A stretch of 64,000 nt of DNA. It comes from Lactifluus volemus. Its lineage: Eukaryota > Basidiomycota > Agaricomycetes > Russulales > Russulaceae. Where the stretch lies: assembly GCA_022376515.1 (NCBI GenBank), contig WTXI01000008.1, positions 682,001 to 746,000 on the forward strand, read 5' to 3'. Numbering within the stretch: the first letter of the stretch is position 1; the number at the start of each line of letters is the position of its first letter. This document shows positions 1 through 64,000 of this stretch, piece by piece. A model generated the notes under the pieces. That model saw only the letters and a program-made list of their open reading frames with translations. It was not told the origin of the DNA and ran no database searches. Both the position numbers and the translations under genes were made by a program.

Positions 1-1338
1 CGTCTGTTGCAATGTCTTGTGGTGGCAATTCGTCCCCTCACTGTCGAGGAACTTGCCGAGATCCTCGCGATTGACTTCGAGGATGGTGAGGGAATCCCAA
101 TGTTGAAGCCGGATTGGCGGTGGGAGGATCAAGGGAGAGGGCTTCAAGCAGCATGCTCAAGTTTAATCACCATTATTGACGACAGCTCAAGCGCCATTAC
201 TGACGACGGTTCAAGTCGGTCACTGCAGTCACGAGTTGTGCAGTTCTCGCACTTCTCGGTGAAAGAGTTTCTGACTTCGCCTCGCCTCGCTTGTTCAAGT
301 CGAGATGTCTCACGGTATCATATTTCCCTCGAACCTGCCCATACAGTGCTCGCACAAGCCTGTTTAGGCGTCCTGCTCCGCTTGGATCGCAGGCATGTCC
401 AAGGTTGGAGTATCCCTGGCTTTCCACTGGCACATTACGCTGCTCGGCATTGGGTCATACATGCCCAATTCGAGAATGTGTCGTCATACGTGTTGAATGG
501 GATGAAATATCTCTTTGACCCTGAAAAACCGCACTTTTTGGCGTGGACTCGGATCATTGGCGAATCGTTCATAAACGGATCTTTACCCGACTCGGAATTT
601 CCTCTGGATTTCTGGTTATCAAAACTCGAACCAGAACGGACAATTGAACGGTCGCCCCTATACCACGCCTCGCTCTGTGGATTTCATGACCTGGTAGAAC
701 ACCTCATTTTCAAGTGTCCTCAACTTGTTAATGCCGTCAGTTTTGGTCGCTACCTGACGCCATTATTTGCAGCGTTGGCGAAGAATCACATCCAAATTTC
801 GCGGTTACTCTGTCAGCACGGTGCAGAAGTGAATATTCGAGGATCCCAAAACAAGACTGCACTGCACTTGGCATCGCTCTATGGAAATCGCCAATTTGTA
901 CAGTTGCTCCTTAGCTATGGTGCAGATCCAAACGTCCGGGATATCTGGGACCAAACTCCACTGCACTGGGCAATCGTGAATGGGAACCCCGACGTGTTTC
1001 GGATACTACTCGAGCTCAATGGTGATGCCAATGTTCGGAATTGCGACAACCGGACGCCATTACGCGACGCCTCGCAGCGTGATCGCTTCGATATGGATGA
1101 AGCATTACCTGTACGCCGTATAGATGTGAACGCAAGGGATAAGTTTGGGAGAACCCCATTACATCGAGCGGTCTCTCTCGGGGGGGATCGGAGGCTCGAC
1201 GCCGCACGTGTAATGCTGGAGCATGGTGCAGACACAGAGGCTGAGAACATCGAGGGCTGCACTCCATTCCAACTTGCGTCATTGGGGAGTGATGATAAAT
1301 TCATGGAATTGCTGATAGAATATGGTGCAAAGCATTGA
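1..1338 (+). CDS. NACHT-ankyrin repeat protein, C-terminal part (5' end outside window)
   Basis: The frame is open from the window edge to a TGA at 1336-1338, so this is the 3' part of a longer gene. The first ~110 residues (LTVEELAEILAIDF, then VQFSHFSVKEFLTSPRL) match the region that follows the NACHT ATPase in fungal NLR-like proteins. From about residue 215 come ankyrin repeats with the usual cores TPLFAALAKNHI, TALHLASLYGNRQFVQLLL, TPLHWAIVNGN, TPLHRAVSLGGD and TPFQLASLGSDD. One repeat near residues 345-370 is degenerate or shortened. Proteins of this kind are thought to act as cytosolic nonself or stress sensors, with ankyrin repeats as the recognition part. The nucleotide-binding domain is not visible here, so the NACHT call rests on the linker region and known architecture. 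Confidence 0.8.
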   Translation, partial: RLLQCLVVAIRPLTVEELAEILAIDFEDGEGIPMLKPDWRWEDQGRGLQAACSSLITIIDDSSSAITDDGSSRSLQSRVVQFSHFSVKEFLTSPRLACSSRDVSRYHISLEPAHTVLAQACLGVLLRLDRRHVQGWSIPGFPLAHYAARHWVIHAQFENVSSYVLNGMKYLFDPEKPHFLAWTRIIGESFINGSLPDSEFPLDFWLSKLEPERTIERSPLYHASLCGFHDLVEHLIFKCPQLVNAVSFGRYLTPLFAALAKNHIQISRLLCQHGAEVNIRGSQNKTALHLASLYGNRQFVQLLLSYGADPNVRDIWDQTPLHWAIVNGNPDVFRILLELNGDANVRNCDNRTPLRDASQRDRFDMDEALPVRRIDVNARDKFGRTPLHRAVSLGGDRRLDAARVMLEHGADTEAENIEGCTPFQLASLGSDDKFMELLIEYGAKH

Positions 1339-1819
1339 GGGAAAATCGTAGTGGCCTTTGATAGTAGATCTACTCTACTAGTAGTAGTACTAGCACGCCC
1401 AAAAATATGTATGGATCCTACCTTTCCTTCGCGTCAAATTTCTATTACAGTAGGTTAAGTTTTGCTGGCGACATAGTCGGAGTTGACTTGGACTCGGAGT
1501 ATCAGACCATGGGTTCCCACCAATGTCGAAAACCGAACAGCCCAATGACGTGTTGAACATATACAGTATTGCTAGTGAGAGCCTGAGTGGAATCCTCTCC
1601 TTCAAAGTGGTGAACATTACAAAGTCGTGGTACAGCAAAATTTTCCCACATCATGATCATCCCAGTGGTATGTCATAAAGATAACATCAAAAATCAGCTC
1701 AAAATGGAGGGCCTCAAACTATATACTCGACGCAGATAATAACTAGCTACAAAAAGTGGGTGATGAACACACAGCACAAAAAAAAAGCCACCAAAAAAAG
1801 GGATAAAAGGAAAAAAGAT
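1339..1819. other. Intergenic, no gene seen
   Basis: Convergent 3' regions of the ankyrin gene (plus) and the RRM gene (minus). It is AT-rich with short A runs and a small CTAGTAGTAGTACTAG palindrome near 1376-1394. No supported coding frame or RNA gene was seen. Confidence 0.5.
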
Positions 1820-4268
1820 TCACCTCGCATAAGGGTGGTATCCGTGTTGTCCACGATTCGTGATCCGAGCAGGCCCCGGGCCTTGATTCATCCCCGGACG
1901 ACCGCCCCGTCCTGCACCTCCCCCCATCATACCGCCCATATTCTGCCGCATGCCCATACCTCCCATGCCTCCTCCAGCTCCAGCCATCGCAGCAGCAGCA
2001 GCAGCAGCCGCTCCCATGCCTCCTCCCGCGACCATACCTCCTCCCATACCTCCGCCGCTGGCACCTCCCATACCGATCGGGCCCATCCCGAGACGCATCC
2101 CACCGACGCCGCCACCCATACCCATGTTACCAGCCATGCCTCCAGCGGTCGCCGCTGCCATCGGTGTCATACCAGCTACGCCGCCGCCACTCATTCCCCC
2201 CATACCGCCCATACCAAATCGGCCCATGCCCATGCCCATACCCATCATGGGGTTGAAACCCCCCATCATGCCCATGCCTCCCCCCATCATGGCACCATAT
2301 GGCGTGCCCATCCCATTCATCATCCGTTGATACATCATGGACATATCTCCCGCACCCGTGTTGTTCATGGCCATAAAAGGCATACTACCGCCCATCGCAG
2401 CAGGATTACCGACGGCAGCCTGACCAGCGTTGAAGTTGGTGCCCGGTGAGGCGGGATTATGTCGTTGTTGATCACGCTGGCTACGTGGTTGTGCCGTCTT
2501 TACTTCAATCTAAATCGAGAGATCAGACTGGGTACACAGAAAGACACAAAGGGGAACAAGTACCTGCTTGTCATCAAGGATGAGTCCCAGCTTGCCAACA
2601 AGCTGAGAGTCATTGCTGTTGTCCTCAAATGTAACAAACCCGAATCCTTTCGATCGACCCGTCTCGCGATCAACCATGACCGTGGCATCGACCACCTTTC
2701 CGAAGTTGGTAAAGAAAGTGCGCATAGAGTCCGCGGTGGTCTGCGGTGCCAACCCGCCCACGAAATATCGTGTATTGCGTAGATGCTCCTCTCGTGGAAT
2801 CGCCCGTTTTGGGTCAATCTGTCTATATATATCAGAAACGCAGGGTGAGGTTCAAAAAGGGCAGCACACAGACGGCCTTTCCATCCAAGAAATGTTCCCG
2901 GATCATCACAGCGTTGACCGAAGCTGGATCTTCAAAGGTGAGGAACGCAAAGCCGCGTGACTTGCCATCCGCGTCCCGGACGATCGTACAGGCGTCGACT
3001 TTGCCAAACTCGGAAAAGTAATTTCGCAAGCCCTCTGGTCAAAGATAAAAAAAACAACGACAACAACAAAGAGACGGTCACGCGCGCCACCACACGATTC
3101 AGAGAGTTAGCAAAATGTTTCAACAATGACATTGGCAAAAAGAGGGGGGGAATAAAAGGGTGAAACGAGATAAAGTACCATCTGTTGTATCCCAGGATAA
3201 GCCGCCGACAAACATCTTGCTGTAATGAGGTGGCGCATAGTACCGCAATGGAGGTAATCGACAGAGGTGGAGAGATGCAGAGCAGAGCGTAGGCGTAGGC
3301 ATAGGCAAAGCAAAGCGACATAGCGGAGAAAGATAGGAGTAAGTGTTGACATCTTGGTAGCAAGATATGGAATAAAGAGAATAAGGTGAGGCGCGAGGCC
3401 ATCCAAGCTAGCCATAACATCGAGGGAGTGTAGCAGAGGGAGAAGACTCTCGTACGCGTGGACACTACTGCTAAAGTAGTAGCTGGACGCACTGTTTTCC
3501 GTAGGACAAGGACACGACTTATAACACACACTCGCATACGAACAGACATGACGGACCGACCACCACGGTGGGGGGGGGGGGGGCAGCCACCAAACGGATA
3601 GAATGAGGAGATTGGAACACGCACCCTTCATCTTTCATCTCTGACGGCCTAACCGGCCGCGCTTGCCCATCGATAATAACAACAGCTCCTCCTGATGCTG
3701 CTAATGCTGCTGAGGCTGTACTAGTAGTCGGAGAACCAGACGGAGCGCCGGTCTGGTTAAATTGGGCGAAACGAGCGGCATCGAGGCGAACCCGTTCCTG
3801 ACTGGGCGTCTGACGATACGACGACGAAAATTGCTCTGCAACCTGCGCCGAGTACGATAAAGGGGTTCCCGCTCCATTCGAATTGGGTTTTGGGGGCAAG
3901 GTGGCATCGGCGGAGGATCTTGTCCTGGACGAATCGAGAGTAGGGATGGGTTGAGCAACGTCGGTTTCGAGAGGTAAGGTGGTAGTGGTAGTGGTGGAGG
4001 CGGATGTTGTTGTGGTAGTGGTGGGTGTCGCAAATGAGGGATCGTCCGGGGGAGGTTCAAGAAATTCAGTTGGGGTAACGTCACCTGAGGGATCAGTTAA
4101 GGCTGTAGGGTTTCCAAGAGCAGAAACTGCGAAATCTTCTTCAAACTCGTCACCATAAAGGCCTATAATTAACAAGGTGAGGGGGGTATTTGTGAAATCG
4201 TGATTATGATTGCAGAGTAGCAATTTACCATCGTAGAGGTTGTCGTCGGTGGATTCAACCTTCGCCAT
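1820..4268 (-). CDS. Two-RRM hnRNP, Nab4/Hrp1- or Musashi/DAZAP1-like
   Basis: Six exons can be joined in frame: 4268-4229, 4162-3625, 3219-3179, 3034-2874, 2818-2564 and 2509-1820, giving about 574 residues. The start is the ATG at 4266-4268 (MAKVESTDDNLYDG). The N-terminal ~200 residues are Ser/Thr/Pro-rich and disordered. RRM1 has RNP2 KMFVGGLSW and RNP1 KSRGFAFLTF. A linker (IDPKRAIPREE) leads to RRM2 with RYFVGGLAP and KSKGFGFVTF. The C-terminal ~190 residues are Gly/Met-rich (GMGG, MGMG runs), a low-complexity tail typical of shuttling hnRNPs. The likely role is nuclear pre-mRNA 3'-end formation or mRNA export, as for yeast Hrp1. RRM1 is split by two introns around a 41-nt exon. Domain assignment is strong; the exact orthologue is inferred. 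Confidence 0.88.
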
Positions 4269-4549
4269 ACAAGTTTTGAGGAAAATGAATAAATGAGAGG
4301 GACGGAGAAGAAAAAGACAGGACTTGAAGCCACCTAAAGCTAAGCTTAGCTTGGCACAGGGCACTTTGGGCTTTACCTGTGTGAACAAATAATGCCAAAT
4401 AAGGTTTGGTCCGTGCGTGGTGATACAAGCAACTGTACATATGTTTATCAAACAAAAAAAAAACAAATTGCGGGGGAATGATCGTTAACAGCGGTGAAAC
4501 TCTGATTATCCTCAAAAAGAACCGTCCTTCTCTCTCTCCCTGAATACTC

Positions 4550-7500
4550 TCAGTGCACCCCATTCACCAATGACATCTGCTGCAGCAGGCGCTGCGTGCG
4601 CTCAGCTACCGCGTCGTAGGCGTAGTGCACTGGCTGTTGAGGCCACACTCTATGAGCCGAGTCCGAGTCCGAGTCGCTTATTCCGCTGTCATCGGGCGCC
4701 GTGGCGGCGTTCCTCGCATCGCGTGCGTCAGTACGCTCGTAGAAAATATCGTCCGGATTGAACGCGTCCGCTGCGAGGTTCCGATCAGGAGTAAAAAAAA
4801 AAGCGGGGAAACAACTTACGATCCGTCTCTTCCGCCTCTATCAGTCGCCGTTTTCCTAACGCCTTGGCGCTTGGTCTGATCGGTGTGCGGATACTCTCCT
4901 CCTCATTATGGTCGTCTTCGTCATCAACGCTTTCTTTGTTTGTGACAACGATGCCCAAGGGAGGCAGCGGCGGTTTCGTCGGACCACCATCGGAAGGCAT
5001 CGTCGGGTTAGCGGTAGGCACGGCGGCGAGTACAGAGGTTCGGCTAAGCCCGCTTCGCTCAGGGGATGGCGTGTGGGAACGATGCATGACGAGCCCAGGC
5101 GAGCGGGGACCATGAGGTGCAGGCGGTGGCAAGGCGAGGGACGGCGGAGGTGTTACATAATTTGACTGGTGCTGCTGCTGCTGCTGCTGGACCGGGATTG
5201 GCGGCAAAGGGTGCACCTGGCTTGAATGTGTCTGGAGCGCGGTAATCGTCAACTGAGGTGGTTTTGGGGATGGTGAGGGCGAGGGCGAAGGGCTGCGCGA
5301 TGATGAACCCAGAACGGGAGGTAGGTCAAGGTGATGAACGTAGCCGCGCTCATCTACCACATTCTTCTGTGAAAAAAAAGGACGTTCACATGCCCAGTTT
5401 TACCACGCAAAATGAACAGTAACTCACCGAACGATCTAAGCGTACTTCTTGTCGACTACGTTCCACCGCCTGACGCTCGATGCCTATTCGTTGAATGTCA
5501 TCGTGCATCCGCAACACCGACGTAAGCGCCTCGTTGGCTTCGAGCAACGCGCCGAGAAGCTTTTCCTCTTGCGTCAGTTCCGTGGGCGAGTCGTCTTCAC
5601 TGCTCTGTTTGTGACGAGCGTTTTTAGTCAGCACATTAGTCGCATTTAGTCCGTTTGGTGAGTTGCGCCGCCTTAATGTACGCTGCTGCTGTAAAGCTTC
5701 ACGAGCGGCACGCGAGCGATCCGCTCCTGCGCTCGCCCACGGTATTTGCGCTGCAATCAGATCCTGAGAGGTGATGCATTTTCCGTACCATTCCTGAGGT
5801 ACGCATTCAGCTCCTACATCGCCTCAGACGATCAGATATAGACGCCTAACCTTGACGATGTCCTTCTCCTCCAAGTCCTCCGGAGATGCAAACGCGAGGG
5901 CTTCGGAAAGCACCTGCGCATTCCCATGTGCAAAACGGCATTCTTGAAGCAGTCGTTGCATGTCTTCCTCTGGCGGTATGACACGCTGTAGCTGACTCTG
6001 ATCAGACCCATCGCGCTTGGTTCGAGCCGGTTGTGGCGGTGCCTGCGTCTGGGACTGAGGCTGTGCTGGTGGTGATTGAGGTAATGGTGGCGTTGGAGTG
6101 GCCTGAGGCGCAACTAGAAGTGCCTGAGGATGAACTGGGGGCTGATAACCGCCAGTTGCGTTAGGATTGAGTGTGGAGCTCCGCCGTGGTGAAGGAGGGT
6201 TGAACATGGCATCGTCGTAGTCGAAAGGAACGCCCTGTCAAAAGGGTGACTCGGAATTGGAGTGGATTCCCACGGAGCTAGAGACTCACCTCGTCAGGTT
6301 TCCCAGCAGGCTTGACCTTCCTCCAAAGGACACGAAAACTAGATTCGTTTTTTGACGGGGTGGCGGAGCTGGCATACGCTGCAGCCGCGAGTACATCAAG
6401 TAAGCGCTCGCGAACGACGGGTGATGTGCGCTGGGAAGTAAGAACGTCTTCGAGGGTATCCATGAACTTGCTTTTCATGCATTGATGAACGAAGAGTTCC
6501 GATGAATTTCGAAGCATGATAGCCCAAAGCTGGTGTGGACGAGATTAGAACAAGATGGACAAGATTAGGTAGGATGCGCACCCTGGCCGCTGATAGTTGC
6601 TGTGACGGTTCGCCATATCTAAAGTTAGTCAAACCAGATTAAGAAAGTCTAGCAAGGAGGGACGGAGAAAAACAGACTTGAATTCTTTGCGGAGAGCTTT
6701 TGAAGCTTCCTTGGCGTTCGCTTCGGTAGCCGATGCCCGCTCGCAGACCTCGAGGACGACGGCCCAGTCCTCAGACGAGGTAGCGGTCAAGTAGCCTAAA
6801 CACAATCGTTGATTAAAAGAAAGAATTGAGCAATAAAAAAGCGATATACCGATCATCCTCATGAGATCCTGTTGACCGTCATGAGTTTCGCGAATTTCCC
6901 GTCGGTGATTTTCGCGCTCGTGAGGATTAGCCCAGCTCCAGAAACCACCGCGTTCCTTCTTTTCTTCACGAATAGAAGCATCGCTCTGCGAAAATACAAC
7001 GGTGTCGTCATCACGATTGGGGCGTGGGGCGTCGAGATTAACCGGAGGGGGGTTGAACTGGGGGTTGAGGGCGTTGAGGATACTGACGGCAGCGGGACTG
7101 GCGCGGCGCTCCCTCTGAGGTTCCTTGGGTTCCTTGGTGTGAGATGGACGGATGGCATTCGGTGCTGGGAAGGGAGATCCGGTTCGCGGTGCGGTAATGG
7201 GTGGGTTGGCGACTGGGGGGGAAGCTCCGGGAGGTAGGGACGCTAGCGAAGAAGAGCGGGAAGAGTTTAATGGCATGAGCTTTGCAGCTTCCGGATTTGC
7301 GCTAACGTCTGAAGGTAAGACATGCCAACTCTCATCGTCTGAGGCAGGTGTCGGATGGGAGTCCCGATTCTCGGGAATGGGACGAAGATGATGGAGAGGT
7401 TGTATCGATGATTGGTAAGTGGGATGTTGAGGTTGGGATGGAAGAAACTCGTTCTGTGAGGTACGGATGGTAAGTAAAAGGAGGATAAAGGAAAGGAAAG

Positions 7501-7607
7501 GGAATGACCTCTGGAGTATTGCCAGAAGTTAAGTCTGGGGGGACTTCCCTCGAAGCCGGGGTGACTTTGGTCAGCTTGGGTCTATCCCTTGTGAATAATT
7601 TTCGCAT
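4550..7607 (-). CDS. VHS (and probable GAT) domain protein, Lsb5/GGA-like
   Basis: The start is the ATG at 7605-7607 (MRKLFTRDRPKLTK). Exon 1 ends at 7509, exon 2 starts at 7453, and about nine exons run to a TGA at 4550-4552 (MSLVNGVH end). A Pro/Ser-rich N-terminus of about 220 residues precedes a VHS domain (GYLTATSSEDWAVVLEVCER, then LWAIMLRNSSELFVHQCM and RERLLDVLAAAAY). After a Pro/Gln linker comes a helical region (PPEEDMQRLLQECRFAHGN, then EEKLLGALLEANEALTSVLR) that fits a GAT domain. The tail is Ser/Pro-rich, then acidic, ending in DSGISDSDSDSDSA and a short helix. Lsb5-type proteins bind ubiquitin, Arf and actin-patch factors at endosomes and in endocytosis. VHS is clear; GAT is inferred from position and heptad spacing. 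It lies in the same orientation as its neighbours. Confidence 0.82.
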
Positions 7608-8324
7608 GGGAGATGAAAAGGGGGAATAAAGGGGAGAATAAAAAAGCAAAAAGGGATAATAAAGGGAAGTGAAGAGGACGAGGCTGAGCGTTGATGGCTG
7701 GGATCCCACTTGGGCGCTAACTCGCTAGATCTTCACTTCTGCCCTTTTCGCTGCGGCCAAGCTACTATACTCTAATACACTTCCTCTTCTTTATTTTATT
7801 TTATTCCTTTTTTCAATACTTGTAATGATGGATGGGTCAGCATGCAGATAATTTTTAGTTGACCTTCCCACATTGTCACATTGTTACCCGGGTACCGTGT
7901 GCACTTGGAGCCGTGTCCTCTCAACCTTTCTGGGCAAGTGTCGCAAAATTTATCCGTCTTGGCTACGTGTTAAGGCTCGCGTGGGGGCTCTGCATCATCA
8001 TCACATACCGACCGGGGCCGATATAGAGCCAAAGCCCGTCTTGCGGTGGCCACTCGGATGCCGTCATTACTAATAGTGATCGTCCTTTCACGTTAGCCGA
8101 CTTGCATAGCCGCGGTGACACATCTCCCGAGGAGTCGACTAAGAGAGCGATTTCCGCGTCCAACGTATCAGCGAACTCTCGTAGAATAGCCTTTGCATTA
8201 CAAGCTCAGTTACAGCAGTTTACAGCACATAATGTGCGATGTGACTCGTGTGAGATTCGTCTGTTGAACTGATGATTGATACGCATAAAAGTATAATCAT
8301 CATCGCTTTTGTATCGCTTTCGGT
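7608..8324. other. Intergenic, promoter side of the VHS gene
   Basis: This contains the 5' flank of the VHS gene, with T/A-rich pyrimidine tracts at 7780-7830, and the 3' flank of the Nnf1 gene. Short open frames here show no recognisable protein and no splice continuity. Confidence 0.45.
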
Positions 8325-9245
8325 TCATGGAGGCGGGTCGATGGCCCTCTGCGTCTCCGCGGTCAGTACTGACCACGCTTCCATATCTTCCAACGGTAAT
8401 TCCTTCCATCTCGCGTACACCTGTCATCAAGCGGTCAGCCAAAAAAACCCAATTTTCAACCTCCACACCACAAAAACCGAGATAGAAAAAAAGCTTCCGC
8501 ACCTCGTCAAAAAACGCAAAAATTTCGGCGGTTTTGCCATCCGCCTGATCCTTCACCGCCACGTTCTCCTGGACCTCACGGTACAGCTCCATATTTTCCT
8601 TCTCCAACTGCGCAAAAATGCAGTATCAAAAATATCAAACATATCGGAAATCGGGATCAGAGTTCCGAAAATAAATTTTTACTGTAAACTACGCACCTCT
8701 GCTAATCTCGCGCGGAGCAAGTCGCGTTCACGTTCAAGACCTGGAATCACCCGTGCACGTACCACCTCACCCGGTTGCAAATCCGCACGCCAGCGGTCTG
8801 GACCTGGCGTCTCGCCGCGCTGTCTTCGTGCACGCGCCTCGGTCACCACTCGATGCAAAATGTCTACGTTTTTCTGTACATCGTATTGCTCAAACAGTTT
8901 GTTCGTGTTGGTCTTTTTAAAATTGGTCATCATCGTTGTGTGTTTGAGAACGTGACGTACGACGATGTGCGTTTCGATAAAGACCGAAACGGTGTTGAAG
9001 ACGCCTTCGGCGCCGTTAGGTTGCTCCTCGCACCAGAGCGGAAAACATTCGGAAAAATCTTTGTAACTAGATATCAAAAAAAAAAAGAAAAGGTCGTAAG
9101 GTTGCGTCTTCTCCAAGGGAAGGAAGAGAGATACGGACGTCCACTTGTGCGCGGCACGTTGGATCGCAAGTTGAAGAGCCGCATAAAACTGAGTCCATCG
9201 TTTGCTCGATGTTGTCGAGTCGATGGGTGCTTCCTGCGATGCCAT
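8325..9245 (-). CDS. NNF1: Kinetochore MIND complex subunit Nnf1
   Basis: The start is the ATG at 9243-9245 (MASQEAPIDSTTSSKRW). The frame can be spliced to a TGA at 8325-8327, giving a protein of about 200 residues. The N-terminal half carries the Nnf1/PMF1 pattern: RWTQFYAALQLAIQRAAHKW, then after an intron YKDFSECFPLWCEE, then NTNKLFEQYDVQKNVDILHR. The C-terminal half is coiled coil (ERDLLRARLAELEKENMELY) and ends ARWKELPLEDMEAWSV. Nnf1 pairs with Mtw1 in the MIND/Mis12 complex linking centromeric chromatin to Ndc80. Length and domain order fit the family. The first intron preserves frame, so an unspliced reading also looks open, but the spliced joint HKWTYKDF is the better family match. 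Confidence 0.82.
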
Positions 9246-9375
9246 GATCCGAGCTGGTAGGAGAGTTCCGATGGATGGATCAAGTGGTCCGAATAGTTTC
9301 CGAAACTAACGCGCGCGCAACGACAAAAAAGTCGCGTCGCGTCGCGCCACCAGCAACGATCCACGATCACGGGGT

Positions 9376-9385
9376 TCAACGTTCA
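9376..9385. repeat. Left 10-bp target site duplication of the transposon
   Basis: TCAACGTTCA immediately precedes the terminal ACCCCAGT of the element and is repeated exactly at 17907-17916. One more shared T makes 11 bp an equally valid reading. Confidence 0.75.
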
Positions 9386-9415
9386 ACCCCAGTCAAAAGT
9401 CGATTTAAGTAAATT
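9386..9415 (+). repeat. Left terminal inverted repeat
   Basis: A 30-bp end starting ACCCCAGTC and ending in GTAAATT. It is the reverse complement of 17877-17906 with one C/G mismatch at position 9. Confidence 0.85.
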
Positions 9416-9547
9416 AAAGTAAATTAAAGTAAATTGAATCAATTCGATTTTTATCAATATGTGAGACTATTTGTGATTGAATTCAATCTGAGATCGAATA
9501 CAATTAAATACGCTCAAATTCAATTGAATACTCGGTTTAATCGGATC

Positions 9548-9795
9548 GAATTCAATTGATTGGTAGATTGAATCAGATCGAATCCAATTGATTACCCATT
9601 CAAATCAGATCAAACTGGATCGAATTCAATTGATTGGTAGATTGAATCAGATCGAATCCAATTGATTACGCGTTCAAATCAGATCAAATTGGGTCGAATT
9701 CAATTGATTGGTAGATTGAATCAGATCGAATCCAATTGATTACGCGTTCAAATCAGATCAAATTGGGTCGAATTCAATCGATATTCATTTATTTC
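9548..9795 (+). repeat. 74-bp subterminal tandem repeat, three full copies plus a partial
   Basis: Units start with GAATTCAATTGATTGG at 9548, 9622 and 9696, exactly 74 bp apart, with a truncated fourth at 9770. The units are AT-rich with EcoRI-like GAATTC and CAATTG palindromes. Subterminal repeats of this kind are usual transposase-binding arrays in CACTA-like elements; that function is inferred here. Confidence 0.85.
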
Positions 9796-9957
9796 ATATT
9801 TACTGGGGAATTACACAATCGAATCCGTTCGCGATTTTATTATTACATCACGATCACCTCGCCCGATCGGGCCGGCCCATTGTGAATCATTTCTAAGTCG
9901 GAAGGCCAACATCGTTGGTGCGTGAAGCGAGGGATAATAGCACTGTGCTTACCTTTA

Positions 9958-11930
9958 TCACTTTCTGTTCGATTTGCCTTTCTTTTCTTGCTTTCTCTCG
10001 AGTTCCAGTTGCTTGTAGCGCTGTATACATGTTACGATTAGAGATCACGCGTACCATACATATATGACACTTACCGTGACAGTTTCCACGTCCAAACTGT
10101 TCCAGACTTTGCCGAATTCGTCTCGCGTAATGGTCGGGTGATCCTTAAGGTACTCGATCGCGAAGAGATTACTGTGATCTGTGTGATCTTATCATTCCAA
10201 GATGTTGAGTCTGGTTGATACACTCACCGCGCTGATATGGAGTTGTTTGGGCGCATAGGGATTGTCCTCTTTGGCGCTGTGGAGTTAGCGGAAGTAGAGT
10301 TGATGGTATTTCCATTGTTGGCCTGATTCGACACTAATTGCACGCTGCTCTGCACCTCCGGCACTGTCTCCGTGTCAGTGCCACTGAATGGGGCGCAGAA
10401 TATCGCAACTCACCATCCGGAGTCGATGTCAGAACTGGGTCTATGGGGATCGGCGCAGCATCTATGCGTGGTTGCATAGGAATGTCCGGCGCCGGTGCGC
10501 ATTGCATGTGAGTCAGGGGTGGGGCGAGCTCGTTGTGGACGCCTTGCATCGGTGGGGCGAGATGCATGGTGGGGGTCCTGATCGCTGCCTCACGTCGTGT
10601 GACAGAAGCACTGATCGAGTGATGTAAGTATGTCATTGTCTAATGAGAATACATTACTTACAGTGGGTTAGGCACGCGCAATGTCTATCGCGACACGGAG
10701 TTAGTATGTGAGTGCAGGTGTACAGTACGAGTGTATATCAACGTACCAGCCGTTCAGTCGGCCTAGTAGATGTACCTTCATTGCTGCCATTGCATGGAGT
10801 GTGTGAAGTGTCGATCTCCTCCAGAGCAGTATTGGGGGGAGCCGTAGAAGCGAGGGCGTTGTTACACTCTTGCTGCGTGAGCGGCGGGGTGGGGGAAGGA
10901 CTCGGAGGGCGTGCTACCGGGCCCGTGTCGTCTGGATTACATTAGTTAGGGAATTATGAATGAGAATCATTGAGATACCTCTCGCTCTCTTGCTTAGAGG
11001 CGCTGGGACTGGATTGTCTATTGATCTCTTGGCTGGACGTACTGGATCCACCTCCGACGACGTTGCTTCGACTTGTTCATTCTTGGGGGATTTCTTTGGT
11101 TTGGTGTGTGATGCGTACCATTGCGAATATCCTTGCGTGCAGAGTTTGCATGCCTTCCAGTGTGCATGGCACAAACGGAGGATAGGATATTTAGATTCTA
11201 TTTCTTCGTAGAATCTGGATTGAATTTGTAAGTGTACACGCCCCCATGGGCTCGGCAGTGTTCCGGATGATTCCTCGTAGAAAACACGCCAGATACGCCG
11301 AGCTGATTTCCGTATAGATTTCACTTCGCGGGGGGTCAGCATCCTTCCTGAGTCGTCCTCAAGATACCAGCACATCACGTTCTCGCCCTCGTTGGCGCGT
11401 TTTGGTCCGCGCCCAGGCCGCTCGGACTCTTCACTTTGGTTAACCAGGGCGCGGCGTGCGCGTAGCTCGTCGTTATAATCTTCTTCATACCAATAATGGA
11501 TGTTTGGGTAGTCCCGGTGGTTTAATGGCCTCAGCTCGGCCGCTTGAGTCTCAGTAGCCTGGCTCGGCTGAATTGGATTGCTTCCGTGCTGTATGGCCTC
11601 TACAAGGGATTTAAAAGATCCCCTTCAAGTTATAGTGTTGTGAGCTAGGTTGCCTGTGCGACTGAGCAAGTGCGATTCGTACTGTAAAGTGTCCGCACGT
11701 ATTTTTTCTTGTCTGTACTTTTCCCAGACCCGGAGGTAGGCGCTATTACGGGCAGCCATGAGGTCAGAATGGGTGGCACGCATAAGCTCAGTATTCTGGC
11801 CGCTAGAGAGGAAGGGGTTGTAGGCGGATGTCGACCCAGACAGATCACGGACACTTGAGTCCGTAGATGATAGAGACTCCAGATCAGAGTCGGACAGTGT
11901 ATAGGGCCCGTCGACGTCCATGAGAGACAT
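9958..11930 (-). CDS. Transposon passenger protein 1 (unknown function)
   Basis: The start is ATG 11928-11930 (MSLMDVDGPYTLSDSDLE). The frame is followed through several introns to TGA 9958-9960 (RYKQLELERKQEKKGKSNRK end). A Ser/Asp-rich N-terminus precedes a coiled segment. Next comes a conserved-looking block at 10914-11378: WYLEDDSGRMLTPREVKSIR, RRIWRVFYEE, then YPILRLCHAHWKACKLC and YSQWYASH. I recall this W/C pattern from agaricomycete repeat-associated proteins but cannot name a domain. A Pro-rich linker and a basic coiled tail follow. It is transcribed in the same direction as the transposase and lies inside the inverted repeats, so it is element cargo. A regulatory or DNA-binding accessory role is possible but unproven. 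Confidence 0.6.
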
Positions 11931-12184
11931 TGTGAAGAAGATGAAAAGATGGGGATGCAAACGCGTTGGGGTGTGCATCTTTTCTAAGTAGATTTCATTG
12001 CCGAAATGGGTATCTTAATGCACGGATTCGATTTTGATTAATCGGGCTATGATTAGATTTATCGCACGTGTCTACATGCATCTATGAGTGACGCATTGTA
12101 AGGCGGCCCTAGTGGTCGCCTTACCATAGTAAATGATTGATTCACACTTGAATTAAATACATCTGTGCGATATATTAACTGACT

Positions 12185-12432
12185 ACTGCTTAGGATCGAA
12201 GATCCTAAGTAAACGGGCCGGCTCGAGGCTACCCCAGGCGTCACCCGACGCGTCGATAAGTGTCGGACGGCCCGACCCGAGGACTGCTACGTGCCAGCCC
12301 TCGCGTCTCGCGTCACTGACACTGGCGGCCCGGTGCGGCTAGATAATAAAGAAATAAGCAACGCTGCAACATTGCGAGCGTTCCACATTAAATCTGGCAA
12401 TGCACAGATGGCCATGTATTCTCATAGTCACG
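12185..12432 (-). repeat. Internal duplicated module, copy A
   Basis: A GC-rich non-coding module similar to 13601-14092. It opens with a 9-bp-arm palindrome (12189-12209, loop GAA), then GGGCCGGCTCGAGGCT, CCCGACGCGTC and a TCTCGCG run, and ends with a CAACATTGCGAGCGTT block. It ends about 30 bp beyond the stop codon of the minus-strand gene at 12461-13276. Confidence 0.75.
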
Positions 12433-12460
12433 GTATTCTAATAAAGTACTTATCACGATC

Positions 12461-13276
12461 TCATTCATCACAATCCGATGGTGTGCGTCCAAACACATCT
12501 TCCATCTTGTTTGCAACATGTCCCATTGCCTCTTTATACCCGTCTTCCCGCGCTTTTTGTATAATGTCTTCTAATGAGTGGCCGTTTATTGTGATCTTAC
12601 TCGGCTCTATCGAGTTCGTAACGAGTGCTTGCGAGTTTACCAATGCGTCGATACGATTAGAGGGTGCTTTGGCTGTGCACGGTGCACATGAATCATAGTG
12701 CACACCGTGAGGGACATGGGGTGTGCACGGCGCACAAGAAGAGTAGTGCACACCGTGAGGGACATGGAGAGTGCATGGCGCACAAGAAGAGTAGTGCACA
12801 CCGTGAGGGACATGGGGAGTGCATGGCGCAGATGAAGCATAGTGCACAGCGTGGGCTGTACACATTTTGCGCAGCTTACTAGGCATGGGGTGGTCCGTTT
12901 GTGTCGCCTGCGTTATGCGGGAAGATGGCCCGGGACTAGGATGTGGAGGATCCGTTTGCACACTCTTTCCGTTGTAATGCAATGGAATTTGCATCGGAAA
13001 AGCTTGCAATGAGGGCACTGGAGGGTTTGATAAAGCAAGAGCAATATGGGGTGCTATTGAATCGCACGTACCTTCTGTGTCTGGGCGTGATCCTGCTACC
13101 TGCTGGGTCTCCTCGATCTCTATGACCTCCGGTGGCAATGGCCGCGGCTTACTTCCGCCAATAAACCCGGATGAGACGTGGTAGCCCAGCATTTCATTGA
13201 CCTCGTTAGGGGGGGCGTGAATTGGGTTGAACCTGTCACTGCAACCCCTTCTAGGGGGGAGTCTTGTAGCCGGCAT
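12461..13276 (-). CDS. Transposon passenger protein 2 with CxxC tandem repeats
   Basis: A single uninterrupted frame of 271 codons, ATG 13274-13276 to stop 12461-12463. Its N-terminal half is Pro-rich. Between about residues 140 and 205 lie nearly four copies of a 16-residue repeat (HYSSCAPCTPHVPHGV), each with a Cys-Ala-Pro-Cys pair that could bind metal or form disulphides. The C-terminal ~70 residues are charged and helical (ITINGHSLEDIIQKAREDGY). The gene lies between the two copies of the duplicated GC-rich module and inside the transposon. I do not recognise the family. Confidence 0.55.
   Translation of the reverse strand: MPATRLPPRRGCSDRFNPIHAPPNEVNEMLGYHVSSGFIGGSKPRPLPPEVIEIEETQQVAGSRPDTEGTCDSIAPHIALALSNPPVPSLQAFPMQIPLHYNGKSVQTDPPHPSPGPSSRITQATQTDHPMPSKLRKMCTAHAVHYASSAPCTPHVPHGVHYSSCAPCTLHVPHGVHYSSCAPCTPHVPHGVHYDSCAPCTAKAPSNRIDALVNSQALVTNSIEPSKITINGHSLEDIIQKAREDGYKEAMGHVANKMEDVFGRTPSDCDE
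12664..12855 (-). repeat. 48-bp coding tandem repeat (CxxC peptide)
   Basis: Nearly four copies of a 48-bp unit containing GTGCACACCGTGAGGGACAT. They are in frame, so copy-number change would not break the protein. Third-position and amino-acid differences are few, which suggests recent expansion. Confidence 0.8.
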
Positions 13277-13600
13277 CGGCTGGGATGGCTACCAGCGAGG
13301 ACTGAGCGAGATGCGAGTGTATATATGCGGGCGTCTTGTTATCGAGTGGACAGTATACGTAGTTAGATATGGTGTATTGTATTGAATATATGCGCATATA
13401 TATGCGCATATATATGGCCATATACGTACAAGCTTCTCGCACATGCGTTCTATATAGAATTCCACTGCGTTATCACACATGCACAATATATATCACTTAA
13501 TTATACCAAGTCGCAATAAGGTGGTCCTTAATGCACGTCTTACGATAAATAAAACTACTTCACACGAGATAATTCTATTTGATTGAAGTAATAAGTAAAT

Positions 13601-14092
13601 ACTGCTTAGGATCTTCGATCCTAAGCAGTCTTAATTAACGGGCCGGCTCGAGGCTGCCCCAGGCGTCGCCCGACGCGTCCATAAGTGTCGGGCTCGCGCG
13701 AGCGGCCTCCCGGACCGAGTCGGGCCCGAATCGGGTAAGGGCCAGTAAGAACGTAGACGCGAGGGCATCGGGCCTTGCACGTCAAAGTAAAATTTCTGCA
13801 GATTGAAACAAGGGCACATCAAATACAATATATATATCTGAGAAATACAGGGATGTGATAAAGCGACAAAGATCATCGTCTTCGAGGTATATCGCACCAA
13901 CGGCATGGACGGTCCGACCCGAGAACTAATACGTGTCTCGCGTCTCGCGTCTCGCGTCTCGCGTCTCACGTCTTGCGTCTCGCGTCTCGCGCCACTGATC
14001 TAGCCGACCCGGCTCGCCTAGATAATAGGCAATTAAGCAACGCTGCAATATTGCGAGCGTTGCACACTAACTCTGGCAGTGCTTATAGTCCG
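13601..14092 (-). repeat. Internal duplicated module, copy B
   Basis: Longer counterpart of 12185-12432. It starts with a 13-bp-arm palindrome (arms 13601-13613 and 13617-13629, loop TTC), carries about 220 bp extra (roughly 13691-13910), and has an expanded run of GTCTCGC units at 13930-13990. It ends 24 bp beyond the transposase stop codon. Confidence 0.75.
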
Positions 14093-14115
14093 TTCAATGT
14101 ACATTGTAGCTACTA

Positions 14116-17100
14116 TTACTCTTCATAATCTACTGGATTATAATCATCGCCCTGTCCAATAATGAATGCATCTAAACCTGGTTTCTCTACTACAAAAAAT
14201 CGTTCACTTGCTGCTCCATCGCTCGGTTTCATGGGTATTAGTGCCACAACAGAGAGGATAGAATTGACCTCGATAACACGCAGATCACTCGCGCCCATAT
14301 GCGAGCATACATACAATGTACCATGCGACAGACCAAGCAGTCGCGCATCCGGTTCAGACCACATTGACACAAGCGCATACTTGCGCACCGTTCCGGAGTG
14401 GTTGCTGAGAAAGTAGAACTGGACTACCGCAAAACGGGGAGTCCGATCTAATAGTATCTAGATGCATCTGTTCAGTGGGGTTCATCGCGTACATATCTTG
14501 GATGAGATGCAAGTCACCTTAACATTGTGAGAGCACCGTGCTTCTCGAGACCCTCCGCCCTCTTGGTAGAGCTGGCTCCACCACGCACGAGAGATTTGTT
14601 GATTTGGTAGGCGAAGTCTTGCCCATCGTATGACCTTCGGTGTCCAGTCTTCAGCGAGAGCCTCCACCTCTGAGAGCATGAATTCGCGAAATGCATCGGC
14701 ATATGCACCATCGAGTAGACGTGCGCTCGTGTCCTTTGTACCGAGAAGAACGTAATCGTCATCTTGCGATTTGATTGCACCGCCGGGAACGTGCACATCA
14801 GTGTCATCGAAATCGGGAATTATAGCCTTCAGAGCATTGACTTGACTGCGCCTAAGCCCGCGGTTCGCAATATTTGAAAAGGGGTTCGAAGGTTGCTTCA
14901 TCTCCTGTCCCAGACTTCCGATAGTACGTTCAAGCGTCCATTGCTGAATATACACTCCCGGGCCAATGCGCACAGTCTCCCGTGCGAGATGGGCCATGGC
15001 GTGGATGCTCTGGCGTACAAAATGTAGCCTTGCAGGGAGTCGAGCGTAATAGAGGTTCTCGAACTCTTCAACAAACTCGAGGAGGAGGCTGTGTGCAGCA
15101 ACCAACTGCTCTACCTCGATGCGCCGCTGGTGGATGATCCGCACGCCTTGCACAAGCTTACAGAAGTGCTTCCAGTACGCATCAGGTAGTATGCCCAGAA
15201 ACAGAGCTGGTCCCAGGCCAAAGATGTACATTAGAAATTCCCATGCCTTATAACCGCTCGAAATCTTATCTGCTGGATTTCGAGGGGGTCGATCAAACGA
15301 CCCGGGCAAGTATGGCTTGCACAGTGCAACTTCGTGGCCATGCATCCGCCAGACATCGCCAACGAGACAGAGCCACGGCCAGTCCGATTTTGAGTCATCC
15401 TTATCGCAATCGATAGTCCCGCGCCATAGCCCCAGAAAGAGATCGGGTAGATTAAGCGAGATAAGATGCATGATGTCTATCGCGAAGCACCTCGGAGGTG
15501 CCAGGGACCGTCGAGGATTTAATCCGCTGAAGATACTTGGTTTACAGATCCCAGTCTCCCTGCGCACTCGTTTGTAATGTGTGTCATTGCGGCTCTGCAG
15601 CAATCTACGCAAACCGTCCTGGTACAGATCGGGCGAGGGACCTGCAAGCTTATAGATATCGATGTCATCATGATCGCAACCAGAGACATCATAGTCCAAT
15701 GGCTTTAGCATTGCAGGGTAGTAATGCGGTCCATTGTCCTTGTGCCTGCCTTTAAGACCGCAATAGAGACGACAGCCAAAGGCTCCGTGATGTCCGACTT
15801 GTCCATGAAGCTGGGACAGTCCGGGGCCATCAGCCATGCCCAGATATAAGAATGGGAATGATGTAAACACGCGATCGAGGCTAGCGTCCCAGATCCGAAG
15901 TCCATCCCGCTGGAGAGCGGCGAGATGGTATAGTCCCGGGAATAGGAAGGAGTCCAAGTTTTTGGGCTTATGAGGACCCGGTATAAAGCCACCTGGAAGG
16001 ACGTACTTCTTCTTGTATCGCAGATCCGGTGGCAAATCGAGCAAGACCCAGATGTAAATCCAACAGTCTGATTGCTTGTGCTGGTACAGCTGAGCACCAT
16101 CGATCGATAACATAAGAACGGTGTCGTCGGGCTTAATGTCCCCCTCGAGGACAGCCCGAGTGAATTCTTCCGAAGAATATATATCGCTATATTCATCGAT
16201 AGGCAGACTTTGTGTGATCTTATCAACAATCAATTCCATTGCACGCCGACGATGGCCCATGTTGTATGCAGCCTTCTCGCTGCGCCACTGCGCCTGGATC
16301 TGTGGGCCGATGGGGATCGTTATAAATTGCTTTCGCGGCCGTGTTGACACCTTATTCTTCTGCCTGACATTCTCATAACGTGCCTCCTGACACACCGGAC
16401 AGATTGTTTTATCGCGGAATGGACCTGTGAACCCAATGCACGAGTTCACACACATATCTGTCATAACTGGCTCGATCGCTGTAAGCTCCTGAATGTATAG
16501 TTTAATTCGCGCATGCGAGAGTAGATCGGCGTCCGGAAGGCGGCGCTTGACCGCAGCCAATGTCTTCTTGTATGTTTCCTCAGAGCCACTTGTCGTTGCC
16601 AAGAATAGATCTAGACACAATCGTATGTCTTTGTCCAATAGATCCACTTGCGATGTAACTGGTGTGCGAAGTCGTTGGCGGGCATCTTCGGACAATTGAT
16701 CGCGATCTAAGGTTGCCGCACGCAGCTCTTCAATAAAGGATAATGCAGTTTGAAGCGCAGCGACATTGGGGACAATGCGACCAGCCGGATCAGGACAGAG
16801 ATCGTCAAAGAACCCAGGTGAATCATCTGGGATCGCATCACGACCAACATAGACGTCCGAGTCGGAGAGCTCAGCGCCATCAGCGGGGGTAGCGGTAGAA
16901 TAATCTACTGGGTGTGGATCTATAGCAGCGGACAATCTCTGATCGCTCTGATAGATCTGATCATCTGATCCATGATCAGGAAAGAAAGAGTCGTCCCGTT
17001 CATGATCAAATCCAGCATCGGAGCGAATTTGATCTTCTTGTGAGGTATTCTCCGTCTCATGTGCAAGGGTGGGTGGACGCGCTACATCATTCGCACGAGG

Positions 17101-17448
17101 ATCATGTATATCCGAGGTGGTTTGGGACCGAATACCCAGATTTGAGTCAGAATCAGAGCGGATAGATATCTTTTGCGTTCCGGATCGGTTTACTTTCCAA
17201 TACACTTAAGGAAACATCGCATCGAGAGCGAAAAAATGCACACCATTCCCATAGCTCCCCACGGATGGGACTCGCGTAGGCTGATCGGATATTCCGCCCG
17301 TCCGTATTCTAAGCTCTTCGCGATAATCCGCGTCCCGGAACGGCCGATGACGGAAATAAGTCGCTTTAGATACGGATCTCTTCTCTTTACAATGTCGTGA
17401 GCACGAGCAGTACCATTCCTCGCCCTCTGGTGTATTTGGCATCGACAT
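14116..17448 (-). CDS. Plavaka-type transposase
   Basis: The main exon (17205 to about 14520) carries the family hallmarks: PVMTDMCVNSCIGFTGPF, ICPVCQEARY, DDTVLMLSIDGAQLYQHKQS, LPGGFIPGPHKPKNLDSFLF, LFLGLWRGTIDCD and the C-terminal IGSLGQEMKQPSNPFSNI. The N-terminal exon (17448 to about 17245) supplies the zinc-finger-like start EWYCSCSRHCKEKRSVSKAT. The C-terminal exon (about 14420-14116) continues FYFLSNHSGTVRKYALVS through FFVVEKPGLDAFI. The last intron fits GTGACT near 14519 and CCAG before FYFL. The protein is about 1,050 residues. It should cut and insert the element by binding its ends and subterminal repeats. DDE-type catalysis is expected from the family, but the catalytic triad was not mapped. 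It looks potentially active because no internal stops interrupt the 900-codon exon. Confidence 0.85.
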
Positions 17449-17739
17449 TGAGGCAATATAGTCCTATCGATCTAAGTATGCAACGCGTGTGGAGTAGTCG
17501 GAAGAACAGTAGGTCTAGTATTGCGATGCACGCGCAACTGGCCATGTGATTATATGCGCCGACCATGTGACTGGACAGTAGTACTGTGTTTCCAGAGTAT
17601 CTGCGTATTCAATAATCTCAGTGCACTGACTGGGATATATCAATTCGATTCTAATCAAGTGCTTTAGATCGAAATTTAATCTCGCGTAAGCTGGTTGATA
17701 TGATTCGATCCGCTTCAATTGTGTTCGGATGACATTCAA

Positions 17740-17906
17740 TTTAGTTTAGCCGAAATCGATTGAATCGAATTAATTTAATCGGTATCATTCGGTTTCAATT
17801 TACTTAAATCGTAATCAATTTTTATCAATCGAGTTAAATTTACTTAAATCGTAATTAATTTTTATCAATCGAATTAAATTTACTTAAATCGACTTTTCAC
17901 TGGGGT
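17740..17906 (-). repeat. Right subterminal repeats and terminal inverted repeat
   Basis: About 40-bp AT-rich units (TTTACTTAAATCGTAAT with ATTTTTATCAATCGA) recur three times before the 30-bp terminal repeat at 17877-17906. The motif TTTACTTAAATCG is shared with the left end in inverted orientation. Confidence 0.8.
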
Positions 17907-17916
17907 TCAACGTTCA
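17907..17916. repeat. Right 10-bp target site duplication
   Basis: TCAACGTTCA, identical to 9376-9385. Confidence 0.75.
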
Positions 17917-20350
17917 TCAGTGGCAATCAACACACAGAAACTACGTAGAGTCATATTCCCTCCGCACACACGCAGGCTGAAACGCAGCCGTTGTAAAAAA
18001 AAAAAAAACTCCCTTACGGAACCTCGACGTTTCCGACTTTTGCACAGCCAAGCTCCAGTTGAGGCTTGAGTGAGATGGAAATGCCGCTTTTGCTCGCAAG
18101 CGAGCTGCGGAAAACCTCACCCCCTCCTCCCTTTCCTTAGCCGGAACAGTAGCAGCAAGTGCCTCTTGAAAAGGCTACCTTTTGATCTGCGTTTCCGGGT
18201 CACGAAGAGAAAAAAGTTACCAAAGTCACGATCGATCGCGTACTCCTCGGGGGAGGAGGAGTTCTGTACACAGCACAGCAATACATAAATTTTACATCAT
18301 GCGCAGTCGCGCGAGATGAGGCACAAAGCCACGTTCCGCGCCAAGGGCTGGCCCAGTTTTACTGTACTGTATGTCGGTCCCGCGGCGGGGTGTTGCTTGG
18401 GACCAAATCCATCGCATCGCGTCGTTACAACGACAAGCGATCCAGCTTTACGTGATGTGGGCACATCAATGGGAATTTCGAACAAATAGTCTCGATGCTA
18501 AATCCAGTATATTTTAAGGCGACCCCCATTCATCCGAACTGCGTAAAAGTAAGAGCTTGTCCAGTCCCCCCCCCGTGAATGTCTCTACTCGGGGCCACGA
18601 TGCGCCTTCCCGCTTGTCCGGTACTGTAGTAGACCCCTCGATCACATTATGGCGACGCCTGCCCGTGATGCTAATCACAGAGACTATGGCCAAGCATATC
18701 CAAGCGACTCGCTAAACAAAAGCAGATTTTATGAGGTGCAGAATGTGGGGCTGCGGTATGGTGGTATGGCGGCGTCCACCCGTGATCATCGAAAAGTCAC
18801 CCCAGTATCGTATGCCGTCAAGCGCAAATAGCATTCTTAGGGCTTGGGGGGGGGGGGGGATAAAATGATTGGAACCGAAAATTATGCGAGGTTCGCCGTG
18901 GGTGCCAGCAAGTCGCTGCTTCTGAAACGGAGCGAGGCTGCCAAACCCACGGACGGAGCTACGATTACATCTCATTAGGTCATCTCTTACCGTGGGCTGT
19001 TAAGGTGGGGGGCCTTGGCGAAACGTTATAGCGAATGTCTCTACCGGATGTATATAGTGCCCGTCGACGGTACGGCCTGACAAGAAGAGAACGTGACGGC
19101 ATTTGTGGAAGAGACGAGACCCGACTGTATCCACGTCCGCGACGAGGGCTACACTGGACACTCTAGTTTGCGACTTGGGGAAGATCGGAAACAGCCAGTT
19201 TTACTTGTATTGTACTTTCAAGGCTGCCCCAAACCGTTCTCCGCCAAGTTTGGCGGCTCGAGTTGTTCCCGTACAGTATGTAAAGATGAGACCCAAGGCA
19301 ATATGTACCGGTTACGTAGATGGCCTTCCCGGACTTTTTTTTTTTTCTCTCGATCGGTTCCAGTCATGAGTGGAGTACCTTTGGCGTGAGCACCAACTTA
19401 CCGATCTGGGAGTAGCCGCTCCTCGTGGAAGACATCGCGTTTCACGATACTGTACGGTAATAGAAACATCCCTGCTGCGCACCAAATTAGTCAAAAACGG
19501 CAGCCGTCCGTGTATAGGAATACATACCTTTCGATGGGTTCACGAGAAAGTTGCTGGTTGATAGATTAGGGAAACGAGATACAGTAAATGCGGGGCAACC
19601 GTCTTGGTCAATTTCCCACGCGAATGACATCCGTTCACTTTCTGTCACGGCGTCCACGATGATAATAGTAATAATGACAGCGGGGACCGAGAACGTCCCG
19701 TTAGGATTTCCATCCTAGAAGCCCAACCCAATGGGTGTATCTTTCACGTGGTCGAGCAGGTGTGTGGTACATTCCGCATTCTCCTACATATGGTCGGGAG
19801 CGCCACCGAGTGAGTGGTCGGACACCTGCCGCCGGTGGCGCACGGTGACATGTCATGTCAAGGCGACCCCATACGTCAGAGCCGACTTCGGCGCGTGTGA
19901 CCCAATTTGAGGACATTTCATGTCAGCGAACTCTGATTTACCGAAAAGTAACGTAATCGGGGCGTGGGAGTCGAAAACGGGCATCGACAAAGGTGAGTTC
20001 CCCGGTGGGCTCTGGAGTGAAGAGTAGACATTGTATCATTTGATAGTGTGTCAGAATGGTCGTATCTGGAAAAAAAAGAGAGAAAAGAGCAATGAGAGAG
20101 AGTTGGTCACTATGACAGCGGAAATGGGGTGTTGTGTAATTAACGCTCCGAGTCGGCATGAGACGGCAAATTCATTTATTAGAGATTTGATCGAGAAAAG
20201 GTTTGATATTGGTGCTGCGCATAAATCTTGTTCTAATTATACTTATCGGTTGTCGGTCGCAATCTCACTTCTCTTCTTTATTCTCTTTATTTTCTCTCTC
20301 TCTTCTTCAACCCTCTTCGCCTCTCGTTAGGTCTTTCCTTTCAACTCCCC
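17917..20350. other. Intergenic, no gene seen
   Basis: Only short, mutually inconsistent frames are present. Homopolymer runs occur at 17996-18008 (A), 18847-18859 (G) and 19335-19347 (T). The last ~100 bp are pyrimidine-rich (CTCTTC tracts), typical of the leader just before a fungal start codon, here that of the GH79 gene. Confidence 0.45.
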
Positions 20351-22781
20351 ATGCGCTCCTTTCACCTACTTTCCTTTTTCCTTTCCTTTTTATTTTTCCT
20401 TTCCGTAGCTGCACAAGATACACAAGGATATCACGTCTATCAGCCCAAAAATCAGGTCATCTTTGGTGGTACAGCCCTTCATCTCACTGCAACTAGTACT
20501 GCTTCCGCCGCCAATTTTACTGGTGCAGCTGCATATGATCAAACCGTTCTCACCCCACCCGCCGTCCCCAACCCTCCAATCCCTTCGCAGATCCCAATAC
20601 AACTGACGAGCAATGGTGGTATCGCCAATCTTTCCATTCCCCAGAGTGGTGCCTTCTTTGGGTTTTCCATAGAGATGTCCGTATCCAACCAAGTTTGTGA
20701 GTCTTCTTACTATTCGTCTCGAAGTACCCTGACTGACAGCCATCTCAGTGGGGAAGAACAGGTGGGCATCTCTTTATGTGTATCCGCCCCAACTCGGATG
20801 TCGACGTGCACCATCAGCTCGTTAATACAGGTCCCCTTCTTGAACCTCATGGCGAATATAGTCGAGCGGGCCGGCTGGGTCCAGCTCCGCGTAGGTGGCA
20901 ATTCTCAAGAGACCGCACAGCTGGTCTCTAGCCTTCCAAACGGTACAATCCTCGCTAAAGATTTGAACAACACTTCCGGTCCTACAAGCACACCGCCGCT
21001 GGAATATACTGTTGACTTACTATACATGATGGCCAACATTTCTAAACTCACAAACGCGCGCTGGTACCTCGGTTCGTTTCGCTTTTTTTTTTCCCATCAT
21101 ACATATAATCAACTTTGACGCAGGTATCCCCTTTGCCAACCAAGCACCGTTCTCACTTGCGATTGTTGAACGAGGACAGGAAATTCTCGGTGATAAGCTC
21201 CTCGGTTTCCAAGCCGGAAATGAACCAGATCTCTACGCTTCTCACGGACGCAGGCCTCAGGTAAGATTTAGAACATCTCGCAAGCTGGTATCAACTTCAT
21301 TGATCATCCTTATCAGAGCTACTCGCAATTTGATTATTTTGGAGAGATCGGCGTCCTTGTGCAACAGATTGCCAACGACTCGTCCATCACGAAAAAGAAT
21401 AATTTCCTCATTGTCCCTAGCCTACAAACGGTATGGACACCAGAAAGCATGTGGAATACAGGTATTGTTGCCTCTTACTCGAGTAGCATTCTCGCTCTCG
21501 CCGTCGAACGGTGCGGACAATTTTGGAATGCCCACCGCTCCGGTCCTCACTTCTCTTTCAGGTACCCTGCCGATAACTGCGCTGCTCTCTACCCCTCTCT
21601 TGGAGAAGTCTTGCAAAATCCTCAAGATATTTTTATAAACTATTTACAGCACAATGCTTCCACCAACCTCGTCTCCTCCTACCTCAATTCGACTGCATTC
21701 GCACAACAGAACGGGAAGCCATTCATCATGTTTGAGACAAACACCGCATCTTGCTCCGGTTTCCGAGGAATTTCCAACTCTTTTGGCGCGGCACTTTGGG
21801 GCCTCGATTGGGCGCTTACAATGGCGTATAGCAACTTTACTTCGGCCCTGTTCCATGTCGGTGGACAGAACGCATATTATAATCCTTTCACTCCTCCACC
21901 GACCAATCAATCCACTTTCCATCAGTGGACGATCGGGCCAATATATTACTCTGCTCTCGCGATGGCCGAAGCGATGGGACCAAACAACGCATCTCAAGTC
22001 GTCGATCTCACTACGAATATCAATACACCAATCTATGCTATATATGAGAATGGCGCACCAACAAAGGTAGCCCTGATCAATTTTGTGACGGACCCGAGCG
22101 GTGCGTCAACATACACAGCCGTGATTTCTATCGGCGGTGGTACTTCGGGCCAGAGCAATGCGACGCCTGCGCAAGTCCAAGTCAAGTAAGTTTGACTGTC
22201 AACCTTGTCTCCCCAAAAATTTCAACATCCTCATTCTGCAGGTACCTCTTGGCCGACTCTGTGTCAGCTAAGGATAACTTTACCTGGGCAGGGCAGGTAA
22301 GCAAATTCCACTTTACACCAACTTTCCCCGTCTTGGGATGTCGCCTTTCTTGTGCTGTATGGCTGACGACGCAATCGGACATCCCCTGCAGACGCTGGGA
22401 AACAACCTTAACTCGGATGGCCGTCTCAAGGGCACGCTGAACGTGACGACAATAGAATGCAACCAGAATGCCAACACGTGTTCGATCCCGGTGCCCGCAC
22501 CGGCCTTTGCGCTTGTCTTCCTCACGAGCAACGCACTCAAAGCCGTATCGCCCACCTCGACCATGACATATCCTACGACGGCGGTTACGGCCCATGGCAA
22601 CACGCTCTCTATTGACCCGTCCATGCTTGCGACCTCGTATGGGCACTCGGGCATGGAAGACACGCGCGGCGCCACGAGCCCGGGGAGTGTCTCTGGCACG
22701 TCGTCATTGCACGCTGCGCTACCTGGCGCGCTCACTTTGTTCGCGGCTGCGCTGGGAGCAGCGGTAGTGGCCCTGCGGTAG
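20351..22781 (+). CDS. Secreted GH79-family glycoside hydrolase (beta-glucuronidase-like)
   Basis: Eight exons join in frame: 20351-20696, 20749-20761, 20818-21071, 21124-21260, 21317-21510, 21562-22185, 22242-22296 and 22392-22781, giving 670 residues. A signal peptide (SFFLSFLFFLSVAAQ) is followed by the GH79 pattern: FFGFSIEMSVSNQVLGKN, VPFLNLMANI, WVQLRVGGNSQET, WYLGIPF, GFQAGNEPDLYASHGR (NEP acid/base Glu) and PFIMFETNTASCSGFRG (probable nucleophile Glu). A C-terminal beta domain and a Ser/Thr stretch end in a hydrophobic tail (LHAALPGALTLFAAALGAAV) that suggests a GPI anchor. It likely releases glucuronic acid from arabinogalactan-type side chains. Several Asn-X-Ser/Thr sites fit secretion. 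Exon 2 is only 13 nt. Confidence 0.9.
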
Positions 22782-23793
22782 TTAATGGTGTCTGTGGTCG
22801 TGGCACGCGCGTGTACAAGACTTTTACGGGGGGGACGCTCTATATGCTTACCCATGGACCCAGTTGTACTAGTAAACTTACAAGATGGTGAAATGCGTTG
22901 GGGTTAACGTTCTCATGGCCAACACCGGTTGTAAGCCATTCTCGCAGAATCACACCGAATGCGTTGACGTGGTGTGTCTTCGTTGTTTTTTTAGGAGAGA
23001 CATTTTCGACTCAGACTCGATTTGTTATTCCTTCGTTCACGTCGTCTACTCTCGCTTTTTTCTTCAGGTGTAGCGATGTTTCCCCTAACACTCATGTATC
23101 TTTTCAACGCAGTTGTCGGGTTTCTTTGATTGTCTGGGTACATCAAAGGTTAATGAAATTTGAACACGTATTACAGAGATGGGGTGATAAACCTTATCAA
23201 CCCTCAAGGCGGCGATCACCGGTGATCGATTGTACACTTACCGACTTGTTGGATAAGCTTTCAAGTTTGGAGACCCAGTAGAACTCCATTGCTCGTCTCT
23301 ACAGCATGGGCGAGCGCCACCATTTTGTCCATTCAAGGCTAACCCAAACCTTGGGAAATGACAGTCCTGTTCGCTGATCATACGATGTCGTGTAATAAAT
23401 TCGATAACAACACATGTTCAAGGCGCGTCACGGTTAGAACGGCAAGCGGTGGCTCTTAGTGATTTCTCTCTGTCGCCTCCTTTGCAAGAATGACAAAAAC
23501 ACGCTTTACCATGGAGTACAGTTGTACATGGTATAACTTACTACTGTAGGTACTGTATACTAAATCCATTGAGCGGGGATTGATCCGGAAATACGAAGTG
23601 AGCACAAAGGGGTTACTACACGTTTAGTCACAATCAGTTTCCAATACGAATACATCAGGGGCAACTGTAGCCCAGCCCCTGCCGTCGGATCGAAACAGCA
23701 CTAGGGTCACATATAAATACCAGGGGGTCATAGTCAAACGGCCGTGCAAACGCTCGTAAAATAAAGCAAAAGGACGAGTAAGAGAGACGAGTT
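22782..23793. other. Intergenic between GH79 gene and receptor array
   Basis: No supported gene. From about 23450 rightward the sequence is the downstream flank of receptor 1 and is repeated downstream of receptor 2 (26730-26950), showing it belongs to the duplicated receptor unit. Confidence 0.5.
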
Positions 23794-25325
23794 TCAGACA
23801 GCGTCGGCATTATCATTAGTGTAGGTAGATGTTAGTTGTACCGTTGGGTTGACTTCGTCAGGGAGTTGAGGTGATTCGTCTAGAGGTCCGTCAGATGATG
23901 TCACGGTGGACTCCAAAGGTGAATCCTGCTGCTCGATATCAATGTCGGACTTCAAATCGCCGGTGATGGAAACAGAGTCGGAGGGGATGGAAGGTAGATC
24001 GGAGAATGAAAGGATGGAATCGTGCCTCTTTCTTGACTTGACCGCGGAAGCCCTGACATCGGCAGTTTTTCTCGACGACATCGTGCTGCAAAGACGTGTG
24101 CCAGTGAGTCTCAACAATACGAAACCCAGATTTGAATTTACTAATACGTACGCATGCGGTGATCCAGACGACTTTGAGAAACGGGTACGACGAGTAATCG
24201 ACGAGTAAACTCGACGATAATGATCCCTTGCCTCTTCCGCAAAGCCGAAGAAAGCGAAGAAAGCGAAGGAGCAATAAACGAGTGACCAGGCATCTACTTC
24301 CAGTATGACATGTTCCACCGGATTACTCTGCCATTCGGTGGTTGAGTATTGAGGAACGTGGGTGTAATTGTGGCGAAGGAGGGACCAACTAAACTTGTAC
24401 AAACCGCTCTTCAAGGTATAGCTCAGCAAAAATGAGGAGTACGGAACTACTATAATCATCTCGGAACAGCACAGCAGCATCAAGCGAATGTAGCGATTCC
24501 GTTGCAGGCCTTGGTGTGGCGCCAGAACCTCCGCCAGCTTACGCTTGCGCTTGATGAAGTGATAGAGTATCATAGCTATCGATAAATAAGCTTGAGGAAT
24601 AGAGGGGGGTGTTAAAAGTGCATACGTACAGCAGTAGACGAAAGACACACAGCCGATCACAAGGGGCCATGCGTTGAAGAGGAGTATAGCGGGTACGGTG
24701 AACGAGGACAGCATTTGGCACCCGAGATCCTCAAAAATCCCATAACTGTATGGGGTCACAATATACTCTGCATCACATCTATTTATTAATAAACTGATGC
24801 AAGTCGGGAGGGTCATTGAGCACACTTACGGAGTCCCATCGCCAAAATTGGGAGACCAGCGGTAATGAGTAGATCAACGATGACTATACGGCGTTTCTCA
24901 TCCCGTGTGACCGCTCCGGCTTGCCGAACGAGAACCTTGTAGAGGCGACGGTACATACAAAGTGTGCAAGCCGGGATTCCAATGCCAATCCCGACTTGAA
25001 GGCGGGTCACTGGCGAGTCCGTTAACGGGTGTATGGGAAATGAGCATTCAGCCTTACCGATATCACAGTAGATCGGAGCCTTGTCGAGCACATTTCCACG
25101 CCATAGGATCGAGTTGATGAAATATATCAGACATCCGAGAGCGGTCCATATCATATACATGCAAGTTCCCGTGTTCCAAGCTGTGACGTGGGCCTTTATA
25201 TTCAAACATGGATGACCACTCGTAAATTGCAGCTTACCTTGAAGATGCCAGTAGAGTGGAATAACAGAAAGTACGATGCCAATGAAAGAACAGACGGTAT
25301 AGGCCCGATTCACAGTTGAACTCAT
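23794..25325 (-). CDS. STE3-type pheromone receptor, copy 1
   Basis: The start is ATG 25323-25325 (MSSTVNRAYTVCSF). Exons 25325-25238, 25180-25058 and 25009-24830 lead into a fourth with LQYIVTPYSYGIFEDLGC. The stop is TGA 23794-23796. All seven membrane segments of class D GPCRs are visible: CSFIGIVLSVIPLYWHLQ, TCMYMIWTALGCLIYFIN, VGIGIGIPACTLCMYRRLY, VDLLITAGLPILAMGLQ, VPAILLFNAWPLVIGCVSF, LMLLCCSEMIIVVPYSS and WSLVYCSFAFFAFFGFAEEA. The tail after ARDHYRRVYSSITRRTRFS is acidic and Ser/Thr-rich (DIDIEQQDSPLESTVTSSDG). It senses a farnesylated mating pheromone at the plasma membrane and signals through a heterotrimeric G protein to the MAPK cascade. Intact by eye. It is the leftmost and last of the array in its own direction of transcription. 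Confidence 0.9.
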
Positions 25326-25384
25326 GGCGATTGTTCGAATGCGAAGAAAGTCAAATGGCTGTTGTGATCTGGGGCACTGGGCTA

Positions 25385-25648
25385 CTAGCAATGGGCATGC
25401 GAATGGAAAACGAATGTCTGCTGTGACCTGCCACGGGGGGCAAAGTAGACGAGTGGGTACCAGAAAACATCTTGCTGTGACTTTTCAATCAAGAAATACG
25501 CGACGCCAACAAAAGCAGGCATCCCCTTGTCATGGTTTTCGTCGCTCATCTTGGGTGCATTGGAAAGATCCTTGAAAGCAATGTCATTTGGACCTTCCTC
25601 ATCAAGAAAACTTGTGTCTGCTAGCCGACGCTTGCGGTCACTAGCCAA
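25385..25648 (-). other. Conserved upstream frame of the receptor unit
   Basis: An 87-codon frame upstream of receptor 1 (MASDRKRRLADTSFLDEEG ... YAPRG-type middle ... HSHAHC). Its second half (SQQDVFWYPLVYFAPRG) is repeated upstream of receptors 2-6, usually with frameshifts (for example 28720-28941). It may be the 3' end of a neighbour gene captured when the unit was duplicated. It ends in Cys but has no CaaX box. Not recognised. Confidence 0.3.
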
Positions 25649-25649
25649 T

Positions 25650-26244
25650 GCTCAGCTAGTCTCAGCTAGCATCGGCTAGCAAGAACAATGTCCAAGCAAG
25701 GGGGTGTCGAGATGGGAAAGACAGAACTGAGGTCAGAACTCGTTGTAAGGCCCGGGGGAGATAGGAGACCCCCCCCTCCCTTCCAAATGCAGTAGGTATG
25801 TCTCACGGTTCATCGTCACTTCTAAGTGTGACTACTAGTACTGTACACAGCACACAAACTTTTAATTACAATGTATGATACCATGGGAGTGCCAGAGTGG
25901 CACATGCACCTTGTGACCTCAAGGCCAGAGGATGGTATGGAATATGTGTTTGCTAACATGTGGTCCATCCAGGGGGCGCCAAGGGGAGCCTTGAGGGGGG
26001 CACACAGAGGGTGACCCATTGAAACCAAGGTTGAAATGGGCTCCACGATTTTATCCCAACGTACTACGAGTGGCATGTTGGGTCGCTGCAGGTGCCAGGC
26101 TCGGCAACGGACTCATGTGCATGCCTAGATGTGAGAGGGGTGTTCGGGTGGCAGATAGATGGTGCTCTGAGGGCTTCTGAGGCAGCGTACAAGGACAACC
26201 CAGAGGCGTAAGCAGCGGTTTCACTCTAGTGGGGAACAGTTCTT
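25650..26244. other. Unit-specific insertion between receptor 1 and the receptor relic
   Basis: About 0.6 kb with no counterpart in the other spacers. It is bounded by a GCTAGC-rich stretch (25640-25680) and by the start of the receptor relic at about 26245. No coding frame is supported. Confidence 0.4.
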
Positions 26245-26581
26245 GACTTGGGGCCACTGGCGAGACCGTCAATGGGTGTTTGGGAAATAAACATCAGCCT
26301 TACCGACATCACAGTAGATCGGAGCCTTGTCGCCGTTGTCGAGCACGTTTCCGCGCCATGGGATCGAGTTGATGAAAGATATCAGACATCCGCCGAGAGC
26401 GGTCTATCATGATATCATATACATGTAATTTCCCGTGTTCCAGGCTGTGACGTGGACCTTTATATTCAGACCATTCGTAAATTGCAGCTTGCCTCGAAGA
26501 TGCCAGTAGAACGGAAAAACAGAAAGTGCGATGCCAATGAAAGAAAAAGACGGTATAGACCTGATTCACAGTTGAACTCAT
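26245..26581 (-). pseudogene. STE3 receptor relic (exons 1-2 only)
   Basis: It begins at ATG 26579-26581 with MSSTVNQVYTV, matches exon 1, intron 1 and exon 2 of the intact receptors, then stops at the GCCACTGGCGAG border of exon 3. Indels break the frame (FFFHWHRTF in place of SFIGIV, and extra CGCCGTTGT-type insertions near 26330-26400). No exon 3 or later exons follow. It is therefore a truncated, decayed seventh copy. Confidence 0.85.
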
Positions 26582-27124
26582 TGGTAATTATTGCGAAGAA
26601 GATCAAATGGCTGAAGTCGTGGTCTGGGGCACTGGGCTATCTGCTGTGACCCGCCACGGGTAAAGCCAATGAATAGGTCTCTGGGCCTTTTCAAGGCGTC
26701 ACCTTTCCTTCGGCCTTCGCTTGCGGAAGTTTTCTCTCCGTCGCCTTTGCAAGCATGACAAACACGCTCAGGCTTACCATGGAGTACGGTTGTACATGGT
26801 AACTTACTACTGTAGGTACTGACTGTATACTAAATCCATTGAGCGAGAATTGAGTAGGAAATACAAAGTGAGCACAAAGGGGTTACTACACGTCAGTCAC
26901 AACCAGCTTCGAATACGAGTACATCAGGCTACTGTGGCCCAGCACCCCCACCCCCTCCCAAGCTCCTGCCGTCCTCCACCACCGCAACCAATTACAAAAG
27001 CCCTGGCCTGGGCAGGGCCAAGCCGGAGCCAAGCTGGATCGAAACAGCACTAAGGTCACATATAAATACAGGGGGTAGTTAAACGGCTGTAAAATAAAGC
27101 AAAGGACGAGTAACAGAGACGAGT

Positions 27125-28663
27125 TCAGACAACATCGGCGCTATCAGTAGTGTGGGTAGATGTTAGTTGTACCGTTGGGTTGACTTCGTCAGGGAGTTGA
27201 GGTGATTCGTCTAGAGGTCTGTCGGATGATGGCACGGTGGACTCCAAAGGTGAATCCTGCTGCTCGATATCAATGTCGGACTTCAAATCGCCGGGGATGG
27301 AAACAGACTCGGAGGGGATGGAAGGTAGATCGGAGAATGAAAGGATGGAATCGTGCCTCTTTCTTGACTTGACCGCGGAAGCCATGACATTGGCAGTTTT
27401 GCTCGACGACGCCATGCTGCAAAGTCGTGAGTCCAGCAATACGAACGCGGGTTGAAACTACTACTACGTACGGATGCGATGATCCAGTGAAAGTAATACC
27501 AGAAGACCTCGAGAAACGGATACGAGTCATACGACGAGTAATCGACGAGTAAAGTCGACGATAATGATCCCTCGCGTCATCCGCAAAGCCGAAGAAAGCA
27601 AAGAAGATGAAGGCGCAAAAAACGAATGACCAGACATCCATTTCGGCTATGGCATAGTCCACCGGATTACTCTGCCATTCGATGGCTGAGAGCTGAGGAA
27701 CGTGGGTATAATTGTGGCGGAGCGTGGACCAACTAAACTTGTACAAACCGCTCTTCAGGCTATTGCTCAGCAAAAATGAGGAGTACGGAACTACTATAAT
27801 CATCTCGGAACAGCACAGCAGCATCAATCGAATGTAGCGATTCCGTTGCAGGCCTTGGTGTGGCGTCATTACCTCCGCCAGCTTGCGCTTGCGCTTGATG
27901 AAATGATAGAGTATCATAGCTGTCAATAAATGAGCTGGAGGACTAGAAGGGGATGTTAAAAGTGCATACGTACAGCAGTAGACGAAAGACACACAGCCAA
28001 TCACAAGGGGCCATGCGCTGAAGAGGAGTATAGCGGGTACGGTGTAAGAGGTCACTACTAAGCACCCGATATCCTCAAGAATATAGTAACTATATGGGGT
28101 CACAATATACTCTGAATCACGTCCTATTTAAACAAATGCAAGTCGGGAGGATTATTGAGCAAACTTACGGAGTCCCATCGCCAAAATCGGGAGACCAGCG
28201 GTAATGAGTAGATCAATGATGACTGTACGACGTTTCTCATCCCGTGTGACCGCTCCGGCTTGCCGAACGAGAACCTTGTAGAGGCGACGGTACATACAAA
28301 GTGTGCAAGCCGGGATTGCAATACTAATCCCGACTTGAAGGCGGGCCACTGGCGAGTCCGTCAACGTGTGTTTGGAAAACAAACATCAGGCTTACCGATA
28401 TCACAGTAGATCGGAGCCTTGTCGAGCACATTTCCACGCCATAGGATCGAGTTGATGAAAGATATCAGACATCCGAGAGCGGTCCATATCATATACATGC
28501 AAGTTCCCGTGTTCCAAGCTGTGATGCGGGCCTTTATATTCAAACATGGACGACGATTCGCAAATTGCAGCTTACCTTGAAGATGCCAGTAGAGTGGAAT
28601 AACAGAAAGCACAATGCCAATGAAAGAACAGACGGTATAGGCTCGATTCACAGTTGAACTCAT
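27125..28663 (-). CDS. STE3-type pheromone receptor, copy 2
   Basis: The start is ATG 28661-28663 and the stop 27125-27127, with the same exon plan as copy 1. The third extracellular region reads LKSGLYKFSWSTLRHNYTHV and the following loop QLSAIEWQSNPVDYAIAEM, differing from copy 1 at several sites. The fifth segment starts GCLVVTSYTVPAILLFSA. It has an extra RMTRI and GITFTGSSHPY after the seventh segment, shared with copy 5. The tail is like copy 1 with PGDLKSDIDIEQQ. All key segments are open and splice sites look usable. Confidence 0.88.
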
Positions 28664-28941
28664 GGCGATTGTTCGAATGCGAAATGGCTGTTATGATCTG
28701 GGGCACCGCAAGTGGGCCGCTAGCAATGGGCATACGAACGGAAAACGAATGTCTGCTGTGACCCGCCACGGGGGGCAAAGTAAATGAGTGGGTACCAGAA
28801 AACATCTTGCTGTGAGTTGTCAATCAAGAAACATGCGACGCGCCGACGCCCACAAATGCGGGCATCCCTTTCAGTTGTCACAGTTTTCGTCGTTCGTCTT
28901 GGGTGCATTGAAGCCTGAGAAATCCTTGAAAGCAACGTCAT

Positions 28942-29391
28942 TTAGACCTTCCTAAAAAAGAACAACGTCCAACAAGACGTCCAAGTTAGAAAAGGTCTCA
29001 CTCTTTGTGCTCGATCACCACAAAACCCAATACTAGTGTATGCATCAGTAAATGGTGCAAAACCTTTTTCACTTTTTCACTTCTGCAAGTGGAAAAGTGG
29101 AAAAGTGAAAAAGTTGACTTTATTTATACCACAGAATGCCTGTAAAATCACTGTATTTTCACCTTTTTTACTTTTGAAAATACAGCAGAAACAACCTTTG
29201 GGGTAATTTTAGGTTCCTTTTGAACTTTTGAACTTTTGCTATTTTGTGTCCTTTCAAGCTTGCTCAAGACTGAGTAAGCTTGAGCAAGCCGAAAATTTTT
29301 TTGGTTAGGTTTACTGATGTGGCGCCCTGACCATTACAACCCTCACCACAGTCCCTGCAAGTCCAAGATACGAGTTAAATTGAGATAAGAC
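28942..29391. other. Receptor-unit spacer left of the LINE
   Basis: Shares CCTAAAAAAGAACAACGTCC and GCCCTGACCATT blocks with the other spacers. It carries an extra stretch (29040-29300) with a CACTTTTTCACTTC / GAAAAGTGAAAAAGTG inverted pair near 29070-29115 that is absent from the spacers of copies 3-6. Confidence 0.5.
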
Positions 29392-29407
29392 GCTAATAAG
29401 GGGTAGT
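29392..29407. repeat. Target site duplication, left copy
   Basis: GCTAATAAGGGGTAGT, repeated at 30917-30932. The unoccupied site is visible in the homologous spacer at about 33129-33144. Confidence 0.9.
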
Positions 29408-30916
29408 TTTTTTTTTTTTTTTTTTTATTTTTAAATCAGCATTTATATCCCGCAACATGTGACTATGACAAAGACGCGGTCCCTATGGGTACAGGAATGG
29501 ATCAGGCGGCGGGGGGAATGTGGGTGAGGTATAACGTTGGGCTGGACGGAAGGATGGCTGTTTTGGGGCGGGGAAGGGAGTAGAGAGTGGGTACTATCTA
29601 CAGTGAGAAGGTGTACAATCTATCTAAGGGGACATCATCCCGGGTTCCACGCTTCTCTCGGGGCTATGCAGGCGCGCGTCGCTTTCAGGAAGCGGGTCAT
29701 GGCAGCACCACCCTCGGCTGTGCCTAGGAGAACGGGGAGGGAAATATCGCGGTCGATCGGGCGGAGGATTTCTTGGCGGGCGTCTGTATATAGTGGGCAA
29801 TGCGAGACCACATGGTCTACGGTCTGAAGGGGTTCCCCGCAGGGGCAGGATATGGGTTTCCCTGGGAGGAAGCGTGCGGCGTAGGAGCCAATGAAGGCGT
29901 GCCCGGTGATGAGCCGGACCAGGGTGGAGAAGATGGCGCGATCGCAGCCTCTTGAGCCTTGGATGACGGGGGGGGCTTACCGGAGGGGGGATCGGGGAGG
30001 GCGATGTAGATTTGAGAGAGGCGGTCGCTATTTCTCCAGCGGGAGCCCCACTCCTCGATGAGGCCGGTTTTTGTGAGCTGACGTTGGTAGCTGATGGTGA
30101 AGGGTTCTCGATGGTTTGGTGGGAGGGGGAGCGGGGCGGTCGTGTCTGTGAGGTGGCGCGCACGGGCGAAGCCAACCAGAGACTTGTGGGGCGGGGCCCA
30201 GGATAACCTGATATCCAGGGACCTGTGGAGAGAGAGGAGATTGTCAGTAGTTTGTCTGAAGGAGAGTGCGAATGGTTGGCCTGGGTGAGGCCCAGGCTTG
30301 AGGATGCTCTCAATTGCTGAGGCGTTTGAGGTGAGGATGAGGATGTGGGTCGCTGGGAGTCCCACCAAGATGGTTTGAGCGAGGGAGATCCCAGTGTCGA
30401 GGGCTGCGAGGTCAGTGTCGAAGAGGGAGACGGTTTTTCCCAGGGGGCGTTCGGAGTGGCGGACTTCCTTACCCTTTGTATAGGCAACTGCTGCTGCGAT
30501 GCCTATCGGAGCGTCATCGTCTCTGTTTGCATTAGTGAGGGCACCACGACAGAATATTACCAGTTTGGTGGATGGGGGGTTTGAGAACACTTCGTTTTTG
30601 AGGGTGGCAGCGTGGGTTTTCCGCTCGTCGCCGTGTCGTACTTTGGCGTCCCGGGTGAGCCTGTTGCCCCAGTTACTGAGGTTCCAGGGGGGGACTGCGT
30701 GGGTGCGTAGGCGTGGGCCTTGTGAGGGGACGAGTTGGGCCATTGCTGTAAGTCGGGAGCGGGTGCGGTGGTTGCGCGAGGGCGAGCACGGGAAGGGGAG
30801 GTCCTCCGGGCGGCGGGAGGACCACTCATCGCCTAAGCGTTTTAGGAGCTGGCTTTCACGTGGGAGTCTGTAGAGTCTAAGGGCAGAGTTTTTGATCAGT
30901 AGTTTGATGCGGAGGT
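29408..30916 (-). mobile_element. 5'-truncated non-LTR retrotransposon (LINE) in receptor spacer
   Basis: A 1.5-kb insertion on the minus strand. Its poly(A) appears as the T run at 29408-29427, and it is flanked by a perfect 16-bp duplication. It encodes only the 3' end of ORF2. An RNase H-like domain (SSTKLVIFCRGALTNANRD, then TVSLFDTDLAALDTGISLAQ and LILTSNASAIESIL) spans about 30743-30000. A post-RNase H cysteine segment follows in another frame (LITGHAFIGSYAARFLPG, CPCGEPLQTVDHVVSHCPLY). The frame change near 29950 suggests decay. Target-primed reverse transcription explains the truncation, the tail and the duplication. Confidence 0.9.
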
Positions 30917-30932
30917 GCTAATAAGGGGTAGT
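30917..30932. repeat. Target site duplication, right copy
   Basis: GCTAATAAGGGGTAGT, identical to 29392-29407. Confidence 0.9.
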
Positions 30933-31169
30933 GCTTTTCCTGGTCCGGCTTGCCTCTAGGCAAAGGCGGGCCGGGGATTTGATCACGTGACCATAGTTGA
31001 AACGTGTGGCATCCGCTGAGGATTTATTCTAACACCAGTCACAACCAGGTTTGAATTCAAATACATCTCTAATGTAATGGGCTACATATTACATATAAAT
31101 ACGAGGGGTAGTCAAATGGCTGTGCAAAAGTTCCTAAAATAAACGAAAGAACGAGTCACAGAGACAAGT

Positions 31170-32689
31170 TCAGACAGCGTCGGCGCCATCAGTAGTGTGG
31201 GTAGATGTTAGTTGTACCGTTGGGTTGACTTCATCAGGGAATTGAGGTGATTCGTCTAGAGGTCCGTCGGATGATGTCACGGTGGACTCCAAAGGTGAAT
31301 CCTGCTGCTCGATATCAATGTCGGACGTCAAATCGCCGGTGATGGAAACAGAGTCGGAGGGGATGGAAGGTAGATCGGAGAATGAAAGGATGGAATCGTG
31401 CTTCTTTCTTGGCTTGACAGCGGATGCCATGACATTGGCAGTTTTGCTCGACGACATTATGCTGCAAAGACGTGAGTCCATCAATACGAACCCAGATTTG
31501 AACTACTACTACGCACGCATGCGGTGATCCAGATGACTTCGAGAAACGGATACGACGAGTAATCGACGAGTAAACACGACGATAATGATTCCTCGCGTCA
31601 TCCGCAAAGCCGAAGAATGCGAAGAAGATGAAGGCGCAATAAACGAGTAACCAGGCATCCACTTCGTCTGTGGCATATTCCACCGGATCACTCTGCCATT
31701 CGATGGTTGAGTACTGAGGAACGTGGGTGTAATTGTGGCGGAGGGTGGACCAACTAAACTTGGTCAAACCGCGCTTCAAGATAGTGCTCAGCGAATATGA
31801 GGAGTACGGAACTACTATAATCATCTCGGAACAGCACAGCAGCATCAAGCGAATGTAGCGATTCCGTTGCAGGCCTTGGTGCGACGCCATTATCTCCGCC
31901 AGCTTACGCTTGCGCTTGATGAAGTGATAGAGTATCATAGCTGTCAATAAATAAGCTTGAGGAATAGAAGGGGATGTTAAAAGTGCATACGTACAGCAGT
32001 AGACGAAAGACACACAGCCGATCACAAGGGGCCATCCGTTGAAGAGGAGTATAGCGGGAATAGTGTTAGAGGACAGCATTTGGCACCCGAGATCCTCAAA
32101 AATCCCATAACTGTATGGGGTCACAATGTACTCTGCATCACATATATTTATTAATAAACAGATGCAAGTCGGGAGGATCATTGAGCACACTTACGGAGTC
32201 CCATCACCAAAATCGGGAGACCAGCGGTAATGAGTAGATCAATGATGACTGTACGACGTTTCTCATCCCGTGTGACCGCTCCGGCTTGCCGAACGAGAAC
32301 CTTGTAGAGGCGACGGTACATACAAAGTGTGCAAGCCGGGATTCCAATACTAATCCCGGCTTGAAGGCGGGCCACTGGCGAGTCCGTCAACGGATGTTTG
32401 GAAAACAATCATCAACCTTACCGATATCACAGTAGATGGGAGCCTTGTCGAGCACGTTTCCACGCCATAGGATCGAGTTGATGAAATGTATCAGACATCC
32501 GAGAGCGGTCCATATCATATACATGCAAGTTCCCGTGTTCCAAGCTGTGATGTGGGCCTTTATATTCAAACATGGACGACGATTCGTAAATTGCAGCTTA
32601 CCTTGAAGATGCCAGTAGAGTGGAATAACAGAAAGCAAGATGCCAATGAAAGAACAGACGGTATAGGCTCGATTCACAGTTGAACTCAT
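31170..32689 (-). CDS. STE3-type pheromone receptor, copy 3
   Basis: The start is ATG 32687-32689 (MSSTVNRAYTVCSFIGIL) and the stop 31170-31172. It has the standard receptor exon plan. Distinctive residues are LSTILKRGLTKFSWSTLRHN in the loop after the sixth segment, YSTIEWQSDPVEYATDEVDA before the seventh, and SNTIPAILLFNGWPLVIGC in the fifth. The tail starts HACVVV and the cytoplasmic end keeps DIDIEQQDSPLESTVTSSDG. Closest to copy 4 in tail and spacer. Intact by eye. Confidence 0.88.
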
Positions 32690-33377
32690 GGCGATTGTTC
32701 GAATGCAAAATGGCTGTTGTGATATGGGGCACCGCAAGTGGGCCGCTAGCAATGGGCATACGAACGGAAAACGAATGTCTGCTGTGACCCGCCACGGGGG
32801 GCAAAGTAAATGAGTGGGTACCAGAAAACATCTTGCTGTGAGCTTTCAATCAAGAAACATGCGACGCGGCGACGCCCACAAAAGCGGGCATCCCTTTGTC
32901 ACAGTTTTCGTCGTTCGTCTTGGGTGCATTGAAGAGATCCTTGAAAGCAACGTCATTGGGACCTTCCTAAAAAAGAACAACGTCCAACAAGACGTCCAAG
33001 TTAGAAAAGGTCTCACTCTTCGTGCTTGATCACCACAGAAACCGATACTAGTGTATGGCGCCCTGACCATTGCAGCCCTCACCACAGTCCCTGCAAGTCC
33101 AAGATACGAGTTAAATTGAGATAAGACGCTAATAAGGGGTAGTGCTTTTCCTGGTCCGGCTTGCCTCTAGGCGAAGGCGGGGCCGGGGATTTGATCACGT
33201 GACCATAGTTGAAACGTGTGGCATCCGCTGAGGATTTATTCTAACATCAGTCACAACCAGGTTTGAATTCAAATACATCTCTAATGTAATGGGCTACATA
33301 TTATATATGAATACAAGGGGTAGTCAAATGGCTGTGTAAAATAAACGAAAGAACGAGTCACAGAGACAAGTTCCGAG

Positions 33378-34883
33378 TCAGACAGCGTCGGCGCTATCAG
33401 TTGTGTGGGTAGATGTTAGTTGTACCGTTGGGTTGACTTCATCAGGGAGTTGAGGTGATTCGTCTAGAGGTCCGTCGGATGATGTCACGGTGGACTCTAA
33501 AGGTGAATCCTGCTGCTCGATATCAATGTCGGACGTCAAATCGCCGGTGATGGAAACAGAGTCGGAGGAGATGGAAGGTAGATCGGAGAATGAAAGGATG
33601 GAATCGTGCTTCTTTCTTGACTTGATAGCGGATGCCATGACATTGGCAGTTTCACTCAACGACATCATGCTACAAAAGACGTGAGTCCATCAATACGAAC
33701 CCAGATTTGAACTACTACTACGCACGCATGCGGTGATCCAGATGACTTCGAGAAACGGATACGACGAGTAATCGACGAGTAAACACGACGATAATGATTC
33801 CTCGCGTCATCCGCAAAGCCGAAGAATGCGAAGAAGATGAAGGCGCAATAAACGAGTGACCAGGCATCCACTTCGACTATGGCATATTCCACCGGATCAC
33901 TCTGCCATTCGATGGTTGAGTACTGAGGAACGTGGGTGTAATTGTGGCGGAGGGTGGACCAACTAAACTTGTACAAACCGTGCTTCAAGATAGTGCTCAG
34001 CGAATATGAGGAGTACGGAACTACTATAAGCATCTCGGAACAGCACAGCAGCATCAAGCGAATGTAGCGATTCCGTTGCAGGCCTTGGTGCGACGCCATT
34101 ACCTCCGCCAGCTTACGCTTGCGCTTGATGAAATGATAGAGTATCATAGCTGTCAATAAATGAGCTAGAGGAATAGAAGGCGAAAGTTAAAAGTGCATAC
34201 GTACAGCAGTAGACGAAAGACACACAGCCGATCACAAGGGGCCATGCATTGAAGAGGAGTATAGCGGGTACGGTGTAAGAGGTCACTACTAAGCACCCAA
34301 TATCCTCAAAAATTCCATAACTATATGGGGTCACAATATACTCTGCATCACATCTATGTAAACAAATGCAAGTCGGGAGGATTATTGAGCAAACTTACGG
34401 AGTCCCATCACCAAAATCGGGAGACCAGCGGTAATGAGTAGATCAATGATGACTATACGGCGTTTCTCATCCTGTGTGACCGCTCCGGTTTGCCGAACGA
34501 GAACTTTGTAGAGGCGACGGAAAATACAGAGTGTGCAAGCCGGGATTCCAATGCCAATCCCGACTTGAAGGCGGGTCACTGGCGAGTCCGTCAACGGGTG
34601 TTTGGAAATGAGCATCAGGCTTACCGATATCACAGTAGATCGGAGCCTTGTCGAGCACGTTTCCACGCCATAGAATCGAGTTGATGAAATATATCAGACA
34701 TCCGAGAGTGGTCCATATCATATACATGCAAGTTCCCGTGTTCCAAGCTGTGTTTATATTCAAACATGGACGACGATTCGTAAATTGCAGCTTACCTTGA
34801 AGATGCCAGTAGAGTGGAATGACAGAAAGCAAGATGCCAATGAAGGAACAGACGGAGTAGGCCCAATTCTCAGTTGAACTCAT
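33378..34883 (-). CDS. STE3-type pheromone receptor, copy 4
   Basis: The start is ATG 34881-34883 (MSSTENWAYSVCSFIGIL) and the stop 33378-33380. Intron 1 is shorter than in the sister copies. Other differences are CTLCIFRRLYKVLVRQTGAV with TQDEKRR in place of TRDEKRR, and LSTILKHGLYKFSWSTLRHN. Tail and 3' flank are almost the same as copy 3, which makes the 3/4 pair the most recent-looking duplication. Intact by eye. Confidence 0.87.
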
Positions 34884-35566
34884 GGCGACTGTTTGAATGC
34901 GAAGATAAAATGGCTGTTGTGATCTGGGGCACCGCAAGTGGGCCGCTAGCAATGGGCATACGAATGGAAAACGAATGTCTGCTGTGACTCGCCACGGTAA
35001 GCAAAGTAGATGAGTGGGTACCAGAAAACATCTTGCTACGAGCTTTCAATCAAGAAACAAGCGACGCGGCGACGCGTACAAAAGCGGGCATCCCTTTGTC
35101 AGGTTTCGTCGCTCGTCTTGGGAGATCTTTGAAATCAACTTCATTGGACCTTCCTAAAAAAGAACAATGTCCAACAAGACGTCTAAGTTAGAAAAGGTAT
35201 CGCTCTTCGTGCTCGATCACCACAAAACCCGACACTAGTGTATGGCGCTTACAACCTTCACCACAGCCCCTGCAAGTCCAAGATACGAGTTCAAGTGAGA
35301 TAAGACGCTAACAAGGGGCAGTGCTATTCCTGGCCCGGTTCAAGTTGCCTCTAGGCGAAGGGCCGGCCGGTAAGGCCGGGTGTTGACCACGTGACTATAG
35401 TTGAAACGTGTGGCATCTGCCAAGGATTTATTCTAACATCAGTCACAACCAGGTCCGAATTCAAATACATCTCTAATGCAATGGGCTACATATAGATACA
35501 GGAGGTAGTCAGATATTTGTGTAAAATTTCATAAAATACACGAAAGAACGAGTCACAGAGACAAGT

Positions 35567-37066
35567 TCAGACAGCGTCGGCGCCATCAGTAGTGTGGGTA
35601 GATGTTAGTTGTACCGTTGGGTTGACTTCGTCAGGGAGTTGAGGTGATTCGTCTAGAGGTCCGTCGGATGGTGTCACGGTGGACTCTAAAGGTGAATCGG
35701 CGATGGACACAGATTCGGAGGGGATGGAAGATTGATCGGAGAATGAAAGGATGGAATCGTGCCTCTTTCTTGACTTGGCTGCGGAAGCCATGACATTGGC
35801 AGTTTTTCTCGACGACGCCATGCTGCAAAGTCGTGAGTCCAACAATATGAACCCGGGTTGAAACTACTACTACGTACGGATGCGATGATCCAGTGAAGGT
35901 AATACCAGACGACTTCGAGAAACGGATACGAGTCATACGACGAGTAATCGACGAGTAAACTCGACGATAATGATCCCTCGCGTCATCCGCAAAGCCGAAG
36001 AATGCGAAGAAGATGAAGGCGCAACAAACGACTGACCAGGCTCCTATTTCTATTATGGCATATTCCACCGGATCACTCTGCCATTCGATGGTTGAGTACT
36101 GAGGAACGTGGGTATAATTGTGGCGAAGGGAGGACCAACTAAACTTTTCAAAACCGACGTTAAAGGAATAGATCAGCATAAATGAGGAGAGCGGAACTGT
36201 TATAAGCATCTCGGAACAGGCCAGCAGCATCAAGCGAATGTAGCGACTCCGTTGCAGGCCTTGGTGCGACGCCATTACCTCCGCCAGCTTGCGCTTGCGC
36301 TTGATGAAATGATAGAGTATCATGGCTGGCGATAAATGAGCTGGAGGAATAGAAGGATGTTAAAATGTGCATACGTACAACAATAGACGAAAGACAGACA
36401 GCCGATCACAAGGGGCCATGCGACGAAGAGGAATATAGCGGGTATGGTGTCCGAGGACAGCATTTGGCACCCGAAATCCTCATAGATTCCATAACTATAT
36501 GGGGTCACAATATACTCTGCATCACATCTATTTCAACAGATGCAAGTCGGAGGGTCATTGAGCACACTTACGGAGTCCCATCACCAAAATCGGGAGACCA
36601 GCGGTAATGATTAGATCAACGATGACTATACGACGTTTCTCATCCCGTGTGACCGCTCCGGCTTGTCGAACGAGAACCTTGTAGAGGCGACGGTAAATAC
36701 AAAGTGTGCAAGCCGGGATTGCAATACTAATCCCGGCTTGAAGGCGGGCCACTGGCGAGTCCGTCAACGGGTGTTTGGAAAACAAACATCAGGCTTACCG
36801 ATATCACAGTAGATCGGAGCCTTGTCGAGCACATTTCCACGCCATAGGATCGAGTTGATGAAAGATGTCAGACATCCGAGAGCGGTCCATATCATATACA
36901 TGCAAGTTCCCGTGTTCCAAGCTGTGACGTGGGCTTTTATTTTCAAACATGGACGACCATTCGCAAATTGTAGCTTACCTTGTAGATGCCAGTAGAGTGG
37001 AATAACAGAAAGCAAGATGCCAATGAAAGAACAGACGGTATAGGCCCTATTCTCAGTTGAACTCAT
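35567..37066 (-). CDS. STE3-type pheromone receptor, copy 5
   Basis: The start is ATG 37064-37066 (MSSTENRAYTVCSFIGIL) and the stop 35567-35569. The loop after the sixth segment is strongly changed: SSFMLIYSFNVGFEKFSWSS. The segment before the seventh reads PVEYAIIEIGAWSVVCCAF. The cytoplasmic tail has lost the block GDLKSDIDIEQQ present in copies 1-4, in frame (ESVSIADSPLESTV). It shares RMTRIRFSKSSGITFTG with copy 2. Likely functional and a candidate for altered ligand specificity. Confidence 0.87.
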
Positions 37067-37780
37067 GACGATTGTTCGAATGCGAAGAAGATAAAATGGC
37101 TGTTGTGATCTGGGGCACCGCCAGTGGGCCACTAGCAATGGGCATACGAATAGAAAACGAATGTCTGCTGTGACTCGCCACGGGAGGCAAAGTAGATGAG
37201 TGGGTACCAGAAAACATCTTGCTATGAGCTTTCAATCAAGAAACAAGCGACGCGGCGACGCCCACAAAAGCGGGCATCCCCTTGTCACGGTTTTCCTCGT
37301 TCATCTTGGGTGCATTGAATGATTGAAAGAGATCCTTGAAAAGCAACGTCATTTTGACCTTCCTAAAAAAGAACAATGTCCAACAAGACGTCCAGGATTA
37401 GAAAAGGTCTCGGCGTCTCGCCTTCGTGCTCGATCACCACAAAACCCGATACTAGTGTATTGCGCCCTGGCCATCACTACAGCCCCTGCAATCCCAAGAT
37501 ACGAGTTAAATTGACCTCAGACGCTAACAAGTGGTAGTGCTGTTCCTGGCCCGGCTTGCCTCTGGGCGACGGAAGGGCCGGCCGGTGAGGGCGGGGATTT
37601 GATCCCGTGACCATAGTTAAAACTTGTGGCATCCGCTGAGATTTATTCTAACATCAGTCACAACCAGTTTCGAATTCAAATACATTTTGTAATGGGCTAC
37701 ATATAAATACAGGGGGTAGTTAAATGGTTGTGCAAAAGTTCGTAAAATAAACGAAAGAAGAACGAGTCACAGAGACAAGT

Positions 37781-39297
37781 TCAGACAGCGTCGGCGCCAT
37801 CAGTAGTGTGGGTCGATGTTAGTTGTACCGTTGGGTTGACTTCATCAGAGAGTTGAGGTGATTCGTCTAGAGGTCCGTCGGATGATGGCACTGTGGAGTC
37901 TAAGGGTGAATCCTGCTGCTCGATTTCAATGTCGGACTCGGCGTGGGAAACAGACTCGGAGGGGATGGAAGGTTGATCGGAGAATGAAAGGATGGAATCG
38001 TGCCTCTTTCTTGACTTGACAGCGAATGCCATGACATTGGCACTTTTATTCGACGACATGCTGCAAAGACGTGAACCCAACATACGAATCCAGATTGAAA
38101 TACGTACGCATGTGATGATCCGGGGAAGGTAAGAGCAGACGACTTCGAGAAACGGATACGACGAGTAATCGACGAGTAAAAACGACGATAATGATCCCTT
38201 GCCTCTTCCGCAAAGCCGAAGAACGCGAAGAAGATGAAGGAGCAATAAACGAGTGACCAGGCATCCGTTTCGATTATGGCATATTCCACCGTATCACTCT
38301 GCCATTCGACGGTTGAGTACTGAGGAACGTGGGTAAAATTGTGGCGGAGGGTGGACCAACTAAACTTGGTCAAACCGTGCTTGAAGGCATAGATCAGCAA
38401 AAATGAGGGATACGGAACTGTTATAAGCATCTCGGAACAGGCCAGCAGCATCAAGCGAATGTAGCCGGTCCGATACAGCCCTTTGTGTGACGACATTACC
38501 TCCGCCAACTGACGCTTGCGCTTGATGAAATGATAGAGTATCATAGCTGTCAATAAATGAGCTGGAGAAATAGAAAAAGCGGTGTTAAAAGTGCATACGT
38601 ACAGCAGTAGACGAAAGACACACAGCCGATCACAAGGGGCCATGCGTTGAAGAGGAGTATAGCGGGAACGGTGAACGAGGACAGCGTTTGGCATTGGCAC
38701 CCGATATCCTCATAAATTTCATAACTATGTGGGGTCACAATATACTCTGCATCACATCTATTTCAACAGATGCAAGTCGGGAGGATCATTGAGCAAACTT
38801 ACGGAGTCCCATTGCCAAAACCGGGAGCCCAGCGGTAATGATTAGATCAATGGTGACTGCACGACGTTTATCAGCCCGGGTGATCGTTACGGCTTGCCGA
38901 ACGAGAATTTCGTAGAGGCGGCGGGTAATACAAAGTGTGCAAGCCGGGATTGCGATACTAATCCCGGCTTGAAGGCGGGTCACTGGCGAGTCCGTCAACG
39001 GATGTTTGGGAAATAAGCATCAGGCTTACCGATATCACAGTAGATCGGAGCCTTGTCGAGCACATTCCCGCGCCATAAGATCGAGTTGATGAAAGATATC
39101 AGACATCCGAGAGCGGTCCATATCATATACATGCAAGTTCCCGTGTTGCAAGCTGTGATGTGAAGCTTCATATTCAAAGTTGAACGACCATTCGCAAATT
39201 GCAGCTTACCTTGAAGATGCCAGTAGAATGGAATAACAGAAAGCACGATGCCAATGAAAGAACAGACAGTATAGACCTGATTCACAGTTGAACTCAT
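37781..39297 (-). CDS. STE3-type pheromone receptor, copy 6 (most divergent)
   Basis: The start is ATG 39295-39297 (MSSTVNQVYTVCSF) and the stop 37781-37783. It differs from all others in the third exon (CITRRLYEILVRQAVTITRA with DKRRAVTIDLIITAGLPVL), in the third cytoplasmic region (RKRQLAEVMSSHKGLYRTGY) and in the loop YPSFLLIYAFKHGLTKFSWS with RHNFTHV. The tail keeps EIEQQDSPLDSTVPSSDG but lacks the TGDLK block. It is the first receptor of the array in the direction of transcription and the closest to the pheromone gene. Its divergence suggests it is the oldest copy or one held under distinct selection. Confidence 0.87.
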
Positions 39298-41236
39298 GGC
39301 GATTATTCAAATGCGAAGAAGATCAAGTGTGATCTGGGGGCACTGGGCTGGGCTGTGACCCGCCACGGGTAAAGCCAATGAGTAGGTAGCAGAAAACATC
39401 TTGCGGTGAGCTTTAAGAAATAGGCCACACTCCCTTGTATTCGTCGGTGAGCTTTAAGAACTAAGCCACACTCCCTTGTATTCGTCGCTCATCTCTGGAA
39501 GGAACCTTCCTAAAAAGGACATTCGTGAGAAAAGGTTAGGTAAGCGTGGTCCCTGGAATATGTGGGAAGAAATAGGAAGCGGCAGATAACCGCTCTTGCT
39601 ACTGTAGGGTGAAGAAAGGGAGGAGTGGATCGCCATGAGTAGCCTCATAGTGATATACATCACCCTTCGTAACCCAGCCTTTTTCAAAGGCGAGGTTGGC
39701 CAACGCTACCATTGTGAAATCATGATGTCATCATGCTCGATTTAGTGGTCTCGGCCGGGTTACAGCTCACAACAGGTGATACGAAAGATACCGTCTTTTT
39801 TTTGCCACAAGGATTGAGTCTCGGTCTCGCTTACTGTATGTATGGCGTTTCGTTTGATCCGCGGAACGTGTGGCGACGTTCAATTAGCGCGCATCGTTAT
39901 TGTTGTTGTCGATGGGTGGTGGTGGGGGGTTCCGACTCTCGGGCAGTGGCCTTCGTAGTTTGCGATGCCCGCCTCGGCCACCACCGCCACCACCGAGCTG
40001 TCTGCCGAAGGCACAGCCGCTTCGGAATCACTTTGAACTGGGACATCCACTGACACGGGGATCATGGAGAGGGCACACATCCTCTAAGAAAGCGCTGCGC
40101 GCTCTGAGATTTGGCTGGCGAAGGTGATAGAATCGTTAGCTTTTGCAATGACCACCACGAATACGACTCTTATTCGCTGGGAATGGAGTAGGAAAAACAA
40201 AGTTCATAAGGCGAAAATTAAATTCAAGCCAAGTGAGCCTGCAGCTCGATCTGTTTGATCTGCTTCTACCGACGTACTGTAGATCGTTTGGGCAAGTCCT
40301 TCCTTCCTAATGTGTCCTTGTGTGGGTGTAAGCTGGAGTTCGCTTGGGTACGGGCTGTGAGGATGCTTTAATGTTCGCAGTATCTCGTACCGTGGTCGTA
40401 CCGGGACGACCGAGTCAGGAGGAGGAGGGAGCCAATGAACCTACAGGACGTCTGCAAAGAGCCTTTAAGCACAAGATGGAGACAGTGGCAATGCGACATG
40501 CGAAAAGTCGTCAAGAGTCACAGTCAAGGACATTTTCTGTTTTCCCAGTATCCAAAGGTGTTAATTCTCGGGTGAGGGAGATGGTGGGGGGTGGGGAGTG
40601 GGGGAGCGTCGATGAACCAGAACCCCTACGACTCTCAGGACTGATGGAAGCTTCAGCGCTTCAGTCCTTTTTGTTTGTGTCGCTTTTTGTTTTGATATTG
40701 TTTGGTTATCGTATCAGTTGGTAAACTGACACAGGGCGCTCGAATTTCGCAAAACCACCCGGCACCAAACCCGGCACATACCCATACGGCGCTTCTCCAA
40801 GGCATTCCATAAAGGTCGTTGCAGTGGGAGTACAGTGTGGTAACGCATATGGTGGATACATCCTAACACGCCTTTTTTTTTGAATCCAAGAGAGCATTCG
40901 TGGAACAGGGTTCATATTCCGAGTCGTGGCCAACAAAACTTCGCTCTTCGTATCCCGGTCATGCGGCCGTTTCGTAACACACCGTTCCGCGTTTTTTCAC
41001 ATGAACGACCTGTACAACAATAGCAGGAAATAAATGGTGACATGATCTATAGTGTTTGGGCATGGTCACAATGGTTGTTCGTACTCCAGTCGTGGACAAA
41101 GAACAGGTCATACGTTCCCGCTCACGGTGCTGACTGAATTGTTGTGGTGTCGTGCCATCTTTCTCTATTGTTTTGAACCTCATCTTCTCCATCGTCGTTT
41201 TCTTCTAGGGTAACACGCGCCCATGGAACGTCAACG
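39298..41236. other. Spacer between receptor 6 and the pheromone gene
   Basis: Near 39410-39490 a ~42-bp unit (TGAGCTTTAAGAA ... CCTTGTATTCGTCG) is tandemly duplicated. No coding frame with family or splice support was found on either strand. It holds the shared upstream flank of receptor 6 and the 5' flank of the pheromone gene. Confidence 0.5.
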
Positions 41237-41244
41237 TATAAAAG
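41138..41244 (+). promoter_or_regulatory. Putative pheromone-gene promoter: two ATTGTT boxes and a TATA box
   Basis: ATTGTT occurs at 41138-41143 and 41167-41172, the core bound by HMG-box mating regulators. TATAAAAG lies at 41237-41244, 61 bp before the ATG. Spacing fits a TATA-driven gene. Regulation by an HMG factor is inference from other basidiomycetes. Confidence 0.45.
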
Positions 41245-41304
41245 GAGACGCTAGCAGCTAGCAGACCTACATCTTCAACCCTCTAAACTCCCGCTAACAA
41301 ATCA

Positions 41305-41421
41305 ATGGACTCATTCGCCGTCGACATCTCTGCCATATTCTCCGTTCCCTACCCCGAGCGGCCTGATCACCCCACCGATGGCGACAGCTCTGGCGATCCC
41401 AACCGTTGCGTCATCGCGTAA
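41305..41421 (+). CDS. Lipopeptide mating pheromone precursor (CaaX)
   Basis: A 38-codon frame starting MDSFAVDISAIFSVPYP and ending GDPNRCVIA before TAA at 41419-41421. Small size, an acidic Asp/Pro-rich body and a C-terminal Cys-aliphatic-aliphatic-Ala box are the three hallmarks of basidiomycete pheromone precursors. The Cys would be farnesylated and carboxymethylated after removal of VIA, and an N-terminal part cleaved to release a short peptide. It is linked to six STE3 receptors, 2 kb from the nearest and in the opposite orientation, as expected for a pheromone/receptor mating locus. A TATA box lies 61 bp upstream. The mature N-terminus cannot be fixed from sequence; cleavage before a charged pair such as ER or DR is usual. 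It is easy to miss in automated annotation because of its size. Confidence 0.88.
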   Translation: MDSFAVDISAIFSVPYPERPDHPTDGDSSGDPNRCVIA

Positions 41422-42133
41422 TGGGCATTTTCCACAACACTCTGAAAATGACCAGCAGGACTGGCAAGTGATTTTCCTTTGCTTCCTATAATAATGCGCA
41501 ACTTATTCTTCACCCGGCACGTCACAGCACCTAATTAACCCCACTTCCAGTTCTGTTGCATTTTCATTACAGTAGACTGGCTCATATGCGTAATGGCTTG
41601 TCCATACTCAAACTTACCCAAATGCTATGCGTTATGAGCCAGTCTACTCTATTTCGTTCTCCCATCTGTCTTTCTCCCTTAATTGTATCAGGACAACACA
41701 GGTGTCCTTTGACTTTCGATTATCACCTGTCGTTTGAGTACATCTTGATTTATTGTGTATTACCCTGTGCCAGTGGATGTATCGTCATTCTCTATGACAA
41801 TAATAGGGCATCTTCCGATAATTGGAAATTTTTTTAATGTTGGATGATGTCGACTAGGCCGCCTCTATCGCAAAACTCGCCGGAGTTGCCCAAGCAGGAG
41901 TTCGGAGTCAGGGCATCGCGTGTTCATGTGAACGTCACAAGAGATAGACTGAATTCGGCAAACCGTTTCTCATACGCTGTAATTGTTGTTGTCTCTACGG
42001 AGGAAGTACCTGTACATGGGGTAAATCTGCGGCTCCATAGATCAAGTGACTTGATTGTTTGTAATATGTCGTCTAGTTGGCGACCAGGGACAATGATACT
42101 GCAGTCAAATTAGTGTGATGTCGTGCGGCATCA
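41422..42133. other. Pheromone 3' flank with a 16-bp inverted repeat
   Basis: Arms AGTAGACTGGCTCATA (41571-41586) and TATGAGCCAGTCTACT (41633-41648) are perfect inverted repeats separated by 46 bp, about 150 bp beyond the pheromone stop. A stem-loop in the 3' UTR or a small foldback element are both possible. The plus frame 41556-41837 has no recognisable family. Confidence 0.6.
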
Positions 42134-42721
42134 CTACGGCCGAACAACATCCCTGCTTGATACGCCACGCGGCGTCATATCATACGGATCATCGCCTCCC
42201 AAGGGCGGCCATGATGGAAGATAATAAGTCTCCTGTTCTCCGCCGTGAGCATCCGTCACTGGCAGTCTCCTTGTGAGAAAAGTTGAGGAATTGTTAATGA
42301 GTGATACGTACCCCGGGCCCGTGGTTGCAAGCAAATCTGCATTCGACCACGCCGCCGGCCAGTCGAGCCAGCTCATCAGTTCGTCTACTTGTTTCCGGCC
42401 CACTTCTATACCTTTCTCGGACGTTGCCTCGTCCACTCTCAAAAAGATTCCAGCCAGACGAGGGTCAACCGCCTCAGGCTGCATATCTCATGTAGCGTAC
42501 TCGCGACTGCGACGTGGATCCGCGCTTCCTGCCAGTGCGGTGTGGGAATACCGAGCGGGAAGTCGGATGTACGAGGTCTGCATTGCATTGTTGCGCAGCG
42601 ATGTACAACCAGCGCCGCCCAGCTCGCGTTGGCCGATGTCGCTCTGGGACATCCACCTACAATTGTAATGTATGGCATGGGTAAAACGAGCAGCTGCCAG
42701 TGAGCGTGTGCCGCGGCGCAC
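42134..42721 (-). CDS. Unrecognised protein, C-terminal exons
   Basis: A plausible exon pair ends at the stop at 42134-42136: LRVDEATSEKGIEVGRKQVD through LLATTGPG, a GTACGT...AAG intron, then GRLPVTDAHGGEQETYYLPS to VSSRDVVRP. A further upstream block (SDIGQRELGGAGCTSLRNNA, RLPARYSHTALAGSADP) may be an earlier exon, but a clean junction was not found. No start codon could be assigned. It is close to the pheromone gene but resembles neither a receptor nor a homeodomain protein. Could be a decaying gene. Confidence 0.35.
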
Positions 42722-43981
42722 GGGTTACTTTTGTCCGTGCATCGGCGGCCCGGTCCCCTGTGAAGCCGGCGGTTTGCGGAGGAAAACGTGGCAAAATTAC
42801 CGGAAAGGGGTCCCCCGGTTCCATCGGGGAGGTCTGCAGCCTGGATAACCTGCCGTATTTTTCGGTAACAGATCGAGGAGCGTGATGACCTCTAGGCCAT
42901 GCAGGATATCACAGATCGTGACTTCTTCGCCAGAATGGTACGATTTATAATAAGTCCCCAACGGCGGCAGCGGCGGCGCGGGAGACGCAAAAATGGAACA
43001 TCATCTGAACTGAACGAACCCGATGTCTAAGACCAAAATGGCCGGCCGTCCCTAGTAGTCGCACCAAAAAGCTTTGATGTGTGCTCCCTCCCCTTTGAGC
43101 AGAACTTGTCTGATACTGGTTACTGGGGTTTCAAGTTGCCCCAGGTGACAATGTCCGGAGAATCCAAAGGTCCGTCCTCCATCTTCAGTTGGCTGCGCTT
43201 GAACGCGCTTGAACTATCAAAATACACCAAAGTCGAGGGTCGCGTTTTCATTTGAAGTAAGAGCACATAGCACGCGCCACTGCATAACAGGTAGGCATGC
43301 TCCAAGTCATTCGGGTACATCCGAGACTGGGTCAAATGGAACATCCATGGTATAAAGTTGTTCCTGCAGGCGCAATATTGTGACCTGACTGCGCAAATAT
43401 AGAGGGGAAAAATCATCTGCCACACCGTCTGTGCGACCTTCGCGGGCGCCGCGAGGCTGGCCTTTCAGACTAGGGATAGAGTTTATGCGAAACCGCTACC
43501 ATGAGTCGCATCTTCTTCGTATCTTTCCGTACTTCCTATTAGTGATAATTGTTCTTGCGTTTCCATTTGCAGCTGAATCCTTCAGTGCTGGTGACAGACC
43601 AATGGCACTTCAGGCTGCTTCTCGGGCACAGACCTTGTCGGATCAACCTCCTCCAGAGTGGCAATTACGTAGAAATGGTGCGCTAGGCCTTTCTTCAATC
43701 CCAGGACTGAGTATATGCCAACTCTAGTCAGAAATGTCGTGGCCCAAATGTGGGACTCTCTTTCACTCAGTGAACCTGACATCAAAAGGATGTACAGTAT
43801 ATCTTCCTGCACAGATTTTTCTCTCGGATCCGGATGCTTCGGGCTTTGTATAAGTTAGACGGGTGTTGTCATTACATCAATGCATTACATCGCTAAATTA
43901 CTTGCATTGGAAATGCAAACTCCGATTTGATCGGCATCCGTGACAACCTGCATTTTCTTTGCATGCAGTTCTTGATGTAAG
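42722..43981. other. Region without a supported gene
   Basis: Open minus-strand stretches at 43120-43425 and 43582-43812 look partly protein-like (AFKRSQLKMEDGPLDSP, HHFYVIATLEEVDPTRSV) but could not be spliced into one another or assigned to a family. They may be relics. Confidence 0.35.
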
Positions 43982-46558
43982 TTACGCGCGAGCCTGAGGT
44001 CCACGGTAGTGTCGATGCCCGCTACAGGATGTTTATGGGTCAGCAGTTGCTCATTACCTCGTACAAAACCATACGTACTCTACGAAGTACCATATCCTAC
44101 AAAACAACAAGAACGCTTCAGCACACCCCTGGACGAAAGTTTTGGTGTGTGTACGTACATGGCTAGGAGGACGACGGAGCCGGTGATCACCGACGCATAA
44201 TTCATCGTGTTCTTCGTCACGGGCAGATACGTTGGGAGAGAAAAGATGACCGAGACGAAGAGCGTCCAGACGATGCAGTTGAGATTCACCGCCCAACCCA
44301 GCAGGCCGTCCCCAAGGTAGAACGGGCCAGGCGTGAACTGGACCTCCGGGTGGTGTCGGAATATGCGTCGTAGGGCGATCGGGATGATGTATGAGATGTC
44401 AAGTGCCATGGCGGTGAGCGAGAAGATCGCGTTGACGGCGATGGGGGAAACGAATTGGAGGAGGCCGGGGAAGATGCTCAGAATCGTCGTGAGCCAGATG
44501 GCGCGCAGTGGGGTGTGAGTCCACTTGGAGACGTAGCCAAAGTAACCCTTGTCCGGAAACCCTTATTTATGAAGCGAGTGTGTGGAGTAAACGCAGTGGA
44601 AAGGGAAAGACGCGAGGCGGAGAGCAGACATACCGTGATCGCGGCTGAAGGCGAAGACGGTCCTGGAGCAGGCTTGCAAAGCCGTTTGGGACACGAAGAA
44701 GGCTGTGAGGCAAACGAATGTCTGGAGAGAGGATATAGGTAGTACGTCGAAACGGATGCTTTGGTACATACCCAAAGGAACAATGACCCAGATTTTCCCA
44801 TGCGGAGGACCATGATCTGATTGACATTTATGAGCCGTGAAGCGTTTGAAATAATTCTGCACCTGCCTGAAGGAAAGCTGATCCAGAGGCGCCAGGGAGG
44901 TCCTCCCTGGTGCAATAATATGAGCTCGTCATGCAGCAAGAGATGCTTCAAGACGCACAAAGGACCAGAACACAGAATTAATACAATATTGAGCACCCAT
45001 CCAAGTAGACCGGTACCAATAACTATGACGCAGTTTGAATTTGCTGGGGGAACGGTTCTCTCGAATCACTTACCAGCTATAAAGATGGCGGCAGGGGCTG
45101 GAAACCACGGCTATTAGAGTGCAAAAAGCGACAGGTTGGGCGCTTCATACCAGCATAGGCCGCACGCTTGACCTCCTCGCTTTAGATATATGAGGTATAT
45201 AATCTGTCTCGGGGAAAGGCTCTTTTTACGTACGAGATATGCGCCGTCGCGTCGTAGTCCTGTTTCCACTCAGTGATTCAGAGCGCCAACATCGAGCACT
45301 TTGAACGCACCGTCATCTGTGGGAAGAGGAAATGAAAAGTCTACGCAAGCGATACGAAACTTTTAGGACGAAATTCGACGAACCGTCCATTGCACACTCA
45401 ACAGTCCGAACAAAAACGCAATCCCGTTGTCCCATCCATTCGTCCGATTGACAACACCGTCAGAGCCAAATACGTAGCTTGCAGAGTGCATGTCGTGACG
45501 GCCTGTCGTCGCTAGCAAGACGATAATAATTACTACATAGAACATGTCAAGAAAATGTGGAATAGTCGTGAGGTAATTGTCACGCACTGGCAGTCGTACC
45601 AAGGTTGACGAATACAAATCCCTTCGTGAGCGTAGCAAGTTGACGCGTCGCAAGGCAGTTCTATGCAACCCAAACCAAAAACTGTTTCGATTCCTATGCT
45701 AACATATGGATGTGCGCAGAACGTACCAGTAATCCATGGAGAATCAATAGCCGGCAAAGAGCCCGACCACCTTTCCGGAAGTGACTTCATAATTTCCTCT
45801 TTTGCAACCACGACCGCGGCCCAGATCATATTCGATAGCCCGAATTCGTAGAGGAGAGCCCGGCAACTTGGCCAAGGATATTGATCCAGCCGACAACCCA
45901 GCCGACCTCCGAAGTGGTGAGCGCGGGTTTTGAAAATGGCAAGAAAACACACTCACAATGGGTCTGTGTCTTTTGGTACGAGCTGTGCAGATGCAGTATA
46001 CCTATAATATGTCCTTATAAGCAAGCGTGGCAAGGCGGAAGTAGTGGGAAACACGCACAGGCCGCCACACGTCGGGAACGCGCTGACAATTTCAGCAATA
46101 GATGATCCTACGCCAGGTTTAGAAGACAGAAAATGTAGGAGGATGCCTATTTGCCTAAAGTGAAACACATGGCACTTCCGAGGATCCAGCACCAAGTCAC
46201 CTATGAGGAAGACTCCGATGTGATCGCAAAAGAGTCTCCGAGGGCTTGTTGACTTACCGATGAAGGACCACCCAGGAGTAGCGGGGTATTAATGTAGTTG
46301 CGACAGATGAGCAGAGGCCCTGTGATGATGTGAGAATAATCTCAAGAACGGAGAAAAGAATGCACACCATGATGCTAAACGCAAAGCTTATCTATATGGA
46401 TGTCCGTTAGGAAATTTAAAGACAAGATGCCAGCATTCACGCACAGTTGCGAGGTTGCTGAACTCGCGCTTGAAGGAGGGGACGTATCCCAAAGACTCGA
46501 GCTTCTTGTCATCCTCGTCCTTGAAGTCAGCGACGCCGCCAGACTCGCGATCAGGCAT
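43982..46558 (-). CDS. Amino-acid/polyamine permease (APC family, GABA-permease-like)
   Basis: The start is ATG 46556-46558 (MPDRESGGVADFKDEDDKKL). It is followed by the family N-terminus LGYVPSFKREFSNLATV, then QSIAEIV-type SIAEIVSAFPTCGGLCVF, EFGLSNMIWAAVVVAK, ATTGRHDMHSASYVFG with WDNGIAFLFGLLSVQW, SGPLEDLPGASGSAFLQ (joined across a GTGCGT...CACCAG intron), IMVLRMGKSGSLFLWV, VCLTAFFVSQTALQACSRTV and ALDISYIIPIALRRIF. Two short last exons give IWYFVDGHRHYRGPQARA and a TAA at 43982-43984. Many short introns and one possible GC donor are present. It would import amino acids or GABA across the plasma membrane with ~12 helices. I could not confirm every junction, so a disabling change in one exon remains possible. 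Confidence 0.72.
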
Positions 46559-49535
46559 GCCAGTGGTGAGGGTACAAAGGAAGAAGAGTCAAAGAAGAGC
46601 CCGAACAAAAATTTGGCATAGAGAACTGGCACAATTTGATTTAAAGTCCGTTATCGAAAAGTAAATTGGACCTGCCGCGAGAGACAGGATACCGCTTTAA
46701 GTGAACATCGAACGCCTCCTGAGCGACGAAAGATTTCATGCGTACTAACTCCGTTAAGACAAAGCGTATCCTTCTTGGAGTCGGGATTAATAGTAGAGCC
46801 TAGTCGGATGTCCGCGCCATTGCCGGGCGTAAAACCGAGCGTATTAGAGGTGACCTAGTAGTGTACTGTATGTCAAATCATTTTACCTTATATGATCACA
46901 CTCAGACTTGCAGATAGTAATGGATGTGTTTTATCAATGGCCATGAATCATGGTCGTTCAGGGAGTGAGGTGGTCCTTGTGGAAGGACGTTCCGCAACAG
47001 ATGACATCCCAACACATAAATAATGTGTAAAAAAGTACCTGAACCAAATCTCGGATATTACGGACCGGTCCGTATACGTATTTGTCCATTGGCCGTGTCG
47101 TTGCATCTACCACTACCTTCTGCTTGAATACTGCATCAAGGTGTTGTGAACGCTGAGGACGAGTTAGCGAGGTGCTGAGAGAAAGCAAAGGAGGAGGCAG
47201 AAAAAAGTCCAACGCATTAGCCGTGATTACTAGCCTGGAGAGGCTCATCGCTGAAGTGGATCTTGGCCCGTCACTGGCACTGGCACCACAATTAGCGACT
47301 CGGACGCTCCGCAGAACCAACTCCCATGCTATCATCCCTATGAACGAAGAAGGGAGTAGCGTTGATGACGACAGTGAGCTCTCCTTGCGTTCTTAAAGCC
47401 TCTAGCGTCCTTATCGTTCAGCGCACCATGACCTAAATTCCCTGTTACCCCAATACCCGTACCCTCCCAGCATCCACCTACCATCTGAAGCCCAACCTCG
47501 GTGAAGTTAGAAGATACTATCATTCCCCTTGGCTGGTGCCCACTAGTTGCTGCTCTCATCTTCGGCCCGCCTCCCCCTCTACGTATGAGCAAGAAGTTTC
47601 AGCAGCCCCCCATAACAAGTCAGGCCATCTTTCCAAGACGACCCCGCCCTCTAGTTCCTGCCAGAACCCGCACCAGACCACTCGCAGCATCAGCAGTCCT
47701 GTCAGCCCGCTCCGGGTCTTCTTCGCACATTTCCGACCCCTCTTCCCACGAGGCTTCTTAGCTCCTTCTCCCTCACACACCATTTCCCCCTTGCCGCTGA
47801 AGGCACCAATACGCAGGAGTTCCATCTGTCAACCCGTATCACACCTCCGCCTCAACAGTTCACCTCACCTTTCCCTCAACCATCGCCCACCTGCTTCCCG
47901 TCCCTTCTGTCGCCTGCCCACTCACCTGTCCGCCTCCACATTTGTGCCATTGCTTGACACAGCTTGTGCGTGCACGCTGATTTTACAATCAGCCTCTGGG
48001 TGCGCTGTAACACCTGCCTGTGCTCAGCTGATGGCCATAACTCTCTGGCCAACCACATGATCCGATGGCCGAGGTCTTGCACGGATATGTCATGCTTGCT
48101 ATAGGTTACGGAAAGTCCGTAGCTTGATGATCAGCAAACGGTGGACCGAATCCCACGCTGCATCCCTTCTCCATGGGCGAAGACCATCGATGGCCACAAC
48201 GCCAGAGATCGGACAGCTTTTCCGCACCGTCCTGAAGCTCATGCCCCGATACAGCTACTGGAGACTGATGGATTTGTTGACATATCCTCCATCGCACGAC
48301 GACGTTGGCATTACGAAGTATTATCGTGCGTGATCTCGTCAGAACGGCCACGAGGTTTACTGCTGCCGTGGCTATTTTTCTAGCGCCCAATTGTACAAGT
48401 CTGGGGCTCCGCCTACGAGATGAGCTTGTTGACTCCAGATCGGTTGACCCCGAACCTTGGACGTGGCGCCTTTTCAGGAAGAGTGGACCATGACTCGAGT
48501 CTACACTGTCAGGGCCGCGGCTTCCAGCGTGTCTGTGGCCTTCGGTATGATTGCGACGAGGGCAGTTCGCTTCAAGGATCAGTGGCATGACTCCAGAGCT
48601 CAGGCACAGGAAGACCTAACTGGTAGACGTCGTGTATGAAATGTCTACGATGTTCCAAGGAGCCTCCATCGTAGCATACCAAGCCCCAGCTGGTTAGACA
48701 TCGTCCCGTCACAGTGTGATCAGATGGCCCGTGTTTTTTTCTACCGATCGCCTAGTGGCCGCGTGCTCCGCATTTAGTGCACCCCGTTGTCTCTCCCTTC
48801 TTGTCTACACCCACTTGGGATTATACCCGTACTCTGGCGAGACTCAATAGTTGTCCTTTGAGTGCCATGGCACAGAATTGAATCTTCGAGTACGATGCAG
48901 CCACGAGGTGCAGATTTTTTCCCGGTAACTCGGTAACGTTGAGACTCTATTCTGCTCAGAGCCGAAACTGTCTGGTTTGTGTATGTCGAGCAACTCGACG
49001 TTTACTGTAGGCCAGCGGTACCGCAATTCAGGCATATGTGTGATGGAGAAGAGGGAGAAGGGGACGAACCCCTGTCTCCTGCGACAGATATAAGAGGTTA
49101 TGCAGGTGGGTCGGACGTAGGTTGGACGGAGGTTGACATGTTGACTTTTTACGTGGGCGTAGACAACTTTGCGCACCCTGTAGACAGGAGTAAATTATTA
49201 TATTACGCTGCCGTTATGCCGGGGCTATTGATCAGGGACTTGGCCTAATATGGAGGCGCAATCTCCGTTCCTGGATGATAGGCCGAAATTGGCATAGTGT
49301 TGCAAGGGTTTGCAGATGAATTCCAATAAGGATGATGATGTAGCCCCAACTCGACTATTAGACCACGCCTCACCTCTAGACCACACCCCATTGACAACGC
49401 CAGTCGTGCGGTCCTTGGGCTCTTTGACGCCGCCTTTTTTCACCCTCGACCAGTTATCCTTCCCTCCTTCACCACACGAATACGTTCCCATAACCCTTCT
49501 TCTATGTCCCACGTTACTGTGCGCGCGATGGCGAC
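46559..49535. other. Long region without a confidently supported gene
   Basis: Two protein-like stretches stand out. On the minus strand at about 47042-47150 there is FKQKVVVDATTRPMDKYVYG to DLVQ, followed by a GTACTT donor. On the plus strand at 47172-47396 there is a C-terminal-looking frame (LERLIAEVDLGPSLALAPQL ... GSSVDDDSELSLRS). They overlap in position on opposite strands, so at most one is real in full. The rest (47500-49500) is Pro/Ser low-complexity frames with no family. Confidence 0.35.
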
Positions 49536-50755
49536 ATGGAGAAGAACTTGTACGATTTCACAGTCACCCGGAAGGAGATTCGTGAGTTGAAAATTTTCTT
49601 CTTCACACCTCATCGTTTTTCATAGAATTTTTGTCCATGTATAGCTTGTCGTTGGCGCCTCCCACTCTGGCTCTCCTTTTTTGGCGTAACGGTCTCCATC
49701 TTCACTCTCTTATATCTCCTCACCGGCACGATATATCCTGCCGCCAACCCTTGGATGCGCTTTGCTCCCATTCCCTTGGCGTGTTCGATGCGTTAAGAGT
49801 ATCTACCGTCCCGGACACCAGCCACCCGTCTCGGCATCTCAACCTCTGGTGCAAATAAGCTATGTAGAGCCTGACCGGGTCTTTACACGAGTAACGCAGA
49901 CCGGGGACGTCGTCATGGCCTCCCCCGCGCGTATGAGGCGCCCGTCAACAAGCGGACCAGCGTCCGTTGTCGACAGTACAGTACGTGGTTACAGAACAAT
50001 ATGCGTCGTCACCTTGACCCTTGTTCATTTCTCTGAAATTCTGTAGACTTCATTACTGATTCAAGTCCGCGTCCCTTCAACAACACGTGACGCGCAATGT
50101 ACGATCACTTCTGGCATCACGTTAACGCGACACCTTGAAACCGCGGGCAAAGTCGCACGGGTCCAGATGTGGTCTCTGACGGAGCCCACGCCGGGTGTGG
50201 GACGTGGGACGTGACATGGAATTACCGGACGCAACATGGGGAATATGCGTGGAGATTCGACGTGCGGCCCGGTGATGTGCTGCGTTCAGTTGCGTTCGCG
50301 TGTCCACCATCACAATCGCTGCAGACCTTGAGGTTTCCTGTGTTGACGGGGATGACGCGTGTTCCGTGGAAGTATGGGAAGGACTATTCCGAGTTGAAAT
50401 TAGAGCATAGGTTAGCGTAGAGCTGACCATGCGGATCATGTTCTCATTCTAGTAATGACTTGCCCACGATACCGGGTTCATGTGTGGTTGCTTCGGGATA
50501 TTTCCATTCTTACAGTATCAAATGTAACATTACAGTGGAGTTTGCAAGGATCACATTTATCGCCATTGGCCTCTTCTGTTCTTCTGCGAGTTTTCATCTC
50601 ACCGGCTATGGAGCCATGAGAAGCGTGAACAAGACCACTTTGCGCTCTCGTGCATGTTATCCTGCTGATGTGTGTGTGTGCCCCTTGCAGACTTTGACAC
50701 GTCGCAACCGTTCCACGCATTGATATTATTCGAATTGTCAAGAATTACGCTTTGA
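49536..50755 (+). CDS. Unrecognised single-pass membrane protein (possible frameshift)
   Basis: The start is ATG 49536-49538 (MEKNLYDFTVTRKEI). A GTGAGT...TATAG intron leads into CRWRLPLWLSFFGVTVSIFT, a clear membrane segment, then YPAANPWMRFAPIPLA. Further exons give YVEPDRVFTRVTQTGDVVMA, LLIQVRVPSTTRDAQCTITS, then GTWDVTWNYRTQHGEYAWRF with PGDVLRSVAFACPP, SNDLPTIPGSCVVASGYFHS and a last short exon DFDTSQPFHALILFELSRIT before TGA at 50753-50755. The topology suggests a type II membrane protein with a large lumenal domain. Near 50195-50205 the frame must shift by one base to join the WSLTEPTP and GTWDVTW parts, so either an intron was missed or the gene is damaged. Family unknown. Confidence 0.5.
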
Positions 50756-52524
50756 CACTCTGGTAGCGCTGGTCTATCGTCTTCCATTTCGCAGGTCCGA
50801 ATTCATTCCGAGGACCACAATGTTCCTACCTTAGGGCCTATTTAGCCATTGAAATAGTCCCACCGTATCATTTCATTTCGCTCATGCTTGCGCTTCAATG
50901 GAGTTATATGGACGGGGATCGCCGGGGTGGCCTGATCATGAGGGAACACACTAGAGATTTTGCCGCGCGTACACAAGGGCCCAATGTGAAGGGTGAAGGA
51001 CAGCTTTTGCGCTACTAATATCACGCATATATACAAAGACGCATTGACACAGAGAACCAGATTTGGAAAAAGAAAAGCTTACTCTTGGCTAAAGGTCGTA
51101 CGGACATTCCTTCGTCAGGAAAGCTAACCATGGACTTCATTCCGGGGCGTTACGTTTGATGTGGGAAGCATTACAATGCCCTGCTTTGGCTGATGAATGG
51201 AGCGTTAGATGGAGAGGAGAAGTCACATGGTGCGGTGGAGCTGGTCTGACATAAGTCGGGGGCGCCGGGATCGGGATCCTGCGGCCGCCTATTGGTACTG
51301 AAGAATCTCTTATTGAATTCTGGGATAACAAACATCAGAAATACCCAGTATTCCTCGTTCCATGCCTTTGCGTATTTCGAGGAAAAGAGAAGAGGGTGAT
51401 CCTCAGGGGGAAGCATCCTAAAGATGAACTCAAAGACAACACCCCGAACGCTGAAAAGTTGCGCGGCATCATGATTCTTCAATCGCTTGTGCAGGTAACG
51501 GAGAAGGCAAGAAGGATAGTTGCATCCTCTGATCGAGCCAATGGTTTCTGACTGACTGGGACGATGCTTCATTTGCTCAACCAAAGCGGCACCACACTTT
51601 AACCTATGATGATGGCGGGGGATGCTTGAATGCAGAGCAGGGACTGAAAGAAATACGTGATCTCCCACAATTCTGATTCTATTCGAAGGGTTTTTTGACT
51701 CCATTGGCGACTAGTGACACGAACGTAGATCTATTTGTCTTGATGATATCTGGAGGACCTGGACTTATCAAAGAATTCTTCGCCTCGTTCGAGGGTCTGA
51801 GAGGAACAGCTCCGACGATGTGCATGACAATCGCGGTCACGTGCAATTTGTCATCACAACGGTAAAGTTACCATGCGTCTCCACACCCAACAGGGCCAAC
51901 ACCCAGAATGCGCGGTCCCAACTGGCATCAATGCGATCGCGACGGTAAATACAATGTCTTCTCATATGTGATTGGGTAAGCGAAGAGGTGAGCACGTGGT
52001 GTTGCTTACAGCACTGCCCTTTTTGATTATGTGACAAGCTCCGCCATTGTTCGAAAGTTCGCTCTTTTGTTCGCTCGAAAACAATGTAGAAAAAAGGCCC
52101 AACCGTTCGCTGACATTCGGAAAACAATGCTTTTTGGCGAAAGGGAAGCATTCCTCTTTCTACTTCTCACGTTGCCAAGGAGAGAGGGGTTTTCTCCTGC
52201 CACGAGTTCGGTACTTAAACCAAGGGCCGCACAACTCATGGCTACCACACCCTTTTCTCGACGTTGTGTGCTTGCAGTCCGTCATCCAGCCCACTGCGTG
52301 GTGCTACTCGTTCCTCCGAGGCTGCCTTGGAGAAGTCCCTCTTTTTTTCATTCCCCCATTACTCACGAAAGTCCTCCCTTACTATATCAACCTGGTGTTG
52401 ATCTCTTTTTTTCTTTTTCTTTTTCCTTTCTGCAAACCAAGGCTCGTTCCCCTCTGAGACTCACGGACACTCTGTACTGTCACACGCCCCATTCACGACC
52501 TAGCAACTATCATATAGACTCGTA
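50756..52524. other. Region with possible minus-strand exons, unassigned
   Basis: Minus-strand frames at 51837-52151 (RIDASWDRAFWVLALLGVE) and 51171-51704 (LLRYLHKRLKNHDAAQLFSV, AKAWNEEYWVFLMFVIPEF) look protein-like, and a short in-frame end (KTNRSTFVSLVANGVKKPFE then stop, about 51690-51750) lies between. I could not build one consistent gene. The last 150 bp (T/C-rich with CTTTTTCTTTTTCC) look like the leader of the next gene. Confidence 0.35.
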
Positions 52525-53500
52525 ATGCTTCCTCCTCGCGCATGTACGTCACCGGATTCTCACCTTCCCCGGCGTTTGACCTTACCTTTTGCTCGTCAGA
52601 TGTCTTCATTGGTCTTAACCTCATTCGCATCCTCTCTATCATCGCATGCCTGCTCGTGTTCTCGAGCAGCATTGTGACCATGGTCGAGGATGTCGAGGCC
52701 GTCAACAATTTCTTGGCAACTGAGAGGTCCAACTCGACCTTTGCGGCCAGTATGATTGATTGTGACTACATCGCGTACGTCCTATCCCTTCACCTCTTCT
52801 TCTATGCACCCTTCACTCAATTTTTTCCCCCTTCAGTGGTAGTACTGTTCCCAATGAACCGGCTGGCGTGTTTTGGGCCGTGTTAAACCGACTACTCCTC
52901 ATCTTCCAGATCGTCGTGCTCTTCCTCTCTGAGATTGGTTGGCCTGCGAAATTCTTCAACCGGTATTTTCCCGTGCTTGGGCCCGAATTTGGCCTGGGCG
53001 CACTCGGTGTCATGCAAGGCTTGTACGTCCCTCCTACTGTCATCTTCCGCCGTTCTTTCGTTGACCAAGTTATGCCACGTAGAATCGGTGCGGCCATTCT
53101 TTCGCACCATGTTGATGACTTTGCGCTCGTCGCTGCCTTTTTCCTCTTTTCCATCGGTTGTCTCAACGTCATGATCGGCCTCATCTTCCGGGAGCACGCC
53201 AAGGCTAAGCGCAGCGTGACCTCTTGGCGTGAGCACGGCAAATCTGTCCTTCCACCGTCGGTTCGCCGCGCGGGTTCTTCAGCATCGACGCTCTATGGCC
53301 TAGCCAATTCCGAGAAGAGCCGTAGCAACAACGCGCTCAGTGAACGATTTGCTGGATACGGGTTCGGACGCCAGGGTGAGAAGAAGGCAGGTCTGAAAGG
53401 ATTCTTGGTCTCCAAGCCCCTCGAGACGCTCCCACGCTACAGCCCACGCAACCAGGCAAGCTCGCCACGGATGTTATCTCTATTCTCACATCGTTCTTGA
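52525..53500 (+). CDS. Fungal multi-pass membrane protein, DUF7598-like
   Basis: The 19-nt first exon (MLPPRA, 52525-52543) joins to 52600 across a GTACGT...TCAG intron to read AYVFIGLNLIRILSIIACLL. A second intron after CDYIA, spliced into GSTVPNEPAGVFWAVLNRLL, gives an open frame to TGA 53498-53500. Four hydrophobic segments are visible: LIRILSIIACLLVFSSSIV, FWAVLNRLLLIFQIVVLFL, the FGLGALGVMQGLYV region and FALVAAFFLFSIGCLNVMIG. A basic Ser-rich cytosolic tail of about 100 residues with a Gly-rich patch (GYGFGRQGEKKAG) follows. Ascomycete and basidiomycete relatives are uncharacterised. The annotation relies on the typical MLPxRxYVFxxLN start and topology recalled from the family. Confidence 0.75.
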
Positions 53501-53999
53501 ATGAATCATGTGTGATTTCGCTGAAAATAATACGCACACCTTACGCATCCGTCTCCCCCACACCCCTTCCAATTCCAGAGGGCTAGCTCTGAAATATTGT
53601 ACCATAGATAATTGTCGAATCGATGTTGTATTGATAAAAAATATTCATTTTCCTGAGTTTGCTCCGCCTTCTTGCTCCTGGGAATGACGTGGTTTGCTAG
53701 CGGCACTTACGGGCGTCCTTACGGGTGGGAAAATACCTGGGAAAATTGGACGAGGAAACAGTGGTCATGATGACGCAACAATACCATATTAAGAAGAAAC
53801 TTGACCCTGTACGGTAGTGTTGTCACGGCTCGGCTCAGCTCGGTTTCGGCTCGGCTTCAACTGTTTTTGGTAATTCGTACCAAGCTGAACCGAGCCGAGC
53901 CGATTCGACTATGCGGCTCGGCTCGATTCAGCTCGCAAGCCGCTTGAGCCGTTTTAATTTTCCTCTTTTGGGGTGGTAGCCGTGTCAGAAAAAACACTT
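53501..53999. repeat. CGGCTC-rich palindromic repeat
   Basis: At 53826-53955 the motif GGCTCGGCT occurs repeatedly as GCTCGGCTCAGCTCGG and then in inverted form as ACCGAGCCGAGCCG, then GGCTCGGCTCG again. This allows long alternating hairpins with GTTTTTGGTAATTCGTACC as a loop. It could be a small foldback or MITE-like element. The flanks are otherwise empty. Confidence 0.6.
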
Positions 54000-54970
54000 A
54001 GCTGCCATCAACAAGCACACCTTCATTCATCCAAAAGGCCTGCAGATTGCCCTTTTCATGTGCTGCATTTGAAGATATGCGCTTGAAAGGCTTCGTCCAG
54101 CCTGACGCTGTGTTCGCTGGGTGAGTTCTCTGCTTTCGCTTCAGTTACTGATATCTTACCCAGTTCCCCTCTCGTCGATGTCGTCTTTTACTGCGGTCTG
54201 ACCATGCGGCGTGTTGTCGAACGTGACGAGCTGAGCTGCTCGAACTATGCCATGTGTGTCGTCAATCCCAATAGTGTTAGCCAGACGTTCGATGATCCAG
54301 CCCTCCACGAGGTCGTCGATACTATCTCCAACGTCAGAGACTGCCTATTGGACATCGTGAATCTCAACGTCAAGGTGCGTCACCATTTTTTTGTTGCTAT
54401 ATAGCTACTGATCGATACCAGGGCCAACAATAGTATGTCTGTGCTGGCGAGCTTGTCACATTCCAAACTTTGACGAACGTCTTCAATTACCTCAAGGTCC
54501 AGAAGGTCGATATCACTAAGGCATGTACCCTTAGATTTCTGGTCATTCATCACGTTCACAATCAGTCCCGCTAGCCGAGAAATTTGGCCTCGCTAAAGTT
54601 AAGCATATGTTGAAGGACATTGTCAACAACCGCTACGACCATGCCTCGAAAAGCAAACGACTGAAGGTTATATTATGCATGAACGCGGTCTCGTCACCAT
54701 CTCTCGCAGGCATTGATGTTCCTTTCCACTCCCGTTACCTCTGGTCTGGCGTCATGCCCTTCCGTGCATGTGAGTGTACTTTTGCTTTTCGCTCTCACTC
54801 AATCTAAGTGACCCTTCAGACCTATCGAAGAAAGTACTATCTACTCTCCGGGACCCGTCGCTTCTCGAAGGCGTCTATATCCCTAACTTAATCGCATCGC
54901 CCTTTGCCGTCAACAAAGCCTATGCCGAACTCATTTATAACCGCACATCATCTCTGCGGCTCTCGAAAGA
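54000..54970 (+). pseudogene. Fatty acid synthase relic, malonyl/palmitoyl-transferase domain
   Basis: Matches the MPT domain of fungal type I FAS: FEDMRLKGFVQPDAVFAG, then after loss of the HSL of the active-site GHSLGEF motif a GEFSAFASVTDILP stretch. This is followed by LVDVVFYCGLTMRRVVERDE, NYAMCVVNPNSVSQTFDD, EVVDTISNVRDCLLDIVN, VPFHSRYLWSGVMPFRA, YLSKKVLSTLRDPSLLEGVY, IPNLIASPFAVNKAYAELIY and NRTSSLRLSK. Frames change several times and the catalytic Ser region is deleted, so it cannot be a working enzyme. The relic stops abruptly at 54970 and resumes at 56715. Confidence 0.85.
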
Positions 54971-56714
54971 TACTGTACACACACCCACGACCTCGGTAGG
55001 CATACAACCAGATCGCGCGCATGCCCGCGGAGACTGCGCGGCGCGATGCACTGCGGCTTACGAAGAAGAAGGCAAAGTCGCTTCCCCGCGTGACGGCCTA
55101 CGCAACCGCTGGGTAAGTGCCAGTGTTCAGGCTGACAGCAATTTGCCTTGGTTATCCGAAATTCTTGATCTCTACTCCTTCCTGGCCCCCTTATTATAAT
55201 ATCTTCCATTCGGTTTTGGGCGGGGGCCACGTTGTGCTGATTAATGCGTGTGTGCACCGGCAGTTCTTACCGTTTCGACGATCTCATGAGGTTCTTCAAC
55301 GCGCGGTGCACCGCGTATTGCACCAACCCACGCAAGATCGACGAAGTTATACACACGACGTACTCGTACGGTCCAGCAGAACAACCGCCTACCGCCGAGA
55401 CCAATGGGGACAACAATCCGCCCACCGCAGGTCGAGGGACAGGTGGAGGCGGAGGAGGGCGCGGAGGCACAGGGACTACGCCATCTGTCCGGTGGCGCAG
55501 TGCGGGGTCGGATGGGGAGACCACCGCGGCTACCGCCGTCGAGTCTTCCGACCTGACCTCGCACGCTGGCACCACGACGGGCGATCTGCTCGGCGTTCCC
55601 GAACTCACCACGTCGGATACGGTGGCAGGGGTCGCGCCACCGGCGACGAAGCGAAAGGGGAGCAGCAAGTGGGACACGACGAGCATTGGCGAAACGGAGA
55701 TCTTTTTATTTTCGTATGGGACCGTGGTCATTTGGGGCAGCAGGAGAAACACTTTCTATCGTCCTTGTGATTGTGAGTCTTGTGCCGCCTCGTTCGTGTC
55801 TCTCAACCGAACCTTTTTTTATTCCAGGAAGCGCTTTGAGGTGGAAAAGCTTGGTATGTTTTTCTTTTTGGTTTTTTGCACGAGTGTCGTGATTTTGAAT
55901 TGTGGTTCGGTAGCATCACAAGATGTCGAGATGGAAGACCTGAACTTTTACTATGCGAACTACAGCAGAATATACAATGACGTGATCACGTTACGCAAGG
56001 GCTCGAGTTATATGTGAGTGAGGATGCCTCTGCATCGTCGCATTATCATCCGTGGCTAATGGGTTCCCCAGGACAAAGTTGTCATTATCACACGCCCTCT
56101 CGCAGTCCGTAAAGATTTCCCTGGTTAGTTCTCTCCCCCTCCCCCCCTTCAGGTACATTTTTGTTTCATCAAAGGCTAATACTAACTCTTCAAAGTTCGA
56201 AGAGTTGATCTCTACCATCGTAGAAGCGACCAAACACTATCCAGAGATCATCAGCGAAACGGGCAAAATCGGCCTACCTCACAAAGGTTGGGTTTCTGCC
56301 CTGTTACTGGCCAAACCGTCGTTGAAATTTTTTCTGCTTTGTTTTTTTTAAAAACAAAAAAGAGATCATGCGCAAGATGGGAGAGGTCTTCCTCCTACGG
56401 ACCAACATCGCTGCCGTCGGTTCTGTCCTGGATTCACCCGACGTGTTCTGGGTAAGTGTCTCTGTACAGGCGGAGACTTATCACTGTCCGCTGACGATCT
56501 ATTCTCTTCTCCCCAGTCGTACCCCGATTTGCGACCGCTTTACGAGGCAGCACGAAGTTATCTCGAGATCCCTCAACGCATCAACCTACTCGATACTCGC
56601 GTCGAGGTATTACAGGACATGCTGCGCCTCCTGAAGGAGTCGGTATCCAGTCGACAATCGGAACGACTTGAGCAGATCGTCATTGTCCTTATTGCGATAG
56701 AGATTTTCGCAACT
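54971..56714 (+). pseudogene. RMD1/DUF155-family relic inserted in the FAS relic
   Basis: From ATG 55021 the exons read MPAETARRDALRLTKKKAKS, TAGSYRFDDLMRFFNAR, KIDEVIHTTYSYGPAEQ, ETEIFLFSYGTVVIWG, KRFEVEKL, VEMEDLNFYYANYSRIYND, YMTKLSLSHALSQSVKISLF, EIMRKMGEVFLLRTNIAAVG, SYPDLRPLYEAARSYLEIPQ and RVEVLQDMLRLLKESVSS. They end at ERLEQIVIVLIAIEI. The family has a mitochondrial or membrane role linked to sporulation in yeast (Rmd1). The copy lacks the usual N-terminal region and the last turns of the C-terminal membrane helix, and after VVIWG needs a frame change to reach QQEKHFLSSL. Both ends coincide with the FAS breakpoints, so it arrived as a truncated fragment. Confidence 0.8.
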
Positions 56715-58270
56715 AGGATGAAGAACGCTGGGATGCCCCCGAACAACGGCAGAAGCTCGTCTGGGTTCTGCTAGTCGAGCTGCTATCTTACCAGTTTGCT
56801 TCTCCCGTACACTGGATCGAAACCCAAGATCTATTCTTCGGACAGTACAGGTTTGAGCGCTTCATCGAGATTGGCCCATCCCTAACTCTTACTGGTATGG
56901 CTGTACGCACCCTCAAGGCCAAATACGAGGAGGAACTTGGCGCTGCCCTTGCGCCTGGTCACTCCGGTAATCTCGGGAAGTATTCCACAAGTCTCGTGTC
57001 GCATGCAATTGGTGGCAAGATGCCCGGTGGTTTCAACATCTCAAGTGCGAAAGCTCACCTTTCTAAGGCATGGGGCTTGGGTCCCCAATGCGCCGACGCC
57101 GTGCTACTGATTGCTACCACCATGGAGCCCGCCAAGCGCCTGGGCTCAGAGGCCGAGGGTAAAGCTTAGCTCGACGCCGCTGCACAAGTCTATGCTCAGC
57201 GTGTAGGCATCACTCTTTCTACTGGTGGTTCCGGCAGTGGTGCAGGAGGCTCTTCTGGACGCGCTGTGATGAACAGCCAGGAATTCCTCAAGTTCCAAGC
57301 TGAGCGGTATGAATTCGTGCACCAGCAAATCATCCTCTACTCTCGCTACTTGAAGCGTGACCCCCGCCAAGGAGAGATTCTGCACGACAAAGAGAAGGCC
57401 ACCTCCACACAGCTTCAAGCTCGACTCGACAATATTGCGCGTGAGCACGGCGATGCCTACATTGACGGTGTCCAGCCCGTCGTTGATGCGTTGAAGGCTC
57501 GTTACTTCGACTCCTCGTGGAATTGGGTTCGTCAAGACGCTCTCCTCATGTCCTACAATATCCTCTACAGCCGTCTCACTACCGTCGACCGTGCGATCAC
57601 TGCCCGTTGTATCGCCATAATGGATCACGCAAACCCCAATCTCATTAAATTTGGTCAAGAACTCCTCGACAGTTGCCGTGGTGTAGTTGGCCAGCTGCCG
57701 TTGTATAAGGACGGTGAGGGTTTCCTATCAGACCCATCGCATCTCTCATACGCTCCTTTAGTCACATTTCCCACCGCGCCTCGCAGCGAAATCACTGAGA
57801 AGGGTAATATCGTCTACTCTGAAGTCAACCGGGAGAACGTACGCAAATTAGAGGCGTATGTGGAGGAGATGGCCAGTGCCGATCAGATTTCTGGTTCGGT
57901 TAACATTCAAGAAGGTCCAGGATGATGTCGTCAAACTCTGGAACGTCGTCAAGTCTCAGCCAGAAATCAGCGAGGAGCAGAAGAACGTATCAAGGCCCTT
58001 TATGATGGCGTCGTCCGTTCGCTGCGCAAGGCACCTGATAACCGCCCGCGCCCTGGTGTCCCCCGTAGCCGTCGTTCATCATCCCAGTTCGTGCAGCCTC
58101 ATCGCCTCAGTGTCTGCTGACAAGATTCCCCTCTTCCATCTCAAGCGTCGCATCAGTACCCAGTGGGAGGACAGCTCTAATCTGACAGGTGTCTACCTGG
58201 ATGTGTTCTCCATGAGATTGCCACCTCTGGCACAACCACAGATCGGGATGGCAACATCAAGAGTCTCCCT
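56715..58270 (+). pseudogene. Fatty acid synthase relic, MPT end and alpha-subunit part
   Basis: Continues the FAS reading: DEERWDAPEQRQKLVWVLLV, ELLSYQFASPVHWIETQDLF, RFERFIEIGPSLTLTGMAVR, TLKAKYE. It then jumps directly to ELGAALAPGHSGNLGKYSTS, skipping the acyl-carrier region. KMPGGFNISSAKAHLSKAWG follows, then a TAG stop at 57167-57169, then QVYAQRVGITLST, VMNSQEFLKFQAERYEFVHQ, NWVRQDALLMSYNILYSRLT and KVQDDVVKLWNVVKSQPEIS. The ketoreductase, ketosynthase and PPT parts are absent. Stop codon, deletion and missing domains make it a pseudogene. The fusion of MPT end and alpha sequence fits a single-chain basidiomycete FAS. Confidence 0.85.
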
Positions 58271-58880
58271 TGTTCGCTGATATAAATGTCCGCACCCTTC
58301 GACGCACTTTCATTCATCCAAAAGGTCTTATCTTAGCTACCCAGTTTGTGCAGATTGCCCTTGTCATTATGTCGCGTGCTGCATTGAGGATATGTGCTCG
58401 AAAGGCTTCGTCCAGCCCACCTCGTTTCTATCTCTCTACTGGGTGTATTTGTGGTACATAGACCTCCTCCTCCTCCGCCTTTCGCACAGACCCTATCTCG
58501 ACTGATCTCGACACACTGTCTGATCGGCTCGGATGGGTCATCTGTTGCACCCCATCTGCCCACTGGATGGTATGCTGTATGCACCTCAAGGCCAGATACG
58601 AGGCGAAGGATGACTCAACCAGCGTTGTCTGTCGAGTATTCTGTGCTTCAAAGCATCAGAAGGAGATCTGTTACCAGTTCGAAGGTGAGCTTGAAGCAAC
58701 ATCTGAACCAGACGCAGCCAGTGAAACTGCACCTCCAGCGCGTCTCCACTGCCAAGCGTGCCATTCGCAGTTGCTACCGCTACTCCAGCTGCCGCTGGTC
58801 CTGCTGTTACCATCGAAGACACTCCGATCCGTGCTGTCAACATCCTTGCTGTGATTGTCTCGAAGGTTAAATAAGCAACT
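58271..58880 (+). pseudogene. Displaced FAS pieces: MPT start and acyl-carrier flank
   Basis: 58280-58440 repeats the MPT start seen at 54000-54110 (FIQK, QIALVIMS, GFVQ), sharing the CATTCATCCAAAAGG block. 58560-58880 then carries the piece missing from the previous relic: LKARYEAKDDSTSVVCRVF, ASKHQKEICYQFEGELEATS, an Ala/Pro linker and TIEDTPIRAVNILAVIVSKV. The order is therefore rearranged relative to a normal FAS gene, pointing to duplication or rearrangement. Confidence 0.78.
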
Positions 58881-58929
58881 CGGCGAGATCCAAGTCTATA
58901 AGGGATCTCTATATCGCCTCCCGTCACAC

Positions 58930-61900
58930 CACCACATCCAGGGAAACTAACCCGCTCCAATACCGTGGGTGGAGGTGGGGGTGAGCGCATTCCATCGCAA
59001 GGTGATGCTTCGTCATATTGGCAAGCGCTCAAAGGCGGAGGCTGAACACACGATCGGAGGTGAGGACCCTCCACCCGCAACACCTTCGCGTCGTAAACGA
59101 CGGTCAAAACGCTCGTTTGTGAACCGACCAGATGTCGTCGACGACCGTGAACCACCCTTGGCGGCGTCTCCAATGACACCTGTATTGCAAACGCCAGCTT
59201 TACCTCTCCCCACCTCCGAAACTGCACGTGATGAGAGCGACGCTCAAACCGACCTTCCAGCACGAAGTCCGACGCCGATCGCAAGGAGTCCTAGCATTGA
59301 GTGTAGTCAAAAACATGGTCTGGACATACTCACGGGGGTGTCACCGTCTTCCACAACATACCGCTACGAGACCCCGCTGGAACGGCGATGTCCGGTAGTT
59401 GAAGAGGACGACGCTCCCGATCACGATCACAGCCAGGCCTCCCCCGTCCCATGTTCGACGTACAATCGCTGCTCAGATACAGCCCTTCAAGTACCTTCGC
59501 CCCATCCACCTCATGCTCCGTCGCACCTCCAGATATCTGGCAAAGTCGCTGATGATGGTGGCGTTCCCGCATATATGCCGAACACTGCACAACCGCATGT
59601 GTTCCCAAACCTCGCCTTTTGCCACACTGTTGCGCAAAAGGCAGGGTCCCAATGAAGAGGAAGAGGATTCGCATACAGAAAATGATACACCAAGGCGTCC
59701 GCCGTGGAATGACGCATATGACCGTCAGATTAGTTGGGTAGCTGAACCTGGTCAGTTCCTTAAATATGATGCCTCTTCATTATGACTCATTACATTGTTT
59801 ATGTTAGTACCAGAGTGGATTCCCGTCCATGACGGAAGTGATTATGATGAAGCAGATGATACGGACGAACCAAGGGGCCATCCCTCTGCTCCGCAGCCCT
59901 CAGGTGATGACGAATTGTTACCGTCCACCTGAACTCTTGTGGAAGAAATTGAAACCTCGCCCGAGGTTTCGAAGCTTTCTCATATCCCGCTATCACCCTC
60001 ATCTGCCATTGTCCCCCCAGAGACTTCGGCAATGATTCTCGTATTTTCCCTACCCCTTCTCGCCTAGTCAACCCGAGCTGTCCTCTCCAAATGTAGAGTA
60101 TCAGGAGTGGGAGGAGTTTTTGCAGGTGATCGTTACTGACACAACGCCGAAGAAAAATGGAGAAACTTCGCAAAGTAGGTGGGACAAGGTCAAGAATGCG
60201 CTTATGCGACCAGGATCCAGTACTGGGAGACGGTCACAGACTAATAGTATTCGAGCTCGCAAACAACACTGATTCTAGTACAAGCAGGGGGAGTGGCGCA
60301 AGCTTGACAAGTGCTTCAAAGCCAGATAAAGGTGATTGAAAAGGCCTCTCATTGTTCGCACATTATTCTGATCCAATTATTAATAAATATTGCTAGACCT
60401 TGCCTCTTTGAATATCCCAAGCTCGCCCGCTGTCGTTTCCAAGTACGATGATAACCCCAAACTATTGGCTTTCCCAGGTATCGTGAAAAGGCTGGAGGAA
60501 GAGCGACGTACTTGCGACGGACTCCCACTTAACGCCTCCTCTCCTGATATCGCATCCCCTCCAACAGTAGACGAATTCTCTCCTATAAGTAGTTCTGGCT
60601 CTGTGTCTTCGCGTACCCCTCAGGCTTCCCCGGAGATCAGAAGTTGTCACAGCCAGCTGGATATGCGCCATTCCCAGAAGTTCATTCCAGGAGGCACTCC
60701 ACCAGCACTCTCATCGCCATCTACCTCTACGACCCAGCCTGACCCCACTACGCCACCCACGCCCAATAATCCTGGGCTGCTTGGTGGAAAATTGCCTACA
60801 AACCGTGAGACGACCAAAAGATTGCTCATCGCGAAAGGGCTTCTCCCATCCCAACGACCATCCCCTCATCTGCAGCAACCAGTTCCAACTCCCGTTGTCA
60901 TCTCACGTCCTGGATCGACGGATGTGTGCAGAAAGCCATATCTGTCTGATTTGATTAATGTCCGTAAAGACATGAGATGCTGGGCGGAGGACATTTCGAG
61001 GACTCCAACCACCACCAACGACAGTCCCACGCAAGGCAAAGAGTCCCGGAGCAGATTCGACCTAGGATACGGCAGCCCCCTCCGAGGGATCCTCAACCCC
61101 GGAAACCCCAGCCCTAGACAAGTTGCTGTATGACTCGTCACGTGTCGTTGCGGATGTATCGCCTTCTCCGGATCATTCCTCTGCCACAATGTTGGAGGTT
61201 ACGCCAGCCAGTCCTCGCTGTCATCCTCCTCACCGGAACGCTTCCTGGAGTCAACGAGTGCACGTACACCAGGGATGGTGATACTCGAGCCATCACCAGT
61301 GCTCCAAGTTGCTAACTCAAACACTGTGAAGGACTGCCTTTTGTTTTTGTTTAACGACATACTTATTGTCACCAAGCTCGCTCCTCACGACTACGATGTG
61401 CTTTTGGACTGTGAACAAGCCCTCACCCTTAGACCGGAAGTTCATTGTGAAGAGCGTCATGCAGCTGCGAGATGTTCGATTCATGGCCGATAGGGACGAT
61501 CTCCCCCTCAGCTCACTTGCTTTTTTAGCCGGAATCCACTTGTCAGGTCTTTTGTCGTTCAGTTCGCCAAAGATGCGGATAATGGAATATCCCACTTCTT
61601 CAAGTCCGGCATACGTGACGACCCAGTGGTGCTCGGCCAGCTGTTATTCAGGTTGCTGGATCTGGATAGAGCAAAAGTTGGCGACTATTTGTCACGGTGG
61701 ATGTCAAAGGTTGTACTAAAAGTGTTCATTGGGTGCTTCGGATTCGGTGGCGTGCGGATTGACAAGGCGCTTCATGTGTTCCTTCGGTCCCTTCACCTCG
61801 CCCCTCCATCCCGGTTCTCCAATCCTTTAGAATATGTGTCGGATTCTTTCGCCAGTCACTGGTACGATGCCAGTCGCGTACAACAAGGATCTTGCCATCT

Positions 61901-62660
61901 GGCTTGTTCGTGTTAAACGACGTTCTTCATGGGGGCGTTGTTCAGGATCCGTGGAACCACGTGCAGATCAAGCGTAACGTAACGAGCCGCAACTGCGTTC
62001 TGACGATATGACACACGTTGTCTCATCTCCAATGACTTACTGGACAGAATTCATGCCTCTGTCAGGCGAGAGCCGCTCTCACAAGCTCGTGACACTGCCA
62101 ATTCGATGACGCAAGACCAATGCATCATATTGAAGCGCCCGATTCCATCACGCCTCACCTACCACCTGCAATCTGAGCCTATCATTGTGCGCATCCCGCA
62201 GGCTGACCCTTCATTCACTATCCAGGCGAACGAGCTCATTTTTGACCCACCGTACCTCTCTTTTACACGTTCCACGAAGGCATCCTTCTGTATCACTGGT
62301 ACGGCTCTCAGTCTCAAGACTGTATCATTCTCTCGTTCGGGGACTACAGCACTGCTGTACATGGGCCTCCCACTGAGCAGTCCAATCATGATCAAGCGCA
62401 GCTTTATGCGCAACACATTCCAGGTTGCGTTTGTGAATCACCAAGGATCAAAGCGCCAGTACATGTTCAGCGTCGATGACCCTCGCGGTCGCGGTGTCCC
62501 AGTCTGCGGATGGTGATGGTACTAATGTATCCTGCAGCACCCGGAACGCACTCTGCTCAACCACCCGATGAAATGGAGCGAAATTTTCAGCTTGCGTTAG
62601 CTGACTCGCACTCGCAATCTCGATCTGACGCTTCAGGGAGACAGTACAGTTGTGACATAT
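58930..62660 (+). pseudogene. Sec7/PH-domain Arf-GEF relic with inverted 3' part
   Basis: The N-terminal part is Ser/Pro-rich with a recognisable GDASSYWQALKGG near 58990 and many frame changes (stops between 59770 and 60390). 60390-61133 is a disordered region (LLGGKLPTNRETTKRLLIAK). The PH-like segment follows (CLLFLFNDILIVTKL, DRKFIVKSVMQLRDVRF), then the Sec7 region (PLVRSFVVQFAKDADNGISH, LGQLLFRLLDLDRAKVGDYL, KVVLKVFIGCFGFGGVRIDK, LEYVSDSFASHWYDAS), then LNDVLHGGVVQDPWNH in another frame, and a downstream PH/Ig-like stretch (ILKRPIPSRLTYHLQSEPII, IKRSFMRNTFQVAFVNHQGS). From about 62520 the continuation (TVSLKRQIEIASASQLTQAE) lies on the minus strand. Intact relatives would activate Arf GTPases at the Golgi or plasma membrane. 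Multiple frameshifts and the inversion make this a pseudogene. Confidence 0.8.
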
Positions 62661-62669
62661 GACAGTACA

Positions 62670-63365
62670 CAACGTTGTCTCCCATTCATCTCACATCCCC
62701 GCACAAATCAAACAGAGCCATCCATACCAACAGCTCCCCTCCAGATGATGTGTCAAGGCTCAGAGGGGCCTTGGCGCACGACGGTGCTGTGACAGTGATC
62801 GAGGAGGGCTGAGCGTGGCACTAAGCCTCAGCACGACGAGGATCACACAAGTTCTTCCCTTGGCTTTACTATAGAGGAGAGCGTCGCGCTGACGGATGCA
62901 CTCTACTGTATCGTCAAAGAAGAGGTCAAGGGCAATCACAAGACGAGACTAAGTCTTGGATGACAACGGTCAGGAGGTCTGACTTGAGGGGACACAAAGG
63001 GGGGAGGGTTCAACTAGTCTGATTGCAGACGAAGCGAAGTCTAAGGAGACAGGCTACAACGGACCGGTTTATATACTCCTAGGGTGTGATGCTGAGTCAT
63101 AGAGTCCCAGGCATGTCACAGCGTGACATGCCTCCTAAATAATATATCGTAGATCGAACGGAGAAACTACGGAGATCTACGGGGATGCCTCGGAAGGGTC
63201 CAGAGATCCATATCGTACACGGAACAATCCGAAGATCCATATCGTAGATCGTCTCGGAGAAAAGCGAAAAAGATACCCACCATCACGTGGGGTCAATACA
63301 TAAGCAGATCACGTGTCAAACCATAACAGTATCTCCCTTCTCAAGGGCGCTGTGCCACCAGCGCC
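62670..63365. other. Intergenic with hairpin and TATA-like motif, possible LTR remnant
   Basis: A 10-bp-arm hairpin AGGCATGTCA-CAGCG-TGACATGCCT lies at about 63109-63133. Repeated GATCCATATCGTA / TATATCGTAGATCG segments occur at 63138-63255. TTTATATACTCC at about 63067 resembles an LTR TATA box. No matching second LTR is in the window, so the LTR idea is weak. Confidence 0.3.
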
Positions 63366-64000
63366 TCAGTAGCTGCGTCGACGCATGACGAGGGAGGTCG
63401 GGCACTCCCACACGGGGTTGCGGACGCCCTCGGGCTCTGCGAAGTCGTGATCGCTAGGGCAGAAGCAGTCGGTGGCCGTGCACAAGAAGTGCGGCCACGG
63501 GCAATGGCACGAAAGGTGGCCGCCCGCGCAGTACAAGCAGCGGCTATCGTTGGGGCACAAGTCGGCGGGGTGGTCGGGCTGCACAGTATTGCAGCGGTGA
63601 CAGTACGGGTAGACGAGAGGTGGGGGCGCGTAAGTCGGGATCCAGGTGGCAGCTAAAGGGGTGGAAAACTGCTGAGGGAAATACCACGCGCCGTGTGCAG
63701 GAGGCGCGTATTCGGTGGCACAAACGCCGTGCCAAACGCCCGCGTGTTCCCGTCGGAGTCCACGAGCGCCACCATCTGCAGGAGCTTTGCCCTTCGCGGC
63801 GGAGGTGTCGGGCTCCGTGCTGGGATAAAGGGGGTATTGAGGGGGTTCGGCAACATACCCTCTTGCGGGTCGGGGGTGAACGGCGTCCAGTGTAACTGAC
63901 GCATGCGGGCTGGTGGGCGAGGGGTAGCCGGAGTAGGGGTCCTGACGTGGTAGCTGGGGCTCCTCACAGGAGGCGGCGGTGGAGACGGACTGGTCAGATC
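63366..64000 (-). CDS. Cysteine-knuckle, Pro/Tyr-rich protein, C-terminal part (runs off window)
   Basis: The stop is at 63366-63368 on the minus strand. The end of the protein reads AWYFPQQFSTPLAATWIPTY, APPPLVYPYCHRCNTVQPDH, then DSRCLYCAGGHLSCHCPWPH, FLCTATDCFCPSDHDF and ECPTSLVMRRRSY. The CxxC...CxxC...HxxCxC pattern is knuckle-like and suggests nucleic-acid or zinc binding. Upstream sequence (63653-63967) is Pro-rich with LVDSDGNTRAFGTAFVPP, but the frame must change near 63700. I recall similar cysteine-rich proteins in repeat-rich Cantharellales genomes. Gag-like origin is possible; a host gene is equally possible. Confidence 0.4.
   Translation of the reverse strand, partial: SDQSVSTAASCEEPQLPRQDPYSGYPSPTSPHASVTLDAVHPRPARGYVAEPPQYPLYPSTEPDTSAAKGKAPADGGARGLRREHAGVWHGVCATEYAPPAHGAWYFPQQFSTPLAATWIPTYAPPPLVYPYCHRCNTVQPDHPADLCPNDSRCLYCAGGHLSCHCPWPHFLCTATDCFCPSDHDFAEPEGVRNPVWECPTSLVMRRRSY

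Follow-up and report, generated by a model that had tools for sequence, protein, structure and literature searches.

The question raised by this locus is whether a short frame beside an array of STE3 receptor genes is a mating-pheromone gene and, if so, whether gene and receptors together set mating type. The 64,000-nucleotide stretch analysed as a whole, hereafter the window, covers positions 682,001-746,000 of C607, a 1,067,002-base contig of Lactifluus volemus (Russulales); the assembly examined comprises 62.4 Mb in 628 contigs. An earlier reading of the letters alone (the sequence-only reading) had called the frame a CaaX pheromone precursor, the only one of its kind against six receptors, and had taken the region for a B-type mating locus.

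The probable pheromone reading frame and its promoter

Translation of positions 41305-41421 on the plus strand gives MDSFAVDISAIFSVPYPERPDHPTDGDSSGDPNRCVIA*, with the ATG at 41305 and the TAA at 41421. The ATG-to-TAA frame ending Cys-Val-Ile-Ala and the TATA box 61 bp upstream, both described before, were re-read exactly in the window (TATAAAA at 41237-41243, with 61 bases between its end and the ATG). The MDSF start is the MDSF-like N-terminal motif of basidiomycete CaaX pheromones, as described for such precursors (PMC8305134). A charged dipeptide (ER, EH, DR and others) is published at 10-15 residues from the precursor C-terminus (PMC3140503). The candidate ER at residues 18-19 sits further out, 16 residues from Cys35 and 19 from the C-terminus, and is absent from the copies at 464-531 kb in our alignment; a DH at residues 21-22 lies nearer. 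The 38-aa peptide was unmatched by the PF08015 (Pheromone) profile, and a search of the genome with this profile returned zero matches, but the controls went unmatched in that search too. Given that Flammulina pheromones score only 0.0013-0.45 against PF08015 (PMC3140503), a match to this profile was not taken as defining.

Table 1. Features of the pheromone gene and receptor array, in window coordinates.
Feature	Position	Strand	Remarks
STE3 receptor R1	23794..25325	-	five-exon 436-aa model, GT-AG splice sites picked by eye
Fragment of seventh STE3 receptor	26305..26460	-	profile match
STE3 receptor R2, domain span	27561..28525	-	best partner on C77 at most 92.4%
STE3 receptor R3, domain span	31582..32560	-	profile match
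STE3 receptor R4, domain span	33791..34853	-	profile match
STE3 receptor R5, domain span	35967..36937	-	profile match
STE3 receptor R6, domain span	38188..39171	-	head-to-head with pheromone gene, about 2 kb apart
Upstream part of duplicated unit	39640..41120	.	about 1.5 kb, repeated with pheromone genes elsewhere; no long frame
Core-promoter block GTCAACGTATAAAAGGAGA	41230..41248	+	conserved; includes TATA box
Pheromone precursor CDS	41305..41421	+	38 aa, single uninterrupted frame, MDSF...ERPDHPTDGDSSGDPNRCVIA*
ER dipeptide, residues 18-19	41356..41361	+	candidate N-terminal maturation site, after the published motif
Nine fast-diverging pre-Cys codons	41380..41406	+	presumed receptor-specificity part of mature peptide
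CaaX box Cys-Val-Ile-Ala	41407..41418	+	from translation; fits Cys-aliphatic-aliphatic-X

The core-promoter block has no second match in the window at up to three mismatches, where 0.03 would be expected. A genome-wide search for the block GTCAACRTATAAAAKGAGA gives 12 exact matches, every one at a member of the pheromone family (counting second-haplotype and frame-disrupted copies); additional members carry it with one to three mismatches. Only close matches carry weight, given that the genome-wide count at up to three mismatches (52) does not beat that of a reversed control (54). Promoter, frame and 3' flank are shared by the family, and the upstream part of the duplicated unit is 69-87% identical to other pheromone units and 97% to the second haplotype. 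On the 3' side of the pheromone gene lies a MITE-like inverted repeat of 19 nt (41568-41586 and 41633-41651, 95% complementary, 46 nt apart), found also in the copies on contigs C35, C46 and C201; the 424.8-kb copy of C607 has a longer form of it, and the five copies aligned from 464-507 kb are without it.

Could such a frame have arisen by chance, with a CaaX-like end and nothing behind it? A six-frame scan of the window turned up 25 frames that start with ATG and have Cys at position -4, and in the CaaX search of both strands that the sequence-only reading had proposed, one frame of 30-80 aa passes the tight CaaX rule. In 60 order-3 Markov simulations, however, windows held on average 0.5 tight-rule frames, with at least one in 38% of runs, so that chance could account for the CaaX frame taken alone. 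A CaaX frame combined with TATAAA 30-120 bp upstream appeared in 0 of the 60 runs. Chance is set aside because of the family described below: the peptide has matches at 11 other genomic positions, and the promoter block is conserved. Against twelve distinct intact loci, a retained promoter, external homologues and purifying selection, the roughly 0.5 frames per window expected from the CaaX rule leave an accidental frame next to no probability.

An expanded gene family with fast-changing codons

The peptide search of the genome recovered at least 12 places including the window copy, and two of the other 11 are second-haplotype copies. Peptide, promoter and paralogue searches together give at least 12 distinct intact loci, with 10 on C607, one on C35 and C289 (98.3% identical over 3.1 kb and counted as one locus) and one on C46, as well as at least four frame-disrupted copies (C607 at 511, 516 and 524 kb, and C201); all these counts are lower bounds. 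The intact genes on C607 lie near 424.8, 464, 469, 499, 503, 507, 520, 527, 531 and 723 kb, the last being the window gene. The earlier claim of a single such gene thus holds within the window, which contains one unit, and fails on the contig, where nine further intact copies are present. One unit at 466 kb of C607 is without its gene portion, and contig C527, which carries one unit, matches C607 near 462-464 kb at 99.9% identity and stops short of the gene. The C607 stretches read at 125-165 kb and 380-390 kb contained no family CaaX frame. The intact gene on C46 and the frame-disrupted one on C201 lie in DNA that is 96.4% identical over 1.7 kb, and the STE3 profile had no match on C35, C289, C46 or C201.

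None of the 14 aligned members departs from Cys at position -4 or an MD.F start, and all 12 intact loci, 36-45 aa in size, add a Pro/Asp core (P.D.D) to these two features; the final three CaaX residues vary among paralogues. Homologues with the same layout were found in other public sequences (P0002, P0003 and P0124), of which P0124 shares a PERPDHPTD core with the window pheromone. A contig of 13,674 bp is given for both P0003 and the receptor P0025, which suggests that pheromone and receptor are linked in another fungus as well. Two protein searches yielded no family member from nr or NCBI annotation, so these pheromone genes appear to be unlisted; Rhizopogon pheromone genes were likewise missed by automatic annotation (PMC5473757).

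Substitutions are unevenly spread along the precursor. Between the window gene and the C35 copy, the first 25 codons differ at 1 of 57 nonsynonymous and 7 of 18 synonymous sites (p = 1e-4), and over five pairs pooled, taken as independent from the look of the alignment and not from a tree, pN/pS for these codons is 0.42 (p = 0.007). Judging from these counts, purifying selection acts on the N-terminal two thirds of the precursor. The last nine codons ahead of the Cys behave differently: in the five pairs, 45 of 135 sites differ there, whereas the near flanks have 139 differences in 1591 (p = 5.6e-14) and the preceding CDS 39 in 372. A scan of six pairs placed the start of the most divergent 27-base window no more than 9 bases from that of this segment in every pair. 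One of the five pairs, 503k/507k, has a pre-Cys excess that is not significant alone (p = 0.057), and 520k/531k is the sole pair of nine with 0 of 27 pre-Cys differences.

Relative to the N-terminal part, nonsynonymous change before the Cys is 4.5-fold higher (37/104 vs 23/290, p = 3e-10), and synonymous change is raised there too (14/31 vs 15/79, p = 0.008), for a pN/pS of 0.81. With synonymous sites raised as well, and near flanks that may themselves be constrained, positive selection on the pre-Cys codons was dropped as a reading and is not claimed. Such counts do not tell diversifying selection from a hotspot of conversion or mutation. The divergence fits recurrent change at the receptor-contacting end of the peptide, short of proving positive selection.

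Family conservation, purifying selection, the MDSF/ER/CaaX layout and the head-to-head placement with STE3 genes at two loci lend good support to the naming of the frame as a CaaX pheromone precursor. We conclude that 41305-41421 is very probably a genuine mushroom mating-pheromone gene beside its receptors.

Receptors, haplotypes and mating type

The six receptors counted by the sequence-only reading are present as six STE3 genes, accompanied by one fragment. All are on the minus strand and share 88-93% DNA identity with one another. The R1 model is 95% identical to the public annotation P0004 (414 aa), and exact 12-mers from the window cover 401-412 residues, all but one or two, of each of the public L. 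volemus receptors P0004-P0008. For the sixth public receptor, P0009, window 12-mers cover 78 of 420 residues, and its gene presumably lies elsewhere on the same contig. By our own count of STE3 matches, C607 holds about 15 receptor genes, some containing stops that may be introns or damage. A receptor and a pheromone gene are divergent neighbours also at 423/424.8 kb, so that the linkage to STE3 recurs. A receptor gene at 384 kb has 79-83% DNA identity to the 423-kb gene and the window array; one at 387 kb had no DNA match to either in the same search. Off C607 and C77, STE3 matches amount to one gene, on the score-matched contigs C626/C596, and single short ones on C385 and C112. A separate subfamily, in both orientations, is made up by the receptors at 131-159 kb and at 929 kb; where these align with the window array, identity is mostly 65-73%.

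Other short frames among the receptors were considered as pheromones and rejected. The tail frames ending CTAI and CTTI (31112-31189 and 37720-37800) fall because the frame is not kept across receptor copies, with the equivalent start and CTAV of R1 in different frames (by eye, on part of the copies). The plus-strand CSLP frames at 28455, 32436 and 34684 are, by inspection, antisense of receptor exon 2. Around the array, the window also holds a 907-aa frame matching Transposase_21 (tnp2, PF02992, E 2.2e-10; 14485-17205, minus strand), likely a DNA transposon, a frame of short SAHREGHGECMAHKK-like peptide repeat units (12688-12882, plus strand) and, downstream of the array, a fatty acid synthase type I helical domain (PF18314, E 4.4e-47; 57170-57922, plus strand).

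STE3 genes thus stand together with pheromone genes, as in a B (P/R) locus, and a gene with a PBD domain (PAK type) lies at 250 kb of C607, about 456 kb from the window array; PAK flanks the MATB region in Trichaptum (PMC8970355). A mating-type locus would also differ in specificity between the nuclei of a dikaryon, and in this one assembly, with C77 taken as the second haplotype, the window array, judged by its sequence, does not. Along the 40 kb read, the array and C77 form collinear blocks that are 92-98% identical, with some insertions. The pheromone CDS is identical between the two contigs, and C77 ends 2.6 kb past it. R1 and R3-R6 pair with C77 copies at 97.9-99.7%, whereas R2 has no close partner, which is consistent with unequal exchange and leaves six receptor copies on C607 against five on C77. 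The other receptor clusters on C607 are represented largely by one assembled haplotype. The two HD haplotypes of the assembly, on contigs C1 and C95, share only 65-83% identity per 250-bp window but 97.9% along a 1.5-kb stretch about 4.5 kb off; this is the pattern of balanced mating-type alleles. Given that the array has the same pheromone and near-identical receptors while HD is strongly diverged, the array does not distinguish the haplotypes, and the pheromone gene on its own, as far as its sequence tells, probably does not tell mating types apart. The proposed B-type locus is therefore supported only in part, by its pheromone and receptor genes, with a PBD/PAK gene elsewhere on the contig, and not by the near-identity of both haplotypes at the array. 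The region has the appearance of a P/R locus without a part in setting mating type in this case, or of a shared sublocus; bipolar mushrooms retain P/R genes whose role in mating type has been lost (PMC8305134, PMC10598064).

The explanation that we consider best, and hold with good confidence, is that of a functional-looking farnesylated-lipopeptide gene from an expanded family, in an array shared by both haplotypes and signalling without mating-type discrimination. The sequence, the family, the conservation of its promoter, purifying selection, the linkage to receptors and the identity of the haplotypes are observed; from these we infer processing, ligand activity, receptor pairing and role. 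Cys35 would be prenylated, Val-Ile-Ala removed and the new end methylated, steps reported for precursors of this type (PMC8305134), and if the N-terminus is trimmed at ER18-19 or DH21-22, a lipopeptide of about 13-16 residues would be left. This peptide would activate STE3 G-protein-coupled receptors of the same or neighbouring hyphae. A retained promoter and leader with the fastest change in the pre-Cys residues would be expected if these residues choose the receptor. Given that the gene and the receptor array are common to both haplotypes, the array most likely signals without discriminating mating types, for example in fusion, nuclear migration or fruiting, and mating type would be set by the HD locus, perhaps together with another pheromone/receptor sublocus.

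That last option shades into a possible, if distinctly less probable, alternative in which L. volemus is tetrapolar with a classical B (P/R) locus, the window array being a shared sublocus and specificity residing in another C607 cluster (131-159, 384-424 or 460-531 kb). The wealth of receptor and pheromone genes on a contig that also has the PBD/PAK gene, a MATB neighbour elsewhere (PMC8970355), the unequal receptor numbers of the haplotypes and the largely single-haplotype assembly of the other clusters would all suit it. However, no second diverged STE3 set emerges from the assembly, and the DNA at 384.0-388.5 kb and 146-150 kb has no allele-like second copy on another contig, which missing haplotigs could explain; at 460-531 kb, the comparison is limited to the end piece C527. 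A different view, that the array is a decaying relict whose receptors and pheromone persist by duplication without signalling, draws on the receptor fragment, the four frame-disrupted pheromone copies and the unit without its gene portion. We regard it as unlikely in the face of N-terminal purifying selection, a conserved promoter and five public receptor models almost fully covered by the window. Slightly less likely still, C77 might be a recent segmental duplication or an assembly artefact with no bearing on mating type: it is short (80,153 bp) and without a close R2 partner, but its collinear blocks of 92-98% are near the levels at the HD flank (97.9%), C35/C289 (98.3%) and C46/C201 (96.4%).

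Returning to a shared, non-discriminating array, we tentatively entertain the further idea, more doubtful than the explanation itself, that the P/R system was uncoupled from mating-type choice and yet expanded into tandem arrays whose pre-Cys residues still diversify. If true, each nucleus would make many ligands and receptors common to both, a lipopeptide repertoire that goes beyond self/non-self choice. The combination of family expansion and allelic identity is the point of interest. The family offers a candidate ligand and receptor set for a mycorrhizal genus, for which no paper on Lactifluus or Lactarius mating genes was among the matches listed in the open-licence literature. The promoter signature GTCAACRTATAAAAKGAGA finds these unannotated genes, and near-identical units with the fastest change before the Cys are a natural test set for receptor-choosing residues.

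Comparison with known systems

The L. volemus precursors resemble those of other agaricomycetes (Rhizopogon, Flammulina and Coprinopsis) in being short, with an MDSF-like start, an internal charged dipeptide, a CaaX end and adjoining STE3 genes (PMC5473757, PMC3140503), and differ from them in the absence of a PF08015 match, an ER further from the Cys, the P.D.D core and a size of 36-45 aa. In Agaricus bisporus, Amanita phalloides and Coprinellus disseminatus, P/R genes are kept while HD alone sets mating type, and the allelic precursors of two Agaricus varieties are predicted to yield alike mature peptides (PMC8305134, PMC10598064). Agaricus is credited with four precursors and Amanita with two to five receptors, as against 12 intact precursor loci and, on one contig, about 15 receptor genes in L. 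volemus, whose bipolarity is itself a supposition. The L. volemus pheromone family is unusually large. P/R gene number is described as reduced in bipolar Boletales (PMC5473757); if both nuclei of L. volemus share the array, it would represent expansion without mating-type discrimination instead. The B locus of Rhizopogon vinicolor, likewise an ectomycorrhizal dikaryon with a larger P/R content, has six receptors and eight precursors (PMC5473757). Set against that locus, the window array of L. volemus is not diverged between haplotypes, and the L. volemus genes exceed both numbers, many of them in tandem units.
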